64,000 nt of DNA, taken from assembly GCF_001887355.1 (NCBI RefSeq), contig NZ_MPIN01000008.1, positions 423,935 through 487,934 on the forward strand. The letters are read 5' to 3'. The notes under the pieces are model-generated. The model was given only the letters and a program-made list of their open reading frames with translations, was not told the DNA's origin and made no database searches. This stretch comes from Cystobacter ferrugineus. Lineage in GTDB: Bacteria; Myxococcota; Myxococcia; Myxococcales; Myxococcaceae. Both the position numbers and the translations under genes were made by a program. Positions 1 to 64,000 of the stretch are shown here, in pieces (position 1 is the first letter of the stretch; every line of letters starts with the position of its first letter).

Positions 1-460
1 TCACCCCCCGCACCTCGAGCCCCACGCGCCGTGACGCCGCGACCATGAGTGGGAAGGTGGCCCCCATGAGCAGCGTGGGCAGGAGCACCAGCGCGAGCAC
101 GAAGAAGAAGATGAGGGCCACCCGCGCGCCGCCCTGATGGTCCCCGCCGAGGATGAGCGTGTCGCGGCCCAGGAACAGCAACAGGCCCGCCGCGCCCGCG
201 GTGAACGCGATGGCCACCTCCACCCAGGCATAGGCGCGCAGGGGATCCGCCAGGACATCCGCCTTGCGCCCGGCCAGCCACGCGCCGAGCGCCAGCCCCA
301 CCATGAAGGCCGCGAAGATGGTCGAGGCCGCCTCCACGGTGGAGCCCACCATGATCGACAGCGAGCGGATCCACAACGTCTCGGCGATCAACGCGGCGGC
401 GCCCGACAGCACGGTCGCCACCTTCAACCCCAGCCACGTCCGCTTCAAGACGTCACTCAC
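1..460 (-). CDS. Membrane spermidine-synthase-like protein, N-terminal part (runs off left edge)
   Basis: The first 153 codons of a leftward gene are present; the rest lies outside the window. It starts at a GTG whose bases overlap the TGA stop of the upstream gene (GTGA), so the two are translationally coupled. The visible part has hydrophobic helices and the signature IAETLWIRSLSIMVGS followed by FMVGLALGAWLAGR. This is the N-terminal transporter-like membrane domain of fused MFS/spermidine-synthase-type proteins. The upstream gene has the same architecture, so the pair is probably a tandem duplication. Whether a methyltransferase-fold domain follows cannot be seen here, and substrate and reaction are unknown. 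Confidence 0.7.
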   Translation of the reverse strand, partial: MSDVLKRTWLGLKVATVLSGAAALIAETLWIRSLSIMVGSTVEAASTIFAAFMVGLALGAWLAGRKADVLADPLRAYAWVEVAIAFTAGAAGLLLFLGRDTLILGGDHQGGARVALIFFFVLALVLLPTLLMGATFPLMVAASRRVGLEVRGV

Positions 461-3300
461 GGCGTGTTCTCCTTCAGCAGCATCTCGCGCAACGCATCGT
501 CCTCGGGACGCGGAGGCCCCAGCTTCCGCAGGAACTCGAGGTGGGCCAGCGCCTCGGCCTTCAAGCCCCGCTGGGCCATGACCCGGGCGAGCACGCGCCG
601 CGCCTCGGGGACCAACGGGCCCTGGCGGTAGAGCCGCACGAGCGCCTCGTCCTCCACCGGACGGCCCAACTGGAGCATCAGCTCCAGCCGCAGCACCTCC
701 GCGGCCAGCCCCGCCCGGGACAGGGCGGGCTCCGCCTCCAGCACCGACAGGGCCCGCTCCGACTGAGCACCGCGCACCAACTCCTGCACCAGCGCCAGAC
801 GCATCGCCGGCGAGGCCTCCGGATCCCAGCGCAGCAGGTAGTCGACATACGAGAGCGGCGGGGACTGGCGGCCCCCGTTGGTCAGCAATTGCCGGCACAT
901 CGGGTCCAGCGAGTGGCTCACCCGCTGCAGGACGGCGCAGCGCACCCCCAGGGCATCGAGAGAGAGGGGGTCACCCGCGAATCCCGGAACGGACAGATCG
1001 ACCTGGACGAGGCTCAGCGGAGACCACGGTCTGGCCTGGCCCTGGTTGAGCGAGACCGAGGCCATGATGAACTCCAGCTCCGGCCGATCGAAGGTATTGA
1101 GGGGCGCGTCCCAGTCGGTGGCGAACAGCTCGTGCCGGCGCAGGATGATGTGGGAGTACAGCTCGTTCAGGCTCACGCCGAGCCCATGCGCCGCGAACAG
1201 GGCCTTCAAGTCCTCGGGCCAGGCCTCTTCGGGAAGCGCATGGGGTTCGAGCGGCTGGTTGCCACACACCACCTGTGTGTACACGGACGAGAGGAAGACG
1301 AAGTGGCAGTCGGCGAAGCTCTGGCGCAACGTCTCGAAGATGATGCGCGCCCCGTCCTGGGTGACCCGCACGTCGAACCACATGGAGTACACCCCGCCCT
1401 CGGCGAGGCGGCTCTTGACCAGCTCGAAGAACTCGCGCGTGTACAGCTTGCTCGACGAGAAGTAGAGCGGGCTGGTGACGGTGTTGACGATGGCGTCGTA
1501 GCGCTCCTGGGAGCGGGCGAGCGCGGTGATGCCATCCTCGAGCAGGAGCTGGAACCCGGGACGCGACATCAAGCCGAGGTTGTTCGGCGAGAAGCGGGGC
1601 AGGGCCTCCGCCACGGCCGGATTGATCTCCACGCCATCCGTGCGCGCGAACAGGCTGGCGGTGGCGCCCGCGGTGATGCCCGTGCCCACGCCGAGCACCA
1701 GCGCCCGCTCACGCCGGGGCGTGTAGAGCGCGGGCGAGGTGCCGACGATGAGCTCGCTGAGGTTGGTGCGCCCCGAGCGTGACGCGACCAGGGAGCGGTA
1801 ACCGTTGATGATGACCGACTCCTCGCCGTGCGCGTCACGCACCAGGCTGAGCGCGCTGTCGAAGCGCTTGAGCAGCTCCATCTCGCGCACGTTGGACAGG
1901 GTGCGCGAGAGGGTCTCGGCGGTGGCGAAATCGCGGTAGGACAGTTGCAGCAGCGAGTCGGACCACGTCGCGGCGGTCAGGACGATGAGCGGCAGGGGCA
2001 GCAGCCGCGCTCCCCAGGACACCGTGTGCGAACGCTCCCGGGCGACCAGCCCCGCCCCCCACAGGCCCACCGGGAAGAGCAGCGCCAGGAGCCGGAACGA
2101 CAGGTTCTCGTAGAGCACCGCGACGGCCAGCACATAACCCAGACAGTTGCCGAAGCTCGACACGGCGAGCATGCGCCCCGCGGTGGTGCGCGCGCCGGAC
2201 AACTGACCGAGCAGTGCCGGCACCGTGGCCCCGAAGACCGTCAGGGGCACCAGCCCCATGGCCGTGAGCATCACGCCCTTGCACAACGAGCTGAGCAGGG
2301 GCGTCACGCCGAACGCCCCGTTGACATACCCCCACGCATGGATGAGCGGCTGCAAGAGCCACAGGCTCGCGCCCACCGCGGCGGCGCCGAGCAGGAGCCA
2401 GGTCTCGAAGCGGGCCTTCCACCGGTGCGCCAGCCAGGTGCCGAGCGAGATCCCCGCCAACCCCAGCGCCAGCACCAGGGCGAAGTTCTCATGGAAGGGC
2501 CCGAAGACGATCTCCGTCACCTTGAGGAGGAAGAGCTGGAACAGCCCGCTCAGCGCGCTGGCGGTGAAGAGCGCGCCCACCCACCGCGCCGGCACGGGCT
2601 CGCGGGCGTCCTCGGCCTGCTCCTGGGGAGGCACGAGGGGCCGGAGCACCAATGCGCTCACCAGGTTGAGCAGCGCCAGGAACATCAGCGTCTGCTGGAT
2701 TCCCAGCGCGCGCAGCAGGCCGTACTCCATGGCCAACACGCACGCGGCTCCGCCCAGGTTGTAGATCCAATAGACGATGTTGAAGGCATCCGCGGGCCGC
2801 TCGGTGCCCAGGTAGTGCCGGGCATAGAGCGAGAAGAGCGGCACCGAGAACCCGATGAGCAGCGCGGGAACGAACGCGAACGCGAACGCGGTGAGCGCCA
2901 CCGCCCAGCGACCCTGCCCCAGCACGGGCAACAGGAACTCGAGCACGGCCTGGGTGTCACTGCCCAGCGTCCAGGCAACGCCCAGCGCGTACACACCAAT
3001 GCCGAGCTCCACCAACCACAACCCCCTGACGAACCGGTGGGCCACCCGGGCGCCCACGCCGATTCCCAGCAGGAAGCTGGTCAGGATGGCCGCGTTCACC
3101 TGGAACATGTCGCCCAGGTGGGCCGTCAACTCACGCGAGTAGAGCAATTCGTACGCAATGCCGCACCATCCCGACAGCAGCGCGACGATGGGCAGGAATC
3201 TGGGGCGGTTCGAGGATCGCAAGCAGCGCAGCCTACAAACCGGAGCGTCTCGCGCAAAGCGTTCGTCCCACCCCACGGGGCCATGGGCGGCGGCGTTCAA
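457..3300 (-). CDS. Polytopic membrane protein with C-terminal spermidine-synthase-like domain
   Basis: About 947 residues. The N-terminal ~450 residues form many membrane helices (ALLSGWCGIAYELLYSREL is the family entry motif). A Rossmann domain follows, with a SAM-type loop LGVGTGITAG near residue 536, VEINP near 560 and LLEDG near 585. The last ~100 residues look like helical TPR-type repeats. In true aminopropyltransferases the catalytic segment reads DSxDP; the corresponding stretch here is YDAIVNTVTSP, so the catalytic Asp is missing and polyamine synthesis is doubtful. The start is uncertain: TTG at 3300 follows a GGGGGCGGGA stretch, GTG at 3276 and a TTG near 3222 are also in frame, and there is no ATG before the first helix. 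Coupled to the next gene by a 4-base overlap. Confidence 0.72.
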   Translation of the reverse strand: MNAAAHGPVGWDERFARDAPVCRLRCLRSSNRPRFLPIVALLSGWCGIAYELLYSRELTAHLGDMFQVNAAILTSFLLGIGVGARVAHRFVRGLWLVELGIGVYALGVAWTLGSDTQAVLEFLLPVLGQGRWAVALTAFAFAFVPALLIGFSVPLFSLYARHYLGTERPADAFNIVYWIYNLGGAACVLAMEYGLLRALGIQQTLMFLALLNLVSALVLRPLVPPQEQAEDAREPVPARWVGALFTASALSGLFQLFLLKVTEIVFGPFHENFALVLALGLAGISLGTWLAHRWKARFETWLLLGAAAVGASLWLLQPLIHAWGYVNGAFGVTPLLSSLCKGVMLTAMGLVPLTVFGATVPALLGQLSGARTTAGRMLAVSSFGNCLGYVLAVAVLYENLSFRLLALLFPVGLWGAGLVARERSHTVSWGARLLPLPLIVLTAATWSDSLLQLSYRDFATAETLSRTLSNVREMELLKRFDSALSLVRDAHGEESVIINGYRSLVASRSGRTNLSELIVGTSPALYTPRRERALVLGVGTGITAGATASLFARTDGVEINPAVAEALPRFSPNNLGLMSRPGFQLLLEDGITALARSQERYDAIVNTVTSPLYFSSSKLYTREFFELVKSRLAEGGVYSMWFDVRVTQDGARIIFETLRQSFADCHFVFLSSVYTQVVCGNQPLEPHALPEEAWPEDLKALFAAHGLGVSLNELYSHIILRRHELFATDWDAPLNTFDRPELEFIMASVSLNQGQARPWSPLSLVQVDLSVPGFAGDPLSLDALGVRCAVLQRVSHSLDPMCRQLLTNGGRQSPPLSYVDYLLRWDPEASPAMRLALVQELVRGAQSERALSVLEAEPALSRAGLAAEVLRLELMLQLGRPVEDEALVRLYRQGPLVPEARRVLARVMAQRGLKAEALAHLEFLRKLGPPRPEDDALREMLLKENTP

Positions 3301-3368
3301 TCCCGCCCCCTGTCCGAGGGCCCACGGAAGCGGCGCATGCCCGTCCGGTCACTCCTCCTTCAAGCTTC

Positions 3369-3434
3369 TTGCACAAAGGGTCGGCCGCATATACCTTATT
3401 CGTGAAGAGCAATCAGGGCTTATAAAAATAAGGT
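3369..3434 (+). promoter_or_regulatory. Putative promoter with 8-bp inverted repeat upstream of the Lrp gene
   Basis: A -35-like TTGCAC (3369-3374) is followed by -10-like TATACC (3390-3395, spacer 15) or TACCTT (3392-3397, spacer 17). A perfect inverted repeat ACCTTATT (3393-3400) / AATAAGGT (3427-3434) overlaps the -10 and ends 12 bases before the Lrp start codon. The stretch is clearly AT-richer than its surroundings. Lrp/AsnC proteins commonly autoregulate, so an operator is plausible; this is inference from pattern only. Confidence 0.45.
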
Positions 3435-3446
3435 CCACCAACCGAC

Positions 3447-3917
3447 ATGGATGAACTCGACCACCACCTCATCGACCTGTTGCAGCGCGAGGGCCGCGCC
3501 ACGCAGTTGGAGCTGTCCCGAGCGGTGGGACTGTCCCAGCCGGCGGTGGCCGAGCGCATCCGCAAGCTCGAGGAGCGGGGAGTCATCAAGGGCTATGCGG
3601 CGCACGTGGACGCGGCGAAGCTGGGCAAGGACATCACCGCCTTCATCGGCGTGAGCATCGAACATCCCAAGTACTTCGAGGGCTTCGCCAAGAAGGTGCT
3701 CGCGCTGCCCGAGGTGCTCGAGGCCCACCGCGTGGCGGGGCAGGACTCGTACATCCTCAAGGTGCGCACCCGGAACACGAAGACGCTCGACACCCTGCTC
3801 GTGGAGACGCTGAGGGTCATCGCGGGCGTCACGCGCACTCACACCACCATCGTCCTCACCTCCATCAAGGAGGGGACGCACGTCCACGTCTCTGAAGAAG
3901 AGTTGAAAGGAGCCTGA
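3447..3917 (+). CDS. Lrp/AsnC family transcriptional regulator
   Basis: A 156-residue protein, the usual length for this family. The N-terminal winged helix-turn-helix covers residues ~4-50 (core LSRAVGLSQPAVAERIRKLE), and the RAM ligand-binding domain covers ~65-145. Family members sense amino acids or related metabolites and act as dimers to octamers. The gene lies 3 bases upstream of an aminotransferase whose Shine-Dalgarno sits inside the last codons of this gene, so the two form an operon and the regulator probably controls the enzyme, itself, or both. The promoter region carries a perfect inverted repeat. Confidence 0.92.
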   Translation: MDELDHHLIDLLQREGRATQLELSRAVGLSQPAVAERIRKLEERGVIKGYAAHVDAAKLGKDITAFIGVSIEHPKYFEGFAKKVLALPEVLEAHRVAGQDSYILKVRTRNTKTLDTLLVETLRVIAGVTRTHTTIVLTSIKEGTHVHVSEEELKGA

Positions 3918-3920
3918 ATC

Positions 3921-5132
3921 ATGATCGCCGCCCCTGTCGCCAACGCTCCTCCGCCGTTCCCGCTCTCCCAACGCATGTCGCGCATGAAGGCCTCCGCGGT
4001 CCGGGAGATCCTCAAGGTGGCCGAGCGTCCGGACGTGCTCTCCTTCGCGGGCGGCCTGCCTGCTCCCGAACTCTTCCCGGTGGAGGCCATCGCCCAGGCC
4101 CACGCGGAGGCCTTCGCCGAGGAGGGCCGCGCCGCGCTGCAGTACAGCACCACGGAGGGCTACGGCCCCTTGCGCGAGTGGATCTGCGCGCACCTGGGCG
4201 AGCGCGGCCTGCGCGTGGGGGTGGATCAGGTGCTCATCACCAACGGCTCGCAGCAGGGCATCGAGCTGGTGGCCAAGGTGATGCTCGACCCGGGCGATCT
4301 GGTGGTGGTGGAGAACCCCAGCTACCTCGCCGCGCTGCAGACGTTCAGCGGCTACGAGGCCTCCTACGCCGTCGTGGGCAGCGACGATGACGGCATGCGC
4401 GTGGACGAACTCGAGCGCCTGGTCACCTCGCGCAAGCCCAAGCTCATCTACCTGGTGCCCAACTTCCAGAATCCCAAGGGCACCACGCTGTCGCTGGAGC
4501 GCCGGCGCGCGCTCGTGCGCTTCGCCCAGCGCCACCGCATCCTCATCCTCGAGGACAACCCCTACGGCGAGCTGCGCTTCCGGGGCGAGCACCTGCCGTC
4601 GCTGGCCTCGCTCGACGACGAGGGCGTGGTGGTCAGCCTCGGCTCGTTCTCCAAGACGCTGGCGCCCGGGCTGCGCATCGGGTGGATGGTGGGGCCGAAG
4701 GAAATCGTCCGGGCGGTCACCGTGGTGAAGCAGGCAGCGGATCTGCACACCGCCACGGTTGCACAGCGGGCCACGGCGCGGCTGCTCGCGCGCTTCGACT
4801 TCAATGCCCACCTGGAGCGTCTGCGCGTCATCTATGGCGAGCGCTGCATGGCCATGCTCGGAGCGCTGGAGCGGCACATGCCCGCGGGCACCCGGTGGAC
4901 GCAGCCGGACGGCGGCATGTTCGTGTGGGCGGAGCTGCCGCGCGGCATGAGCGCGGACACGCTCTTTCCCCTGGCGCTGGAAAAGCGCGTGGCCTTCGTG
5001 CCGGGCGCGCCCTTCTTCGCCGCCGAGCCGCGTCACGAGTTCATGCGCCTGAACTTCTCCAACCGTCCGCCGGAGCTGTTGGAAGAGGGCATGCGCCGGC
5101 TCGGCTCCGTCATCGCCGCCCAGCACCACTGA
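3921..5132 (+). CDS. PLP-dependent class I/II aminotransferase (LysN/MocR-domain-like)
   Basis: 403 residues of fold-type I aminotransferase. The PLP-binding lysine is Lys245 in SFSKTLAPGLRIGW. Other cofactor contacts are Asn184 in NFQNPKG and the DNPYGELRF segment near 212. N-terminal SFAGGLPAPELFP is typical of the 2-aminoadipate/aromatic aminotransferase group that also forms the C-terminal domain of MocR regulators; here there is no N-terminal DNA-binding domain. An AAAGGAG ribosome-binding site lies at the end of the Lrp gene 3 bases upstream. The pairing with an Lrp regulator suggests amino-acid catabolism or interconversion. The actual substrate cannot be told from sequence. Confidence 0.88.
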   Translation: MIAAPVANAPPPFPLSQRMSRMKASAVREILKVAERPDVLSFAGGLPAPELFPVEAIAQAHAEAFAEEGRAALQYSTTEGYGPLREWICAHLGERGLRVGVDQVLITNGSQQGIELVAKVMLDPGDLVVVENPSYLAALQTFSGYEASYAVVGSDDDGMRVDELERLVTSRKPKLIYLVPNFQNPKGTTLSLERRRALVRFAQRHRILILEDNPYGELRFRGEHLPSLASLDDEGVVVSLGSFSKTLAPGLRIGWMVGPKEIVRAVTVVKQAADLHTATVAQRATARLLARFDFNAHLERLRVIYGERCMAMLGALERHMPAGTRWTQPDGGMFVWAELPRGMSADTLFPLALEKRVAFVPGAPFFAAEPRHEFMRLNFSNRPPELLEEGMRRLGSVIAAQHH

Positions 5133-5255
5133 GCGCGTGAGGGCTTCGCCCGCTCGCCTGCCCGCTCTTCATCCACCCGGAGCGGGGAGGCCGCCGCGCG
5201 CTGGACGGAATGCCTAGCTTGTCCCCGCGAACCACTTCGACCGGAGGAGAGCACC

Positions 5256-5603
5256 ATGGCGGCACAGGGCTGGAAGGCACGGGTGGCGATGGGCCTGCTG
5301 GGGATCGCGGGACTCATGGCCGGCTGCACCGAGCGTCAGGATCGCGAGCTGCGCGAGGACGCCCGGGAGGTGGGCAAGCAGGTGGGAGATACGGCCCGCG
5401 ACGTGGGTGACGCGACGCGGGAGGCCGTCGAGGGCTTCAAGGAGGGCGTGGGAGGCTCCGGGACCGAGCAGGACGACGACGGTCACATCGGGGACAACGA
5501 GGGCGTCATCGACGACGGCGAGGGTCCGTTCGAGCAGCCCGCCCAGCCCGGTGAGAAGAAGACCCTGCTCAATGACGGCGAGGGGCCCCTGGAGAAGAAG
5601 TAG
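5256..5603 (+). CDS. Small lipoprotein with repeated DGEGP motif
   Basis: 115 residues. A signal peptide ends in lipobox LMAGC with Cys24 as the lipidated residue. It is followed by a charged helical stretch rich in Glu, Asp, Arg and Gly (DAREVGKQVGDTARDVGD) and a C-terminal tail containing DDGEGPFE and NDGEGPLE, a short internal repeat. A good ribosome-binding site (GGAGGAG) precedes the ATG. No family recognised. It is likely a periplasm-facing membrane-anchored protein. Confidence 0.7.
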   Translation: MAAQGWKARVAMGLLGIAGLMAGCTERQDRELREDAREVGKQVGDTARDVGDATREAVEGFKEGVGGSGTEQDDDGHIGDNEGVIDDGEGPFEQPAQPGEKKTLLNDGEGPLEKK

Positions 5604-5635
5604 CCGAGCCCCGCTCCACCCGATATCGAGGGGCC

Positions 5636-6514
5636 ATGCCCATCTCTGGCACGCCCCTCGACATCGCCCTGGTCACCGCGTCCACCTTCCCCGATTGCCG
5701 GCCCGACGAGACACTGCTCGCCGAGGCACTCGCCGCCCGGGGCGTGAGAGCCGGACCCGTCATCTGGGATGACCCGACGGTGGACTGGAGCCGCTTCCGG
5801 CTCGCGCTCATCCGTACCGCCTGGGACTCGGACAAGCGCCGTGACGAGTTCGTCACCTGGGCCGAGCGCGCCGGGGCCCAGTGCCCCTTGTGGAATCCGC
5901 CCGAGGTGCTGCGGTGGAACACGCACAAGAGCTACCTGCGCGAGCTGGAGTCACGCGGTGTGCCCATCGTGCCCACGGCCTGGCTCGAGCGGGGCTCGAC
6001 CCCGGACGTGGAGGCGCTGCTCGCCGAGCGCGGCTGGAGCGACGCGGTGGTGAAGCCGGCGGTGTCCGCGGGCGCGCGCGACACGCTCCGGGTGCGCGGG
6101 CCCGCGGAGCTGCCCGCCGTGCGGGAGCTGGTGGCGCGCGTGCTGCCGCACAAGGACATGATGGTGCAGCCCTACATCTCCTCGGTGGAGGGCCACGGTG
6201 AGCGTTCGATGCTCTTCTTCGGCGGTGAGTACACCCACGCCATCCTGCGGCCCGCCGCCCTGTCGGATCGCCCGGGCTATGACTCCACCTTCGCCGAGCC
6301 CCTCACCTCCACCGAGGAAGAGCGGGCCTTCGCCCGGAAGGTGCTCGACGCCACGGGGTTCGAGCTGCTCTACGCCCGGGTGGACATGGCGCGGGATGAG
6401 CGGGGCGCGCTGCGGCTGATGGAGCTGGAGATCACCGAGCCCAACCTCTTCCTGCACCAGGGAGGCCCCGGGGCCGTGCGGGGCCTGGTGAACGCGCTGC
6501 TCGCCAGGCTCTGA
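5636..6514 (+). CDS. ATP-grasp domain protein (DcsG/RimK-like ligase)
   Basis: 292 residues. The opening resembles ATP-grasp proteins related to O-ureido-D-serine cyclo-ligase (DcsG): DIALVTAS near the N-terminus, a WDDPTVDW segment, LIRTAWDSDKRRDEF, then WNPPEVLRWNTHKSYL near residue 88. ATP-grasp landmarks follow: the lysine in DAVVKPAVSAG (~residue 140), MMVQPYI (~180) and the metal-binding end LMELEITEPNLFL near 260-270. Such enzymes join a carboxylate to an amine or hydroxyl using ATP. No other cycloserine-pathway gene is nearby, so the true substrate is unknown. The gene converges on the next one with about 10 bases between stops. Confidence 0.78.
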   Translation: MPISGTPLDIALVTASTFPDCRPDETLLAEALAARGVRAGPVIWDDPTVDWSRFRLALIRTAWDSDKRRDEFVTWAERAGAQCPLWNPPEVLRWNTHKSYLRELESRGVPIVPTAWLERGSTPDVEALLAERGWSDAVVKPAVSAGARDTLRVRGPAELPAVRELVARVLPHKDMMVQPYISSVEGHGERSMLFFGGEYTHAILRPAALSDRPGYDSTFAEPLTSTEEERAFARKVLDATGFELLYARVDMARDERGALRLMELEITEPNLFLHQGGPGAVRGLVNALLARL

Positions 6515-6524
6515 CGCCCAGGTG

Positions 6525-6815
6525 CTACTTGGGCGCCGGCTTCGCGTCCGCGGGAAGCGCGGGCGTGGGCGCGGTCTCGGGGAGGCGCGGAATCACCCGC
6601 TGGCTGTGGCGGGCCGCGAGCGACTCGGGCGTCAGCTCCTCCTGCGCCTGCTTGGGGTTGCTCGCCCACTCGAGGTCCTCGGGCACCTTGCCACCCCCCT
6701 GGCTCTTGTAGCCCATCATGTCCGGGAACTTCGCGGACCACTTGCCGCCGGGATCTCCCTCGCGGGTGACGGGCTCACGGGAGGGACGCGGGGTGTAATA
6801 GATGCCTTTTTTCAT
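6525..6815 (-). CDS. Hypothetical protein, 96 aa
   Basis: A small basic, proline-rich protein beginning MKKGIYYTPRPSREPVTREG and ending in an Ala/Pro-rich tail. Residues ~25-60 contain an aromatic/polar stretch (KWSAKFPDMMGYKSQGG). It has no signal peptide, membrane helix or recognised domain. A strong AGGAGAGAG ribosome-binding site lies just upstream of the ATG, which supports translation. It converges with the ATP-grasp gene. Confidence 0.6.
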   Translation of the reverse strand: MKKGIYYTPRPSREPVTREGDPGGKWSAKFPDMMGYKSQGGGKVPEDLEWASNPKQAQEELTPESLAARHSQRVIPRLPETAPTPALPADAKPAPK

Positions 6816-6942
6816 GAGTTCTCTCTCCTAGCAGGAGTGTGCACGCTCCGGAACCCCTCGCCCGCCTCCTTGCTCTCCAAGGGAGCACGAAGAGTCAGGC
6901 CGTGTGACTTGTGCTCGCCGGATGCTGCGTTACCAGTGAATC

Positions 6943-7158
6943 ATGAACGGTTCACCTGATCAGAACACGGGCGAGGGCATCGCCGAATTCGTCCTCCCTC
7001 AGGGATGCATGCTGTGTGGCGGCGCGGTGAACATCCGCAAGACGCCGGGGGGTGGCGCCCACAGCTATTGTCCCCACTGCCACTGGCTGTCACGGCCACG
7101 GCTGCGCATGCGCGCGGACGGCCTCGAGCTGTCCTTCGCCACCGAGGTCTTCGCCTAG
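6943..7158 (+). CDS. Small zinc-ribbon-like protein, 71 aa
   Basis: The protein contains CMLCGG (around residues 23-28) and CPHC (around 43-46), a two-knuckle arrangement typical of a zinc ribbon, followed by a short beta-rich C-terminus. It might bind nucleic acid or another protein, but nothing specific can be assigned. The upstream 127 bases are AT-richer and probably hold its promoter. Its stop lies only 8 bases from the convergent stop of the AEC transporter. Confidence 0.6.
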   Translation: MNGSPDQNTGEGIAEFVLPQGCMLCGGAVNIRKTPGGGAHSYCPHCHWLSRPRLRMRADGLELSFATEVFA

Positions 7159-7166
7159 GAAGGCCC

Positions 7167-8069
7167 CTATCCCATCAACCACAGGGCCGTGGGCACGGTG
7201 AGCAACGACAGCGGGATGCCCACCCCCACCATGAGGGCGGACAGCTCTGGATCCAACCCATGGTCCACCGCGAGGATGGCCCCCGTCACCATCGGCGCCA
7301 TCCCCGCCTGAAGCACGGTCACCTCGAAAGACAGACGGTCCAGGCGCGGCAGCGCGAGCAGCAACAGCGCGATGCCGGCCGGGGCCAGCACCAGCTTGTA
7401 GCCCAGCCCCAGACACAGCGCTTTTCCCCGGCCCCTCAGGCCGGACAGCCGCAACTGGTAGCCCACGGAGAAGAGCGTGAGCGGGGTGAGCGTCGCGCCC
7501 AGCCGCGCCAGCACCCCGTCCACCCACGTGGGATACGCCCACGGGTGGGTGAGCAACGCGAGCACCAGGGCCACCAGGGGCATGAAGCCCACCAGCTTCT
7601 TCCACAGCGCCGCCGGGTGGGTCTCCTTCTCGGCGGCGCGCGCGGCGTAGATCGTCGCCACCGTGGCCAGCGCCAGGAACGAGCCCAACTGGTCGACGAC
7701 CACCGCCACCCGCAGGCCCTCGGGACCGAGCAGGCCCTCGATGAGCGGCAGCCCCACGAACGACGTGTTGCCCAGGCCCCCCGTGAGCACCAGCGCCGCC
7801 ACGCTGCCGGGCGCCAGCCCCAGCCGGGGCCCCACCGCCCGGAACAACAGCCAGGCCGCGCCGAAGATGACCCAGGGCACGGCGGCGGACAGCAGCAGTT
7901 CGGGCACCAGCGTGAGCCCGTGCACCGAGCGCAGCACCAACGCGGGCAGCGCCACGTTGAGCACATAGGCGTTGAGGACGTGCGCCGTGTGCTCGTGGAA
8001 ACGGCCACTGCGCCGGGCGGCCATTCCCAGCAGGAGGCTGGTGAACAGCAGGCCGAGAACGGAAATCAT
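7167..8069 (-). CDS. AEC (auxin efflux carrier) family transporter
   Basis: 300 residues, with about ten hydrophobic segments arranged as two inverted halves. Family features include the N-terminal LNAYVLNVALPALVLRSV and GNTSFVGLPLIEGLLG in the middle, and PMVTGAILA in the C-terminal half. Bacterial members export or exchange small organic acids or metabolites such as malate; the substrate here is unknown. It is the third gene of a leftward unit with the Ser/Thr kinase 10 bases upstream. A GAGG ribosome-binding site precedes the ATG. Confidence 0.85.
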   Translation of the reverse strand: MISVLGLLFTSLLLGMAARRSGRFHEHTAHVLNAYVLNVALPALVLRSVHGLTLVPELLLSAAVPWVIFGAAWLLFRAVGPRLGLAPGSVAALVLTGGLGNTSFVGLPLIEGLLGPEGLRVAVVVDQLGSFLALATVATIYAARAAEKETHPAALWKKLVGFMPLVALVLALLTHPWAYPTWVDGVLARLGATLTPLTLFSVGYQLRLSGLRGRGKALCLGLGYKLVLAPAGIALLLLALPRLDRLSFEVTVLQAGMAPMVTGAILAVDHGLDPELSALMVGVGIPLSLLTVPTALWLMG

Positions 8070-8079
8070 GACGGCTGCC

Positions 8080-9117
8080 TCATGAAGGGCGTTTGAGCAC
8101 CAGGGGCCACAGCTTCGCCAGCGCGGCGCGCAGCTCGGTCGCGTTGCGGTAACGGTCCTCCGGGCGCTTCTCCATCAACTTCAACACGACGCGTTCGAAA
8201 GGCTCCGGCAGCGCCGGACAGAGCAACCGGGGGGGGCGGGGCGCCTCCTGAACGTGCAGGAACATCAACGGCACGGGCTGCGAATGTCGGAAGGGAAGTT
8301 GCCCGGTGAACAACTCGTACGCCACCACGCCCAGGGAGTACAGGTCCGAGGCGGGTGACACGGGGGGAGTGCCCATCACCTGCTCGGGCGCCATGTACTC
8401 CGGGGTGCCGAGCGTGGCGCCCTGGGTGGTGGTGCCCGGCACGTGCGTGCTCTTGGCCAGGCCGAAGTCCATCAGCTTGAGCAGCCCGGTCAGGGTGATG
8501 AAGAGGTTGCCGGGCTTGATGTCCCGGTGCAGCACCCCGCGCGCGTGCGCGTGCTCCAGGGCCACGGTGGCGTGGGTGAGCCAGCGCAGGGCACCGGCCA
8601 GCGAGGGCCGCCGCTCCTGCAAGAGCTGGCGCAGATCCATGCCCGCGAGCAGCTCCACGGTCAGGAAGTGCCGCTCCCCGTCCCACCCCACGTCGAAGAC
8701 GCGCAGGATGTTGACGTGCTCCAGCGCGCGCGCGTGCTCCACCTCCCGGCGAAAGCGCGTGACCAGCGCCTCTTCCGCGTGGGGCACCGCCAGGACCTTG
8801 AGCGCCACGTGCTGGTTCGTCTGGAGGTCCAGCACCTCGTACACCGCGGAGGTCCCTCCCGCGCCCAGCCACTTGCGCACCTGATAGCGGTCCGCGATCA
8901 CCTGACCCGGCACCAGGCCGCGCGCCGTGACGGGAGCGGACACGGGCGTCGCCGCGCCCTGAATCAACGTGCCGCGAGGGGATACCGGTGGCGTCGCCGG
9001 CCGCAGGGTCTGCTCCAGCGACAGGCTCGGGGGCTCGCCCGGAGGCGACGCGGGGTGCCCTGGCGACGAGTCGCTCAAGTACGTCACGCCACCGGCATCA
9101 TCGTCCATCGAATGCAC
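8080..9117 (-). CDS. Cytoplasmic Hanks-type Ser/Thr protein kinase
   Basis: 345 residues. The kinase domain spans ~residue 78 to the end: glycine loop LGAGGTSAVYE, ATP-binding lysine in VALKVLA (~106), catalytic HRDIKPGN (~196), DFG in LMDFGLAK and TPEYMAPEQ in the activation/P+1 region. The first ~75 residues are Pro/Ser/Thr-rich and probably disordered. There is no membrane segment or sensor domain, so it is soluble. GTG at 9117 is preferred because AGGAGG lies at proper distance upstream; ATG at 9108 is the alternative. It lies 42 bases downstream of a di-iron-type protein and 10 bases upstream of a transporter, suggesting a redox- or oxygen-linked signalling unit. Confidence 0.9.
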   Translation of the reverse strand: MHSMDDDAGGVTYLSDSSPGHPASPPGEPPSLSLEQTLRPATPPVSPRGTLIQGAATPVSAPVTARGLVPGQVIADRYQVRKWLGAGGTSAVYEVLDLQTNQHVALKVLAVPHAEEALVTRFRREVEHARALEHVNILRVFDVGWDGERHFLTVELLAGMDLRQLLQERRPSLAGALRWLTHATVALEHAHARGVLHRDIKPGNLFITLTGLLKLMDFGLAKSTHVPGTTTQGATLGTPEYMAPEQVMGTPPVSPASDLYSLGVVAYELFTGQLPFRHSQPVPLMFLHVQEAPRPPRLLCPALPEPFERVVLKLMEKRPEDRYRNATELRAALAKLWPLVLKRPS

Positions 9118-9159
9118 CGCATCCTCCTCCCGCCAGCGCCGCGGCTGGCCCGTCCCCGC

Positions 9160-10308
9160 TCACGTCTCCAGCAACGAGACGTGGGAGGGGGCCCCATTGC
9201 CCTCGATGTCCAGGTGGGGCGTGGGCAGGTTGTACTCGGCGGCGGCGGTGGTGGCTTCCACCATGATGGGGCCGGCGATCTCCGGGGGCTCGCCCTGGCA
9301 CAGCAGATCCACCACGTGCTCCAACGTCCACTTGCCCAGGCGTTTCACCACCAGGCGCGGGCCCTCGAACTGGGCCGTGTCCGCCAGTTGCTGGCTGGCC
9401 GTGAGCTTGGCTTCCACCGAGTCTCCCAGGTAGCCGCGCGCCAGCGACAGCACCCGGTCCACCACCGTGTTCCACGCCTGCAGGTGCGTGCGATCCTGCG
9501 CCTCGTCGATGATGTCCAGGCCCACCTGCAGCCGCTCCATGCGCTCGAGGAACTGCTGCACCAGGGGGCCCCGGATGATGCGGCCATGCTGCGGGGCGAT
9601 GATCTCCACCGCGGGCGTCAGCTTGCGGATGGCCGCCACCGCGCGCACCAGCGCCGTGTTCACCGGCATGTAGATTTGATGGAAGGCGCGGATGCCCGAC
9701 CAGTCGGACTCGTCCGCCCACAGGCCCTGGGCCTTGGAGTCGGTGAGACCCCCGAAGAGGTCTCCCGTGAAGAGCACCCGCGTCTGCGGATCGTAGAGCA
9801 TCACCGCGCCCCGGAAGTGGCAGAAGGGCGAGGGGACCGGCAGCAGCTTGTGGCCGGTGGGCACGCTCAGCCCCTGGGCGAACTTCTCCGTGGGGATGAA
9901 GCGGTTGCGCGGCAGGTTCTGGTGGACGATGAGCCGCCAGGTGTCCTCGGAGCACAGGATGCTCGCGCGCGGCGAGTAGCGCGCGGAGATGATGCTCGCC
10001 GAGGAGCCCACGTCCGGATCCTGGTGGTTGATGAACAGGGCCGACAGCCGGTCCATGCCACCAATGAGCGAGGCGACCTTGGTGTGGATGATGGAGAAGT
10101 CGCTGCTCGAGCCCGGATCGATGAGGAGGTTGAACTCCGCCGGCTTCTGCGTCCTCGCGTCCGTGCCGCGGAAGCGGCGCAGATAGGGGTTGGCGTAGAA
10201 GATGTTGCCGGGTTCGCGCTTGCCCACCCAGAAGGTCTCGGGGGCGATCTCCACGGACACCCGGTGGGGATCCTGGGGATGGTTCGGCGTCAGGGTACCG
10301 CTGCTCAT
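9160..10308 (-). CDS. Metallo-beta-lactamase-fold di-iron (ODP/flavodiiron-like) protein
   Basis: 382 residues. The opening (VEIAPETFWVGKREPGNIFYANPYL) and the metal ligands match the oxygen-binding di-iron domain of flavodiiron proteins rather than hydrolases. Ligand candidates are HQDPD near residue 96 (family HxExDH), His in PFCHFRG, Asp in FTGDLFGG and His in APQHGR. The first acidic ligand is Asp rather than Glu, and the His after HxDxD is absent. No flavodoxin domain follows; instead there is a ~130-residue C-terminal extension. Related stand-alone ODP proteins bind O2. An AAGGAAC ribosome-binding site precedes the ATG. First gene of the unit with the kinase and AEC transporter. Confidence 0.82.
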   Translation of the reverse strand: MSSGTLTPNHPQDPHRVSVEIAPETFWVGKREPGNIFYANPYLRRFRGTDARTQKPAEFNLLIDPGSSSDFSIIHTKVASLIGGMDRLSALFINHQDPDVGSSASIISARYSPRASILCSEDTWRLIVHQNLPRNRFIPTEKFAQGLSVPTGHKLLPVPSPFCHFRGAVMLYDPQTRVLFTGDLFGGLTDSKAQGLWADESDWSGIRAFHQIYMPVNTALVRAVAAIRKLTPAVEIIAPQHGRIIRGPLVQQFLERMERLQVGLDIIDEAQDRTHLQAWNTVVDRVLSLARGYLGDSVEAKLTASQQLADTAQFEGPRLVVKRLGKWTLEHVVDLLCQGEPPEIAGPIMVEATTAAAEYNLPTPHLDIEGNGAPSHVSLLET

Positions 10309-10426
10309 GACGTTCCTTCACGGAAGAGGGGGCTCGACGGGAGCGAGATTAACAGCCAGGAGGGCGCACCCCGCGTGGTATCTCCTGGCGCTCGCGAGGT
10401 CCACTCCCACAGACTCCCCGCCCGAC

Positions 10427-11689
10427 ATGAGCGACCTGGGCGAACGGTGGGCGAAAGAAGCGCGGGCGCTGGTGGGCGGCCTGCCGAGCACCTACTGGTA
10501 TCTCTGGACGGGCACGCTGGTGAACCGCCTGGGCGCCTTCGTGGTGCCCTTCCTCGCGCTCTACCTCACGCGTGAGCGCGGCTTCCGGGTGGAGGAGGCG
10601 GGAGGCGTGGTGGCCCTGCACGGCGCGGGTGCCGTGCTCGCGGGACTGGTGGGCGGCACGCTGGCGGACCGCATCGGCCGGCGCGCGACCCTGCTCGTGG
10701 GACTGTGGTGCGGCTCGGTGGCGATGCTCGCGCTCGGCCTGGCCCGGCACACCTGGCAGATCTGCGCGGCCGCCTTCCTCCTGGGCCTGCTGGGCGAGCA
10801 GTACCGGCCCGCCGTGTCCGCGGCCATCGCGGACGTGGTGCCCCCCGAGCACCGCGCCCGCGCCTACAGCCTGCTGTATTGGATCATCAACGTGGGCTTC
10901 TCGCTCGCCCTGCCCCTCGGGGGATTCGCCTCGCGCGCGGGCTTCCTCACCCTCTTCGTCGCGGACGCCTGCACCACCTTCCTCTACGGCGTCATCGTCT
11001 GGTGGAAGGTACCGGAGACGCGCCCCGCCCACCTGCCGCGCACCGCGTCCACCGCCTCGCGCGCGCCCCCCTCGTTCGCGCCCTTCCAGGACACGGTGTT
11101 CCTCGGCTTCGCCCTGCCCATCCTGCTCACCGCGATGATCTTCATGCAGTTCAACGTGACACTGCCCCTGGACCTGGCCGCGCGAGGCATGACCCCGACC
11201 ACGTTCGGCCTCGTGCTCTCGGCCAACGGCCTGCTCGTGGTGCTCCTGCAACCCTTCGCCGGCCGGCTCCTGGGCTCGATGCGGCGCTCCAGGGCGCTCG
11301 CGGCGGCCTCGGCCCTCACGGGTCTGGGCTTCGGGCTGCACGGGCTCGGCGCACAGGTCCCCCTCGCCCTGTTCGCGGTCACCGTGTGGTCGATTGGGGA
11401 GATCCTCCATGCCCCCGTGTCCTCGGCCGTGATGGCCGACCTCGCCCCGCCCCACCAGCGCGGCGTCTACCAGGGCGCGTACGCCACCCTGTGGGCCGGC
11501 TCCTCCTGCCTCTCGCCCCTGCTCGGCACCTGGCTGCTCGGACACCTCGGCCGCGCGGTCCTGTGGGGAGGCTGCTTCACGGTGGGCCTGTTCGCGGCCG
11601 CCTGGCATCTGGCCGCCGCCCCCTCCCGCCGCCGCCACATGGACGCCCTGCGCCAGCTCCACCCCGAGGTGAGCACCGCGCGCGACTGA
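10427..11689 (+). CDS. MFS transporter
   Basis: 420 residues with about 12 membrane helices. The loop 2-3 signature GGTLADRIGRRATLL identifies the major facilitator superfamily. The central cytoplasmic loop around residues 195-215 is Arg/Pro/Ser/Thr-rich. The arrangement resembles drug:H+ antiporters, but the substrate is unknown. ATG at 10427 is chosen since earlier in-frame starts would run into the divergent gene; it has no clear Shine-Dalgarno. The 118 bases between it and the divergent ODP gene should hold both promoters. Followed by the RND efflux operon, though a 195-base gap argues for separate transcription. Confidence 0.87.
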   Translation: MSDLGERWAKEARALVGGLPSTYWYLWTGTLVNRLGAFVVPFLALYLTRERGFRVEEAGGVVALHGAGAVLAGLVGGTLADRIGRRATLLVGLWCGSVAMLALGLARHTWQICAAAFLLGLLGEQYRPAVSAAIADVVPPEHRARAYSLLYWIINVGFSLALPLGGFASRAGFLTLFVADACTTFLYGVIVWWKVPETRPAHLPRTASTASRAPPSFAPFQDTVFLGFALPILLTAMIFMQFNVTLPLDLAARGMTPTTFGLVLSANGLLVVLLQPFAGRLLGSMRRSRALAAASALTGLGFGLHGLGAQVPLALFAVTVWSIGEILHAPVSSAVMADLAPPHQRGVYQGAYATLWAGSSCLSPLLGTWLLGHLGRAVLWGGCFTVGLFAAAWHLAAAPSRRRHMDALRQLHPEVSTARD

Positions 11690-11884
11690 GTTCCCTCGCG
11701 CCAGCCCTCCAGCCCATCGCTCGTCCGCCCGCTCGCCCACCCTGCCCGGTGGCGCGAGGTGTCATCCACTTCGCTTCGCGTGAAGGAGTGCTCACCAGTC
11801 GGCATCCGAGATGTCCTCGAGTGTCACTGATCCACGGAACAGGCAGCCGAGAGCCCGGACAGTCACCACTGTGAAGTGCCTGTC

Positions 11885-13315
11885 ATGAATCCCTACCTCC
11901 TCGCCACCGTGCTCTCACACGTCGTCCTCGTACCAGGAGTGACGCTGGCCCAGGCCGGCCCCGCCCCCGCGCCTCCCCAGGAGGCCGCCGCGCAACCCCC
12001 TCAGCCCGAGGTGTCGGATCCAATGCTGGCCCCCCTCCCTCCGGCTCCCGTCCAGGTGAGCTCCTGGGACGAGGCGCTCCAGATGCTGCGCCAACGCTCC
12101 ACGGAGCTGGGGACCGCGCTGGCCCGGGTGGAGGCGGCTTCGGGCCAGCGGCGCGTGGAGCTCGCGGGATTGCTGCCCACCCTCAATGGCTCCGTCTCCG
12201 TCCAACACAACCTGCTCGGCCCCACCGTGGCGTTCGGGGGCGCGCCCGGAAACGGAGCGGGCGGGGGAGGCGGTGTGGGAGGGGGCGTGGGCGGTCTCAC
12301 GACGACCTCGCCCCTGGGCACCGCCAACGTGGCGGCCACCCTGCCCCTGTTCGATCTCCAGGCGGTCCACTCACTGCGCGCGGCGGACGCGACCCGCCAG
12401 GCCGCGGAGTTCTCCCTGGACGAGACGCGGCGTCAGCTCACCCGCACGCTCGCCCGGACGCTGGCCCAGGTGGCCGCCTCCGAGCGCCTCGCCGAGGTGA
12501 ACCGCGTCAACCTGCGCTCCTCGCTGGAGCGGCTGGCGCTCGCGCAACGGCGGATGGAGCTGGGAGCGGGCACCCGCCTGGATGTCATCCGCCTGGAGCA
12601 GGACGCGGAGGCGGCGCGCGCGCAGGTGGTGTCCGGCGACGAATCGCTGCGTCAGGCACGCGATGCCCTGGGTTTCCTGCTGGGCAGCCCTCAACCGGTC
12701 GGGCTCGGCCGCGGGCTGTCCCTGGAGGAGTTGCTCGACCGGGGCCAGCGGGAGTGTCACGCGCTGCAGGAGCTCCAGCAGCGGCCGGACCAGGCGGCGG
12801 CACGCGCCCAGGTGGAGGCGGCGGAACGCTCGGTGTCGGCGGCGCGCTCCCAGTACCTGCCCACGTTGCAGGCGCAGAGCAGCGTGGTGGCCCTCACGGT
12901 GGACCCGGGCTTCGCACGCGTGCCCATCTGGAACATCGGCGCGGTGCTCACTCTGCCCTTCTATGACGGCGGTGTGCGCGAGGGTCTGGTGTGGCAGGCG
13001 CGGGCCCAGGAGGAAACGACGAGGCAGGCGGCGGTGAATCTGGAGCGCTCGGCCACGGTGGAGGTGCGCCGCGTGCGCCGCAACGTGGACGTGGCGGGCG
13101 AGCAGCAGCGCATCGCCCAGCGTGCGAGGGACCTGGCGGCGGAGAACGACCGGCTCACCCGCCGCGCCTTCGAGGTGGGAACGGGAACGAGTCAGGACCT
13201 GGTGGTGTCGGCGGCGGCACTGCGGCAGACGGAGTTGAACCTGGTGGTGAGCGAGCTCCAGTTCTTCCAGGCGCGAATCGAATCATTCTTGGTGGAGGCA
13301 GCATGCGACTGGTGA
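11885..13315 (+). CDS. TolC family outer-membrane efflux protein
   Basis: About 476 residues. It has a signal peptide (MNPYLLATVLSHVVLVPG...LAQA) followed by a Pro-rich linker, then two TolC-type halves of long alpha-helices separated by strand segments (ARSQYLPTLQAQSSV and NIGAVLTLPFYDGGVR are typical). An unusual glycine-rich insertion (GAGGGGGVGGGVGG) sits near residue 120 in an extracellular-loop position. ATG 11885 is preferred over GTG 11876. The stop overlaps the start of the adaptor gene by 13 bases. It forms the outer-membrane channel of the tripartite pump encoded by the next two genes. Confidence 0.9.
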   Translation: MNPYLLATVLSHVVLVPGVTLAQAGPAPAPPQEAAAQPPQPEVSDPMLAPLPPAPVQVSSWDEALQMLRQRSTELGTALARVEAASGQRRVELAGLLPTLNGSVSVQHNLLGPTVAFGGAPGNGAGGGGGVGGGVGGLTTTSPLGTANVAATLPLFDLQAVHSLRAADATRQAAEFSLDETRRQLTRTLARTLAQVAASERLAEVNRVNLRSSLERLALAQRRMELGAGTRLDVIRLEQDAEAARAQVVSGDESLRQARDALGFLLGSPQPVGLGRGLSLEELLDRGQRECHALQELQQRPDQAAARAQVEAAERSVSAARSQYLPTLQAQSSVVALTVDPGFARVPIWNIGAVLTLPFYDGGVREGLVWQARAQEETTRQAAVNLERSATVEVRRVRRNVDVAGEQQRIAQRARDLAAENDRLTRRAFEVGTGTSQDLVVSAAALRQTELNLVVSELQFFQARIESFLVEAACDW

Positions 13316-14544
13316 GTCGTGGTGTAGGGGTATGGCTGACGGTGCTGGCCCTGGCCGGCTGCCAGAGCTCTGGTGGCAACGCGGGGGGACCCCAGCAAGG
13401 AGCGGGAGGCCCGGGAGGCGCCGCCGCGGGCAAGCCCATGCAGGTGGAGGTGTTGAAGCTCGAGCCCGGTCCGGTGCGCGACATCGGCGAATACCTGGGC
13501 ACGCTCATCTCCCGGCGCAGCATCAATCTCTACCCGCAGGTGGCGGGCTACGTGCAGCGCATCGCGGTGAAGCCCGGCGAGCAGGTGAAGCAGGGCCAGT
13601 TGCTGCTGGAGGTGGATCCGCGGCTCGGGCGCGCGGGAGTGCAGAGCGCCCAGGCCCAACGCAGCTCGGCCCTGGCCGCGCGCCAGTTCGCCCAGAGCAC
13701 GCGCCAGCGCGCCGAGCAGTTGCTGCGCGAGGGATTGTTGAGCCGTCAGGACTATGAGCAGGCGGTGTCCCAGGCGGCGGCCGCCGAGGCCAGCGCGCGC
13801 AACGCGGAGGCCCAGCTCTCGCAGCAGCAGGTGGAGCTCGGCTTCTACCGGGTGACGGCGCCCTTCGACGGCGTGGTGGGCAACATCCCGGTGAAGGTGG
13901 GCGACTACGTCACGCCCCAGGTGGCGCTCACCAACGTGGACCAGAGCCGTGCCTTGGAGCTGTCCGTGTTCGTCCCCGCGGAGCGCGCGGCGGACGTGGA
14001 GGTGGGACGCACGCCCCTGGAGATTCTCGATCAGGACGGCAAGCCGGTGGTGAGCACCCCCGTCTTCTTCGTGGCCCCCACGCCCAACCCGACGACGCAG
14101 CTCGTGGAGCTCAAGGCCGCCTTCGACAACGAGGTGGGGCTGCGCAACGGCCAGGTGGTGCACGCCCAGGTGGTGTACTCCGTCCGCGAGGCCCTGCGCC
14201 TGCCCACGTACGCCGTGTCCCAGCAGAGCAGCCAGTTCTTCGCCACGGTCGTGACCGAGGGGGATGGTGGCGCCAGCGTGGCTCAGCGCACGCCGGTGAA
14301 GCTCGGTCAGCTCCAGGACAACCATTACGAGGTGCTCGGCGGCTTGAAGCAGGGCACGCCCGTCATCATCGGCTCGCTGCAGGCCATCCGCGACGGTCAG
14401 CCCGTCGAGCCCAAACCGGCCAAACCGAGGCCGGAGGAGGAGCAGGGCGTGGGAGGCGCCGCGAACACGGGCACGGGCGAGCCCGCCGACGCGGGCACCG
14501 CGGGCCCTCGCGACGCGGGCACGGGCACGGACGGAGGCAGGTGA
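13303..14544 (+). CDS. RND efflux periplasmic adaptor (MFP) lipoprotein
   Basis: 413 residues. The signal peptide ends in LALAGC with Cys20 as the lipidation site, and a Gly/Ala linker follows. The body has the usual order: beta-barrel strand, lipoyl half (VAGYVQRIAVKPGEQVKQGQ), helical hairpin (AARQFAQSTRQRAEQLLREG), second lipoyl half (FYRVTAPFDGVVGNI) and barrel and membrane-proximal domains. The last ~50 residues are low-complexity Pro/Glu/Gly/Asp-rich and unusual for the family. It overlaps the TolC gene and precedes the pump gene by 6 bases. Confidence 0.92.
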   Translation: MRLVSRGVGVWLTVLALAGCQSSGGNAGGPQQGAGGPGGAAAGKPMQVEVLKLEPGPVRDIGEYLGTLISRRSINLYPQVAGYVQRIAVKPGEQVKQGQLLLEVDPRLGRAGVQSAQAQRSSALAARQFAQSTRQRAEQLLREGLLSRQDYEQAVSQAAAAEASARNAEAQLSQQQVELGFYRVTAPFDGVVGNIPVKVGDYVTPQVALTNVDQSRALELSVFVPAERAADVEVGRTPLEILDQDGKPVVSTPVFFVAPTPNPTTQLVELKAAFDNEVGLRNGQVVHAQVVYSVREALRLPTYAVSQQSSQFFATVVTEGDGGASVAQRTPVKLGQLQDNHYEVLGGLKQGTPVIIGSLQAIRDGQPVEPKPAKPRPEEEQGVGGAANTGTGEPADAGTAGPRDAGTGTDGGR

Positions 14545-14550
14545 CGACAC

Positions 14551-17500
14551 ATGTTCTCCGACTTCTTCATCAAGCGGCCCATCTTCGCCAGCGTCATCTC
14601 CATCCTCATCACGCTGGTGGGCGCCATCACCATCCCCAGCCTGCCCATCGAGCAGTACCCCAACCTGGCCGCGCCCCAGGTGACGGTGTCGGCCAACTAC
14701 CTGGGCGCCTCCGCCGAGACGGTGGAGAGCGCGGTCACGACGGTGCTGGAGCGCCAGCTCAACGGCCTGGAGGGCATGCGCTACATCTCCTCCACCAGCA
14801 GCAACAACGGCCAGAGCACCATCACCATCACCTTCGATCCCGAGCGCGACATCGACGTGGCGGCGGTGGACGTGCAGAACCGCGTCGCCACCGCCTCGGC
14901 GCGCCTGCCCGCGGAGGTGAACGCGCTGGGCATCGTCATCAACAAGGCCCAGTCCCAGCTCCTCGTCTCCTACGGCCTGTATGACAAGGAGAAGCGCTAC
15001 GACATCGGCTTCCTGAGCAACTACGCGGACGTGTACATCCGTGACGCGCTCCTGCGCGTCAAGGGCGTGGGCGACGTGCGCATCTTCGGCGAGCGCCGCT
15101 TCGCCATGCGGCTGTGGTTGGACCCCACCAAGCTCGCCAGCCGCGGCCTCACCGCCTCGGACGTGACGAACGCGCTGCGCGAGCAGAACGTGCAGGTGGC
15201 CGCCGGCCAGGTGGGCCAGCCTCCCGCGCCCACGGGCCAGTCGTTCCAGATCAACGTGCAGGTGCTCGGCCAGCTCTCCACGCCCGAGCAGTTCGAGAGC
15301 ATCGTCGTGCAGCGCGGCACGGACGGCTCGCTCGTGCAGGTGCGGGACATCGGCCGGGTGGAGCTGGGCGCGGAGAACTACAACCAGCTCCTGCGCTTCA
15401 ACGGACAGGAGGCGGTGGGCCTGGGCATCTCCCAGCTCGCTGGCTCCAATGCCCTGGAGGTGCGCGCGAACGTGGAGAAGGAGCTCGAGCGGCTCAAGGC
15501 CAACTTCCCGCCGGGGCTCGTGTACGAGCGCGCCTTCGACACCACGATCGCGGTGCAATCCTCCATCGACGAGGTGATCCACACGCTGCTCGAGGCCGTC
15601 GTGCTCGTCATCCTCGTGGTCTTCATCTTCCTGCACGGCTGGCGCAGCATCCTCGTGGTGGCCACGACCCTGCCGGTGTCGCTCATCGGCACGTTCGCCT
15701 TCGTGAGCGCGTTCGGCTTCTCGCTCAACATGCTGACGCTGCTCGGCCTGACGCTCGCCACGGGCCTCGTGGTGGATGACGCCATCGTGGTCATCGAGAA
15801 CGTCGAGCGCGTCATGGAGCAGGAAGGAGTGGACGCGCGCGAGGCGACCCACCGGAGCATGAAGCAGGTGGGCGGCGCGGTGGTGGCCACGGCCCTGGTA
15901 CTCTCCGCGGTGTTCGTCCCGGTGTCCTTCTTCCCGGGAACCTCGGGCTCCATCTACCGGCAGTTCGCCCTCACGCTCGCCTTCTCCATCAGCCTGTCGG
16001 CACTCGTGGCCCTCACGCTGTCCCCCGCGCTGTGCGCCATCCTGCTGCGGCCCCATGAGGGCACCAAGTGGCGCGTCTTCCGCTGGGTGGACCGGATCAT
16101 GGACACCTTCCGCGACCGCTACGCGCGCTTCCTCGGCCGGCTGCTCGGGCCGCGCATGCGCTGGGCGCTGCTGGGCCTGTTCGTGGTGCTCATCGGCGTC
16201 ACCGCGCTGCTCTACCGCGTCACCCCCACCGGCTTCATCCCGGAGGAGGACCAGGGCTACCTGATCGTCGCGGTGCAGGGCCCCGAGGGCTCGTCGCTGG
16301 ACTACACCAGGCAGGTGCTCCTCCAGGCCGAGGACGTGCTCCGGCAGCAGAAGGAGGTGTCGGGCCTGTTCACCGTCGGCGGCTTCTCGGTGCTGGGCTC
16401 CGGCCCCAACTACGGCACGCTCTTCGTCAACCTGAAGCCCTGGGAGGAGCGCGAGGAGAAGGAGCAGAGCCTGGCCGGCATCATCGAGCGGCTGCGCGGG
16501 CCGTTCGCCGCCATTCCCGGAGCGCGGGTGCTGGCCTTCCAGCCGCCCACCATCCGCGGCGTGGGCAGCGTGGGCGGCTTCGAGTTCGTCCTGGAGGATC
16601 AGCTCGGCACGCGCACGCTCGACGAGCTGTCCACGGCCACGCAGCAGCTCACGGGCCAGGCCAACCAGTCCGGACAGCTACGCAGCGTCTTCTCCTCCTT
16701 CACCGCCACCACCCCGCTGCTCACCGTGTCGGTGGACCGCGAGAAGGCCAAGGCGCTGGGCGTGTCCCTGGACGCGCTCTACTCCACGCTGCAGATCTTC
16801 ATGGGCAGCCAGTACGTGAATGACTTCACGCTCACCAACCGCGTCTACCGCGTCTACGTGCAGGCGGCCACGCCCTTCCGCAACGAGCCGCGCGACATCT
16901 CCTCCTTCTACGTGCGCTCGACGACGGGCCAGATGGTGCCCCTGGAGAGCCTCATCACGGTGAAGCCCGTCACCACCGCGCAGAACATCCAGCACTACAA
17001 CCTGTTCCGCTCGGCCACCATCAACGGCCAGGGCGCTCCGGGCACCAGTACCGGCCAGGCGCTCGAGGCCATGGAGGCCGTCGCCCGGCAGAACCTGCCC
17101 AACGGCTACACCTTCGAGTGGACGGGCCTGTCACTCGAGCAGAAGGAGGCGGGCGGCAAGGTGCTGCTCATCTTCGCGCTGGGCATCGTGTTCGTGTTCC
17201 TGGTGCTGTCGGCCCAGTACGAGAGCTTCGCCCTGCCCTTCGTCATCATGCTCGCGGTGCCCGTGGCCATGATGGGGGCACTGGGATTCCAGTTGATACG
17301 AGGGCTCGTCAACGACGTCTTCTGTCAGGTGGGCCTGTTGATGCTGGTGGGCCTCGCCTGCAAGAACGCCGTGCTCATCGTGGAGTTCGCCGAGCAACTG
17401 CGCCACCAGGGCAAGGGCGTGGTGGAGGCGGTCGTCCAGGCGGCGGACACGCGCCTGCGCCCCATCCTGATGACGTCCTTCGCCTTCCTCCTGGGCGTGC

Positions 17501-17724
17501 TGCCCCTGCTGCTGGCATCGGGCGCGGGTTCCTCGTCGCGCAAGTCCCTGGGCACGGCGGTGTTCGGCGGCATGCTCCTGTCCACCTTCATCAACCTCAT
17601 CTTCATTCCCGTGCTCTACACGCTGGTGGAGACGGCCCGCTCCCGGCTGCTCAAGCGCCACGAGCACGCCAGGCCTCCTCCTTCGGCGCCCACCGGGGGC
17701 GAGGGAACGCCGCACCCGGCGTGA
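14551..17724 (+). CDS. RND multidrug efflux pump, HAE1/AcrB type
   Basis: 1057 residues, the normal AcrB/MexB length. It starts FSDFFIKRPIFASVISI, as in HAE1 pumps. Proton-relay residues are present: Asp409-Asp410 in GLVVDDAIVVIENVER (helix 4) and Lys938 in GLACKNAVLIVEFAEQ (helix 10). The two large periplasmic porter/docking loops have typical motifs (SIDEVIHTLLEAVVLVILVV; TGFIPEEDQGY). Preceded by a GGAGG ribosome-binding site and followed by a strong hairpin terminator. With the TolC and adaptor genes it makes a complete proton-driven exporter. No regulator gene is adjacent. Confidence 0.95.
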   Translation: MFSDFFIKRPIFASVISILITLVGAITIPSLPIEQYPNLAAPQVTVSANYLGASAETVESAVTTVLERQLNGLEGMRYISSTSSNNGQSTITITFDPERDIDVAAVDVQNRVATASARLPAEVNALGIVINKAQSQLLVSYGLYDKEKRYDIGFLSNYADVYIRDALLRVKGVGDVRIFGERRFAMRLWLDPTKLASRGLTASDVTNALREQNVQVAAGQVGQPPAPTGQSFQINVQVLGQLSTPEQFESIVVQRGTDGSLVQVRDIGRVELGAENYNQLLRFNGQEAVGLGISQLAGSNALEVRANVEKELERLKANFPPGLVYERAFDTTIAVQSSIDEVIHTLLEAVVLVILVVFIFLHGWRSILVVATTLPVSLIGTFAFVSAFGFSLNMLTLLGLTLATGLVVDDAIVVIENVERVMEQEGVDAREATHRSMKQVGGAVVATALVLSAVFVPVSFFPGTSGSIYRQFALTLAFSISLSALVALTLSPALCAILLRPHEGTKWRVFRWVDRIMDTFRDRYARFLGRLLGPRMRWALLGLFVVLIGVTALLYRVTPTGFIPEEDQGYLIVAVQGPEGSSLDYTRQVLLQAEDVLRQQKEVSGLFTVGGFSVLGSGPNYGTLFVNLKPWEEREEKEQSLAGIIERLRGPFAAIPGARVLAFQPPTIRGVGSVGGFEFVLEDQLGTRTLDELSTATQQLTGQANQSGQLRSVFSSFTATTPLLTVSVDREKAKALGVSLDALYSTLQIFMGSQYVNDFTLTNRVYRVYVQAATPFRNEPRDISSFYVRSTTGQMVPLESLITVKPVTTAQNIQHYNLFRSATINGQGAPGTSTGQALEAMEAVARQNLPNGYTFEWTGLSLEQKEAGGKVLLIFALGIVFVFLVLSAQYESFALPFVIMLAVPVAMMGALGFQLIRGLVNDVFCQVGLLMLVGLACKNAVLIVEFAEQLRHQGKGVVEAVVQAADTRLRPILMTSFAFLLGVLPLLLASGAGSSSRKSLGTAVFGGMLLSTFINLIFIPVLYTLVETARSRLLKRHEHARPPPSAPTGGEGTPHPA

Positions 17725-17753
17725 CGGGACTCGAGGGACGAGGCAGAAGACAG

Positions 17754-17802
17754 ACGGCGGCGGGCGAGTCCGAGGAGGAGCGCCCGCCGCCGTTCCCTTT
17801 TC
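17754..17802 (+). terminator. Intrinsic terminator of the RND efflux operon
   Basis: A perfect 13-bp stem ACGGCGGCGGGCG (17754-17766) / CGCCCGCCGCCGT (17781-17793) with a 14-base loop is followed by TCCCTTTT. It sits 30 bases after the pump stop codon, between convergent genes, so it fits rho-independent termination on the plus strand. Confidence 0.8.
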
Positions 17803-17823
17803 AGCGGCGTCCCCGAGGTCGGC

Positions 17824-18960
17824 TCAGCGCGTGTAGCGCCACACGGTGGTGGTGACCTCGGCATCGGTGGAGCCGCCCGTCACCAGCACCTGCCCCGTGT
17901 GCAGGAGCGTCGCGGCATGGCCCCAGAGCCGCGGTGCCAGCGTGCCCGCGGACACCCACGCATCCGTCGCCGGGTCATACAGCGACGCCTGCCCGGTGGA
18001 GTGCGTGACCAGCACCTCACCCGAGTAGAGCCGCGTCGCGCTGATGGCCGAGCCACCGAAGGGGAGCGAGGAGCCCGTGGTCCACGGGGTGGTGGAGTTG
18101 TACGGATCGTAGAAGTCCACCTCGTCATGGCCGCCACCGAGCACCATCACCTTGCCCGAGTTGAGCCGGACGGCGACATGGCCGGCGCGCGCCCGCGGCA
18201 TGGGCGCCAGCACCGACCAGTCGTCCGTGTCCGGGTCGTACACCTGAGCGTCCTGGAACACGTCGGTGAAGGTCCTGCCGCCCGTCACCAGCACCTTGCC
18301 CGAGTAGAGCAGCGTCGCGGCATGCAACTCGCGAGGCGAGATCACGGAGGCCGCCGGGCTCCACGTGCGGGTGGCCGGGTCGTACAGTTCCGCGGAGTCC
18401 GTCTCGCCCTCGGTGGAGTAGCCTCCCACCACCAACACCTTGCCCGATCTGAGCAGGGTCGCCGTGTGGTTGCCACGAGGCGTGTTCATGGTCTCCACGG
18501 CCGTCCAGGTGCCCGTGTCCTTGTCATACACCTCCGCGGTGCGGCGCCAGTAGAGCGGCGCCCGGCCGATCCATCCGCCCGCCACCAGCACATCGCCCGA
18601 TTCGAGCCGGGTCGCCGTGTGCTTGACGCGCGCGTAGATGGGAGCCCCGGTGGCCACGGACACGTTGCTGTAGGGGTTGAATACTTCCGCGGTGGCGTCA
18701 CCCACCACCAGCACCCGGCCCGAGGAGAGCAGGGTGGCGGTGTGCTCGGAGCGAGCAGAGGTCAGGACGCCGGTGGTGATGCTCCAGGAGCCCACGGACT
18801 GGGGCTCCGGGTCCGTCAAGGCGGCGAGGGAGGGAGCCGGGGTGATGGACAGTTCCCCGCTGTGGATGGCGACCTGGGACGGCTCTTCGGCGGAGGGCCC
18901 GCCACAGGCTGGCAGCAGGAGGGCGACAGCGAGAGTGGTAGTGAGTTTCACGATGCGCAT
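17824..18960 (-). CDS. Kelch-repeat lipoprotein
   Basis: 378 residues from the ATG at 18960. The signal peptide ends LLLPACGG (Cys19 lipidated). The rest is a series of kelch blades, each with a G-[KREQD]-VLV-x-GG strand (GRVLVVGD, GDVLVAGG, GKVLVVGG, GKVLVTGG, GKVMVLGG, GEVLVTHS, GQVLVTGG) and an xxYDPxTxxW strand. About seven blades make a beta-propeller. Myxobacteria encode many such kelch lipoproteins. The role is unknown, probably binding at the cell surface or in the periplasm. The start is set by the lipoprotein signal; upstream in-frame codons add no plausible sequence. Confidence 0.85.
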   Translation of the reverse strand: MRIVKLTTTLAVALLLPACGGPSAEEPSQVAIHSGELSITPAPSLAALTDPEPQSVGSWSITTGVLTSARSEHTATLLSSGRVLVVGDATAEVFNPYSNVSVATGAPIYARVKHTATRLESGDVLVAGGWIGRAPLYWRRTAEVYDKDTGTWTAVETMNTPRGNHTATLLRSGKVLVVGGYSTEGETDSAELYDPATRTWSPAASVISPRELHAATLLYSGKVLVTGGRTFTDVFQDAQVYDPDTDDWSVLAPMPRARAGHVAVRLNSGKVMVLGGGHDEVDFYDPYNSTTPWTTGSSLPFGGSAISATRLYSGEVLVTHSTGQASLYDPATDAWVSAGTLAPRLWGHAATLLHTGQVLVTGGSTDAEVTTTVWRYTR

Positions 18961-19136
18961 GTGTTCGGCATCCTTTCGCCTCGTTTTTCGGAGGCAATGC
19001 AGACATACCACCAGGTGATTGGATGCGAAGGTGAAGGCATGCAGCCGCACTCAAACCATGACACCGCTGCAAAGTTACAGAGCTGGTGGGCCCGCAAACG
19101 TTGTGAAGAATCTCCGATGGGATTGAACTCTTCGTC

Positions 19137-19844
19137 CTATTCTTCATTCTTGGGGAAGCACACCAGCAATCGCTGGTCGCGCTCGCGCTGGTAACCAACG
19201 GTGAGCATTTCCCCACCCACCTGCACGGAAGCGCCATGAGGAGGACGCGGATGTTTTCTCAGCCATGACTCCGCCTCTTCACGTGTAGCGAAGGAGCAGA
19301 GGAGAGGCAGCGGCTCGTCGAGGTGTGCCAGGAACCGGGCGAAGTCCCGCGTGCAGCCCGCCTCGCGGATGAAGTGAAGGGCCAGCGCGGCGGAGTGGAG
19401 CCCCTCCAGGTCATCCGGTGAAGAGCTGAGTGCGGAATGAGCCTCGTCGAGCGCGCGCCAGAGCCGCTCCCGCCCCTCCTCTCCACCCGGTCTCCACAGG
19501 TCTTCAATGCGAGGAAGCAGCAACAGCAGGGGTTCTCCACTCGCGCGGGAGTAGCCGAGGGTATAGCGCTCTCGCGCGATCCGCAGGGACCCGCTTGGAG
19601 GCGGCTCGGAGTGAGTCTTCAACCAGGCGTCGAACTCTTCCCGGCTGGAGAAGGAGCCAAGGGATGGAAGAGAGATGCCTGTGAATGCAGCGAGGTAATC
19701 CTCGAAGTTCTGCCCGTGCCCATCGAGCAGGACGTAGGAGACATTCAAAGCAGGAAGGAGAGCCTCGGCGAGTTCGGATGAGGCACCGAGAGCGTCTTGG
19801 GCCTTGCGAATGGCACCCACAACTCTGTCCACATCGAGACTCAT
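19137..19844 (-). CDS. Hypothetical protein made of two repeats
   Basis: 235 residues from ATG 19844 (TTG 19850 also possible). The protein is an internal duplication: a helical half leading to LGSFSSREEFDAWLKTH (~62-78), then a strand-rich LRIARERYTLGYSR. The same order recurs as LLCSFATREEAESWLRKH (~180-197) and VQVGGEMLTVGYQRER at the C-terminus. The linking region (ALDEAHSALSSSPDDLEGL) parallels the N-terminal IRKAQDALGASSELAEAL, so the repeat unit is about 115 residues. There is no signal peptide or membrane segment. I do not recognise the family. It lies next to the AT-rich restriction-modification island. Confidence 0.65.
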   Translation of the reverse strand: MSLDVDRVVGAIRKAQDALGASSELAEALLPALNVSYVLLDGHGQNFEDYLAAFTGISLPSLGSFSSREEFDAWLKTHSEPPPSGSLRIARERYTLGYSRASGEPLLLLLPRIEDLWRPGGEEGRERLWRALDEAHSALSSSPDDLEGLHSAALALHFIREAGCTRDFARFLAHLDEPLPLLCSFATREEAESWLRKHPRPPHGASVQVGGEMLTVGYQRERDQRLLVCFPKNEE

Positions 19845-20016
19845 TGCCAATCACCCGCACACAGCAGCGCTCCTGCGTTGTCCGCCGTGGCCATCAGGGG
19901 AATGTAACCATGAATAGCCGACGGTTTGCGCCGCATGCAATTCCGGCGACAGTTGATCTGCTCTTGATCACAGTCTCGACGGCAGCCACTATATAGCTAG
20001 CCAGCACCTGACACCG

Positions 20017-20038
20017 CATCCCAGATCAACCTGGGATG
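20017..20038. repeat. 8-bp stem hairpin in intergenic space
   Basis: CATCCCAG (20017-20024) and CTGGGATG (20031-20038) form a perfect stem with a 6-base loop. It lies 70 bases beyond the stop of the restriction-type gene and has no T-run. It could be a rho-dependent end signal or simply mark the left edge of the island. The surrounding 19845-20105 gap is AT-rich and shows no gene. Confidence 0.3.
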
Positions 20039-20105
20039 TCGGTACAAACGCACTAACGTGGCATTGCCGTCAGATGCCGTCGACACACACAGAACAGGAA
20101 AAAAA

Positions 20106-21230
20106 TCACTGAGAGGCGTCTTGGATTACCTCATCCAGCTCGACCTCCAGCTCGACATCGAACACACCTGGATTGATTTGTACACTATCAGCAGAGACCC
20201 CGGATGGCAGAGAATTCAGGCCCACGATGACCTGCGCGGTAACTGCCTGCACGCCAGTGAGGATTCGAAGCTTTGGCTTCAAACCAGCGACGTCGTACAA
20301 ACGTGCAATGCGGTAATTCGGACTTTTTGCAGCGAAGCGCAACTCGGCAAGGCTCATGTGCACCGGCCGATCAAATGACCCCCGTGTTGTTTTCACATCA
20401 ACGAACACGTGTGGTGTATTCTCAATCCACTTGGCGGCACGAACTTCGTAATCAAACGATGAGCGTGCATGGGTCTGAGAGACCCATTCGAACTCGTCCT
20501 CGTTGTAACCCTTGCTCACGAGCCAGTTTCCAAAGAGTTCTTCACCCTGTTGGCCAGTCTCCCCGGCAGCTAGGAGCTGTCGACGCAGTTCATGGGGCGA
20601 CATCGCCACAGACCGACCAGATGGTTGTGCATCCATCGATGCCGGAGCGGTGCTTCCGAAGAGTACTTCTTCGACTGTGTCTCGGGGAATGAGCGCGTCG
20701 AACGGGTGCTCGCCGACTGCATAGGCGTCGATGGTTGCAGCGCGCAGATTGACGATGGTTGCCTCCGGCACTTGCATCATGGAACTCCGGCCAGTGAAGT
20801 CGAAGAGGCCTGCAACAGCCGCACGTAGCTTGGCGTCACCATTGGCTGATACGAGGACGAGCGTCACGGCCTCAGGTCGTTCATTGCCCTCGAAGGACAT
20901 GATGGCGAAGTCGTTTGCCGCAAGTCCGTCATAACGACCCGGCTCGCCATCGGGGTCATGAATGAACTCTCCGTTAAGACGCCAGTTCTTTGCAGCCGGC
21001 GAGCGCAGTGCTTTTCGAGTCAGGCGGTGAGCCGCCCTTCCCCCTGGGCCAACAATCGTGAAGGGAAAAACCACCGGGTCATAGAGCCCTTTAAGCCCCG
21101 GATAGAAACGATCGATAAAGACGTCACTATTAAGATTGATCGCCTTTTGCTTCGAAAGTCGCAGATGGACCTTGAAAAATGACAGATCCGAAGATGACAG
21201 CGACTTGATTGCGATCTTGGCACTGCTCAT
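20106..21230 (-). CDS. DUF3883/PD-(D/E)XK-like protein, probable restriction endonuclease
   Basis: About 374 residues. The N-terminal ~230 residues are unassigned. The C-terminal part has the look of the DUF3883 nuclease-like fold: GEELFGNWLVSKGY, EFEWVSQTHARSSFDYEV, FVDVKTTRGSFDRPVHMS and YRIARLYDV. The acidic residue in FDYEV (~260) and DVKTT (~277) fit a PD-(D/E)XK active site with D-x-K. It sits 35 bases downstream of a C5 methyltransferase in the same direction, so it is most likely the cognate nuclease. The start is ATG 21230 or GTG 21236. The base composition is markedly AT-richer than the chromosome. Recognition site unknown. Confidence 0.68.
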   Translation of the reverse strand: MSSAKIAIKSLSSSDLSFFKVHLRLSKQKAINLNSDVFIDRFYPGLKGLYDPVVFPFTIVGPGGRAAHRLTRKALRSPAAKNWRLNGEFIHDPDGEPGRYDGLAANDFAIMSFEGNERPEAVTLVLVSANGDAKLRAAVAGLFDFTGRSSMMQVPEATIVNLRAATIDAYAVGEHPFDALIPRDTVEEVLFGSTAPASMDAQPSGRSVAMSPHELRRQLLAAGETGQQGEELFGNWLVSKGYNEDEFEWVSQTHARSSFDYEVRAAKWIENTPHVFVDVKTTRGSFDRPVHMSLAELRFAAKSPNYRIARLYDVAGLKPKLRILTGVQAVTAQVIVGLNSLPSGVSADSVQINPGVFDVELEVELDEVIQDASQ

Positions 21231-21265
21231 ATCCACCCACCCAGGTCTTCAAGGCACTTCAGTTC

Positions 21266-22786
21266 TCAAACGGCTGCACTGGTCTGCACCTTCGCCTCGC
21301 GATGAGTTTCGACAGTCACATGGCGTGCGACACCTATCGCCGCGAGCAGTGGCTCCGCAAGCGCATAAGCCAGGAGCGGAGGTACCGCGTTACCAATCTG
21401 CCTGAAGGCGGGATTCATCGTACCCGAGAATTCGAATCCATCCGGGAACGACTGAAGGCGGGCTGCTTCACGCACTGAGAGGACACGTGACTGGTCGCTG
21501 TCGTAGTGGATGTGGCTGTACGAGTCCTTACCCAAATGGGCCATCAAGGTACGAGCCGGCTCATCTGGCTCCATTTTGCGCCACTTGTTCGGGAACTTCC
21601 CTGGGTCGTATGGCGGCACATAGTCGCTGCGGAGCGCTTCGTAATCGGCCGAGCCGGGCTCGATCTGGCGCCCCGCTCGTTTCTCTTCAGCGAGGCGTTT
21701 GGCGAACAAACGCTCAGCCAAAGCGTACGCCTTCGGGTAATCGTCACCCCAACGCATGAAACGAAAGAGCCGGTAATCGCGGTCACTGAGCGATCGAATG
21801 GCGTGATCCCAGATCTGACCGTCACCCTCGAAGCCGGGCCAAGTTCGCATCAGATGGGCATAGTCGGAAGGCACCACATCCGGGTGATAGGTAACCGCAT
21901 TGTCGAACCGTCTTGCTCCACGGCGAATGCTTCCTTCGAGGTGGCCGGTGATCGGAGGGAGGTCTCCGATCGCCTCACGCACCGTTACAGGCGGGCGTCT
22001 CGTTCGCTTGGCTTCGGGTGTCGGAACGTATCGGGTCCGCGGCGCGAAGAGGTCGCCGAAGACGATGTGCTTCAAGGCGACATCACGCGAGCCTTGATAG
22101 CCGGACGGAAAATCGACCTTCCGTGTTGGAACTGGGAACGAAAAATAAGCACCTGCGGCTTCATGGATGCCCACCAGGATGAACCGCTCCCTCATCTGAG
22201 GTACGCCATAGTTCGCTGCGTTGACGAGCGTGTAGGAGCAGCGATAGCCCAGTCCTTCGAGGACCTCACAAACCTCCTCGGCCAAGTTGTGCCCGCCGAA
22301 ATTGAGAATGTCCGGCACATTCTCCATGAGAAGGGCAACAGGTTTGAGCGCTTTCACGTACTCAAGATATGGCAGGTAGAGTTTGGCCCTGGGATCGTGG
22401 CGGAACGCCTCGGGGTGCTCTTGAACCTCGCGCAGCTTCGCACGTCCCACGCGGGTGAAGGCCGGGCACGGTGGACCGCCAACCAGGATGTCAACTTCGT
22501 ACTCGGGCTTTTTGACGCCAAAGGATTGGAGCAGGGCGTGCGGCCCTGTGACCGTAATGTCCTTCGGTGACGCATGCGCCTCGAAGAGTTCGGGCGGCAG
22601 ATGCCGGTGGAAGTTGAGTGCGTGAGAGCGAGCGGCGTGCTCATCGAACTCCACGCCGCCGACGACCTCACAACCGGCGCGGTGAAAACCGAGGGTCAGG
22701 CCTCCACACCCCGAGAACAGGTCCAGCAAGCGCGGGCGATCTCCGCGCGCCAAGCGGTCGAGTTTGTAGTCGATAGGTCGAAGCAT
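21266..22786 (-). CDS. DNA (cytosine-5-)-methyltransferase
   Basis: 506 residues with C5-methylase motifs in linear order: I DLFSGCGGL (22-30), IV GGPPCPAFT with the catalytic Cys near 105, VI LLMENVPD (~154), VIII QMRERFILVG (~197), IX REAARLQSFPDGF and X RQIGNAVPP (~467). The target-recognition region is the ~200 residues between VIII and IX. Motif IV reads PCP rather than the commoner PCQ. It methylates DNA to protect it from the partner nuclease encoded just downstream, and a Vsr gene upstream repairs the T:G mismatches that arise from deaminated 5-methylcytosine. Target sequence unknown. Confidence 0.93.
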   Translation of the reverse strand: MLRPIDYKLDRLARGDRPRLLDLFSGCGGLTLGFHRAGCEVVGGVEFDEHAARSHALNFHRHLPPELFEAHASPKDITVTGPHALLQSFGVKKPEYEVDILVGGPPCPAFTRVGRAKLREVQEHPEAFRHDPRAKLYLPYLEYVKALKPVALLMENVPDILNFGGHNLAEEVCEVLEGLGYRCSYTLVNAANYGVPQMRERFILVGIHEAAGAYFSFPVPTRKVDFPSGYQGSRDVALKHIVFGDLFAPRTRYVPTPEAKRTRRPPVTVREAIGDLPPITGHLEGSIRRGARRFDNAVTYHPDVVPSDYAHLMRTWPGFEGDGQIWDHAIRSLSDRDYRLFRFMRWGDDYPKAYALAERLFAKRLAEEKRAGRQIEPGSADYEALRSDYVPPYDPGKFPNKWRKMEPDEPARTLMAHLGKDSYSHIHYDSDQSRVLSVREAARLQSFPDGFEFSGTMNPAFRQIGNAVPPLLAYALAEPLLAAIGVARHVTVETHREAKVQTSAAV

Positions 22787-22985
22787 GGGGTTCTAGGTTC
22801 CTACCGCTTGGCGGTGCCCGGTGTCCGTCTTGGTCTTCTCGAAGAACAGGTCCAACAGCCGCAGCGACGCGCCCGCTCGAGTGTTCATCGACTTCCTCTG
22901 GATGCTCGAGACCATTCCATGGGGCTTATAGCGCAGCGGATTCGGCTCGCCACATCCTGCCTGCAAGCTACAAGCCGCTACCGTA

Positions 22986-23540
22986 CTACCCGTGTGACCT
23001 CTTCCACTTCTTCGTGCTGCGCTTGGCCACTACCGACCGCCGCGGCTCGGTGCCTCGCAGGTCCTCCAGCCAGCGCTGTTCCATGTCCTCCTCTCCAGGC
23101 AGCGCATCGACCAGCACGACCCTCCAGGAGGCAGGCGGGCTCCATTCTTCGCTTTGAAGCGCCGCTCGGACGATCTCTACGACCCCAGGTAGCGACTCGA
23201 AAATCTGGTGCTCCCAGAAACGGCAGATGCGCCAGCCCTCCGCTTCGAGGTGGAGCGTCTGCCGCCGGTCCCTCTCCACGTTCTCAAGCAACTTGGAGGA
23301 CCAGAACTCGTTACGCGTCCGGGGCCGGACGTAGTGCTCGGGGCATCCATGCCAGAAACAGCCGTCCAGGAAGACGGCCACCCTGGCCTTGGAGAAGACC
23401 ACATCGGGTCGACCATAAGGCGTCCTGGACTGAAGCCGGAAGCGCATGCCTGCCCGCCAGAGGGCTGAGCGGAGGAGACGTTCAGGGGAGGTGTCCCTGC
23501 CGCGGATCCTCGACATCTGCTCGGAGCGGGTAAGACCCAT
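22986..23540 (-). CDS. vsr: Very short patch repair endonuclease (Vsr)
   Basis: About 184 residues from ATG 23540, which has an AGGAG ribosome-binding site 8 bases upstream; an in-frame ATG at 23564 has a poorer one. Family motifs are clear: TRSEQMSRIRGRDTSPE, RFRLQSRTPYGRPDVVF (catalytic Asp), VAVFLDGCFWHGCPEHY (metal/structural His and Cys), NVERDRRQTLHLEAEGW and RFWEHQIFE. Vsr nicks 5' of the T in T:G mismatches within the methylase site. The C-terminus extends ~45 residues beyond the usual end, with a basic tail. First gene of the leftward RM unit, 199 bases from the methyltransferase. Confidence 0.92.
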   Translation of the reverse strand: MGLTRSEQMSRIRGRDTSPERLLRSALWRAGMRFRLQSRTPYGRPDVVFSKARVAVFLDGCFWHGCPEHYVRPRTRNEFWSSKLLENVERDRRQTLHLEAEGWRICRFWEHQIFESLPGVVEIVRAALQSEEWSPPASWRVVLVDALPGEEDMEQRWLEDLRGTEPRRSVVAKRSTKKWKRSHG

Positions 23541-23686
23541 GTCGCCTCTCCTTCGGGTGTTCATCCCGCTTCGGTGGTAATGCGAGCCTGTACAGGACAG
23601 GGTAGATTCCAGAGGGGGGGGGATCTTGGCGCCAACTACTCTAAAGGTAAAGAGGAATGAACCAACTTCTCAGAAGCGGTAGCTGC

Positions 23687-23721
23687 TGACGTAGTCACCG
23701 AACCATTTCAGGGCTACGTCA
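23687..23721. repeat. Inverted repeat TGACGTAG/CTACGTCA
   Basis: A perfect 8-bp inverted repeat, TGACGTAG (23687-23694) and CTACGTCA (23714-23721), separated by 19 bases just outside the right edge of the low-GC island. It could be an operator or an insertion-border relic; no matching copy was noticed at the left border. Confidence 0.3.
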
Positions 23722-23807
23722 CGCCATCAAGGCGCACCTCTCCGGCCCCGGATTCTCTCCCGTCCACAATACAGGTTGTGCCACCCTGCTGGCAGCGACT
23801 GACCGCC

Positions 23808-24113
23808 TCAGATGGGCGGAGCCGCCGGGAAGCTCCCTGGCATGACCTCCCAGGGGTAATCCGCCAGTTGCTCGATGAAGACGAGAAGCGGTTGGGTTTC
23901 GAGTGGCGTTCCGCTGCTGTCCGCCGCCTCGAGAGGGACGGCCGACGGCCGCAGCCCGGGGCCAAGGCGAAACAAGGTGGGCCGCGAGTGGATTCCGAAG
24001 CCGGTTCTCAGGCTCCCTCGCGGATGACCCGTGGCGCCCCCTCCGAGTAGCACGACCATTACCAGGGACAGGAAGACCATGCCGCGTTGGCGGCACGGGG
24101 AACGAGAAGCCAT
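23808..24113 (-). CDS. Possible small secreted protein, 101 aa (weak)
   Basis: From the ATG at 24113 the reading frame begins with a basic stretch and a hydrophobic core (MVFLSLVMVVLLGGGATG) that could be a signal peptide, then ~75 residues with no recognisable motif. The opposite strand is open over much of the same span, coding bias is not decisive, and no good ribosome-binding site is seen. It may be a real small exported protein, a gene remnant or chance. Confidence 0.3.
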   Translation of the reverse strand: MASRSPCRQRGMVFLSLVMVVLLGGGATGHPRGSLRTGFGIHSRPTLFRLGPGLRPSAVPLEAADSSGTPLETQPLLVFIEQLADYPWEVMPGSFPAAPPI

Positions 24114-24270
24114 AAGGGCGAATGGCTTCACGTCAGAAGCATGACGTGTATCCACGGGTGCCGCCAGAGCACCCACGCTCACATTGAGTTCAGCCGCGCG
24201 TACAAGCCATGGAGCCCACAAAGGACTTCCCTGCCCGGCACGGGGAAGGCCGGACAGGGACGAAACGAGA

Positions 24271-25680
24271 TCAGGCGACCGACGCTATCTTCCCGTTGGC
24301 CTCGGCGAGCAACTTCTCGGCGAGTTGACGCTTGCCATCGGCGTCGAGCTTCTTCAGCTCGTTGTTCAGCACGCGCTCGTTGAGCGACTGATTCCAGTAG
24401 TCGAGCGACTGCGTGCCGAGCAGGGCCATCTTGCCAACGAATTGACGCAGCACTTCGTTGGTCGGGCCCATGACCCAGCCCGCCTTGGCGTCGCGCAGAT
24501 AGCGTTCGATGCCGAGCGCCGGCTTGTAGCCCGTACCACCACAGGCATGCAGCATCTTGTCCGAGACGTGCGCGACGTTCTTCGCGGCGATGAACTTCAC
24601 CTGCCACATCCAATGCAGGTACTGGGCGCGGGGCATGGCGCTCGGCTCCTCGTGCAGGGACCAATCACAATTGTTCGTGGCCGCATCCAGCGCCTGCCCC
24701 ATCTGATAATCCAAGGCGCGCGCGGCATTGGTGTCCATGATGCACTCGCCGACGTAGTCCTGGATGGTCGGGTAGTCGGCGACGCGCATGCCCACATCGA
24801 CGTGGGTCTTGCGGGTCGTGTGGCTCTTCGCGATGTCGATCATTCCCAGCGCGATGCCATTCCAGCAGGCGGACGAACACAGCAGGAAGAAGGGATCGAC
24901 ACACTCGTCATTGGACGTCGCGCCGTCCCCCACCGGGCCCACCAGCCGGTTCCTCGGGATCTCCACGTTGTCGATCTCGATGGGGCCGGATTGATTGCCG
25001 CGCAGACCCAGGCCATTCCAGTTGGCGGGATCGGACTTCACCTCGTCGGCCAGGATGAGGAAGCAGGAGAGGTTGGCGTAGTTGCCGCCGAAGTTGGGGC
25101 TGGTGGTCTGCACGATGTACCAGTCAGCGAAACCACCCGAGGTGGTCCAGGAGGCCTTCTTGCGCACGCGCCAGCCATTGGGTGTCTCCTCGGCACCCGA
25201 CGAGACCGGGTACCAGAAGTGCGAGCCGGTCTCGGGGTCGGAATAGGACAGCGTGCCGATGAGACAGTCCTTGTCGATGCGCTTGAAGATGTCCTGCAGG
25301 ACCGGACTGTCGTGATGGCGGAGGAGACCGGCGGCGACCGCCCCCAGGTGCATGGTGTAACACATGGCGGTGCTCGCACAGCCGTAGCGCGCGAGGGTCT
25401 CGACGACCATGGCGGCGCAGACGTGGTTCTGCCCCATGCCCCCCAACTCCTTCGGCACCAGCAGGCCGAGCAGTCCGAGCTTCGCCAGCTCCTGGAGGTT
25501 CTTGCGTGGATAGACGAGCCGCGCATCGCTCTCCACGGCATTCGCGCGCAGCGTGGTCCGGCACAGCTCGATCAGCGCGGCCTGGAGCTTCTTCTGCTCG
25601 TCGGTCAGGATCCACTGGGGATCGAACTCGAATCCCAGACCCCAGAACTCCTCACCCCCCCACGTCTTCTTGTTGCTCAT
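24271..25680 (-). CDS. Acyl-CoA dehydrogenase family protein
   Basis: 469 residues. Family order: helical N-terminal domain with LAKLGLLGLLVPKELGGMGQ, FAD/substrate middle domain (IGTLSYSDPETGSHFW, TSGGFADWYIVQT), NVEIPRNRLVG, and C-terminal helical domain with MLHACGGTGYKPALGIERYLRDAKAG followed by GPTNEVLR. Such enzymes take two hydrogens from an acyl-CoA or similar substrate, passing electrons to ETF. The usual Glu of IYEGT is replaced in VMGPTNEV, so the exact chemistry is uncertain; family members also act on nitro compounds or in secondary metabolism. It stands alone on its strand, divergent from an aminotransferase. Confidence 0.85.
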   Translation of the reverse strand: MSNKKTWGGEEFWGLGFEFDPQWILTDEQKKLQAALIELCRTTLRANAVESDARLVYPRKNLQELAKLGLLGLLVPKELGGMGQNHVCAAMVVETLARYGCASTAMCYTMHLGAVAAGLLRHHDSPVLQDIFKRIDKDCLIGTLSYSDPETGSHFWYPVSSGAEETPNGWRVRKKASWTTSGGFADWYIVQTTSPNFGGNYANLSCFLILADEVKSDPANWNGLGLRGNQSGPIEIDNVEIPRNRLVGPVGDGATSNDECVDPFFLLCSSACWNGIALGMIDIAKSHTTRKTHVDVGMRVADYPTIQDYVGECIMDTNAARALDYQMGQALDAATNNCDWSLHEEPSAMPRAQYLHWMWQVKFIAAKNVAHVSDKMLHACGGTGYKPALGIERYLRDAKAGWVMGPTNEVLRQFVGKMALLGTQSLDYWNQSLNERVLNNELKKLDADGKRQLAEKLLAEANGKIASVA

Positions 25681-25890
25681 CTCGTGTCTCCTCTCTCGCC
25701 CGTGCGATGACCGCGGCGATTATTTGATACTCAACCATCTACCATGCACGGATGAACCCCGGACGACAGGTCCCCATCTCGAGAGTTGAGAAAAACTGGC
25801 GGAGGGAGGAGGAGAGAAGGCGCGCCGTATCCACGGTATGAGGTGCTCGTCCGCGGGTGTAGAAGCCCCGCGCACGCAGGAGGCTTCACA

Positions 25891-27090
25891 ATGGTGGTCC
25901 GCCCCGCCCGACATATCGAGAACGTCCGCTACGCCATCCGCAACGTCGTGGCCGAGGCGCACCGCCTGGAAACCCAGGGCCAGCACATCCTCTATCTCAA
26001 CATCGGGGATCCGCTGAAGTTCGACTTCCAGACGCCTCCGCACCTCATCGAGGCGGTGCACCGGGCCATGCGCGACGGCCACAACGGCTACGCGCCCTCG
26101 GCGGGCATCCTCACCGCGCGCGAGGCCATCTCCCGCGAGTGCGCCAACCGGGGCATCCCCAACATCAGCCCCGATGACGTCGTGGTCACCACCGGCGCGA
26201 GCGAGGCGCTGGAGCTGGCCCTCACCGCCCTGCTCGATCCCGGCGAGCGCGTGCTCCTGCCCAGCCCTGGCTACCCCCTCTACAACGCCCTCATGGCCAA
26301 GCTGAGCACCGAGGGCGTGCCCTACTCGCTCGACGAGGAGAATGGGTGGTCGCTGGACCTGGAGGAGATTGATCGGCTGTGCACGCCCGGCACGCGCGCC
26401 ATCCTCCTGTGCAACCCCAACAACCCCACCGGCGCGGTGCTCGACCGGGAGGTGCTCGAGGGGCTGCTGGAGATCGCCCGGCGGCGTGGCCTCGTCATCC
26501 TGTCGGATGAAATCTACGACAAGCTCATCTACGACAAGCCCCACGTGGCCACGGCGTCGCTCGCCACGGACGTGCCCATCCTCACCTTCAATGGGCTCTC
26601 CAAGGGCTACCTCGCCTGTGGTTGGCGCGTGGGGTGGATGGTCTTCTGCAACGCCCACCTGATGCCGGAGCTGCGCGCCGCGGTGCAACGGCTCGCCGAC
26701 GCGCGGCTGTGTGGACCCGCGCCGCAGCAGTACGCCATCGCCCCCGCGCTCGACGGGCCACAGGACCACATCCCCGAGATGATGGCGCGGTTGCGCCGGC
26801 GCCGCGACCTGATGGTCCGCCGCATCAACGCCATCCCCGGCCTGTCCGTGGTGGAGCCCGCCGCCGCCTTCTACGCCATGCCCCGCCTGCAACTGCCCGG
26901 GGTGACATCGGACGAGGCCTTCGTCATGTCCCTGCTGCGCGAGACGGGCGTGCTGTTCGTCCACGGCAGCGGCTTCGGGCAGAAGCCCGGCACCACCCAC
27001 TTCCGCGTGGTGTTCCTGCCCCCCGAGGACATCCTCACCGCCGCCTTCGATCGGCTCGAGGCCTTCGTCCACGCGCACCACGCGCGCTGA
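25891..27090 (+). CDS. PLP-dependent aminotransferase, AlaA-like
   Basis: 399 residues from ATG 25891, which has AGGAGG 7 bases upstream. Fold-type I signatures: ILYLNIGDPLKFDFQTP near the N-terminus, TTGASEALELAL, CNPNNPTGAVLDREVL, SDEIYDKLIYD and the PLP-lysine in FNGLSKGYLACGWRVGW. These agree best with the alanine-synthesising transaminase group (AlaA/YfbQ) that makes alanine from pyruvate and glutamate. Neighbouring genes give no pathway. The C-terminus ends in a short His/Ala tail. Confidence 0.87.
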   Translation: MVVRPARHIENVRYAIRNVVAEAHRLETQGQHILYLNIGDPLKFDFQTPPHLIEAVHRAMRDGHNGYAPSAGILTAREAISRECANRGIPNISPDDVVVTTGASEALELALTALLDPGERVLLPSPGYPLYNALMAKLSTEGVPYSLDEENGWSLDLEEIDRLCTPGTRAILLCNPNNPTGAVLDREVLEGLLEIARRRGLVILSDEIYDKLIYDKPHVATASLATDVPILTFNGLSKGYLACGWRVGWMVFCNAHLMPELRAAVQRLADARLCGPAPQQYAIAPALDGPQDHIPEMMARLRRRRDLMVRRINAIPGLSVVEPAAAFYAMPRLQLPGVTSDEAFVMSLLRETGVLFVHGSGFGQKPGTTHFRVVFLPPEDILTAAFDRLEAFVHAHHAR

Positions 27091-27098
27091 CCCGGAGC

Positions 27099-27115
27099 CC
27101 TCCCTCGCCGGGAGG
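27099..27115 (+). terminator. Small hairpin after aminotransferase gene
   Basis: CCTCCC and GGGAGG pair around a TCGCC loop 9 bases after the stop codon. No T-run follows, so it may act only weakly or with Rho. Confidence 0.3.
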
Positions 27116-27173
27116 AGGGGCGGGGGAGCGCAATCGGAACTCCGCACGGGGCCCGCGTGTTATGTGAGGCCCC

Positions 27174-29774
27174 ATGCCTCCCCGACGCCCTGAAATCCTC
27201 GCGCCCGCGGGCGACCTCGAGTCCCTGCGCGCCGCGCTCGCCAGCGGAGCGGACGCCGTCTATTTCGGACTCGACGAGGGCTTCAACGCCCGGGCCCGCG
27301 CCGACAACTTCTCGCTCGCCCGGCTGCCGGAGACGATGGCGCTCGTCCACCGCGCCGGTGCTCGCGCCTACCTCACGCTCAACACCCTCATCTTCGAGCC
27401 CGAGCTGCCCGGGGTGGAGCAGTTGCTGCGCGCCGTGGCCGCGGCGGGCGTGGACGCGCTCATCGTGCAGGACCCGGCCGTCACCCTGCTCGCGCGCGCC
27501 ATCTGCCCCCAGTTGGAGCTGCACGCCTCCACGCAGATGACCGTCTCCAGCGCCGAGGGCATGCGCTTCGCCCGGGGCCTGGGCGTCACCCGCGTCGTCG
27601 TCCCCCGTGAGCTGTCCACCGCGGAGATCCGCCGGCTGGCGGGACAGACGGACATGGAGCTGGAGGTCTTCATCCACGGCGCGTTGTGCGTGTCCTGGAG
27701 CGGCCAATGCCTCACCAGCGAGGCGTGGGGCGGGCGCTCGGCCAACCGGGGCCAGTGCGCCCAGTCGTGCCGGATGCCCTACGATCTCGTGGTGGATGGG
27801 CGGACGCGCGAGCTGGGAGAAGTGCGCTACCTGCTCAGCCCCAAGGACCTGGCCGGCGTGCGCGCCGTGCCCGACCTGGTGGACATCGGCGTCCACAGCC
27901 TGAAGATCGAGGGCCGCCTGAAGGGCGCGCAGTACGTGACCACCACCGTGCAGGGCTACCGGCGGTGGGTGGACGGCGTCGTCGCGGGCAGGCCCGACGA
28001 GAAGCAGCTCGCGAGCGACCTGGCCGACATGTCCCTCACGTACAGCCGCGGCCTGTCCAATGGCTTCCTCGGGGGCTCGGATCACCAGACGCTCGTCGAG
28101 GGCCGCTTTCCCAAGCACCGGGGCCTGTTCCTCGGCCGCGTGCGCTCCGTGTCCGGCAAGGAGGTGTTCGTCACCCCCGAGGAGCGTCCGTGGACGGGCG
28201 CGCTCGGCCTGGGCGAGCAGCGGCCCCAGGGGCCCGAGGGCAAGGTGTCCTCTCCCCTCTCCGGCGAGCCCACTCCCGCCGCCGTGGAGCCCCGTCCGGG
28301 CATGGGCGTCGTCTTCGACGCGGGCACGCCCGAGGACAAGCACGAGCCGGGCGGCCCCATCTTCCGCGTGGACCGGCGCGGCAACGGCTGGGTGCTCGGC
28401 TTCGGGCACCCGGGGCCGGACCTGAACCGCGTGGCGCCCGGCCAGCGCGTGTGGCTCAACAGCGATCCGTCCCTCGCCCGCCGCACGGAAGCGCAGCTCA
28501 CCCAGGGTGAGCCCGAGGGCCGCATCCCCCTCACGCTCCAGGTCTCCGGCGCCGAGGCCACCCCGCTGCGCGTGCGCGCGAGCGCCTGGGGCCATGAGGT
28601 CTCCGCCGAGAGCCCCACCCCGCTCACCCCCTCCAAGGGCAAGGGCCTGGACGAGGCGCTGCTGCGCGACAAGCTGGGCGCCTGCGGCGGCACGCCCTTC
28701 ACCCTCGCGAACCTGGACCTGGCCGGGCTGACGCCGGGCCTGCACCTGCCCGTCTCCGAGCTCAAGGCGCTGCGCCGCGACGTCGTGGCCGCGCTCACCC
28801 CGCTCGTGGAGAAGGGGCCCCAGCGCACCGTGACCCAGACGCCGGTGCTCGAGTCCGTACGCACCGCGCTGCTCTCGCGCGTCACCGGGCGGGCCCTCGA
28901 GGACGGAGCCGACGCGGGCCCGCGCCTGCTACCCCTGTGCCGCGACGACGCGCAACTGGAGGCGGTCATCGCCGCTGGCCTGCGCGAGGTGGAGCTGGAC
29001 TGGATGGAGATGGTGGGCCTGCAGCGGGCGGTGGAGCGGGCGCGCGCGGCCGGGTTGCGCGTGACGCTCGCCACCGTGCGCGTGCAGAAGCCGGGCGAGG
29101 AGGGCTACGACGCGCGCCTGGACAAGCTGCGGCCCGACGCGGTGCTCGTGCGCCACTGGGGCGCGATGATGCACTTCCTCGAGCGCCCCGCGGGCCAGCC
29201 GCGCCCGGTGCTGCACGGGGATTTCTCGCTCAACGTCACCAACTCGGTGACGGCGGCGCATCTGCTCGGCCTGGGGTTGGACACGCTCACCTGCTCGCAC
29301 GACCTGGACGAGACGCAGCTCTTCGCCCTGCTGGAGCACGCTCCCGCGCACCGCCTCACCGTGGCGCTGCACCATCACATCGCCACCTTCCACACCGAGC
29401 ACTGCGTGTACTCGCACACGCTGTCCAACGGGCGCGACTACCGGAGCTGTGGCCGGCCGTGTGAGCGCCACCAGGTCTCCCTGAGAGATCGCATCGGGCT
29501 GGAGCACCCGGTCATCGTGGACGTGGGCTGCCGCAACACGGTGTTCAACGCCCAGGCCCAGAGCGCGGCCTCGCTGGTGCCCAGGCTCCTGGAGCGGGGC
29601 GTGCGCCGCTTCCGCGTCGAGTTCGTCCGTGAGTCCCAGGCCGAGGCCGCGCGCGTGCTCGCCGCTTATCAAGATCTGCTGGCGGGCCGGTGCGCTCCCG
29701 CCGAGGCAGTACGCCGCGCGGCGGTGCACGAGCAGTTCGGCGTGACGCGGGGCACCATGAAGGTGCTGGGCTGA
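27174..29774 (+). CDS. U32 family protein with DUF3656 (RlhA-like)
   Basis: 866 residues. The N-terminal U32 domain begins EILAPAGDLESLRAALASGADAVYFG and holds the signature EVFIHGALCVSWSGQC (~residues 163-178) with further cysteines in NRGQCAQSC. These four cysteines match the Fe-S-binding set known for U32 proteins. A long C-terminal part corresponds to DUF3656 and a final module with CSHDLDE and SCGRPCERHQVSL. Although named peptidases, the well-studied members RlhA and TrhP hydroxylate 23S rRNA or tRNA using prephenate-linked chemistry. A prephenate-using gene lies nearby, but that link is speculative. Confidence 0.85.
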   Translation: MPPRRPEILAPAGDLESLRAALASGADAVYFGLDEGFNARARADNFSLARLPETMALVHRAGARAYLTLNTLIFEPELPGVEQLLRAVAAAGVDALIVQDPAVTLLARAICPQLELHASTQMTVSSAEGMRFARGLGVTRVVVPRELSTAEIRRLAGQTDMELEVFIHGALCVSWSGQCLTSEAWGGRSANRGQCAQSCRMPYDLVVDGRTRELGEVRYLLSPKDLAGVRAVPDLVDIGVHSLKIEGRLKGAQYVTTTVQGYRRWVDGVVAGRPDEKQLASDLADMSLTYSRGLSNGFLGGSDHQTLVEGRFPKHRGLFLGRVRSVSGKEVFVTPEERPWTGALGLGEQRPQGPEGKVSSPLSGEPTPAAVEPRPGMGVVFDAGTPEDKHEPGGPIFRVDRRGNGWVLGFGHPGPDLNRVAPGQRVWLNSDPSLARRTEAQLTQGEPEGRIPLTLQVSGAEATPLRVRASAWGHEVSAESPTPLTPSKGKGLDEALLRDKLGACGGTPFTLANLDLAGLTPGLHLPVSELKALRRDVVAALTPLVEKGPQRTVTQTPVLESVRTALLSRVTGRALEDGADAGPRLLPLCRDDAQLEAVIAAGLREVELDWMEMVGLQRAVERARAAGLRVTLATVRVQKPGEEGYDARLDKLRPDAVLVRHWGAMMHFLERPAGQPRPVLHGDFSLNVTNSVTAAHLLGLGLDTLTCSHDLDETQLFALLEHAPAHRLTVALHHHIATFHTEHCVYSHTLSNGRDYRSCGRPCERHQVSLRDRIGLEHPVIVDVGCRNTVFNAQAQSAASLVPRLLERGVRRFRVEFVRESQAEAARVLAAYQDLLAGRCAPAEAVRRAAVHEQFGVTRGTMKVLG

Positions 29775-29793
29775 GCCGTCCCGCGCGGACCGG

Positions 29794-29815
29794 GGTGGTG
29801 ACTCGCGTCACCACC
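29794..29815 (+). terminator. 9-bp hairpin after U32 gene
   Basis: GGTGGTGAC (29794-29802) and GTCACCACC (29807-29815) pair perfectly around a TCGC loop, 20 bases after the stop codon. No T-run follows, so it may be a weak or Rho-assisted terminator. Confidence 0.45.
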
Positions 29816-29942
29816 TGATGACGGCGGACACCAGTTCGAGAGGGCCCCACCTCCCCTGTGCCCCGTGGGCGGCTTCCGGCGGTTCCAATGATTCCGAGGG
29901 GATACGACGCTTCCGCTCAATTCCCGGGAAGCCGCTGAAGCC

Positions 29943-29958
29943 TGGCCCATCTCCTGCT
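29943..29958 (+). promoter_or_regulatory. Sigma-54-like -24/-12 promoter
   Basis: TGGCCCATCTCCTGCT keeps the invariant GG-N10-GC spacing of sigma-54 promoters and most of the TGGC / TGC consensus. It lies 68 bases before the ATG of the thaumatin-like gene. A single match of this length can occur by chance in GC-rich DNA. Confidence 0.35.
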
Positions 29959-30025
29959 AAGGCAGCTACGCGCGCGCGCCGCTCGACGGCGATACGCTCT
30001 CCCCTCCGCCCGAGGAGCTCCCGTC

Positions 30026-31006
30026 ATGGCCGTCAGCCCCGTCAATCGCTCGCTCCAGTCGCTCATCTTCCAAACCCTGAGCAAGACGCTCGAGACGCTC
30101 TCCACCCCGCCGTCGCCCTCGATCCCCGAGACGCCTTCGCCGACGGAGAACCCGTACCAGAGCCTGTTCTCGAACGACGGCTTCGATCCCTCGGGCACGG
30201 GGGGCACGCAGGATCTGACCCAGCAGCTCCAGGCGCTCATGGAGACGATGGACCAGATCACCAGCCTGCTCAACGGCGAGCAGGGCGCGGGGGAGCAGGG
30301 CGTGCCCGAGCTGGGGGGGACTCCCAAGAAGGCCCCCACCGCGCAGCAGCCCGGCCAGACGCCCACCGAGCCCACCAATTTCTTCTCCCCTCCGCCCCCC
30401 AACCAGCCGGAGGTCCCGAAGACCGGTGAAACCCAGGCGACCAAGGGCAACAACCCGACGGGCGGCGCGGGCAACACGATGGACTTCACCAACGACGGCG
30501 ACAAGCCGATGACCATCACCTTCACGACCAACCCGGGTCAGCAGCAGATCCCGCCCCTGACGATTGAACCCGGCCAGACCGTCCGGCAGGAGTTCCCCCA
30601 GGGCTGGAGCGGCAACTTCCGCAGCGACAAGGGTGATGGCTCCGCGGTCACGCTGGGCGAGGTCGCCTTCAACGGCGCCGGCAACCAGACCTTCTACGAT
30701 GTGAGCTACATCGAGGGGAACAACGCCAGCATGACGATCGCGCCGGAGACCGGCCCGGGCAAGACGTCCGGCACCCTGGAGAACCTCGTCGAGGGCGCCC
30801 CCGAGAACATCCTGGCCCGGGACGCCAACGGCCAGGTCTACGGCATCAAGAAGACCACCACCTCCGAGGTGCGCGACCCGGAGATCATCAACTACTACCG
30901 TGGCAAGGTCGGCGCGGACGAGGGCTACGTGGACCCCAAGGACGACCTGAGCACGCTGGGCACCAGCGACACGCACCTGGAAGTGCACCTGAAGGACGTG
31001 TTCTAG
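30026..31006 (+). CDS. Cysteine-free protein with thaumatin-like C-terminal domain
   Basis: 326 residues, no Cys and no classical signal peptide. Residues 1-25 form a helix (SPVNRSLQSLIFQTLSKTLE), followed by a Pro/Ser/Thr-rich stretch, a second helix (DLTQQLQALMETMDQITSLL) and another Pro-rich linker to ~145. From ~150 on a beta-rich domain has thaumatin-type landmarks: FTNDGDKPMTITF, QEFPQGWSGNFR, LGEVAFNGAGNQTFYDVSYI. The disulphides of plant thaumatins are absent. The low-complexity, cysteine-free N-terminus without a Sec signal recalls non-classically exported proteins such as harpins. A GAGGAG ribosome-binding site precedes the ATG. Function unknown. Confidence 0.68.
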   Translation: MAVSPVNRSLQSLIFQTLSKTLETLSTPPSPSIPETPSPTENPYQSLFSNDGFDPSGTGGTQDLTQQLQALMETMDQITSLLNGEQGAGEQGVPELGGTPKKAPTAQQPGQTPTEPTNFFSPPPPNQPEVPKTGETQATKGNNPTGGAGNTMDFTNDGDKPMTITFTTNPGQQQIPPLTIEPGQTVRQEFPQGWSGNFRSDKGDGSAVTLGEVAFNGAGNQTFYDVSYIEGNNASMTIAPETGPGKTSGTLENLVEGAPENILARDANGQVYGIKKTTTSEVRDPEIINYYRGKVGADEGYVDPKDDLSTLGTSDTHLEVHLKDVF

Positions 31007-31029
31007 CCCAGACCCGTGTCCCAGCACCC

Positions 31030-31070
31030 GAGGCCCGGCCGCTCCCGCTGAACCCGGGGGCCCGGGCCTC
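31030..31070 (+). repeat. 9-bp inverted repeat just before prephenate dehydrogenase start
   Basis: GAGGCCCGG (31030-31038) and CCGGGCCTC (31062-31070) form a perfect inverted repeat ending one base before the ATG at 31071. It could be the terminator of the upstream gene (no T-run) or fold over the translation start, in which case an ATG at 31086 or 31089 would be the real start. Confidence 0.4.
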
Positions 31071-32141
31071 ATGTACATTGCCGGCATGATGGTCGGCATC
31101 GTGGGATACGGACGTTTCGGCCGTGCGCTCGGAGGACTGCTGGAGGAGGCGGGGGTGCCCTACCGGGCCTTGGATCCCGTGGCGGACATCCCCGAGCCCC
31201 ACCGCGCCCCGTCACTTCCCGCGTTGATCGCGGACGCCACCCACCTGGTGGTGGCGGTGCCCGTGGCGCACATGCGCTCGGTGCTCCAGCAGATGAGCCC
31301 CCATCTGCGGCCCGAGCAGCTCGTGCTGGACGTGGGCAGCGTCAAGGTGAAGCCCGTGCACGCCATGGCCGAGGTGCTCGGCACCCGGGTGCCCTGGGTG
31401 GGGACGCATCCGCTCTTCGGGCCGCTCAGCCTCGCCATGGCCGAGCGGCCCCTGCGCGTGGTGGTCTGCCCCAACCCGCTCCACCCCGCCGCCGCGCCCG
31501 AGGCCATCCGCTTCTTCGAGCGCCTGGGCTGTGAAATCATCGAGCAGACGCCCGAGGGGCATGATCGGGTGATGGCGCACACCCACGCGCTCACCTTCTT
31601 CGTGGCCAAGGGCATGGTGGACGCGGGCTCGGGACTGGACGTGCCCTTCGCGCCCGCCAGCTTCCAGGCGCTCTCGCGCACCATCCAGCTCGTGCGCTCG
31701 GACGCCGGACACCTCTTCAGCGCCATCCAGCACGACAACCCCTTCGCGCGCGAGGCCCGGGGACACCTGCTCGAGGCGCTCGGCAATGTCCACCGGGAGC
31801 TGGACGCGCTGCCCGCCGGGGCTCCGCCCTCCGACGCGCCGCCGCTCACCCTGCCCACGCTCGACTCGGGCCTGCCGGAGCTGCACGAGACACGGGAGCT
31901 CATCGATCAGCTCGATCAGGAGCTGGTGGAGCTGCTCGCGCGGCGGGCGGAGCTGTCCCGGCGGGCGCTGCGCACCAAGGCCGAGGCGGGACAGCCCGTG
32001 CCCGACCCGGCCCGCGAGGAGGCGATGATCGCCTCGCGCCGCGCATGGGCCACCGAGCGGGGCCTGGAGCCGGACGGGGTGGAGGCCATCTTCCGCGCCA
32101 TCCTGCGCTTCTCGAGACGGGACCAACATCGCCGCGGGTGA
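31071..32141 (+). CDS. Prephenate dehydrogenase-chorismate mutase fusion
   Basis: 356 residues. Residues ~6-250 are an NAD(P)-dependent prephenate dehydrogenase: VGIVGYGRFGRALGGLL, then VLDVGSVKVKPVHAM, WVGTHPLFGP and EGHDRVMAHTHALTFF. Residues ~275-350 form an AroQ-type chorismate mutase helix bundle (ELIDQLDQELVELLARRAELSRR). The order is dehydrogenase then mutase, the reverse of the E. coli TyrA fusion. The protein should convert chorismate to prephenate and on to 4-hydroxyphenylpyruvate for tyrosine synthesis. The start may be 31071, 31086 or 31089; the family motif starts at the last. Confidence 0.88.
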   Translation: MYIAGMMVGIVGYGRFGRALGGLLEEAGVPYRALDPVADIPEPHRAPSLPALIADATHLVVAVPVAHMRSVLQQMSPHLRPEQLVLDVGSVKVKPVHAMAEVLGTRVPWVGTHPLFGPLSLAMAERPLRVVVCPNPLHPAAAPEAIRFFERLGCEIIEQTPEGHDRVMAHTHALTFFVAKGMVDAGSGLDVPFAPASFQALSRTIQLVRSDAGHLFSAIQHDNPFAREARGHLLEALGNVHRELDALPAGAPPSDAPPLTLPTLDSGLPELHETRELIDQLDQELVELLARRAELSRRALRTKAEAGQPVPDPAREEAMIASRRAWATERGLEPDGVEAIFRAILRFSRRDQHRRG

Positions 32142-32156
32142 GGTAAGGTGGCGCCC

Positions 32157-32690
32157 ATGCGTTCCTGGTTGCTGCTCGCCGCGCTCCTGCCCCACGCCGC
32201 GCTGGCGTCCGAACACGGGCTGTCCCTCGGTGCCACGGCCGTCCTCCTCACCAATGGAGGCGTCTACAACGTGACCAGCCCAAGGCTCGGTCTGGAGGCC
32301 GCCTATACCTACGGGCGCGATGCGTGGCGCCTGGGAGGCGGCGTGCGCTGGGCTCCCGGGGGAGGCGGCTCGCTGCCCGCCGAGGTCTACGCCCGCGTGC
32401 TGCTCACGGCCCCGTCGGGCACCTGGCGGCCCGCGGTGGGCCCCGAGGTGGGACTCAGTGGACTGCCCATCATCATCGCGCCCCGGGGAGGACTGCCCGA
32501 TGACCTCGCGCAAGCGCAGGCCCACAAGCTCGCGCCCTTCTACGTCGCCGTGCACGCCCAACCCTTGCGCTTCGTCTTCCGTTCCTTCACCGTGAGCGCG
32601 CTGGAGTTGCAGTGGGGCACGCCCATCAACCAGCCGGGAGCGGCCCTGCGCCTGCAACTCGGCCTGCTGCACCTCGGAGTGGTTCTATGA
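32157..32690 (+). CDS. Predicted outer-membrane beta-barrel protein
   Basis: 177 residues with a Sec signal (MRSWLLLAALLPHAALAS). The mature part is built of alternating hydrophobic strands (LSLGATAVLLTNGG, LGGGVRWAPGG, RVLLTAPSG, ALRLQLGLLHLGVVL) ending in a hydrophobic residue, as in small 8-stranded barrels. ATG 32157 is chosen over GTG 32148 because of the signal peptide. Its stop overlaps the M28 peptidase start (ATGA). No specific family recognised. Confidence 0.65.
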   Translation: MRSWLLLAALLPHAALASEHGLSLGATAVLLTNGGVYNVTSPRLGLEAAYTYGRDAWRLGGGVRWAPGGGGSLPAEVYARVLLTAPSGTWRPAVGPEVGLSGLPIIIAPRGGLPDDLAQAQAHKLAPFYVAVHAQPLRFVFRSFTVSALELQWGTPINQPGAALRLQLGLLHLGVVL

Positions 32691-33694
32691 AGTTCTGGTC
32701 CACCGTCCTGCTGGCCCTCGCCCTGGGCTCCTGTGTCTCGCGCCCCGGTCTGGACGAAGCCGCGCTCGCGCGCGTGCGGAGCTTCAGCGAGGGGGTGGAG
32801 CAGGCACGCCTCATGGCCGACGTGAACGCCCTCGCCGCCACGCACCTGGAGGACACGCCGCTGTCGTGCGACCTCTTCGAGACCGGGACGAACTCCGAGC
32901 GCCGGCCCGTGTGCCACATCACCCGGGATCGCAGCCGCCAGTGGATGCGCGAGCGCCTGGAGTCGCTCGGCCTGCGCGTCATCACGCAGAGCACGGACGA
33001 CCCGCGCTTTCCCACCACCAACCTCATCGCCGAGCTGCCGGGCACCGAGCACCCCGAGGAGATCGTCCTGGTGGGTGCCCACTACGACGCGTACTTCCAG
33101 GGAGCGGATGACAACAGCTCGGGCGTGGCCGCCCTGTTGGAGATCGCGCGGCTGGCCTCGGATCAGCGCTTCAAGCGCACCGTGCGCTTCGTCGGCTTCG
33201 ACCTGGAGGAGCTCGGACTGGTGGGCAGCACGCGCTATGTCCAGTCGCGTCCGGGCGAGCGCATCGTCGCATCGATCGTCTTCGACTGCATCGGCTACCG
33301 GAGCACGGAGCCGGGCTCGCAGCAGGGACTGCCGGGCTTTCCCCTGCCGCCCAAGGGTGACTTCATCGCCGTCATCGCCAACGACGCCTCGCGCTCGCAG
33401 ATGGAGGAGATGCATGCGCTGGGCGGCCGGCTCGGGCTCGTACCGGTGATTGGCATCGTCACCCCCGGGGATGGCACCGGTGCCGCCTCGGGCAACCTCA
33501 TGCGCAGCGATCACGCCCCCTTCTGGCTCGCCGGCCAGAACGCCCTGTTCCTCACCGACACCGCCAACTTCCGCAACCCGAACTACCACCGGGACACCGA
33601 CCTGCCCGCCACCCTCGACGCGGCCTTCCTCGCCGGCGTCACCCGGCTGTCCGCCGCCGGGCTCGCCTACTGGGCCGAGGGTCCCCTGCCATGA
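32687..33694 (+). CDS. M28 family zinc metallopeptidase, lipoprotein
   Basis: 335 residues with lipobox LALGSC (Cys16). M28 zinc ligands and catalytic residues are present in order: His and Asp in VGAHYDAYF, Asp in GADDNSSGVAALLE, the Glu pair in FDLEELGLVGS, Asp in IVFDCIGY and His in SDHAPFW. These enzymes are aminopeptidases or carboxypeptidase-like hydrolases with two zinc ions, here anchored in the envelope. It is the middle gene of a tightly coupled trio, overlapping both neighbours by 4 bases (ATGA). Confidence 0.9.
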   Translation: MKFWSTVLLALALGSCVSRPGLDEAALARVRSFSEGVEQARLMADVNALAATHLEDTPLSCDLFETGTNSERRPVCHITRDRSRQWMRERLESLGLRVITQSTDDPRFPTTNLIAELPGTEHPEEIVLVGAHYDAYFQGADDNSSGVAALLEIARLASDQRFKRTVRFVGFDLEELGLVGSTRYVQSRPGERIVASIVFDCIGYRSTEPGSQQGLPGFPLPPKGDFIAVIANDASRSQMEEMHALGGRLGLVPVIGIVTPGDGTGAASGNLMRSDHAPFWLAGQNALFLTDTANFRNPNYHRDTDLPATLDAAFLAGVTRLSAAGLAYWAEGPLP

Positions 33695-34209
33695 CGCCCG
33701 CCACGCTCCTCGTCCTCGCCGCGCTCGCCGATGCCCCGGCGGCACCGCCTCCCACGCACCAGCTCTCCTTCTACGCCCGCTCGGGCCTCACGGCGTACCT
33801 CTCCTCCGCGCGCACCCAGGGAGGCCTGGGCGGCGGCGTGGGCGTGCGCGACACGCTGCGGGGGCTGTGGCTGCTCCAGGCGGACGTGAACGGGCTCACC
33901 GGCCTGGGCTCGGTGCTCGAGGTGCGTCTGGGCGCGGGAGTGCAACGCCCGGACGGCTGGTGGCGGCCCGCGGCCCTGGTGTCCCTCACCGGGCTCTTCG
34001 GCGATCAGCTCGGCTTCATCATGCCCGGCGAGTCCGTGTACGCACGAGGCCCCACGCTGGGCGTGGGCCTGACGCTGGCGCCCGCGCGCTTCTCGCTCGG
34101 GAGCGCCCAGGTGTCACTGGTGGAGCTGGGGGTGGGCGTGGGCGGCGAGGGCGTCGGCCTGAGCCCCGTCTACAGCCTCACGCTGCTCGAGGTGGGCGTG
34201 GCGCTGTAG
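33691..34209 (+). CDS. Predicted secreted or outer-membrane beta-rich protein
   Basis: 172 residues. It has a short signal-like N-terminus (MTPATLLVLAALADAPAA) and beta-strand repeats rich in Gly and Leu (GGLGGGVGVRDTL, SVLEVRLGAGVQ, GPTLGVGLTLAPARFSLG, YSLTLLEVGVAL). The style is close to the barrel-like protein two genes upstream, and the two may be distant paralogues flanking the peptidase. It overlaps the peptidase stop by 4 bases. Function unknown. Confidence 0.62.
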   Translation: MTPATLLVLAALADAPAAPPPTHQLSFYARSGLTAYLSSARTQGGLGGGVGVRDTLRGLWLLQADVNGLTGLGSVLEVRLGAGVQRPDGWWRPAALVSLTGLFGDQLGFIMPGESVYARGPTLGVGLTLAPARFSLGSAQVSLVELGVGVGGEGVGLSPVYSLTLLEVGVAL

Positions 34210-34236
34210 GCAGCGCCCCGCCCGGCGTCCCGAGCC

Positions 34237-35313
34237 TCAGGCGCCCGCGAAGCGCACCTGGGCCTTGCTCATGACGTACTCGACCGCCAGCAGGTGCCAG
34301 GCCGCCTGATCGATGCGGGCGTACTGATGCGGCTCCTCGCGCAGGGAGGCGGCGGCCTTGTCCAGCGGAACCCCGAGGGCCTTGGCCTCGATCTGGAGGA
34401 CCTCCTGCACCTTGGCCGGGGAGAGGGTGAGGCCGTCGCGCGCGCAGATGGCACCCAGCGCCAGGGCGATGCGCAGCCGCTGCCGGGCCGCGGCCCGGGT
34501 GGGCTCGTCACTCAGCCACGTCTGCAGCGACTCCTCCTGCTGCTGCTCGGTGAACTTGAGCTCGGTCACGGCGCGACCCTCGCTCGAGCCCCAGCGGCGG
34601 CGGACCTCCTCGTCCACGAGCGCCTCGGGGATGTCCACCTGCGTGCGGGCGGCCACCTCCGCGAGCACCATTTCCTGGGCCCGGAGCTGCAGCAACTGCA
34701 CCGTCTCCTGCTCCAGCTCCTTCAACACGCTGCGCGTGGCCGCCTCCAGCGTGTCCCCCCGGCCAAAGGCCTTGAGGAACTCCGGGCTCGACGGATCCGG
34801 GAACTTCACCTCACGCGCGGCCTGGATCTGCACGGCGAAGCGCGCGGGCTGACCGCGCAGCGCCTCGACGGGGTAGTCCTTGCTCAGCAGGATGTCCGCC
34901 AGCACGGTCTCTCCCGGCAGGTGACCCACGAGCTGCTCGTACAGACCGGGCAGCCAGGGCGCGGGCACCAGGGGAGTCCACATATCGTTGCGCACGCTGA
35001 AGGGGATGAGCCGGCCGTTGGAGTAGCCCACGAGGTTGAGCAGCACCTCATCGCCCCAGGCGATGGGCTCGGTGCGCAGACGCATGCGCTCGGTGGCGTA
35101 CGCGCGCGCCAGATCCTGGAAGCGCTCCTGGATCTGCTGGGCGGAGATGGGCTCGGGGGCGGGCACGGTGATGGAGAGCCCCTCCAGTGACGGAGCGGTC
35201 ACTGGAGGCATTTGCACCGGACTACCCTGCGCGGCCTTGCGGGCCAGCGTGACGGACAGCGGAATCTCGAAAGGCTTCGCGGTGTAGGGAGAGAATTTCT
35301 GGTTCGGGTCCAT
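34237..35313 (-). CDS. Trigger-factor-like chaperone lacking the ribosome-binding domain
   Basis: 358 residues. The first ~85 residues are Pro-rich and unlike the trigger-factor ribosome-binding domain; no GFRxGKxP loop is present. From ~85 the FKBP-like domain is recognisable by spacing (GDEVLLNLVGYSNGRLIPF, LPGLYEQLVGHLPGE, KDYPVEALRGQPARFAVQI). The helical C-terminal substrate cradle follows (SPEFLKAFGRGDTLEAATRSV, VDIPEALVDEEVRRRW). The client-binding parts are thus kept and ribosome docking lost. The gene lies 29 bases downstream of the Gly/Ala-rich protein on the same strand, so it is probably its dedicated chaperone. An AAGGAT ribosome-binding site precedes the ATG. Confidence 0.75.
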   Translation of the reverse strand: MDPNQKFSPYTAKPFEIPLSVTLARKAAQGSPVQMPPVTAPSLEGLSITVPAPEPISAQQIQERFQDLARAYATERMRLRTEPIAWGDEVLLNLVGYSNGRLIPFSVRNDMWTPLVPAPWLPGLYEQLVGHLPGETVLADILLSKDYPVEALRGQPARFAVQIQAAREVKFPDPSSPEFLKAFGRGDTLEAATRSVLKELEQETVQLLQLRAQEMVLAEVAARTQVDIPEALVDEEVRRRWGSSEGRAVTELKFTEQQQEESLQTWLSDEPTRAAARQRLRIALALGAICARDGLTLSPAKVQEVLQIEAKALGVPLDKAAASLREEPHQYARIDQAAWHLLAVEYVMSKAQVRFAGA

Positions 35314-35342
35314 GAAGGATCCTTTCGAGACCGCAGCCTAAC

Positions 35343-36437
35343 TCAACCGCCGAGCAACTGCTTGAAGCCCTTGAACCCGCCCGCGAGGCCTTCGATGACG
35401 GGACCGGCCACGCTGGCGGCGGTGGAGACGGCCGCACCGATCTGCGACACGACGGGGATGTTGGTGGCGGCGAGCGCGGAGCCTCCGGCGGTGATACCCG
35501 CGGTGACCTTCTGGCCCATGGTCGCGTTGGGATCCTTGAAGGTCTTCACGGCATTGGCGATGTCCATGCCCGCGATGGCGATGTTGAGGCCCGGAGCGAA
35601 ACGCCCGGCCGCCTTCGCCATGGCGCCGGTGCCACCCTTGAGCATGTCCGCCACGCCGCCCGCGCCGGAGAGGATGCTCTGACCCGTGGCCATGGCGGAG
35701 GAAGCCGAGCCGGCCATGGCCGACGGGCTGGACTGGCCCGCGACCTGCGCCGCCATGTTCCCCACCGGGCTGCCCTGTCCGAAGCCCGGGATCTGATGCG
35801 CGCCACCAAAGCCGCCCATGGCCTTCTGCGCGCCCCCCATCAGGGTCGAGGCGATTTGGTTCACGCCCCCCATCAGGGCCGAGGCCATCTGGGTCGCGCC
35901 GCCCGCGCTGAGCCCGCCCGAGGCGGCCGCCTGGTTGATGGCGCCCAACATGCTCGTGGCCAGCTGGTTCAGGCCCGCCATCGCGTTCGTGACGCCCTGC
36001 TGCGCGCCAGCCGGTCCACCGAGGCCTCCAGCCAACTGGGCCAGACCCCCCATGAACTGCTGGAGGGGCGCCTGGGCCATCGCGAGGGCCTGCTGGAAGC
36101 CGCCCAGAGGGCCTCCCTGCGGCGCCGCACCGCCCGAACCACCCGCCGCGCCCGCGCCACCGGCCGCACCACCGCCCGTCAGGGTCTGGATGAGATCCGT
36201 ACTGCCCTGGAACAGGCTGACCGCGTTGTTGGCCAGGCCCACCCCGTTGTTGGCCATGCCCAGCGCGTTGTTGGCGGTTTCCAGGCGGCTCGGCCTGTTG
36301 GCCGCGTTCGGGGTCCCGTCCGCGGGCTTCCCCGTGGGCGTGTTGGTGGGGCCAGTCGCCTGCTTCGGCGCGGGAGAGTTGGTGGGGCCAGTCGCCTGCT
36401 TCGGCGCGGGAGAAGGAGGCGGAGAGCGAACGCGCAT
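35343..36437 (-). CDS. Cysteine-free Gly/Ala-rich protein, possible chaperone client
   Basis: 364 residues with no Cys, Trp or Tyr. The N-terminal 45 residues are Pro/Lys/Thr-rich and include a 12-residue tandem repeat (PAPKQATGPTN with S or T). The body is made of Gly/Ala/Gln/Met-rich amphipathic stretches (ALMGGVNQIASTLMGGAQKA) with a more hydrophobic C-terminal third. There is no Sec signal. Composition resembles harpin-like, phasin-like or membrane-inserting effectors, but no family is assigned. It is the first gene of a two-gene unit with the trigger-factor-like protein. A sigma-54-like promoter lies ~118 bases upstream in an AT-rich gap. Confidence 0.68.
   Translation of the reverse strand: MRVRSPPPSPAPKQATGPTNSPAPKQATGPTNTPTGKPADGTPNAANRPSRLETANNALGMANNGVGLANNAVSLFQGSTDLIQTLTGGGAAGGAGAAGGSGGAAPQGGPLGGFQQALAMAQAPLQQFMGGLAQLAGGLGGPAGAQQGVTNAMAGLNQLATSMLGAINQAAASGGLSAGGATQMASALMGGVNQIASTLMGGAQKAMGGFGGAHQIPGFGQGSPVGNMAAQVAGQSSPSAMAGSASSAMATGQSILSGAGGVADMLKGGTGAMAKAAGRFAPGLNIAIAGMDIANAVKTFKDPNATMGQKVTAGITAGGSALAATNIPVVSQIGAAVSTAASVAGPVIEGLAGGFKGFKQLLGG
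36343..36413 (-). repeat. Two tandem 35-bp repeats, period 36 bp
   Basis: The 35-base copies at 36343-36377 and 36379-36413 are identical and encode the repeated PAPKQATGPTN segment near the N-terminus of the Gly/Ala-rich protein. Exact identity at DNA level suggests a recent duplication and a length-variable linker. Confidence 0.85.
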
Positions 36438-36554
36438 GGGTTTACCCTGAGGTCAGAAGCGTTTTCGTTAGAATAACCAGAAAAATACTGCTTCCTGGTA
36501 GGGGGGGGACAATGAATTATCGCGCGGTGCCCCGGGAAGTTGCGTCAATTCACG

Positions 36555-36570
36555 TGCAAGGCTTTTGCCA
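36555..36570 (-). promoter_or_regulatory. Sigma-54 promoter candidate for the Gly/Ala-rich/chaperone operon
   Basis: On the minus strand TGGCAAAAGCCTTGCA matches the TGGCAyr-N4-TTGCa consensus, with invariant GG and GC at the correct N10 spacing. It lies ~118 bases upstream of the ATG at 36437, within the 36438-36611 AT-rich gap. It would need an NtrC-type activator; none is encoded in the window. Confidence 0.55.
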
Positions 36571-36611
36571 ATTCATGAGAAAGGGAGACTCCGCCTCGTC
36601 CGGCGGCCTTG

Positions 36612-37673
36612 CTAGCGGCCCAAAGGAGAGGAGGGCGGAGGATCATCCAGGGTGAGCTCGAACAGGGGGGCGACGACGGAGGAGTCATCCGCGTCCGAGA
36701 CGAGCCACAGGTGCAGCCGGCCCTGCTCCACCCGCGCCGTCACCCCCTCCAGCTTCACCTTGCCCGCCACGTGCTCGAGCCACAGGGGCGTGCCGTCCCG
36801 GGCCAGCAAGCCCACGGCCGAGCCCACCACGGCGCCATCGGCATAGGGGCCGTGGGTGTCCTCGGCGGCGGCGGTGAAGACGACGCGGCCGTCCGGCAGG
36901 GGTGACGCGTCCGAGAAGGACAGCCGCACCGAGCGGGTCCGGCCCAGCTTCCAGCGCTTCACGTCGCGCACCAGCTCCGGGCCAGGAGGAACACCGGTCT
37001 CGAGAGCGCGCAGGAGTCCTTCACCCGCGATCATGATCACGGCGTCCGCGCCCTCGTCGCTGTTGCCCCGGTTGAGCAACCACAGGTGCCCTCCCGTCCA
37101 GGCGGCCCCCTCCACATTGATGGGGCCCAGCTCGCGGGCGAGCCGGGCATACAGGCCCGAGAAGTCCACCTCGCGCACGGCGCCACCCAGCCGCCCATCC
37201 TCCTGGAGCGGGATCAGCGCCCCGCGCATCCGCGTCGGGGTGCTTCCAGAGGGAACCGCCAGCAAGGCCCCATGGGGCGCCGAGGCGAGACCCTCCACGA
37301 GGCAGAGCGCCTCCAGGTCCGGCTTGACGGCCTTGCGGTCCGCCGGGTCGCGGGGCAGCTCGCCCGGGAAGAGCCGCACCCAGAGCGCGGGGCCCTCGCC
37401 CTGGAGCGGAAAGGAGGCGAGTGCCAGGGAATCGTCCGCGACGACATGCAGCCAGTCGCCCACCCGCACGAGGCCGCTCGCGGCGGAGACATAGGCCGCG
37501 CCCCCGGCCACCTCGGGCGCCGGGAGGGTCAACATCCGCGAGCGCGTGAGTTGCAGGGGCGGCGCACGCCGGGGCCTGGGCGCCTTCATGGCGCGCGCTC
37601 TCTCCTGGCAGCCCGAGGGCAGGCACAGCAGGAAGGCGGCGAGGAGACGGGAACGAAGAGCGGAGATGGGCAT
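36612..37673 (-). CDS. Lipoprotein, probable beta-propeller-like
   Basis: 353 residues from ATG 37673. The signal peptide ends LCLPSGC (Cys22). The mature protein has repeated beta segments (GDWLHVVADDSLALASFP, VVFTAAAEDTHGPYADG, LEGVTARVEQGRLHLWLV) and the stretch GPINVEGAAWTGGHLWLLNRGN, which recalls phytase-like or DUF6929-type proteins. Longer in-frame upstream sequence is open but has no credible protein character, so the lipoprotein start is preferred. A TerB-like gene lies 94 bases upstream on the same strand. Function unknown. Confidence 0.7.
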   Translation of the reverse strand: MPISALRSRLLAAFLLCLPSGCQERARAMKAPRPRRAPPLQLTRSRMLTLPAPEVAGGAAYVSAASGLVRVGDWLHVVADDSLALASFPLQGEGPALWVRLFPGELPRDPADRKAVKPDLEALCLVEGLASAPHGALLAVPSGSTPTRMRGALIPLQEDGRLGGAVREVDFSGLYARLARELGPINVEGAAWTGGHLWLLNRGNSDEGADAVIMIAGEGLLRALETGVPPGPELVRDVKRWKLGRTRSVRLSFSDASPLPDGRVVFTAAAEDTHGPYADGAVVGSAVGLLARDGTPLWLEHVAGKVKLEGVTARVEQGRLHLWLVSDADDSSVVAPLFELTLDDPPPSSPLGR

Positions 37674-37767
37674 GGGGACGGAGAACCTGGGGCTTTCTAT
37701 ACCGGTGCGCGCCCACCCGGCTGCGCGGCGTGGCTCCGCGAGTGCCCGTGGCCCCCGGCTCCCGGGC

Positions 37768-38103
37768 TCAGGACTCCGGGCCGAGGATGACGCGCAACTC
37801 CTCGAGCAGCTCCTTCTCCTCGGCCCGAAGCTCGCCGTCGCTGGCGATGATGGCGCGCACCGCCTCGAAGACCTCGTCCGGACGGTCTCGCAGCAGCGCC
37901 AGGTCGGGCGCGGGGGGCGCGCCCCCGTGTGCCAGGAGCTTCTTGAGGGCGGCGAACTCGGACTCCGGAACGTTCCAGCTACGCGCCACGCCCTGGATGA
38001 GGCCTGACTCCCGCGCGTCGAGCCGCCCATCACTCCAGGCCAGTTGGATCATCAACTTGAGCACCTCGATGTTGAAGCGATCATCCGCCGTGGTTTGGCT
38101 CAT
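37768..38103 (-). CDS. TerB-like helical protein, 111 aa
   Basis: The sequence has the helical pattern of TerB/DjlA-type domains, with acidic turns: NIEVLKLMIQLAWSDGRLDARE and later AIIASDGELRAEEKELLEEL. Both DG-x-[LI]-x-x-x-E turns are kept. TerB-domain proteins are linked to stress and membrane-associated complexes; the role here is unknown. GGGAG sits 5 bases before the ATG at 38103. There is no export signal. Confidence 0.72.
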   Translation of the reverse strand: MSQTTADDRFNIEVLKLMIQLAWSDGRLDARESGLIQGVARSWNVPESEFAALKKLLAHGGAPPAPDLALLRDRPDEVFEAVRAIIASDGELRAEEKELLEELRVILGPES

Positions 38104-38662
38104 AGGGTCTCCCAGGCCCCGAGCCTCGCCCGTCCCGCCGCGAACCGCCACGACCTTCTTCCCGGCCGCGCCCCCGACAGTCCTTCCGTCGTCTGGTCCA
38201 CATCCACCGCCCGGCGGTGTCCACCTTCCACCGCTCACCCCGGCCGGCGCGTCCCCTCCAGTCCAGGCAAACCCTCCATTCCCAGCAATCCCTCTCAGGG
38301 CTGGGCCGCGCGCACACATCATCAGCCCACAACTGCGGCGACGCTGCAGAACCGCCAGCCCGGCAAACTCCTGACAACCTTCGCCGCGCGCCCCTCAAGT
38401 CTATGTTTACCCGTCTCCAGGCAGGGTCCGTTCTCTCGGAGAGACAGCGTGCTTCTGGAGTCCTGGCCGGGCGGGACGGACTTTTTCATCCCCATCGCGA
38501 TGCCCACGCGCGGTGAGCAATGAATGGCGAGACCCGCCTTGACGAAAGGGGGCGTCGAGCGCTCTCTTTTCGTGCAAGGGATTGAGAGCCGCCTGGGAGC
38601 CCCCCTCCCCTGGCGGCCAGGCGCGAGCAACCCGCGCCATCCCCCAAGCGGGAGAAAGCGCC
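38104..38662. other. Intergenic region, 559 bases
   Basis: No convincing gene. It lies between divergent genes and must hold promoters for both the TerB-like gene and the PilZ gene. TTGACG near 38538 resembles a -35 element for the rightward gene, without a convincing -10. A short CTCTC/GAGAG hairpin occurs near 38435. Codon bias is absent in the weak open frames. Confidence 0.5.
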
Positions 38663-40762
38663 ATGCGTGAACATCTGGAGACTTCGACGGGACTGGCCCT
38701 CACCGCCGGCACCTACTCGGGCTACTCGCTGCACGCGCACGAGCCCGAGCAGGGCATCAACCTCATCCTCTCCCAGCCCGGCATCAGCAGCAGCCGGGTG
38801 ACGCGGCTGAGCCCCACCGCGGTGTGGGCCCTGCCGGAGCCGGGCACGGAGCTGCCCCCCCGCGAGCGCCCCGTGCAGCTCCTCCTGGACGACAATGGCC
38901 GCACCATCGGGCCGCTGCGCGGGGAGATCTTCTGGAGCGATCCGCGCCGCGCCGACGCGCCCTTCGGCATCCAGTTCGTCGACGTGACGCTGGAGCAGGG
39001 CCGGCAGATCCTCTCCGTGCTGGACTCGGCGGCGCGCGAGGGACGCGCCCTGCCCGCCGTGTCGCCGCGGCCCATCGAGGAGGCGATCGTCGATTCCGAG
39101 CGCATCCGCTCCATCCTCAAGTCCGTGTGTGTCATGCAGCACCAGGGTCTGCTGCGCCAGCCGGGCCGGACGCTGCGCGTGTCCCTGGAGTACTTCGACG
39201 TCGCGGCCTCGCGGCTGCACTGGCGCCTGGAGGAGCCGTCGGCCCGGTGGGGGCAGGCGCCCCATGACATCGAGGTGGTGGGCTACAACTCCGCCTTCCG
39301 CATGCGCGTGCCGGAAGTCGAGGTGCGCGGCGGGCGGCTGGTGACGCCCATCCCCCGGAGGCTGTGGCGGGTGCGCCACCGCGCGCGCCGGCGCGTGCCC
39401 GCCCCCGCCGGCCTGATGGCCCGCTTCCACCACCCCCTGTGGAACGAGCTGGGCCCGCGCGAGCGAGAGCTCCAGGACGTGTCCTTCACCGGCCTGTCCG
39501 TGTTGGGCTCCGCGGACGATCTCGTCTTCCCGGGCCTCATCCTGCAGCCGCTCGAGGTCATCCCCGAGTACGGCGAGCCCCTCTTGATGCGCGCGGAGGT
39601 GCGCTACGTGGGCAAGCCGCGTCCGGACGGACAGCGGGTGCTCGGCCTCCAGGTGACGCCCCAGACGCCCGAGGACGAGGCGCGCTGGATGCAGCTCGTC
39701 TCCCAGGCGCTCTGCCCCGACACCCGCGCGGGCGAGGAGTGGCTCGAGGCGCTGTGGCAACTGCTCGCCGACGTGGACTACCACCAGCTCGCGGGCGACA
39801 CGCCCGAGGACTTCGAGCAGCAGCGCGCCAGCTTCGTCGACACGAGCCTGCGCGCGGCGCGCGAACCCCAGCTCTCCTGCCAGGCGGTGTGGCCGTCGGA
39901 GCGGGGCGTGGAGGCCACGCTGTCCTCGGTGCGCGCCTGGCGCCATGGCTGGCTCGTGCACCAGCTCGCCAAGCGCCCGGGAGCCCCCGTCCCGGAGGTG
40001 GCTCCGGGGCGAATCCTCCGCGAGCTGCACCTGCGCGCGCTCGAGCACGCGCAGAACACTCCCGACTTCCGCTGGCTGCTGAGCTACGTCGACTCGAGCG
40101 TGCCCTTCTTCGAGCGCCTCTACCTGTCCTACGCGCGCCGGCACGCCGACACGGGCGAGGCCCTGGTGCTCCCCGTGCACCTGTGGCGCGCACGGTGCGA
40201 CGAGCCGAGTGGACAGCCCTCGGACGGCATCGACGTCGGCCCGGCCACCGCCGAGGAGACGGAGTTCCTGGCGAGCGAGATCGCCCGCACCCGGCCCGCC
40301 TGCTACGTGGAGGCGATGGATCTCTCGCGCGAGCGGCTGGCGCTGACGGACGCCACGCAGGCCTGGCACGCGGCGGGCCTGGAGCGCGAGCGGCAGGTGC
40401 TGGTGGCGCACCGCGAGGGCATGGCGGTGGCCGCCATCGTGCTCGAGCGGGGACCGGAGGGAATGAACCTCTTGCGCATGCTGGACACGGCGCGGCTGTT
40501 CCCGCTCGTGCCCGGAGGACAGGACACCTACGTCGCGCTGCTGGACGCGGCGCGCACCTGGTACGCCGCCCGGGGCCTGCCCTCCTTCGTCCTCGTGTCC
40601 GAGGAGGACGACGATGGCCTGCTCGCGGCCGCCCGGTTGCGCGAGGGGCCCGGCACCAGCCCCTGTCTCTGGCTGCTCTCCGCCCACCTGCTGCCCGAGT
40701 TCCTGGAACACGTGAGCGAGGCGACGGTGGGCCGTCTCCCGTCTCCGGCTCCCACGGCCTGA
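38663..40762 (+). CDS. PilZ-domain protein with C-terminal acetyltransferase-like region
   Basis: 699 residues. Residues ~15-125 form a degenerate PilZ-type barrel. Residues ~155-240 look like the YcgR N-terminal (PilZN) domain, leading into RVRHRARRRVPAP and then LQDVSFTGLSVLG near 285, the RxxxR and DxSxxG motifs that bind cyclic di-GMP. The C-terminal ~330 residues are a helix/strand mix resembling GNAT-type folds (QVLVAHREGMAVAAIVLERG; LLDAARTWYAARGLPSFVL). The protein probably senses c-di-GMP and may regulate surface motility or exopolysaccharide. GGGAGAAAG precedes the ATG. Paired with the helical protein 37 bases downstream. Confidence 0.72.
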   Translation: MREHLETSTGLALTAGTYSGYSLHAHEPEQGINLILSQPGISSSRVTRLSPTAVWALPEPGTELPPRERPVQLLLDDNGRTIGPLRGEIFWSDPRRADAPFGIQFVDVTLEQGRQILSVLDSAAREGRALPAVSPRPIEEAIVDSERIRSILKSVCVMQHQGLLRQPGRTLRVSLEYFDVAASRLHWRLEEPSARWGQAPHDIEVVGYNSAFRMRVPEVEVRGGRLVTPIPRRLWRVRHRARRRVPAPAGLMARFHHPLWNELGPRERELQDVSFTGLSVLGSADDLVFPGLILQPLEVIPEYGEPLLMRAEVRYVGKPRPDGQRVLGLQVTPQTPEDEARWMQLVSQALCPDTRAGEEWLEALWQLLADVDYHQLAGDTPEDFEQQRASFVDTSLRAAREPQLSCQAVWPSERGVEATLSSVRAWRHGWLVHQLAKRPGAPVPEVAPGRILRELHLRALEHAQNTPDFRWLLSYVDSSVPFFERLYLSYARRHADTGEALVLPVHLWRARCDEPSGQPSDGIDVGPATAEETEFLASEIARTRPACYVEAMDLSRERLALTDATQAWHAAGLERERQVLVAHREGMAVAAIVLERGPEGMNLLRMLDTARLFPLVPGGQDTYVALLDAARTWYAARGLPSFVLVSEEDDDGLLAAARLREGPGTSPCLWLLSAHLLPEFLEHVSEATVGRLPSPAPTA

Positions 40763-40799
40763 ACCCACAACCCCGACTGCATACAGCGAAGGAGCCGAC

Positions 40800-41549
40800 A
40801 TGAGTCTGGTCAAAGAACTGTACGAGCCCTACGTCCTGGCCGCGCGCGCCCGCGTCGCCACGGATCCGGTGATGCGCAGGGTGGTGGATCCCGCCATCTC
40901 CCCCGAGCTGCTCGAGCGCTTCCTCCTCCAGTTCCACGCTCTCGGCGTCTATCTGGCCGAACCCCTGGATGGCTGGAACCGACGCGCCGGCCACCGCAGC
41001 CTCCTGCTGAGCCTGGACACGCTGGGCAAGAGCCTGCTCGCGCACGCCCGGCAGGCCTCGAGCCTCGCCCAGACGATGGCCGAGGACGTGCAGGTGCTCG
41101 TGCGCCGGTGGAACCAGCGCTTCCGCCCCGTGCTCCACACCGAGCGGTTGCTCTCGCAATACCCCACCGACGCGATGCGCTCCTACCGCCGGCTCGTCGA
41201 GGAGACGCTCATCGGAGAGTTCCCCGCGGCGCAGATCGCCATCGAGTTCGAGAGCACCCTGCTCATGCAGATGATGGGGCCCCACCTGCTGGCCAACGTG
41301 ACCCGGGTGCTCGGCCGCGAGGCGCTCGAGGGATTGTGCGCGCTCAAGGCCCAGTCCCAACCGGATGCGCCGCGCGCGGTGAACCAGGCGCGGCTGATGG
41401 AGGAGCTGGTGCGCACGATGCCGGAGAACGCCCGGATGTTCGCGGAGCTGAGCGCCGAGGCGCTCGAGCTCCAACTGCGCTTCATGGAGGACTGCCTGGA
41501 ATCGGCGGAGGCCTCGCTGGGCACGCCCGTGTCGGCCTTCGTGGCCTGA
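40800..41549 (+). CDS. Helical protein of unknown function, partner of the PilZ protein
   Basis: 249 residues, almost entirely alpha-helical by pattern, with no signal peptide, membrane segment or cysteine-rich motif. Segments such as ISPELLERFLLQFHALGVYL, LAHARQASSLAQTMAED and NARMFAELSAEALELQLRF suggest a helix bundle. An overall likeness to haem-oxygenase-like bundles was considered but no ligand motif supports it. An AAGGAG ribosome-binding site precedes the ATG. Being in one operon with the PilZ gene, it may be its effector or binding partner. Confidence 0.65.
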   Translation: MSLVKELYEPYVLAARARVATDPVMRRVVDPAISPELLERFLLQFHALGVYLAEPLDGWNRRAGHRSLLLSLDTLGKSLLAHARQASSLAQTMAEDVQVLVRRWNQRFRPVLHTERLLSQYPTDAMRSYRRLVEETLIGEFPAAQIAIEFESTLLMQMMGPHLLANVTRVLGREALEGLCALKAQSQPDAPRAVNQARLMEELVRTMPENARMFAELSAEALELQLRFMEDCLESAEASLGTPVSAFVA

Positions 41550-41561
41550 CCTGGCGCGCCC

Positions 41562-43370
41562 CTAGCGCCCGAGCAGGGCCTCGGGGTGCTCGAGCCCCCG
41601 GGCCTTGGCGATCGTCAGGAGGATGTCCTGGGGGGGCTCGTCCGCGGTGAGCAGCAGCGCCCGCACCGCCGTCTCCACCACGTCCTCCGAGCTGGGACGC
41701 ACCAGGCCCCGGCGCGCGTCCTCCACGCGGCGCTGGCGGTAGGCATCGAAGCGCTCCTTCACCCGCGCGGCGATGGCGGCAATGGCCTTCTCCCCCGCCT
41801 CCACGCGCAGCTCCGCCTCGCTGCGCAGCTGCACGGGGTCCGCCAGCACGCCCACCTTGTCATAGGCCTTGTTCGACGAGTCCTCGTGCAGCGCCGCGTA
41901 GTCCTCGGTGTGCGGCGAGGCACTCGCGGCATCCTTGGCCAGGTCCACCAGGCGCTCGGTGACGGTGGCCGTGAGGGTCAGCTTGTGCAGCTCCACGTCA
42001 TAGGGGTAGTCCGCGTAGACGGGCTCCTCCACCGTGAGCGGCTCGCGGTACCAGGCGTCCCGGCCGCGCTGCACCTCGCGCCGCTGCGCCTCGGCGCTCT
42101 CCTGCGCTCCCTCCAGCCGCTGCTCCAGCTCCACGGCCGTCGAGGCACGCTGGGCGTAGGCGCGCTCCTCCTGCTCACACTGGGGGTTGCACAGCGAGGG
42201 GTCGCACTCGCGGGGCACATGCCCGGGCTTCGCGCGGGCGATGGCCTCGGTGCACTCGGCCAGGGCATTGCTGCACGCCTTGCGCTCGCGGTCGCGGCAG
42301 CGCCCGGCCACCTCGCGCGCCTGCACCAGCTCGTCCTGCCGGCGCAGGTACTCGCGCAGCGCGCCCCCCAGCTTGCGCTCCACCTCCTCCAGCTTGCGCT
42401 CCTCGGCGAGCAGGGCCGTCTCCAGCTCGAAGCGGCGCGGATTGGCCACGGCCTTGTTCGTGAGCAGGTAGCGCGTCGAGCGCTGGCCCTGCTCCACCGA
42501 CTTCACCGGCAACACCCGCTCCAGCGACATGCCCAGGCGCACGCCCTCGTGATTCTTCGGCGCCTCGGTGGTGATGACGCGGATGGGCACCTCCTGCGGC
42601 AGCATCGCCGCGAGCCGTCCGGGCGACAGCCGCTGCGCCACGTCCGGCGCGCTGGCCTTGTCCTCGGCCGGCGCGGTCACCACCATGAAAGCCACCTCGT
42701 CCTGGAGCAGGCGGCGCACCGCCTCGGCGCGCTCACGCGCCTGCGTGGCCCCCGCGAGCTCCTGGTCCGCGCGCACGTACGCCAGGAGCGCGTTGCCCAG
42801 CTTGCCCTCGTCCTCCAGCCGCTTCCCGGTGGAGAACCACCGGCGCGCCCACGCCGTGCGCACCGCCGTCACGCCCTTGCGCGCCGCCGCGTGCTCGGCG
42901 TCCACCGCCAGCACCGCGTCGAACTCCGCCCGGGCCTCCTGCAGCTTCTCGGCCTGGAGCGCCTTCTGGGCACCCTCCACCCGCGCATCCAGCGTCTGGG
43001 CGAGCAGCGCGCTCACCTCCGCGTTGCCCTCATCCAGCTCGAGCGCGCGCACCAGCAGCGGCGTGGCCGCGGCCAGGTCCCCCTCGGCATGTCTGGCCTG
43101 GGCGGCCTGGAACACCTCGGCGCTCCACAGCCGGCGCATGTCGCGCAGCTTCACCTTCGCCTCCGAGTTGCCAGGCTCCGCGGCGAGCGCCCGCTGGTAG
43201 GCGGCCTCCGCCTGGCTCCACTGGCGCTGGGTGGTGAGGGTGTCGCCCTCCTTCACGGCGCGGGCGAAGGTCGAACATCCCACCGCGGCGAGCAGGGCGA
43301 ACAACGACAGGACGAGCAGCCCCAGCCGACGGGTGGGGGGACACGGCGAGCGGGTAGACGAGGAACGCAC
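41562..43370 (-). CDS. TPR-like lipoprotein
   Basis: About 602 residues from GTG 43370, whose signal peptide ends ALLAAVGC (Cys32); GTG 43409 would add 13 residues. The mature N-terminal ~230 residues have TPR-like helical repeats (AEAAYQRALAAEPGNSEAKVKLR, ATPLLVRALELDEGNAEVSALL). The middle has a beta region (VPIRVITTEAPKNHEGVRLG), a Cys-rich loop (CRDRERKACSNALAECTE ... CDPSLCNPQCEQ) and coiled coil. The C-terminal ~150 residues are helical. It likely works as an envelope scaffold. Its stop is 12 bases from that of the convergent PilZ-partner gene. Confidence 0.75.
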   Translation of the reverse strand: MRSSSTRSPCPPTRRLGLLVLSLFALLAAVGCSTFARAVKEGDTLTTQRQWSQAEAAYQRALAAEPGNSEAKVKLRDMRRLWSAEVFQAAQARHAEGDLAAATPLLVRALELDEGNAEVSALLAQTLDARVEGAQKALQAEKLQEARAEFDAVLAVDAEHAAARKGVTAVRTAWARRWFSTGKRLEDEGKLGNALLAYVRADQELAGATQARERAEAVRRLLQDEVAFMVVTAPAEDKASAPDVAQRLSPGRLAAMLPQEVPIRVITTEAPKNHEGVRLGMSLERVLPVKSVEQGQRSTRYLLTNKAVANPRRFELETALLAEERKLEEVERKLGGALREYLRRQDELVQAREVAGRCRDRERKACSNALAECTEAIARAKPGHVPRECDPSLCNPQCEQEERAYAQRASTAVELEQRLEGAQESAEAQRREVQRGRDAWYREPLTVEEPVYADYPYDVELHKLTLTATVTERLVDLAKDAASASPHTEDYAALHEDSSNKAYDKVGVLADPVQLRSEAELRVEAGEKAIAAIAARVKERFDAYRQRRVEDARRGLVRPSSEDVVETAVRALLLTADEPPQDILLTIAKARGLEHPEALLGR

Positions 43371-43569
43371 GGGCGCATCTTCGGGGAAAGCCCGCGCGGG
43401 ATGAAGCACGGAGTCTCGGCCCGCCTGCTCCTCGGGCGGCCCCTCGCGTCTTGATTCTCATGTCGAGAGAGACCCCGCCCCGGGCCCTCCGTCGGGAATG
43501 AGGAGATGTACCGGCGGGTAGGACCTTGTGCAGAGGGGGGACCCATCCAACATCAGGAGTTTTCGCCAT

Positions 43570-43812
43570 ATGGCCTGCTTGCCACCCAAGCCCAATCCCA
43601 CCGAGCTCCGCCTGCCCGTCTGGGCGGAGCAGTACCGCATCGAGGACTACCGCAACGTGCACTGCCGCCTCTACTCCCGGTGCATCGACACCGCCGTGCG
43701 TGAGGACTGGGAGGGCTTCACCTGCCAGAAGTGCGCCCTGTTCCGCCGGGACGAAGCACCCCACGCGGCGAGCCACGCCTTCGACCAACCGGCCGACAAC
43801 GGCCGGCCGTAG
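43570..43812 (+). CDS. Small Cys-containing protein, 80 aa
   Basis: It starts MACLPPKPNPTELRLPVWAE and contains HCRLYSRC and TCQKCALF, i.e. two cysteine pairs that could bind zinc. The central YRIEDYRNVHCRLYSRCID is well structured by pattern. The AGGAG ribosome-binding site sits 11 bases before the ATG. No family recognised beyond similarity in style to small myxobacterial zinc-binding proteins. Confidence 0.62.
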   Translation: MACLPPKPNPTELRLPVWAEQYRIEDYRNVHCRLYSRCIDTAVREDWEGFTCQKCALFRRDEAPHAASHAFDQPADNGRP

Positions 43813-43853
43813 TCCCGTTTCCTCCGGGGCCCGTCCCCGGGATGTGCTCCAGC

Positions 43854-43867
43854 ACACGGGCCCGTGT
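43854..43867. repeat. 14-bp perfect palindrome
   Basis: ACACGGGCCCGTGT is a perfect palindrome without spacer. It sits 42 bases after the small Cys protein. It could be a dimeric regulator site; chance occurrence in GC-rich sequence cannot be excluded. Confidence 0.35.
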
Positions 43868-43994
43868 CCGCCTCCGTGTACTGGCGTACGCGCTGTCTTC
43901 TCCGACCCCTCCGCTTTTCCCGCCTCGTACTGGAGGCCCTGGTTTTTCCGGGAGCGCGGCTGCAACTTTCCATACCTTCAAGGGGGAAGAGGCA

Positions 43995-44171
43995 ATGCTC
44001 CGACAGCTCCCGCTGTCCAGAACCGAACCAGGTGCCGATGCCGCGAGCCCCTCGCGCCCGGGTGCCTTCGCGCTCCCCTTCGCGGACGTCCTTCTCCTCG
44101 CCATGCCCCCACGCGCTCCACGCACGCCCAGCTTCCGGGAGCGTCCGCGCGCCCCGGAGTGGCAGGCATGA
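43995..44171 (+). CDS. Possible small protein, 58 aa (weak)
   Basis: The frame starts MLRQLPLSRTEPGADAASPS with GGGGGAAGAGG upstream, and ends 85 bases before the deacetylase gene. It is Pro/Arg/Ala-rich with no motif. It may be a short leader or noise. Confidence 0.25.
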   Translation: MLRQLPLSRTEPGADAASPSRPGAFALPFADVLLLAMPPRAPRTPSFRERPRAPEWQA

Positions 44172-44255
44172 ACGATGGCGCGGGCGGGGGAGCCAGGCAG
44201 GCTCCGGGGAGGGCGGCGGTGCGGGTGCGACGACGAAACTCAAGGAGGCCCCGTC

Positions 44256-45095
44256 ATGTGGCCTCCCGATGAATCCCAGCAACAAGAGCCGCGGGAGGGC
44301 GAGGACAGCGTGGCCGGAGTGCTCGGACCGCTCCTGCCCGCCCAGGCCCTGCGGGGCTCCGTGCTCTTCGTGACGGCGCATCCGGACGACGCGGTGTGCG
44401 GGGCGTCGTGGCTGCTGCGCCGCAGCCCCCACGCGCACGTCGTCCACGTCACGGAGGGCACTCGCTGGAACGACACCCCTCCGGCCCCGGAGCAAGCCTC
44501 CTTCGAGGCCCTGTCGCTCGCTGGATTGGGCCCGGACCGGCTGTTGTCCCTGGGGACGATGGAGCACATGCCGAGCGAGGAGCTCGTCACCCTCACCGAA
44601 TGCCTGGTGGCCCTGCTCAAGGCGCTCCGCCCAACCCTGCTCGTCGTCCACCCCTACGAGGGAAGACACCCCGATCACGACGCCGCCGCCTTCATCTCGC
44701 ATGCGGCCGTGGCCCTGCTCGTGCGGGGTGGGCGCACGCCTCCCTCGCTCCTGGAGATGGCGGTGCCGACATGCGGGCACCTGGAGCCCCGCCCCATCGG
44801 CTTCCAGTCCGCGCCGGACGACGGGCCCGTGGCCACCGTGGCCCTGTCCGCGGAGGATCGGGCCCTCAAGCAGCGGATGCTCGCCTGTCATGCCTCACCC
44901 GGATGGGATTCGCGCTCCGTGTCGAGCGCGCCGGAGCGGTACCGGCTCGCGCCCCGCTACGACTTCACCCGGCCTCCACGCGCGGGGATGCTGCTGTATG
45001 ACGCGCCCACGCCGGGGATGACGGCGGTGCGCTGGCGGCGGCTGGCGCGCCGGGCGCTGGAGCAACTCAAGCTCGCGGAAGCTTCCGCTCACTGA
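44256..45095 (+). CDS. PIG-L/LmbE family deacetylase
   Basis: 279 residues from ATG 44256, with AAGGAGG 8 bases upstream. PIG-L zinc motif AHPDDAVCG (residues ~33-41) supplies His and Asp-Asp, and the distal HPDHDAA motif (~135-141) supplies the second His. VVHVTEGTRWND fits the conserved strand and loop after the first motif. Such enzymes remove N-acetyl groups from sugar conjugates (for example GlcNAc-inositol or GlcNAc-malate) or other amides. No sugar-pathway genes are adjacent, so the substrate is unknown. Confidence 0.85.
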   Translation: MWPPDESQQQEPREGEDSVAGVLGPLLPAQALRGSVLFVTAHPDDAVCGASWLLRRSPHAHVVHVTEGTRWNDTPPAPEQASFEALSLAGLGPDRLLSLGTMEHMPSEELVTLTECLVALLKALRPTLLVVHPYEGRHPDHDAAAFISHAAVALLVRGGRTPPSLLEMAVPTCGHLEPRPIGFQSAPDDGPVATVALSAEDRALKQRMLACHASPGWDSRSVSSAPERYRLAPRYDFTRPPRAGMLLYDAPTPGMTAVRWRRLARRALEQLKLAEASAH

Positions 45096-45134
45096 GGAGC
45101 GTGGTAGGACAACGGCCAACCGGCGGGGACTCAC

Positions 45135-45968
45135 GTGCTCGAACATCGGGTGAAGAGCTGGGTGGAGTTGCAGGAGCTACTCTTCGAGGGCTCGTGGAAC
45201 GAGGCGCTCCATCGCTTCCGCCCCACGCTCGCCTTTCGCGGCATGCCGGATGCCAGCATGGATCTGGCCACGGGGCTCAACCGGCGGGGTGGGGACTACT
45301 CGCGCCAGGAGCACGTCATGCTGCGCGCCTTCCGCAAGTACGCGCGCGGCACCGCCTACCCCTGCGGCAGTGTCTGGGATTGGTTGGCGCTCGCCCAGCA
45401 CCATGGGCTGCCCACGCGCCTGCTGGACTGGACCTTCAGCCCCTACGTGGCGCTGCACTTCCTGTCGGAGAACCTGGAGCTGTACGGCACGGACGGCGTG
45501 GTGTGGAGCGTGGACTACCGCGAGACGAACCGGCTGCTGCCGCGGCCTCTCAAGGTGCAACTGCGGCAGGAAGGCGCGGACGTCTTCAGCGCGGAGATGC
45601 TCGAGGAGGTGGCCCCGAGACTCAGGGCCTTCGATCAACTCACCCGCCGCTCCTTCGTGCTCTTCTTCGAGCCCCCCTCGCTCGACGAGCGCATCGTCAA
45701 CCAGTTCGCCCTCTTCTCGGTGATGAACGCGCCCTCGAGCCGGCTGGACACGTTCCTGGAGAAGCAGGAGCGAGGGGTGCGCCGCATCATCGTCCCCGCG
45801 AAACTCAAGCGCGAGGTGCGTGACAAGCTCGACCAGGCCAACATCACCGAGCGGGTGTTGTTTCCGGGCCTGGACGGACTCTCGCGGTGGCTGCGGCGCT
45901 ACTACAATCCCAAGCCCCCCGGCCCCCCCGAGGGACTTCCCCCCGGGGGCTCCAGGAACGAGGACTAG
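45135..45968 (+). CDS. FRG domain protein
   Basis: 277 residues. The FRG signature is present: LAFRGMPDAS near 35-44, then WDWLALAQHHGLPTRLLDWTFSPYVALHF at ~92-120 and RIVNQFALFSVM near 190. Near the end ITERVLFPGLDGLSRWLRRYY matches the conserved closing motif. FRG domains (named for F-x-R-G) are widespread but biochemically undefined; some occur with phage-defence or toxin modules. The start is a GTG. It converges with a tiny membrane-protein gene, the two stop codons overlapping by 4 bases. Confidence 0.82.
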   Translation: MLEHRVKSWVELQELLFEGSWNEALHRFRPTLAFRGMPDASMDLATGLNRRGGDYSRQEHVMLRAFRKYARGTAYPCGSVWDWLALAQHHGLPTRLLDWTFSPYVALHFLSENLELYGTDGVVWSVDYRETNRLLPRPLKVQLRQEGADVFSAEMLEEVAPRLRAFDQLTRRSFVLFFEPPSLDERIVNQFALFSVMNAPSSRLDTFLEKQERGVRRIIVPAKLKREVRDKLDQANITERVLFPGLDGLSRWLRRYYNPKPPGPPEGLPPGGSRNED

Positions 45969-46126
45969 GGCACCACCGTGGCGCCCTGCTGCGTGGGCAG
46001 GCGCTGGTCCCGCGAGGGACGCCCCTCCAGCGCCACGCGCCGGTCACCCATCTTGCTGACGCCTCCGAAGACGATGGTGAACAGGATGGCGAGGAAGAAC
46101 AGACCGAATCCGACGAGGAATCCCAT
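45965..46126 (-). CDS. Small single-pass membrane protein, 53 aa
   Basis: One N-terminal membrane helix (MGFLVGFGLFFLAILFTIVF) followed by ~30 polar residues (SKMGDRRVALEGRPSRDQ). A near-perfect Shine-Dalgarno AAGGAGGT sits 9 bases before the ATG, which strongly supports translation. Its stop overlaps the stop of the convergent FRG gene. Function unknown. Confidence 0.72.
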   Translation of the reverse strand: MGFLVGFGLFFLAILFTIVFGGVSKMGDRRVALEGRPSRDQRLPTQQGATVVP

Positions 46127-46203
46127 GGAGCGACCTCCTTTTGGAACAAGGTAGGTCCCCCGACCAACCGGGGCAGCCCCGAGTCCTTCACGCATTCCAC
46201 GGC

Positions 46204-47361
46204 TCAGATGCCCGCCAGCCCCTCGGCCGAAGAGCCGAGCGAAGGTGAGGGCGCCCGACGCGGCAGGTTCATCCAGAAACACGTGCCCTCGGCCTCCGTG
46301 GAGCGCACCTGCAAGGTGCCCCCGTGCGCCTTCACGATTTCATGGGTGATGTAGAGCCCGAGCCCCAGCCCCGTGCGGGCCCGGGACACCTCGGAGCCGC
46401 GCACGAAGGGATCGAAGATGTGAGGCATCCGCTCGGCGGGGATGGGCGGGCCGCCATTGCGCACCTCCACCCGCACGCCCTCGCCCTCGTCGCACGCGCT
46501 CACCCGCACCACGCTGTCCTCGGGGGAGTACTGCACCGCGTTGCCCACCAGGTTGGAGGCCGCCTGGGCGATGCGGCCCATGTCCCACGCGCCCCAGCCG
46601 GTGCCGGACACGTTCAGCTCGAACTTGCGCCCCGGATGCGCCACCTCCAACTCCTCCACCACCTGCCGCAGCACGTCGTGCACGTTCATCTCCGTGCGCT
46701 GCAAGGTGTAGCCCCCGCCCAGGCGCGTGCGCGTGAAGTCGAGCAGATCTCCAATCATCCGCGCCATGCGCTCCGCGGAGTTGGAGATGCGGTGGACGGC
46801 CTTGCGCTGGGGCTCGGACAGCCCGCCGTAGCGCAGGAGCAGCGCGGCGTTGCCGGTGATGGCCTGCAGGGGGTTGCGCAGATCGTGCCCGAGGATGCCG
46901 AGGAACTGCTCGCGGAACAGCGCCGTCTGGCGCGCGGCCTCCTCGCGCTTGAGCCCCTCCTCCACGCGCTTGCGCTCGATGGCGTAGCGCAGCGCGCGCA
47001 CGAGCAGCGGCCCCGTCACCTGCCCCTTCACGAGGTAGTCCTGCGCGCCCGCGTGCACCGCGCGCATGGCGAGCTCGTCGTCATCCGTGCCGGTGAGCAC
47101 CACCAGGGGCAGCGTGGGCGCCGCCTGCACCATGCGCTCGATGTTGGACAACCCCTGTCCATCCGGCAGCGACAGGTCCAACAGCACCGCGTCCAGACCG
47201 GGCTCTCCTACCTGCGCCTCGGCCTCCGCCATGCGCATGACGTGGCGCACGTCGAACCGCACGGACGTCACCCGGTCGAGCTCTTCCTTCAGAAGCCGGG
47301 CATCTCCCGGGTTGTCCTCCACCAGGAGCAGCCGCAACACGCGCCCATCGTCCATGCTCAT
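46204..47361 (-). CDS. Response regulator-histidine kinase hybrid
   Basis: About 385 residues from ATG 47361. An N-terminal receiver domain ([16 protein letters not shown]; phospho-acceptor Asp in AVLLDLSLPDG; Lys in QDYLVKGQV) is followed by a coiled linker, a HisKA dimerisation domain with the H-box LGILGHDLRNPLQAI, and an HATPase_c domain (NLVGNAVQYSPED; FDPFVRG; GLGLGLYITHEIVKAHGG). A receiver in front of a kinase lets another kinase switch its activity. The gene is 7 bases downstream of a response regulator, third in a coupled operon. Confidence 0.9.
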   Translation of the reverse strand: MSMDDGRVLRLLLVEDNPGDARLLKEELDRVTSVRFDVRHVMRMAEAEAQVGEPGLDAVLLDLSLPDGQGLSNIERMVQAAPTLPLVVLTGTDDDELAMRAVHAGAQDYLVKGQVTGPLLVRALRYAIERKRVEEGLKREEAARQTALFREQFLGILGHDLRNPLQAITGNAALLLRYGGLSEPQRKAVHRISNSAERMARMIGDLLDFTRTRLGGGYTLQRTEMNVHDVLRQVVEELEVAHPGRKFELNVSGTGWGAWDMGRIAQAASNLVGNAVQYSPEDSVVRVSACDEGEGVRVEVRNGGPPIPAERMPHIFDPFVRGSEVSRARTGLGLGLYITHEIVKAHGGTLQVRSTEAEGTCFWMNLPRRAPSPSLGSSAEGLAGI

Positions 47362-47368
47362 GACGGCC

Positions 47369-47814
47369 TCAATCTCCTCCGGGCAACCGCACCACGGAGA
47401 GCCAGAAGTCATCGATGGAGCGCACCACGGAGATGAACTGGTCCAGATCCACCGGCTTGTTGATGTAGCAGTTGGCGTGCAGATCGTAGGTGCGCAGGAT
47501 GTCCTCCTCCGCCTTGCTCGTGGTGAGCACCACCACGGGGATGCGGCGCAGCCTGGCATCCGCCTTGATGTCCGCCAGCACCTCGCGCCCGTCCCGGCGC
47601 GGCAGGTTCAGGTCCAACAGGATGAGGTCCGGCCGCGGGGCATTGGCGTGCGGCCCCTCGCGGCGCAGGAAGGCGAGCGCCTCCACCCCATCGCGCGCGA
47701 CGGAGAGGCGGTTGCTCACCTTGCCCTCCTTGAGGGCCTCGATCGTCAGCCGCACGTCGCCGGGGTTGTCCTCCACGAGGAGGATTTCGATGGGACGTCC
47801 AAGACTTTCGCCGT

Positions 47815-47818
<4 letters not shown>
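47369..47818 (-). CDS. Single-domain response regulator (Rcp1-like)
   Basis: 149 residues: a lone receiver domain with acidic pocket [12 protein letters not shown], phospho-Asp in [14 protein letters not shown], Thr in VVVLTTSK and Lys in [13 protein letters not shown]. There is no output domain. This subtype typically partners phytochrome-like HisKA kinases such as the one encoded just upstream, whose stop overlaps this start by 4 bases (ATGA). It may carry phosphate to the hybrid kinase encoded next. Confidence 0.92.
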
Positions 47819-50919
<3,101 letters not shown>

Positions 50920-50980
50920 GACTGGGGCGCGAGGACGTTAGCAGTGACGCGGCGCCCCCTCACGAGGGTCGTCCATACAC

Positions 50981-51022
50981 CTTCGTCCGGTTTCTATCAC
51001 CCGGACGAAAGCCGGACGAAAG
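50981..51022. promoter_or_regulatory. Triple operator-like motif between kinase and TonB-receptor genes
   Basis: CTTCGTCCGG (50981-50990), then CCGGACGAAAG twice in tandem (51001-51011 and 51012-51022): one inverted and two direct copies of CCGGACGAA. The cluster lies 62 bases before the kinase start and 76 bases before the receptor start, so it could control either or both. Confidence 0.55.
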
Positions 51023-51097
51023 AAGGCGGTAGCGAAGCGCCTCGAAGCCGGGCAGACAGGCGCGGCTCCCCTCGCTTCCGAGCAAAGGTATTTCCGG

Positions 51098-53107
51098 ATG
51101 TCCTGGCTCCTCCCTGGCACGCTCCTGTCCCTCGCCCTCGCCCAGTCCCCTTCCCCCGAGCCCGAGACGCCCCCCTCTCCTGGAGAGACGACGGTGGTGG
51201 CCCCCCGGGTACCCACGCCCCTGAACCGCACTCCCTCGGCGGTGAGCGTCGTGGAGGGGGAGGACATCCAGACAGGCCGCCCCACCCTGGGCATGTACGA
51301 GTCCCTGGTGGGGGTGCCGGGGCTCGTGGTCCAGAGCCGCAACAACGCCTCGCAGGATTTGCGGCTGTCCCTGCGGGGCTTCGGGGCGCGCTCGGCGTTC
51401 GGCATCCGGGGCATCACCGTGGTGGTGGATGGCTTTCCGGAGACCCTGCCGGATGGGCAGTCGAACGTGGACCTGCTGGACATGGCGATGGTGTCGCGCA
51501 TCGAGGTGCTGCGGGGACTGGCCTCGTCGCTGTACGGCAACGCGGCGGGCGGCGTGGTGAGCCTCACCACCGAGGACGGCCCCGAGCGCCCCTACGTGGA
51601 GGCGCGCACGGTGAACGGGGAGTACGGCCTGTGGAAGTTGAACGTGAAGGGCGGAGGGACGAGCGGGCCGGTGCGCTGGATGGTGGGCGCCTCGCGGCTC
51701 GCGCAGACGGGCTGGCGGCGACAGTCGGCCACGGAGCAGGTGCTCTTCAACGGCAAGGTGGGCTGGACGCCGGGTGAGAACTCGGAACTGACGGCGGTGC
51801 TGTCACTGGTGGACGCGCCCAAGGCCGGGGATCCGGGCGCGCTGACGGAGGAGGAGCTGGAGGCCGACCCCCGGCAGGCCGCGCCGCTCAACCTGGCGGC
51901 CCGCGCGGGCGAGGCCGTGCGTCAGGGACGGCTGGGGCTGACATACCGGCTGCGCCTGGGCGAGGCGCACGCGCTGGAGGCCCGGGGCTTCCTGTCGCTG
52001 CGAGGCTTCCAGAACGCGCTGCCGGGGGTGGTGGTGGCGTTCGACCGGACGTTCGATGGAGTGTCAGCGCGCTACGACAACCGGGCGCCGCTGTGGGGCT
52101 TGCGCAGCCGCTTCAGCCTGGGGGCGGAGGTGCAGTCGCAGGCGGACCGGCGCGAGAACCACGACAACGTGGAGGGCCGGCCCGGCGGCGCGGTGCAGCT
52201 CGACCAGGAGGAGAACGTGCTGGCCCTGGGGGTGTTCGCCCAGGAGGAACTGGAGCTTGTCGAGCACCTGACGGCCGTCGCGGGGGTGCGCTACGACGTG
52301 TCGCGCTACGCGGTGGAGGACTTCCTGAAGGAGGACGGAGACGGGACGGGAGCGCGGACCTTCCAGCAGCCCACGGGGCGGCTGGGACTCATCTGGGCGC
52401 CTCGGGAGGAGGTGTCTGTCTTCACGAGCTTCACGCAAGCCTTCGAGGCGCCGACGACGACGGAGCTGGCGCTGCCGCCGGGAGCGGGGGGCGGCCTGTC
52501 GCGGGAGCTGAGGCCCCAGCGCTCCAACGGGGTGGAGGTGGGGGCGCGGGGACGCATCTGGAGCCGGCTGCGCTACGACGTGGCGCTGTACTCGGTGTGG
52601 CTGCGCGACGGGCTGGTGCGCTACGAGGACGAGTCGACGCGGGCGTACTACCGCAACACGGCGCGCTCACGGCACGTGGGGGCGGAGGTGGCGCTGGAGG
52701 CGCGGGTGACGGAGTGGCTGCGGCTGCGGGCGGCCTACAACGCCCTGCGGGCCACGGTGGAGGGAGGCAAACGCGTGCCGGGGATTCCCACGCACCAGGT
52801 GAGCGCGGAGGCGATGTACCAGCATGCGAGCGGCGCGCTGGCGGCGGTGGAGGTGTTCAGCACCGGGGGGATGTACGCGGACGACGCGAACACGGTGCGG
52901 GTGCCCATGGCCTGGGTGGTGAACGCGCGGCTGGCGCACCGCATCCCCATTGGAGGGTTCGAGCTGAGTCCCTTCCTGGGTCTGCAGAACGTGCTCTCGG
53001 CGCGGGCCATCGACAACGTGCGGGTGAACGCGAGCCGGGGGCGCTACTTCGAGCCGACGCCCCCCCGGTCACTCCATGGGGGCGTGGGCGTGGCGCATCG
53101 TTGGTGA
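51098..53107 (+). CDS. TonB-dependent outer-membrane receptor
   Basis: 669 residues. It has a short signal peptide (SWLLPGTLLSLALAQ) and a plug domain (~30-160) with PSAVSVVEGEDI, LRLSLRGFGARSAFGIRG and IEVLRGLASSLYGNAAGGVV. A 22-strand-type barrel follows, with the usual C-terminal strands and aromatic end (LHGGVGVAHRW). The TonB box is weakly defined near ETTVVAPR. The FRG/RGI motifs resemble siderophore/ferric-complex receptors, but the ligand is unknown and no uptake genes are adjacent. Divergent from a histidine-kinase operon with a repeat cluster between them. Confidence 0.9.
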   Translation: MSWLLPGTLLSLALAQSPSPEPETPPSPGETTVVAPRVPTPLNRTPSAVSVVEGEDIQTGRPTLGMYESLVGVPGLVVQSRNNASQDLRLSLRGFGARSAFGIRGITVVVDGFPETLPDGQSNVDLLDMAMVSRIEVLRGLASSLYGNAAGGVVSLTTEDGPERPYVEARTVNGEYGLWKLNVKGGGTSGPVRWMVGASRLAQTGWRRQSATEQVLFNGKVGWTPGENSELTAVLSLVDAPKAGDPGALTEEELEADPRQAAPLNLAARAGEAVRQGRLGLTYRLRLGEAHALEARGFLSLRGFQNALPGVVVAFDRTFDGVSARYDNRAPLWGLRSRFSLGAEVQSQADRRENHDNVEGRPGGAVQLDQEENVLALGVFAQEELELVEHLTAVAGVRYDVSRYAVEDFLKEDGDGTGARTFQQPTGRLGLIWAPREEVSVFTSFTQAFEAPTTTELALPPGAGGGLSRELRPQRSNGVEVGARGRIWSRLRYDVALYSVWLRDGLVRYEDESTRAYYRNTARSRHVGAEVALEARVTEWLRLRAAYNALRATVEGGKRVPGIPTHQVSAEAMYQHASGALAAVEVFSTGGMYADDANTVRVPMAWVVNARLAHRIPIGGFELSPFLGLQNVLSARAIDNVRVNASRGRYFEPTPPRSLHGGVGVAHRW

Positions 53108-53163
53108 GGGCTGTTCAGTGGCCAGGGCGTTCGGTAGCCCATCGTCATGCTCAGCGTCCTCAA

Positions 53164-53211
53164 CGTACGTCAATTTCGTCGTACGTCATTTTCATCGTAC
53201 GTCTTCGTAGT
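53164..53211. repeat. Three tandem 16-bp repeats with CGTACGTC core
   Basis: Copies start at 53164, 53180 and 53196, each beginning CGTACGTC, a core that contains the palindrome ACGT. The spacing is exactly 16 bases. The stretch is AT-richer than its neighbours and lies between convergent genes, so it is not obviously a promoter. Confidence 0.6.
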
Positions 53212-53234
53212 GGGTGTTGGGTGCCACTCAACCT

Positions 53235-53954
53235 CTAAGAGAGCACTGGGCGGAGTAGACCCTTCGCGTCCAATGCTTCCTGGACCCTGCGACCGAGCAA
53301 CAGATGCTCTGGGTTGGAGGCGCTCAGACGCTCCGGTGCGAGGATCATCAGCGTACCCTTGTCCTCAACGGGCTCCGTCCGAACAGGTGGCGGCAGTGGA
53401 GGCACCTCCCCGCGCGCGCGAGACAGGTACGTGAGCCACCCCGCGAAGCCCCTGGGATCTCTCGCGGGTCGCATCGCCTGACGAAACTCATGGGTGGCGA
53501 CGACGCCGAAGAGCGGTTCCCACGCGAGCACCATGGCTCGCAGCACGTTCACCAAGACTGGAGTTGTCATGACACGCGCGCTCTTTGGCTCGACTTCCGG
53601 CCAGGGGAGGTAAAGCACGCAGCAGTTAGGGTATGCCCCGGAAGCATCTCCACAGGTGAGGCGCACCATGCCCCCTCGCCCGTCCTCGGTGTGCCCTGTC
53701 CAGGCGCCAAGGCTGAAACCATCCTTGCCAAGCTGGTTCTCCTGCTGCTGGAAGAAGCGCAAGAAGGTCGCGTAGTCCGGCATGAACTCACGTTGGAGCG
53801 CCTCCTCCACCGAGTCCCCCTGCTCGAACCATCGAGCGTAGATCTCGTCGCACTGCGAGAGGAGCCGGAAGAAAGTCGCCGACCGCCGCGCGCACTCCTC
53901 CGCGAACTCGAGCCGGGCCGGCCAGTAGACGCCTGCATAGTAGCTGTCCGTCAT
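53235..53954 (-). CDS. Imm52 family immunity protein
   Basis: 239 residues from ATG 53954. The N-terminus MTDSYYAGVYWPARLEFAEECARRSATFF matches the Imm52 pattern (YxxGVYWxARxEsAeeCArR), followed by RWFEQGDSVEEALQ, GKDGFSLGAWTGH and the C-terminal GTLMILAPERLSASNPEH. Imm52 proteins neutralise the nuclease domain of polymorphic toxins and are common in myxobacteria. No toxin gene is adjacent: the upstream 320 bases hold no full gene, and the next gene upstream is a divergently oriented metabolic enzyme. It is therefore an orphan immunity gene, or its toxin has decayed. Confidence 0.8.
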   Translation of the reverse strand: MTDSYYAGVYWPARLEFAEECARRSATFFRLLSQCDEIYARWFEQGDSVEEALQREFMPDYATFLRFFQQQENQLGKDGFSLGAWTGHTEDGRGGMVRLTCGDASGAYPNCCVLYLPWPEVEPKSARVMTTPVLVNVLRAMVLAWEPLFGVVATHEFRQAMRPARDPRGFAGWLTYLSRARGEVPPLPPPVRTEPVEDKGTLMILAPERLSASNPEHLLLGRRVQEALDAKGLLRPVLS

Positions 53955-54277
53955 GGGGGACCCCTCAAGGCACAGCTTTCTCGTAGACCACTTCGATGCC
54001 CCCGTGCTCTCCGCCGCGCCTCGAACCGTGTACCGCCGCCCTTCTCTGCCCCAGGACTCCGGTACTCCTTCGCCATGACGCTGGCCTTTCCCCCAGGTGG
54101 AATCACCCTCCAACTCGCGCGAGATGCCCCATCACGCGGTCTGGCATTTTCGTTGATCCTGGGTTGGAGTGCCTCCCCGGCCGCTCCACGGAGGTGTGGG
54201 CGATGCCTACCGTTGGTGAGCAGAAGGCCTCAACGGACTGCTGGCAACGGCCCTGCCATGGGATAACGAGAGGAGCC
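53955..54277. other. Intergenic region, 323 bases; possible decayed toxin end
   Basis: No intact gene. On the minus strand a short frame ends [13 protein letters not shown] followed by TGA at 53967-53965, 10 bases before the immunity start. A toxin gene would be expected to end in this position, but the frame is only ~43 codons and other frames are also open. It could be a relic or chance. The rightward promoter of the dehydrogenase gene must also lie here. Confidence 0.35.
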
Positions 54278-56083
54278 ATGACCGCTCCCGCCTCCAATCC
54301 CCTGCTCTCCGACCGTGACGTGGACTTCCAGCTCTATGAGGTGCTGGACGCGGAGTCCCTCTGCAAGCTGCCCGCCTTCGCGGACCACTCGCGCGAGACC
54401 TTCACCCTCTTCCTGGACAGCACGCGGCGCTTCGCGCGGGACGTGCTCGCCCCCACCTACCGGCTCATGGACGCGGAGCCGCCCACCTTCCGGGATGGCC
54501 GCGTCCACGTGCACCCGCTGATGCGCACGCTCTACCCCCAGCTCGTCGAGCTGGGCCTGCTCGCGGCCACCCGGCCCGTGGAGACGGGCGGCCAGCAACT
54601 GCCGCTCACGGTGTACTCGCTGGCCTCGGCCTATCTGATGGCGGCCAACCTCAGCGCCTACGCCTTCATCGGGCTCACCACCGGCGCGGCGCACCTCATC
54701 GAGGCGTTCGGCAGCGAATGGCTCAAGGACACGTTCATGGCCAAGATGTATGCGGGCCAGTGGACGGGCACCATGGCGCTCACCGAGCCCCACGCCGGCA
54801 GCAGCCTCGCGGACGTGCGCACCCGGGCCACGCCCGCCGAGGACGGCACCTACCGCGTCTCCGGCTCGAAGATCTTCATCAGCGGCGGAGACCACGACTT
54901 CGGGGAGAACGTGGTGCATCTGACGCTGGGGCGCATCGACGGCGCGCCCGCGGGCGTGCGCGGCCTGTCGCTCTTCGCCATCCCCGCGCGCCGACCCGAG
55001 GGCGGTCGGCTCGTGGACAACGACGTGCGGGTGGCGGGTGCCATCCACAAGATTGGCTGGAAGGGCATTCCCAGCCTGGCGCTCAACTACGGCGAGGGCG
55101 GGGACTGCCGCGGATGGCTCGTGGGTCAGGCGGGCAAGGGCCTGAATCACATGTTCCAGATGATGAACGAGGCGCGCATCATGGTGGGCTTCAATGCGGT
55201 GTCCACCGCCTCGGTCGCCTACCACGAGGCCCTGGCCTACGCGCGCAACCGGCCCCAGGGCCGCCTCTCCTGGGAGAAGGACGCCGCGCGGCCCCAGCGT
55301 CCCATCATCGAGCACGCGGACGTGCGGCGCATGCTCCTGCGCCAGAAGGCCATCGTGGAGGGAGGCCTGTCCCTGCTGTCCATGGCCTCGTGGCAGGCGG
55401 ACGTGGCGGAGCATGGCGCGACGCCGGAAGCACGCGAGCGCGCGGGCCTGCTCTCGGACCTGCTCACGCCGCTCGCCAAGACGTTCCCCGCGGAGAAGGG
55501 CTTCGAGGCCAATGCCCTCTCCATCCAGGTGCACGGCGGCTACGGCTACTCGACCGAGTACCTGCCCGAGGCGTGGCTGCGCGATCAGAAGCTCAACAGC
55601 ATCCACGAGGGCACCACCGGCATCCAGGGGTTGGATCTGCTCGGGCGCAAGGTGGTGGCCGCCGGGGGCGGTGGCCTGCGCGCCTTCGTCGAGGAGGTGG
55701 AGGCCACGGTGGAGCGGGCGCGCCGGGCGGGCGTGGATCCCTCCTGGGGCGAGGCGCTCAACGAGGCGCTCCAGCGGGTGGTGGGGCTGACGATGGAGCT
55801 GGGGCAGGCGGGCATGGCGGGCGACGTGGAGCGGATGCTGCGCCACAGCGCCGACTACATGGAGCTGTTCTCGGTGCTGGCGGTGGCGTGGCGGTGGCTC
55901 GCGCAGGCGGCCGCGGCGCGCGAGGGGCTCGCCCGGGGCGCGGCCGGCCAGGACTTCTACGAGGGGAAGATCGCCGCGGCGCAGTACTGGATCCACACGG
56001 AGCTGCCGCGCGTGGCCCAACTGGTGGAGCTGTGCCGCTCGGGAGAGGACTCGTACACGCGGATGCAGCCCGACTGGTTCTGA
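54278..56083 (+). CDS. Acyl-CoA dehydrogenase, long DmdC-like type
   Basis: 601 residues, the length of the DmdC-like subgroup with an extra C-terminal domain. Landmarks: [77 protein letters not shown]-type [12 protein letters not shown] and the active-site segment [22 protein letters not shown] with catalytic Glu in HEGT. It oxidises an acyl-CoA, probably longer or branched, using FAD and ETF. GAGAGGAG precedes the ATG. The next gene follows at one base. Confidence 0.88.
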
Positions 56084-56084
56084 G

Positions 56085-56894
56085 ATGTCCGTCTCCTTCC
56101 ACCTGTGCCAGCCCGGCCGGGGCGCCTCGTGCGGCGCCTGCTGCGGCCTCTACAACTTCCGCGACCACTCGCGCGCGAGCCTCACCGCGCGCCTGAACGA
56201 GCAGACGGAGGCCTTCGCCGCGCTCCCCCCGGAGCACGGCGCGTGGCGCACCCGGGCCCTCGCCCTGCTCGAGTCGCGCCGGGCCTCGCCCCTGTTCCCC
56301 GCGGTGCGCGTGTGTCCGCTGCTGGGCTTCGTCGACGAGGCGCGCACCCGGGTGGGCTGCCTGGGCCATCCGAAGGTGACGGGGGGCGTGGATCTGCGCG
56401 ACTGCGGCGTCTACCACGCCGAGCTGTGCGAGACCTTCACCTGCCCCTCCTTCACCTGGCTCACCGACGCCCAGGCCCGGCTCATCCAGGCGGCGTGCGC
56501 GGACTGGTACCTCTACGGCCTCGTGCTCACCGACGTGGAGTTCGTGCGCGGCTGTCTGCGGCTGCTCGAATGGGAGCTGGCGGGGCCCGTGGACCCCGAG
56601 CGGCTCACCACCCATCCCGAGGCGCTCGACGCCGTGCGCCGGCTCTTCGCGCTCAAGGAGTCCGCGCCGGACCGGGGCACCCACGCCGCCGTGTTCGGCC
56701 GCTTCATTCCCGATACCGAGGGCGAGCCCCTCTCGCGCACGCTCGACTACGCGGCCCTGGGCGCACGCACCGCTCCCGAGGACGAAGTGGTGCTGTGCCT
56801 GGGATACGTCCCCACCACGTTGGAGCAGCTCACCCGGGCGCGGGAGCTGGTCCGCGCGCACGTCCGGGCCGTGGCCGACACGCTGTCTCACTGA
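56085..56894 (+). CDS. Cysteine-cluster protein (YkgJ-like)
   Basis: 269 residues. The N-terminal region has the metal-type cluster CGACCG (~16-21). Further cysteines follow in RVCPLLGF, RVGCLGHP, DLRDCGVYHAELCETFTCPSF and AACADW, giving a set able to bind zinc or an iron-sulphur centre. The last ~100 residues are helical without cysteines. The gene follows the acyl-CoA dehydrogenase with a one-base gap and is surely co-transcribed, so a role in electron transfer or enzyme maturation is possible. Not experimentally known. Confidence 0.72.
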   Translation: MSVSFHLCQPGRGASCGACCGLYNFRDHSRASLTARLNEQTEAFAALPPEHGAWRTRALALLESRRASPLFPAVRVCPLLGFVDEARTRVGCLGHPKVTGGVDLRDCGVYHAELCETFTCPSFTWLTDAQARLIQAACADWYLYGLVLTDVEFVRGCLRLLEWELAGPVDPERLTTHPEALDAVRRLFALKESAPDRGTHAAVFGRFIPDTEGEPLSRTLDYAALGARTAPEDEVVLCLGYVPTTLEQLTRARELVRAHVRAVADTLSH

Positions 56895-56902
56895 CGGCCC
56901 GA

Positions 56903-56920
56903 GGGGCCGAAAACGGCCCC
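56903..56920. terminator. Hairpin between convergent genes
   Basis: GGGGCCG (56903-56909) and CGGCCCC (56914-56920) pair perfectly around an AAAA loop, 9 bases after the cysteine-cluster gene and 14 before the ArgS stop. There is no T-run; it may serve both strands with Rho. Confidence 0.45.
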
Positions 56921-56933
56921 CGTGCCCCACCGC

Positions 56934-58712
56934 TCACTCCTCCTCGGCGGGGGCCTCCATGTACTCGGGGGCGTTGATGCCCAGCAGCGCGAAGGCACTG
57001 CGCAGGGTCTGCTTGAGCGCCGCCACCAGCGCCAGCCGGCCCTGCGTCTTCTCCGCGTCCGCGCTGATGATGGGGTCCGTCTTGTACTTCGTGTAGTAGC
57101 TGTGGAAGTCGGTGATCAGCTCCTGGCAGAAGTAGAGCACGTGGTGCGGCTCGAGCCGCTCCGCCGCGCTCGCCACCACGTCGGGCAACTGGCTCATCTT
57201 CTTGAGCATCGCCAGCTCCTCGGGCAGGGTCAGCCGCGCGAGCTGCGCCGACGTGAGGTGCTCCGCCCCGACGAACGGAGTGCCCTTCTCCGCCGCCTTC
57301 TTCAGGATGCTCGCGCACCGCGCGTGGCCGTACTGGAAGTAGAAGACCGGGTTGTCCTTGGACTGCTTCTGCACCAGGTCCAGGTCGAAGTCGAAGCGCG
57401 CGTTCGCCGTCTTCATCAGGAAGAGGAACCGGCACACGTCCGGGCCCACCTCGTCGATGAGGTCCTCGAGCTCGAACACCGTGCCCCTGCGCTTGCTGAC
57501 CTTGACCTCCTCGCCGCCGCGCGTGATACGCACGAGCTGCACCAGCAGGAAGTCGAGCCGCTTCGGATCCAACCCCAGCAGGATCATCCCCGCCTTGATG
57601 CGCGGCGTGTGCCCCGCGTGGTCCGCCCCGAGCACGTCGATGAGGCGGTCGAAGCCCCGGTCGTACTTCTCCTTGTGGTAGGCGAGGTCCGCCGTCAGGT
57701 ACACGGGCGTCCCGTCGCGCCGGAGGATGACGCGGTCCTCGTCATCCCCGTGCTGGCTCGTCATCAGGAACGTGCCGCCCTTCTGGCGATCCGTGTACTG
57801 CGCGGCCTTGCTGTCCTCGCTGCGCACCTTCTCCGTGTCGCGCCGGGCCTCCGCGGCCTCGTACGTCACGCCGCGCTTCGCATACTCCTCGGCCACCGCC
57901 TTCACCTTGCCCGCCGCGTGCAGCGAGGCCTCGCTGAAGAACACGTCGTGCCGGATGTTCGCCTTCTCCAGCGACGCCTGGATGGCCTTCATGTTCTCGC
58001 GGATGGCCACCGCGGTCGCCAGCGGGAACCACTCGGACTCGGGCGCGCGCAGGTACCTGTCACCCACCTCTTCCTTCCACGTCCTCGCGATGTCGATGAC
58101 GTACTCGCCCGGGTACTCGCCCTCGACCAGTTCCACCTGCTCGCCGAAGAGCTGCCGGTAGCGCTTGTGCAACGTGCGGCCCAGCGTCTCCACCTGCTTG
58201 CCGTAGTCGTTGATGTAGAACTCGCGCGTCACGTCATGCCCGGCCGCCTCCAGCAACCGGGACACCGCGTCGCCCATGAACGCCCCGCGCGCGTGGCCGA
58301 TGTGCACCGGGCCCGTGGGGTTGGCCGACACGAACTCCACCATGACGCGCTTGCCCGTCGACTTCGGCGCCCGCCGCCCGAACGTCTCCCCGGCGCTCAG
58401 CACCTCGCGCGCCACCTGCTGGATGACCTGCTCCTTGAGCGTGAAGTTCAGGAAGCCTGGACCCGCCACCTCCACCTTGGCGACCATCCCCTCCTTGTCC
58501 ACCAGGCCCTTCACGATGGCGTTGGCGATGTCGCGCGGCGGCTTGCCCTCGGGCTTGGTGAGCAGCATCGCCACGTTGACCGCCCAGTCGCCGTGGGCAG
58601 GGTTCTTCGGGGGCTCCACGGTGTAGCCCGGCACCTGCTCCAACTTGAGCGTGCCGGCCGACTTCAGCGCCGCGAGCGTGTCAGCAATGAGAGCGAAAAC
58701 CTTCTGCCGCAT
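56934..58712 (-). CDS. argS: Arginyl-tRNA synthetase
   Basis: 592 residues, the usual length. The N-terminal additional domain is followed by the class I signature PTGPVHIGHARGAFMGDAV (HIGH motif, ~125-145). The KMSKS-like segment is degenerate (VKVSKRRGTVFEL), as normal for ArgRS. The anticodon-binding DALR domain carries YFQYGHARCASIL and LRSAFALLGI near the C-terminus. The enzyme charges tRNA-Arg. It stands alone, convergent with the cysteine-cluster gene, with a normal chromosomal base composition. Confidence 0.95.
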   Translation of the reverse strand: MRQKVFALIADTLAALKSAGTLKLEQVPGYTVEPPKNPAHGDWAVNVAMLLTKPEGKPPRDIANAIVKGLVDKEGMVAKVEVAGPGFLNFTLKEQVIQQVAREVLSAGETFGRRAPKSTGKRVMVEFVSANPTGPVHIGHARGAFMGDAVSRLLEAAGHDVTREFYINDYGKQVETLGRTLHKRYRQLFGEQVELVEGEYPGEYVIDIARTWKEEVGDRYLRAPESEWFPLATAVAIRENMKAIQASLEKANIRHDVFFSEASLHAAGKVKAVAEEYAKRGVTYEAAEARRDTEKVRSEDSKAAQYTDRQKGGTFLMTSQHGDDEDRVILRRDGTPVYLTADLAYHKEKYDRGFDRLIDVLGADHAGHTPRIKAGMILLGLDPKRLDFLLVQLVRITRGGEEVKVSKRRGTVFELEDLIDEVGPDVCRFLFLMKTANARFDFDLDLVQKQSKDNPVFYFQYGHARCASILKKAAEKGTPFVGAEHLTSAQLARLTLPEELAMLKKMSQLPDVVASAAERLEPHHVLYFCQELITDFHSYYTKYKTDPIISADAEKTQGRLALVAALKQTLRSAFALLGINAPEYMEAPAEEE

Positions 58713-59006
58713 GGGGACGTCTTCTCCGATGACGAAGCTTGAGGGGCGCGCACTCTAGGACTGAACCGGCGCGGGCTTCACGGCTTCCGTGCACCCCTGA
58801 ACCCAGGATTCCGCGCGAAGACTCCCTTCCTCCCCCCGCTGGCCCCCCTCCCGGTCGGGCCGGCGCGCTGTCGCACCCGCGACACTCGGGGTACTCCCCT
58901 GTCATCTGGGCAGCCGGACGAGCAGGGCCTCGGACGAGGGACCTGTGCCAGATCGCCCTGGCGTCCCCACCCTGTCCCCACCAACGAGTCACGGGGGAGG
59001 GGTCGG

Positions 59007-59624
59007 ATGATCGGACGGGTGATGGGGTTGATGATGTTGGGGTGTGTGCTGGGAACCACCGGATGCCGCAAGGCCGAGCGAAAGCCGGCTCCGGAGACGA
59101 CCGAGACGGTGGCCGCCCAGACGGAAACCGCGGCGCCGGCCGCTCCGGTGAAGGCCGTCGAGCCGAAGCCCGAGGCCGCTCCGGTCCAGGCGGCACCCCA
59201 GGCAGAAGGGAACGCGATCGCCCTCCAGGAGAGCACGACGACGGGGGAGCGGGAGCAGCAGGCGCCCGCGCGCCCGGGGACGCGGGGGCTGATGGATGAC
59301 GAGGATCGCATCTGGCTGAGCGAGAGCGCCGAGGCGGCTCGGGCCGCCAACGAGAAGATCGATCCGAGCACGCCCACCGAGGACATCACCATCGCCAGCG
59401 GCACGGTGGATGGCCGGGTCAAGCGCGTGAACGCCCGCACCATCGAGGTGAGTGATGGCGAGGGCAACGTCTACGAGCTGCGCATCGACCGTCGCAGCCG
59501 GGGCCTGCACCAGGGCCGTCGGGTTCCGCTGCGGGAGATCTCCGAGGGGACTCCGGTGCGCGCGTCGTTCGATCTCGTGGGAGGAGGCGACAGCCTCGCG
59601 CGCGACATCGTGCTGCGCCGCTGA
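59007..59624 (+). CDS. Lipoprotein with small beta-rich C-terminal domain
   Basis: 205 residues. Lipobox LGTTGC (Cys20). Residues ~25-95 are Ala/Pro/Glu/Thr-rich and probably a flexible spacer through the envelope. The C-terminal ~85 residues (IASGTVDGRVKRVNARTIEV, VYELRIDRRSRGLHQGRRV, GTPVRASFDLVGGGDSLARD) look like a small OB-like or DUF5666-type beta domain. The GGGGAGGGG ribosome-binding site precedes the ATG. The 294 bases upstream, between it and divergent ArgS, hold no gene. Function unknown. Confidence 0.68.
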   Translation: MIGRVMGLMMLGCVLGTTGCRKAERKPAPETTETVAAQTETAAPAAPVKAVEPKPEAAPVQAAPQAEGNAIALQESTTTGEREQQAPARPGTRGLMDDEDRIWLSESAEAARAANEKIDPSTPTEDITIASGTVDGRVKRVNARTIEVSDGEGNVYELRIDRRSRGLHQGRRVPLREISEGTPVRASFDLVGGGDSLARDIVLRR

Positions 59625-59629
59625 AACGG

Positions 59630-59667
59630 CGGGGCCCGCCATCGCCGCGTGGCGAGGACGGGCCCCG
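59630..59667. terminator. Hairpin between lipoprotein and PilY1-like genes
   Basis: CGGGGCCCG (59630-59638) and CGGGCCCCG (59659-59667) form a perfect 9-bp stem, with an inner ATCGCC/GGCGA pairing that lengthens it. Located between convergent stops, it likely ends both transcripts, though without a T-run. Confidence 0.5.
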
Positions 59668-59687
59668 AAGTACCGCCAGGTCCCAGC

Positions 59688-62600
59688 TCACATCCCGGAG
59701 GGCGCGCACGCCTCCTGACCACCATTCTCGTGGTCGTGTCGGCACGCGTGCAGGGTGCGCGGCACGGGCAGCTCGTAGATGTACTGCAACACGTCCGTGT
59801 CGGTGGAGACCTGCGCCTCGGTGGCCTGCGGCTTGCCGGGCTCGACGAACAGGGTGCTGTACCTCACCTGGCCTGTCTTCGACACCTGGATGGCCGTGGT
59901 CGGCTCGGGCGGAGGCGCCAGCACGGAGCGCGTCTGGTAGCGCACGTAGCCGTCACTGCCCAGCAGGCCCGCGGCGCAGTTGGGGGCGCCGGTGAGGAAG
60001 TCCGCCTGGTGCAGGCGGGCCAGGTTGTTGGTGGAGCCCGAGCAGGCACTGGTGAAGTTGGTCACCTCCGGGTACATGGAGTTCCACATCGTGCAGCTCG
60101 CCAGGACCGCCGCGCCGCCGGCCGTCTTGTGCTCGAGCCCCTCGTACTCGTAGAACCAGCCGGGGTCCTCCGGGCCCGCCAGCAGCTTGCTGGGGCACAC
60201 CTTCCCAGCCGCGCACCTGCACGTCCCGGAGACATCGCACTGGAGGTTCGTCACGTCGACGAGGCCACCCGTCCCGTTGAGACCACCGGTATCGCTCAGC
60301 CGCCGCCCATCGTAGTCCTTGGCCAGGTTGTTCATGGAGGGCGCCGCCGACAGGCTCTCGTCGAACATGCGCTCCGTGGAGCCGCCATAGACCCAGAGGC
60401 CGTAGAAGCGGTTCTTGCCGAGCGTGCTCGGCGTGGTGGAGGCGCTCAGGTCCAGGTCGTTCATGTTCAGCGTGTTGCCCGGGTCACGCACGCGGCAGTC
60501 GTAGACCCCCTCCGAGTTCTGACCGCACTCCACCCTCGTCCGGGCGAACTCGTAGCTGTTCGTCCCTCCGCCGACGGGCCTGGGGCACGAGTTCGCGTTG
60601 CGGGACTCGAACTCGGCCGTGAGCAGGTTCGTGCTGCCCGCCGTGCCGCAGACGTTGGAGGGGGCCGCCTTGGAGAAGGGCGTATAGGTGCCCTGCGTGT
60701 AGAGACGATCCGTCCACGCGTTGCTCAGCCGCTGGAAGTCCGTGCCATTGCGCGTCAGCTTGTAGCTGGACTGTGTCTGGCCGCACCCCAGCTTGGAGCA
60801 CGCCTGTGGGTTGTCGAAGCGGCAGGTGCCCACGCCCGTCTCCAGCAGCGAGTAGCGGTTGCCCGAGCCCACGAAGGCGCGCAGGGCCTGGTTCTCTGGC
60901 TGCACCGCCACGGAGGCCAGGTAGTAGATGGGCGAGCGGCCGCGGATGCTCTGCGCGTTGGAGGCGGACACCCCGTCCCGGTCCATCGAGAAGGAGCGCG
61001 CGCCACTCCAGTTGCCGACGAGTTTGGTGGCGGCATCGAGCACGCCGGGCTGGAAGAAGCGCAGCGTCCAGACCTGGCCGCCCAGGTCTCCCACCACGGC
61101 GGTGTCGAAGAAGCCGTCGAAGCGCGGCTTGTCGTTGGCGCCGTAGTCCACCAGGGCCGCCGGAGCCACGAAGCCGTAGGTCATGGCCCTGCGGGGCTCA
61201 TCCGTGCCACCGGAAGCGGACTCGGAGTACTCCCACTTCCACAGCAGGTTGTCGTCGCGGCCGTTCACGGTGCCGTTCCACACATCCACCATGTACAGGC
61301 CACGCCCCTTCTCGCCTCCGGGAGACCAGCCGCCCGACAGCATCGCCACCCAGCGCTCGGTGCTCGCCGGCCCCTTGTCGCCATGGCGCTTCTGTCCGGT
61401 GGTGGAGCTCATCAACACGGGCCCGATGGGGGGCGCCTTGGGGCTGAGACTGAAGAGCGTCTTGCCGAAGCGCAGCGACTCGTCCGTGCACGGCTGCGGG
61501 AACATCCAGCGGAAGCCGGGATACGACTTCGCGGTGGCCGTCGAACTGCCCGCCATGTCCCACAGCACCTCCAGGGCGAAGTAGTGCGTGCCGCCGCGGC
61601 CCTCGGCCACCACGGCCACCGTGTGGTACTCGTTCCACGACTTGCGGCCATCCCCGTCGTCGTCCGCCCAGATGTCGCGGATCATGACGTCGCCGTCGAC
61701 GAAGTAGGCGTGGCCCTGGAGCATCTCCTGTAGCCGCGGCAGCATGTCCGCCGGGATGAAGGCCCACCGCTCCACGCCGCCCCCGGCCGCGTTGCTCAGG
61801 TACTTCACGTCACACGTCGACGCGTCCTCCTGGCCCAACCCATCGCTGAAGGCGTGCAGCATGCCGTCATTGGCGCCCACCAGGATGAGCCGCTCGCGCT
61901 TGCGGTTGACGAACGTGTAGGCGTCGTAGGCATCACGCCGCAGGGGCGTGGCGACATTGCAGGAGGTGGGCAGGTCCTCCCGCGGCTCCATCGGCGTGGA
62001 CTCCACGCCGGTCTTCTGCTGGGTGGCGTAGAGGGTGCGCACGCACTGGGTGGAGACGCCCAGGTCGCACAGGAACTTGTCCGCCGGGGGATCCACCACC
62101 AGGGGCGAGGAGTGGAAGATGTCGCCCAGCACGGACGGCCGGGTGTCGTCCCGCCTGCCATTGCCGTTCTCGTCGAACAGATCCTGGCCGCGCACGTACT
62201 GGATGAGCAGCGCCGTGCAGAGCAGATCATACCCGTCCTGGGTGGACAGGCTGGTGGGCAACCCCCTGAGACCCGCGGCGACCATGAGCGGCGCGGCCTT
62301 CAGGGAGAGGTCCGCGTACGCGGGCATCTGCATCCGGGTGAGGAGGGTGCCCGGCTTGTAGGTGGTGCCCAGGCCGCTGGGGCACAGCGGCGCCCCACTC
62401 ACGGCCAGGTACTGGCGCAGGTGGGAGATGTTGTCGAGCGTGAAGGCGACGAGCCCATCCTTCTGCGTCAGCAGCCCGTCCTGTGTTCCGCCACCGCCCG
62501 CCGAGCCGTTGTCCGTCACCGTCCAGATGTTGCGCCTGGCATGCCCGAGCTTCTCGAGCTCGTCGCTCGCCTCCCAGTAGGGCTCGGCGGAACCGCCGAA

Positions 62601-64000
62601 GAGCGGCGTGCCGCCAGGCCCACCGTTGGTGGACTGCAGCTTGCGGTACTCGCTCGAGGAGTCCTCCGCGACGATGCTCCCCGCCTTGTCGACGAGGAAG
62701 AGGTCGGCGCGGTCGCCGTCACCGTTCTTGTCCTGGTCCTCGACGAACTCGTTGAACTGCTCGTAGCGGTACAGCCTGCCCGCCCAGGTGTTGTCCTTGG
62801 CCGGCATCATGCGCGGGACGATGGCCGTGAGCGCCGCGTCCTGCGTCTGCAGGGTGCTGACGGCCGCCGTGGAGAACGAGGTGTTGCGCGCGTTGATGTC
62901 ATCCAGGATGGTGAGCATCACGCGCTTGAGCTCGCTGGTGCTGCGGGCCGCGAAGAACTTGCCGCCCCCCAGCCGCGCCGTCTCCTGCAGCAGCTTGCTG
63001 TCCTTCACGTCCTCGGAGAAGCCGATGGTGTACGTGGCCACGCGCTGCTGGCCCGCCATGTCGAAGCGCAGATCCTTCTCCCACAGGAACCTGGCCACCT
63101 TGTGCAGTTGGCTGACCGAGCAGCCCACGCACGGCGTCGAATCCGAAGTGATGGCGGACGGGAGCTTGACCACCGACTGCTCGTCACTGGGCTCACCGTC
63201 CGTCAGGAGGATGACGGCGTTGAAGCCGCACTCGAAGCAGACGCCATCCGTCGCGCTGAAGTTGGAGCTCGTCGGGTGGCTGCCCAGGTAGGAGGAGAAG
63301 GGCGTGGGGGAGGCCTTGGACTCGAAGAGGTAGCCCGCCGCGTAGAGCGCATCCGCGAGCGGCGTGTTGCAGCCATCCCAGCCAAGGCCGTTGCTGTTGT
63401 TGGCGTTGACGTTGGTGAGGCTGTTGAGCACCGAGTTGCGGTTGTTCTCCACCGAGCTGCTGTCCAGCGGGTAGGACTTGGCGCACGTGGGGCCAATGGG
63501 CTGCTGGATGCAGAGACACTGGTTGCGGGTGCCGGCCTTCTGGCCCCAGCACGTCCTCTCCGCGCGCGTCTGGAAGCCCATCACGCCGAAGCGCACCTCG
63601 CGCAGATCACGCACGACGTCGGTCAGCACCTTCACCGCGCCCGAGTCACGCGGAGCGTAGAAGTTGAGGAAGTTGCCCTTCACCCGCCGCGTGCTGCTGT
63701 CGTGGAGATAGTAGCCCCGCGTCTCGAGGCAGCTCTGGCAGGTGTTCAGGTCCGTGGTGCCGATGTAGCGGATGGACTGGCACGCGGCGGCCGCGCTCGT
63801 CCAGGTGGCGGTGTCCTGCGGGGCATCCCCGAAGAGGACGCCATACCCATCCTTGGGTGCCTCGTAGTAACTGGAGTTGGCGAACCAGGTGTCGGACTGG
63901 CTGCTGATGCCCGTCCACATCCGGTCGTACGTCTGGTCCTTGTTGTAGCCCAGCTCGTTGAGGAACGGGTCCGAGCAGCCCCGGGGGCCGGAGGGCCAGG
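59688..64000 (-). CDS. PilY1-like type IV pilus adhesin/assembly protein (runs off right edge)
   Basis: At least 1437 codons; the frame stays open to the right end, so the N-terminus is missing. The visible N-terminal part is a von Willebrand A-type domain (AVILLTDGEPSDE near 63180-63215, but its MIDAS DxSxS would lie upstream). The C-terminal half is the PilY1/PilC beta-propeller, with HSSPLVVDPP and LILVGANDGMLHAFSDG. Calcium-loop candidates are DQDKNGDGDRAD (~62700-62740), DENGNGRRDD (~62150-62180) and DDDGDGRKS (~61650-61670). Many cysteines suggest disulphides in the periplasm or outside. PilY1 proteins sit at the pilus tip and promote extension and adhesion for twitching or S-motility. 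Confidence 0.88.
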   Translation of the reverse strand, partial: WPSGPRGCSDPFLNELGYNKDQTYDRMWTGISSQSDTWFANSSYYEAPKDGYGVLFGDAPQDTATWTSAAAACQSIRYIGTTDLNTCQSCLETRGYYLHDSSTRRVKGNFLNFYAPRDSGAVKVLTDVVRDLREVRFGVMGFQTRAERTCWGQKAGTRNQCLCIQQPIGPTCAKSYPLDSSSVENNRNSVLNSLTNVNANNSNGLGWDGCNTPLADALYAAGYLFESKASPTPFSSYLGSHPTSSNFSATDGVCFECGFNAVILLTDGEPSDEQSVVKLPSAITSDSTPCVGCSVSQLHKVARFLWEKDLRFDMAGQQRVATYTIGFSEDVKDSKLLQETARLGGGKFFAARSTSELKRVMLTILDDINARNTSFSTAAVSTLQTQDAALTAIVPRMMPAKDNTWAGRLYRYEQFNEFVEDQDKNGDGDRADLFLVDKAGSIVAEDSSSEYRKLQSTNGGPGGTPLFGGSAEPYWEASDELEKLGHARRNIWTVTDNGSAGGGGTQDGLLTQKDGLVAFTLDNISHLRQYLAVSGAPLCPSGLGTTYKPGTLLTRMQMPAYADLSLKAAPLMVAAGLRGLPTSLSTQDGYDLLCTALLIQYVRGQDLFDENGNGRRDDTRPSVLGDIFHSSPLVVDPPADKFLCDLGVSTQCVRTLYATQQKTGVESTPMEPREDLPTSCNVATPLRRDAYDAYTFVNRKRERLILVGANDGMLHAFSDGLGQEDASTCDVKYLSNAAGGGVERWAFIPADMLPRLQEMLQGHAYFVDGDVMIRDIWADDDGDGRKSWNEYHTVAVVAEGRGGTHYFALEVLWDMAGSSTATAKSYPGFRWMFPQPCTDESLRFGKTLFSLSPKAPPIGPVLMSSTTGQKRHGDKGPASTERWVAMLSGGWSPGGEKGRGLYMVDVWNGTVNGRDDNLLWKWEYSESASGGTDEPRRAMTYGFVAPAALVDYGANDKPRFDGFFDTAVVGDLGGQVWTLRFFQPGVLDAATKLVGNWSGARSFSMDRDGVSASNAQSIRGRSPIYYLASVAVQPENQALRAFVGSGNRYSLLETGVGTCRFDNPQACSKLGCGQTQSSYKLTRNGTDFQRLSNAWTDRLYTQGTYTPFSKAAPSNVCGTAGSTNLLTAEFESRNANSCPRPVGGGTNSYEFARTRVECGQNSEGVYDCRVRDPGNTLNMNDLDLSASTTPSTLGKNRFYGLWVYGGSTERMFDESLSAAPSMNNLAKDYDGRRLSDTGGLNGTGGLVDVTNLQCDVSGTCRCAAGKVCPSKLLAGPEDPGWFYEYEGLEHKTAGGAAVLASCTMWNSMYPEVTNFTSACSGSTNNLARLHQADFLTGAPNCAAGLLGSDGYVRYQTRSVLAPPPEPTTAIQVSKTGQVRYSTLFVEPGKPQATEAQVSTDTDVLQYIYELPVPRTLHACRHDHENGGQEACAPSGM

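Follow-up and report, generated by a model that had tools for sequence, protein, structure and literature searches.

The window, a 64,000-nucleotide stretch of DNA from the soil bacterium Cystobacter ferrugineus, carries three leftward genes that encode, in the direction of reading, the endonuclease Vsr, a C5 cytosine methyltransferase, and a DUF3883-type protein. As the first-pass annotation had remarked, these genes are of lower GC content: the value is 0.56–0.61 at 20–23 kb compared with approximately 0.70 over most of the window. No tRNA genes were found in the window. The features of the locus are as follows.

20106..21236, minus strand: candidate B3-NOV_C (DUF3883) restriction endonuclease, 376 aa (ORF, family alignment, and AlphaFold2 model)
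20682..21236, minus strand: predicted N-terminal B3-like DNA-recognition domain, approximately residues 1–185, with KNWRLNGE at residues 83–90 (VIA-align)
20136..20603, minus strand: predicted C-terminal PD-(D/E)XK (NOV_C) nuclease domain, approximately residues 212–367, with E232, D262, D280, and K282
21266..22786, minus strand: C5 cytosine DNA methyltransferase, 506 aa (PF00145, 2.8e-54)
22986..23564, minus strand: Vsr T:G mismatch endonuclease (TIGR00632, 3.9e-39; PDB 1cw0)
19847..24264, no strand assigned: segment in whose place congener G003 has other DNA (blastn against L050 and L051)

The open reading frame (ORF) of the DUF3883-type protein comprises 376 aa from a GTG codon, or 374 aa from an ATG two codons in, and is separated from the methyltransferase gene by 30 bp. 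The Vsr ORF comprises 192 aa, or 184 aa if begun at the second methionine (23540). Vsr scores 133.6 bits against TIGR00632 (cut-off 97.85) and 83.7 against PF03852 (cut-off 27), and matches PDB 1cw0 at E 2.3e-23. The methyltransferase scores 167.5 bits against TIGR00675 (cut-off 100.65) in addition to its PF00145 match, shows motif IV as GGPPCPAF in translation, and is 82% identical to a copy from Myxococcus eversor. Judged by these sequence matches, the identities of both proteins are beyond doubt, and the earlier calls of a Vsr and of a C5 methyltransferase with a PCP motif IV stand.

The 4.4-kb segment from 19847 to 24264 has no blastn counterpart in G003, in which 2.37 kb of unrelated sequence, including a 375-aa ORF, occupies the corresponding slot. 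The genes flanking the segment are present in two congeners at 93%–96% DNA identity, and in congener G002, the alignment ends at 19148 on one side and picks up again at 24271. Among 59 relatives, the DUF3883-type protein (hereafter B3-NOV_C) occurs in the window's own genome only. A low-GC segment absent from G003, set between flanks so similar to those of congeners, bears out the proposal of horizontal acquisition: the unit is foreign DNA and was recently acquired. More widely, B3-NOV_C family members occur in seven of 195 genomes of the phylum, in three of 72,556 plasmid records, and on five viral contigs; none was found in 50,697 phage records. Members are distributed among Cyanobacteria, Alpha-, Beta-, and Gammaproteobacteria, Planctomycetes, Chloroflexi, Bacteroidota, Deinococcus, Acidobacteria, and others.

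Taken alone, the window's DUF3883-type protein matches no Pfam family at E ≤ 1. Its membership of the NOV_C/DUF3883 family rests on full-length homology to the family and not on a PF13020 match of its own; 26 of the 34 family members match this NOV_C profile at E ≤ 1 (best 1.2e-9), the L023 member scores 35.4 bits against a cut-off of 22.1, and annotated relatives bear the name ‘DUF3883 domain-containing’. PADLOC matches are confined to the C terminus (TmtA, 3e-7; PDC-S36, 7e-6). The EcoRII Pfam profile is absent among the 18 families matched by the 34 members at E ≤ 1; with the EcoRII-N profile unmatched, the N terminus is therefore classed as a B3-like fold only. Neither single-sequence nor profile searches returned a credible solved relative by sequence.

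An alignment of 31 members (A3, which left out L002–L004, L014, and L036; alignment A4 omits L027 as well) was supplied to AlphaFold2. The full-length model has a mean pLDDT of 88.6, a low-confidence linker at residues 186–209, and a pTM of 0.56, as expected for two domains whose mutual placement is free. Residues 3–164 of the model align with EcoRII-N bound to cognate DNA (3hqf) at a VIA-align Z of 11.7 (rmsd 3.0, 140 aligned), residues 2–184 with BfiI-C (3zi5) at 11.2, and residues 6–159 with LlaJI.R1-N (6c5d) at 10.6; plant B3 domains (Z 7–8) and the UbaLAI B3 domain (7.2) are further rows. The five best rows for the N terminus are restriction-enzyme B3 domains, and in the full-length model, the three leading B3 rows exceed the nuclease rows, which stand at 8.8 and below. 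The invariant KNWR is predicted to sit in a strand of the B3-like domain; because the scan of genome contigs used a KNWR pattern, invariance there is by construction, and only the five copies recovered by other routes, tblastn against plasmids and an HMM against genomes, count as evidence for this motif. Foldseek alone gave no match at E ≤ 0.001 for either the full-length or the C-terminal model, and hence, fold assignments rest on VIA-align and conserved residues. Glutamine synthetases, which took the first Foldseek ranks for the full model, were rejected as spurious (TM 0.1). By the model, the N-terminal domain adopts no new fold but that of known B3-like domains of the EcoRII-N type, and very likely serves as a recognition module. 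The region had been proposed as a novel target-recognition module: the recognition part of this proposal very likely holds, and the novelty falls away with VIA-align scores of 10.6–11.7 to a known fold.

Modelled alone, the C-terminal domain reaches a pLDDT of 93.5 and a pTM of 0.87. Its VIA-align Z scores are 9.0 for NhoI, 8.8 for SPARDA nucleases, 8.4 for Hjc, 8.1 for DpnI, and 7.6 for PvuII, with restriction enzymes and Holliday resolvases occupying the top ranks, tied or nearly so. The likeness to NhoI and DpnI was set aside as a sign of methyl-dependent cutting, being tied with that to other PD-(D/E)XK folds. Residues E232, D262, and K282 are kept in all 31 rows of the alignment and position 280 holds D in 26 rows and E in the other 5, catalytic residues having been no selection criterion in the member search; the window copy retains all conserved residues, including E232, D262, D280, and K282. 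On these models, the C terminus is a PD-(D/E)XK nuclease fold with E-D-(D/E)xK residues, which agrees with the nuclease-like pattern that had been read from the sequence.

The same C5 methyltransferase subfamily is present in 31 of the 32 genome loci of B3-NOV_C relatives; in the exception (L036), the contig ends 116 bp after the ORF and extends for 3.5 kb on the other side. The methyltransferase lies no more than 700 bp from the B3-NOV_C gene in 30 of 31 loci (3.3 kb in L034). Vsr is found in 22 of the 32 genome loci (21 identified with phmmer and one more, L026, with tblastn), and both methyltransferase and Vsr are present in all three plasmid loci and all five viral-contig loci. Divergence of B3-NOV_C follows that of the methyltransferase (Mantel r 0.54, 0 of 5000 permutations, 31 loci), a correlation to which shared descent contributes; this test left out L001, L009, L014, L019, L025, and L036, and L005 and L080, being the same locus, were counted once per comparison. 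The pairing of DUF3883 with a C5 methyltransferase is a standing association and not an oddity of the window. The first-pass annotation had held such a partner to be uncommon, a view at odds with this near-constant neighbourhood and with the accessible part of a REBASE-based archaeal survey, in which DUF3883 is already listed as a presumed Type II restriction endonuclease (REase) group (PMC10609329).

Of the seven myxobacterial genomes that carry a member, five have it without any methyltransferase or Vsr detected in 16 kb, and these five orphans all show damage to the nuclease centre, the B3 head, or both. L081 carries GNWH and D280H/K282R, L083 carries KNWH and D280N/K282R, L084 carries GRWC and D280C, L082 carries NGWC with DxK intact, and L085 lacks the B3 head with DxK intact. 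The five linked copies recovered by searches free of a motif filter (window, L080, L002, L003, and L004) retain KNWR and (D/E)xK. These loci amount to a natural experiment in which B3-NOV_C copies without a methyltransferase are damaged; the orphans are interrelated (L081–L083 are 85% identical) and, hence, do not represent five independent events. Two genomes (G103 and G130) carry a methyltransferase of the subfamily elsewhere, with other partners. Between L081 and L083, dN is 0.08 and dS is 0.30, and thus, some role may still preserve the dead copies. At one further locus (L009), an intact-looking nuclease adjoins a methyltransferase with a large internal deletion—possibly an assembly error—which runs against the pattern of damage following methyltransferase loss.

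With good confidence, the three genes can be read as a working Type II restriction–modification unit, horizontally acquired, with a candidate B3-headed NOV_C nuclease; the restriction–modification identity suggested at the outset is supported by linkage to the C5 methyltransferase and by the predicted nuclease fold and its residues. Computation shows which genes the unit contains and how they are linked, its insertion as foreign DNA, the two-domain fold, the conservation of catalytic residues, and the damage to methyltransferase-less copies; the proposed mechanism goes beyond these. The B3-like head of the 376-aa protein would recognise a target sequence in double-stranded DNA, which the C-terminal PD-(D/E)XK domain would cut when unmethylated. 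The C5 methyltransferase would mark the same site in the host, such that B3 domain and methyltransferase would have a common target and methylation would block cleavage, and Vsr would repair the T:G mismatches left by deamination of those 5-methylcytosines. The B3 domain may act as the main reader, as in BfiI, or as an effector domain, as in EcoRII. An unannotated family of C5-linked restriction nucleases thereby gains a concrete two-domain mechanism and testable residues.

Other readings of the DUF3883 protein were considered. It could be an accessory subunit serving a different effector, of the LlaJI-like McrB/DUF2357 or the GHKL/Z1 kind, which shares the methyltransferase and is missing in the window. 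Second possible effectors do occur beside the same methyltransferase, namely a LlaJI-like pair (AAA-type protein and DUF2357) in L002 and L034 and a set of GHKL/Z1/PD-(D/E)XK genes in L004; however, seed searches for these modules found them in only three of 35 loci, the window and most loci show just the methyltransferase, the DUF3883 protein, and usually Vsr, and the DUF3883 protein has recognition and nuclease domains predicted within itself, all of which makes a subunit role unlikely. Were the unit decayed or domesticated, with a B3 protein that now regulates rather than cuts, the loss of key residues in five orphan relatives and the dN and dS values of L081 and L083 would be accounted for, but the window copy keeps every conserved residue, stands beside an intact methyltransferase and Vsr, and was recently acquired, and we regard domestication as very improbable here. 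Least probable is that the nuclease is modification-dependent (Type IV/IIM-like), with methylated DNA as its substrate. NhoI and DpnI, both cutters of methylated DNA (cleavage by DpnI is methyl-dependent), are among the best C-terminal rows, yet they lie within 1 Z of Holliday resolvases and SPARDA nucleases, with PvuII next, and so have no discriminating value; furthermore, cutting the sites methylated by its neighbour would be self-killing, yet linkage to the methyltransferase is near-universal and unlinked copies are damaged.

Seen from the methyltransferase, the candidate Type II unit is one of several arrangements. The subfamily occurs in 17 of the 195 genomes of the phylum (E ≤ 1e-60), and 16 of the 17 loci were examined (14 fetched, L080, and the window; G142 was left out). 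B3-NOV_C stands beside the methyltransferase in the window and L080, whereas a B3 head is carried by a GHKL ATPase in L093, L098, and L099 and by a 636-aa protein adjoining a HerA-like helicase in L094. GHKL and Z1 proteins without a detected B3 are the neighbours in L087, L088, L089, L095, and L096, AIPR with GHKL and Z1 in L092, and an MZB-domain protein in L097. In L091, no neighbour could be recognised as a partner; the L086 and L090 loci are cut off by the ends of their contigs. The GHKL proteins of L087, L088, L089, L095, L096, and L092 gave no B3 match at E ≤ 1e-3.

Aligned by hhalign, the B3-NOV_C heads and the four other heads match with a probability of 98.2% (E 4.7e-14), compared with 0.1%–2.1% in three control alignments. 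The LlaJI-like AAA proteins of L002 and L034 were considered as B3-headed and rejected, their N terminus reaching 0.6% against the B3 profile. Among 3,544 ORFs, from loci chosen for a methyltransferase or DUF3883 protein, only five non-NOV ORFs match B3 (L004, L093, L094, L098, and L099), all in methyltransferase loci; the L004 head, too, is on a GHKL protein. As an independent check, the GHKL heads were searched against the 72,556 plasmid records; each matched three records, all among the 19 with the methyltransferase. The matches are a Rhodovastum ATP-binding protein, an unannotated stretch adjoining the methyltransferase in Azospirillum sp. TSH58, and the Deinococcus actinosclerus B3-NOV_C protein itself (5e-5 and 3e-4). 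Plasmid methyltransferase loci without B3-NOV_C have LlaJI-like or GHKL/Z1/AIPR partners, L109 having a hypothetical protein without assignment as well as a more distantly related ATP-binding protein, and L111 being without annotation.

These sequence relationships suggest one methyltransferase/Vsr core with a portable B3 reader and exchangeable effectors. A bolder version, to which we give slightly less than an even chance, is that the reader has moved onto the NOV_C nuclease, onto MORC-like GHKL ATPases accompanied by Z1 helicases, and onto GHKL/histidine-kinase-like proteins whose neighbour is a response-regulator-like gene, and that these ‘two-component-like’ GHKL elements sense the methylation state of the methyltransferase's own site, and answer it through ATPase-driven or signalling defence rather than by cutting DNA themselves. 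The shared head predicts that several little-understood defence proteins of the GHKL/MORC type recognise the very site, in its unmethylated form, that the neighbouring methylase acts on; if so, bacterial MORC-like proteins would gain a defined input.

Among the closest known systems is the Type IIE enzyme EcoRII, which shares with the window protein an N-terminal B3-like domain (3hqf, Z 11.7). EcoRII also has a C-terminal PD-(D/E)XK nuclease and C5 modification, both as in the window unit; the catalytic domain of the window protein, however, belongs to the NOV_C/DUF3883 clade, and no EcoRII Pfam profile is found among the 34 members. BfiI-C, LlaJI.R1-N, and the UbaLAI B3 domain have the same B3-like fold as the window head (Z 11.2, 10.6, and 7.2), but joined to catalytic domains unlike that of the window protein, the one in BfiI being of the phospholipase-D type. 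The presumed Type IIR DUF3883/NOV_C enzymes of the archaeal survey belong to the same nuclease domain family, whereas its accessible part gives no B3 head, Vsr link, or partner analysis (PMC10609329). In what is accessible of a 2013 survey, DUF3883 is named a novel REase domain, but the setting there, fusion to SNF2, is a different one (PMC3710099). No description of a B3-DUF3883 enzyme was found in the open-access literature, and the B3 head with a NOV_C nuclease is a known fold in a combination without description in the open-access literature searched.

The remaining comparison is with MORC/paraMORC-Z1-Vsr-C5 operons, as described in the accessible portions of two studies. ParaMORC ATPases associate with C5 methylases and Vsr (PMC2292703 and PMC8011034), a separate VP1/RAV (B3) protein occurs in SNF2-type operons (PMC2292703), and HATPase_c_3 takes the sensor position in HEF_HK proteins (PMC8011034); in these portions, neither study describes a B3 head fused to a GHKL protein or common to it and a nuclease. 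The B3-GHKL proteins gave no match to HEF_HK; their likeness to HEF_HK elements lies in architecture, which does not establish a common family. Some GHKL proteins beside methyltransferases of the window's subfamily carry a B3 head homologous to that of the window protein. The C5 methyltransferase/Vsr setting of the MORC/paraMORC operons is thus similar to that of the window, but their effector, as far as these sources describe it, is a GHKL ATPase accompanied by helicase/nuclease or response-regulator partners (PMC2292703 and PMC8011034), whereas that of the window is a fused, candidate NOV_C nuclease.

Neither a methyltransferase nor Vsr lies near the myxobacterial B3-NOV_C copies of loci L081 (genome G104), L082 (G155), L083 (G102), L084 (G130) and L085 (G103), and in all five of these orphans the B3 motif (KNWR), the nuclease centre (E232, D262, D280, K282), or both are damaged. 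Between the damaged L081 and L083 copies, dN is still lower than dS. Convergent with the L081 orphan is a gene encoding a TIR domain fused to DUF3427 (L081:5765-7327).

In the Atlanticothrix locus L009, the methyltransferase (9153-10037) carries a large internal deletion and the adjoining B3-NOV_C nuclease looks intact, reflecting either an assembly error or tolerance of an unprotected nuclease.

A 237-aa protein of two similar halves (window 19137-19850), with no confident family, borders the replaced segment, and congener G003 has kept it there. On a Deinococcus plasmid (L003:1627-5209) and likewise in Myxococcus eversor (L005:3540-7417), the R-M unit comes together with a three-gene cassette that includes a DUF6339 protein.

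B3 heads also occur on other proteins:

L093:8723-11458, GHKL (MORC-like) ATPase
L098:9252-11924, GHKL (MORC-like) ATPase
L099:5402-7402, GHKL (MORC-like) ATPase
L004:10431-12515, GHKL (MORC-like) ATPase
L094:5427-7337, 636-aa protein

In L098, a response-regulator-like gene comes next after the ATPase. The 636-aa protein of L094 has as neighbours a HerA-like helicase (L094:3717-5423) and the same methyltransferase and Vsr. The heads of all four ATPases are homologous to that of the window nuclease.
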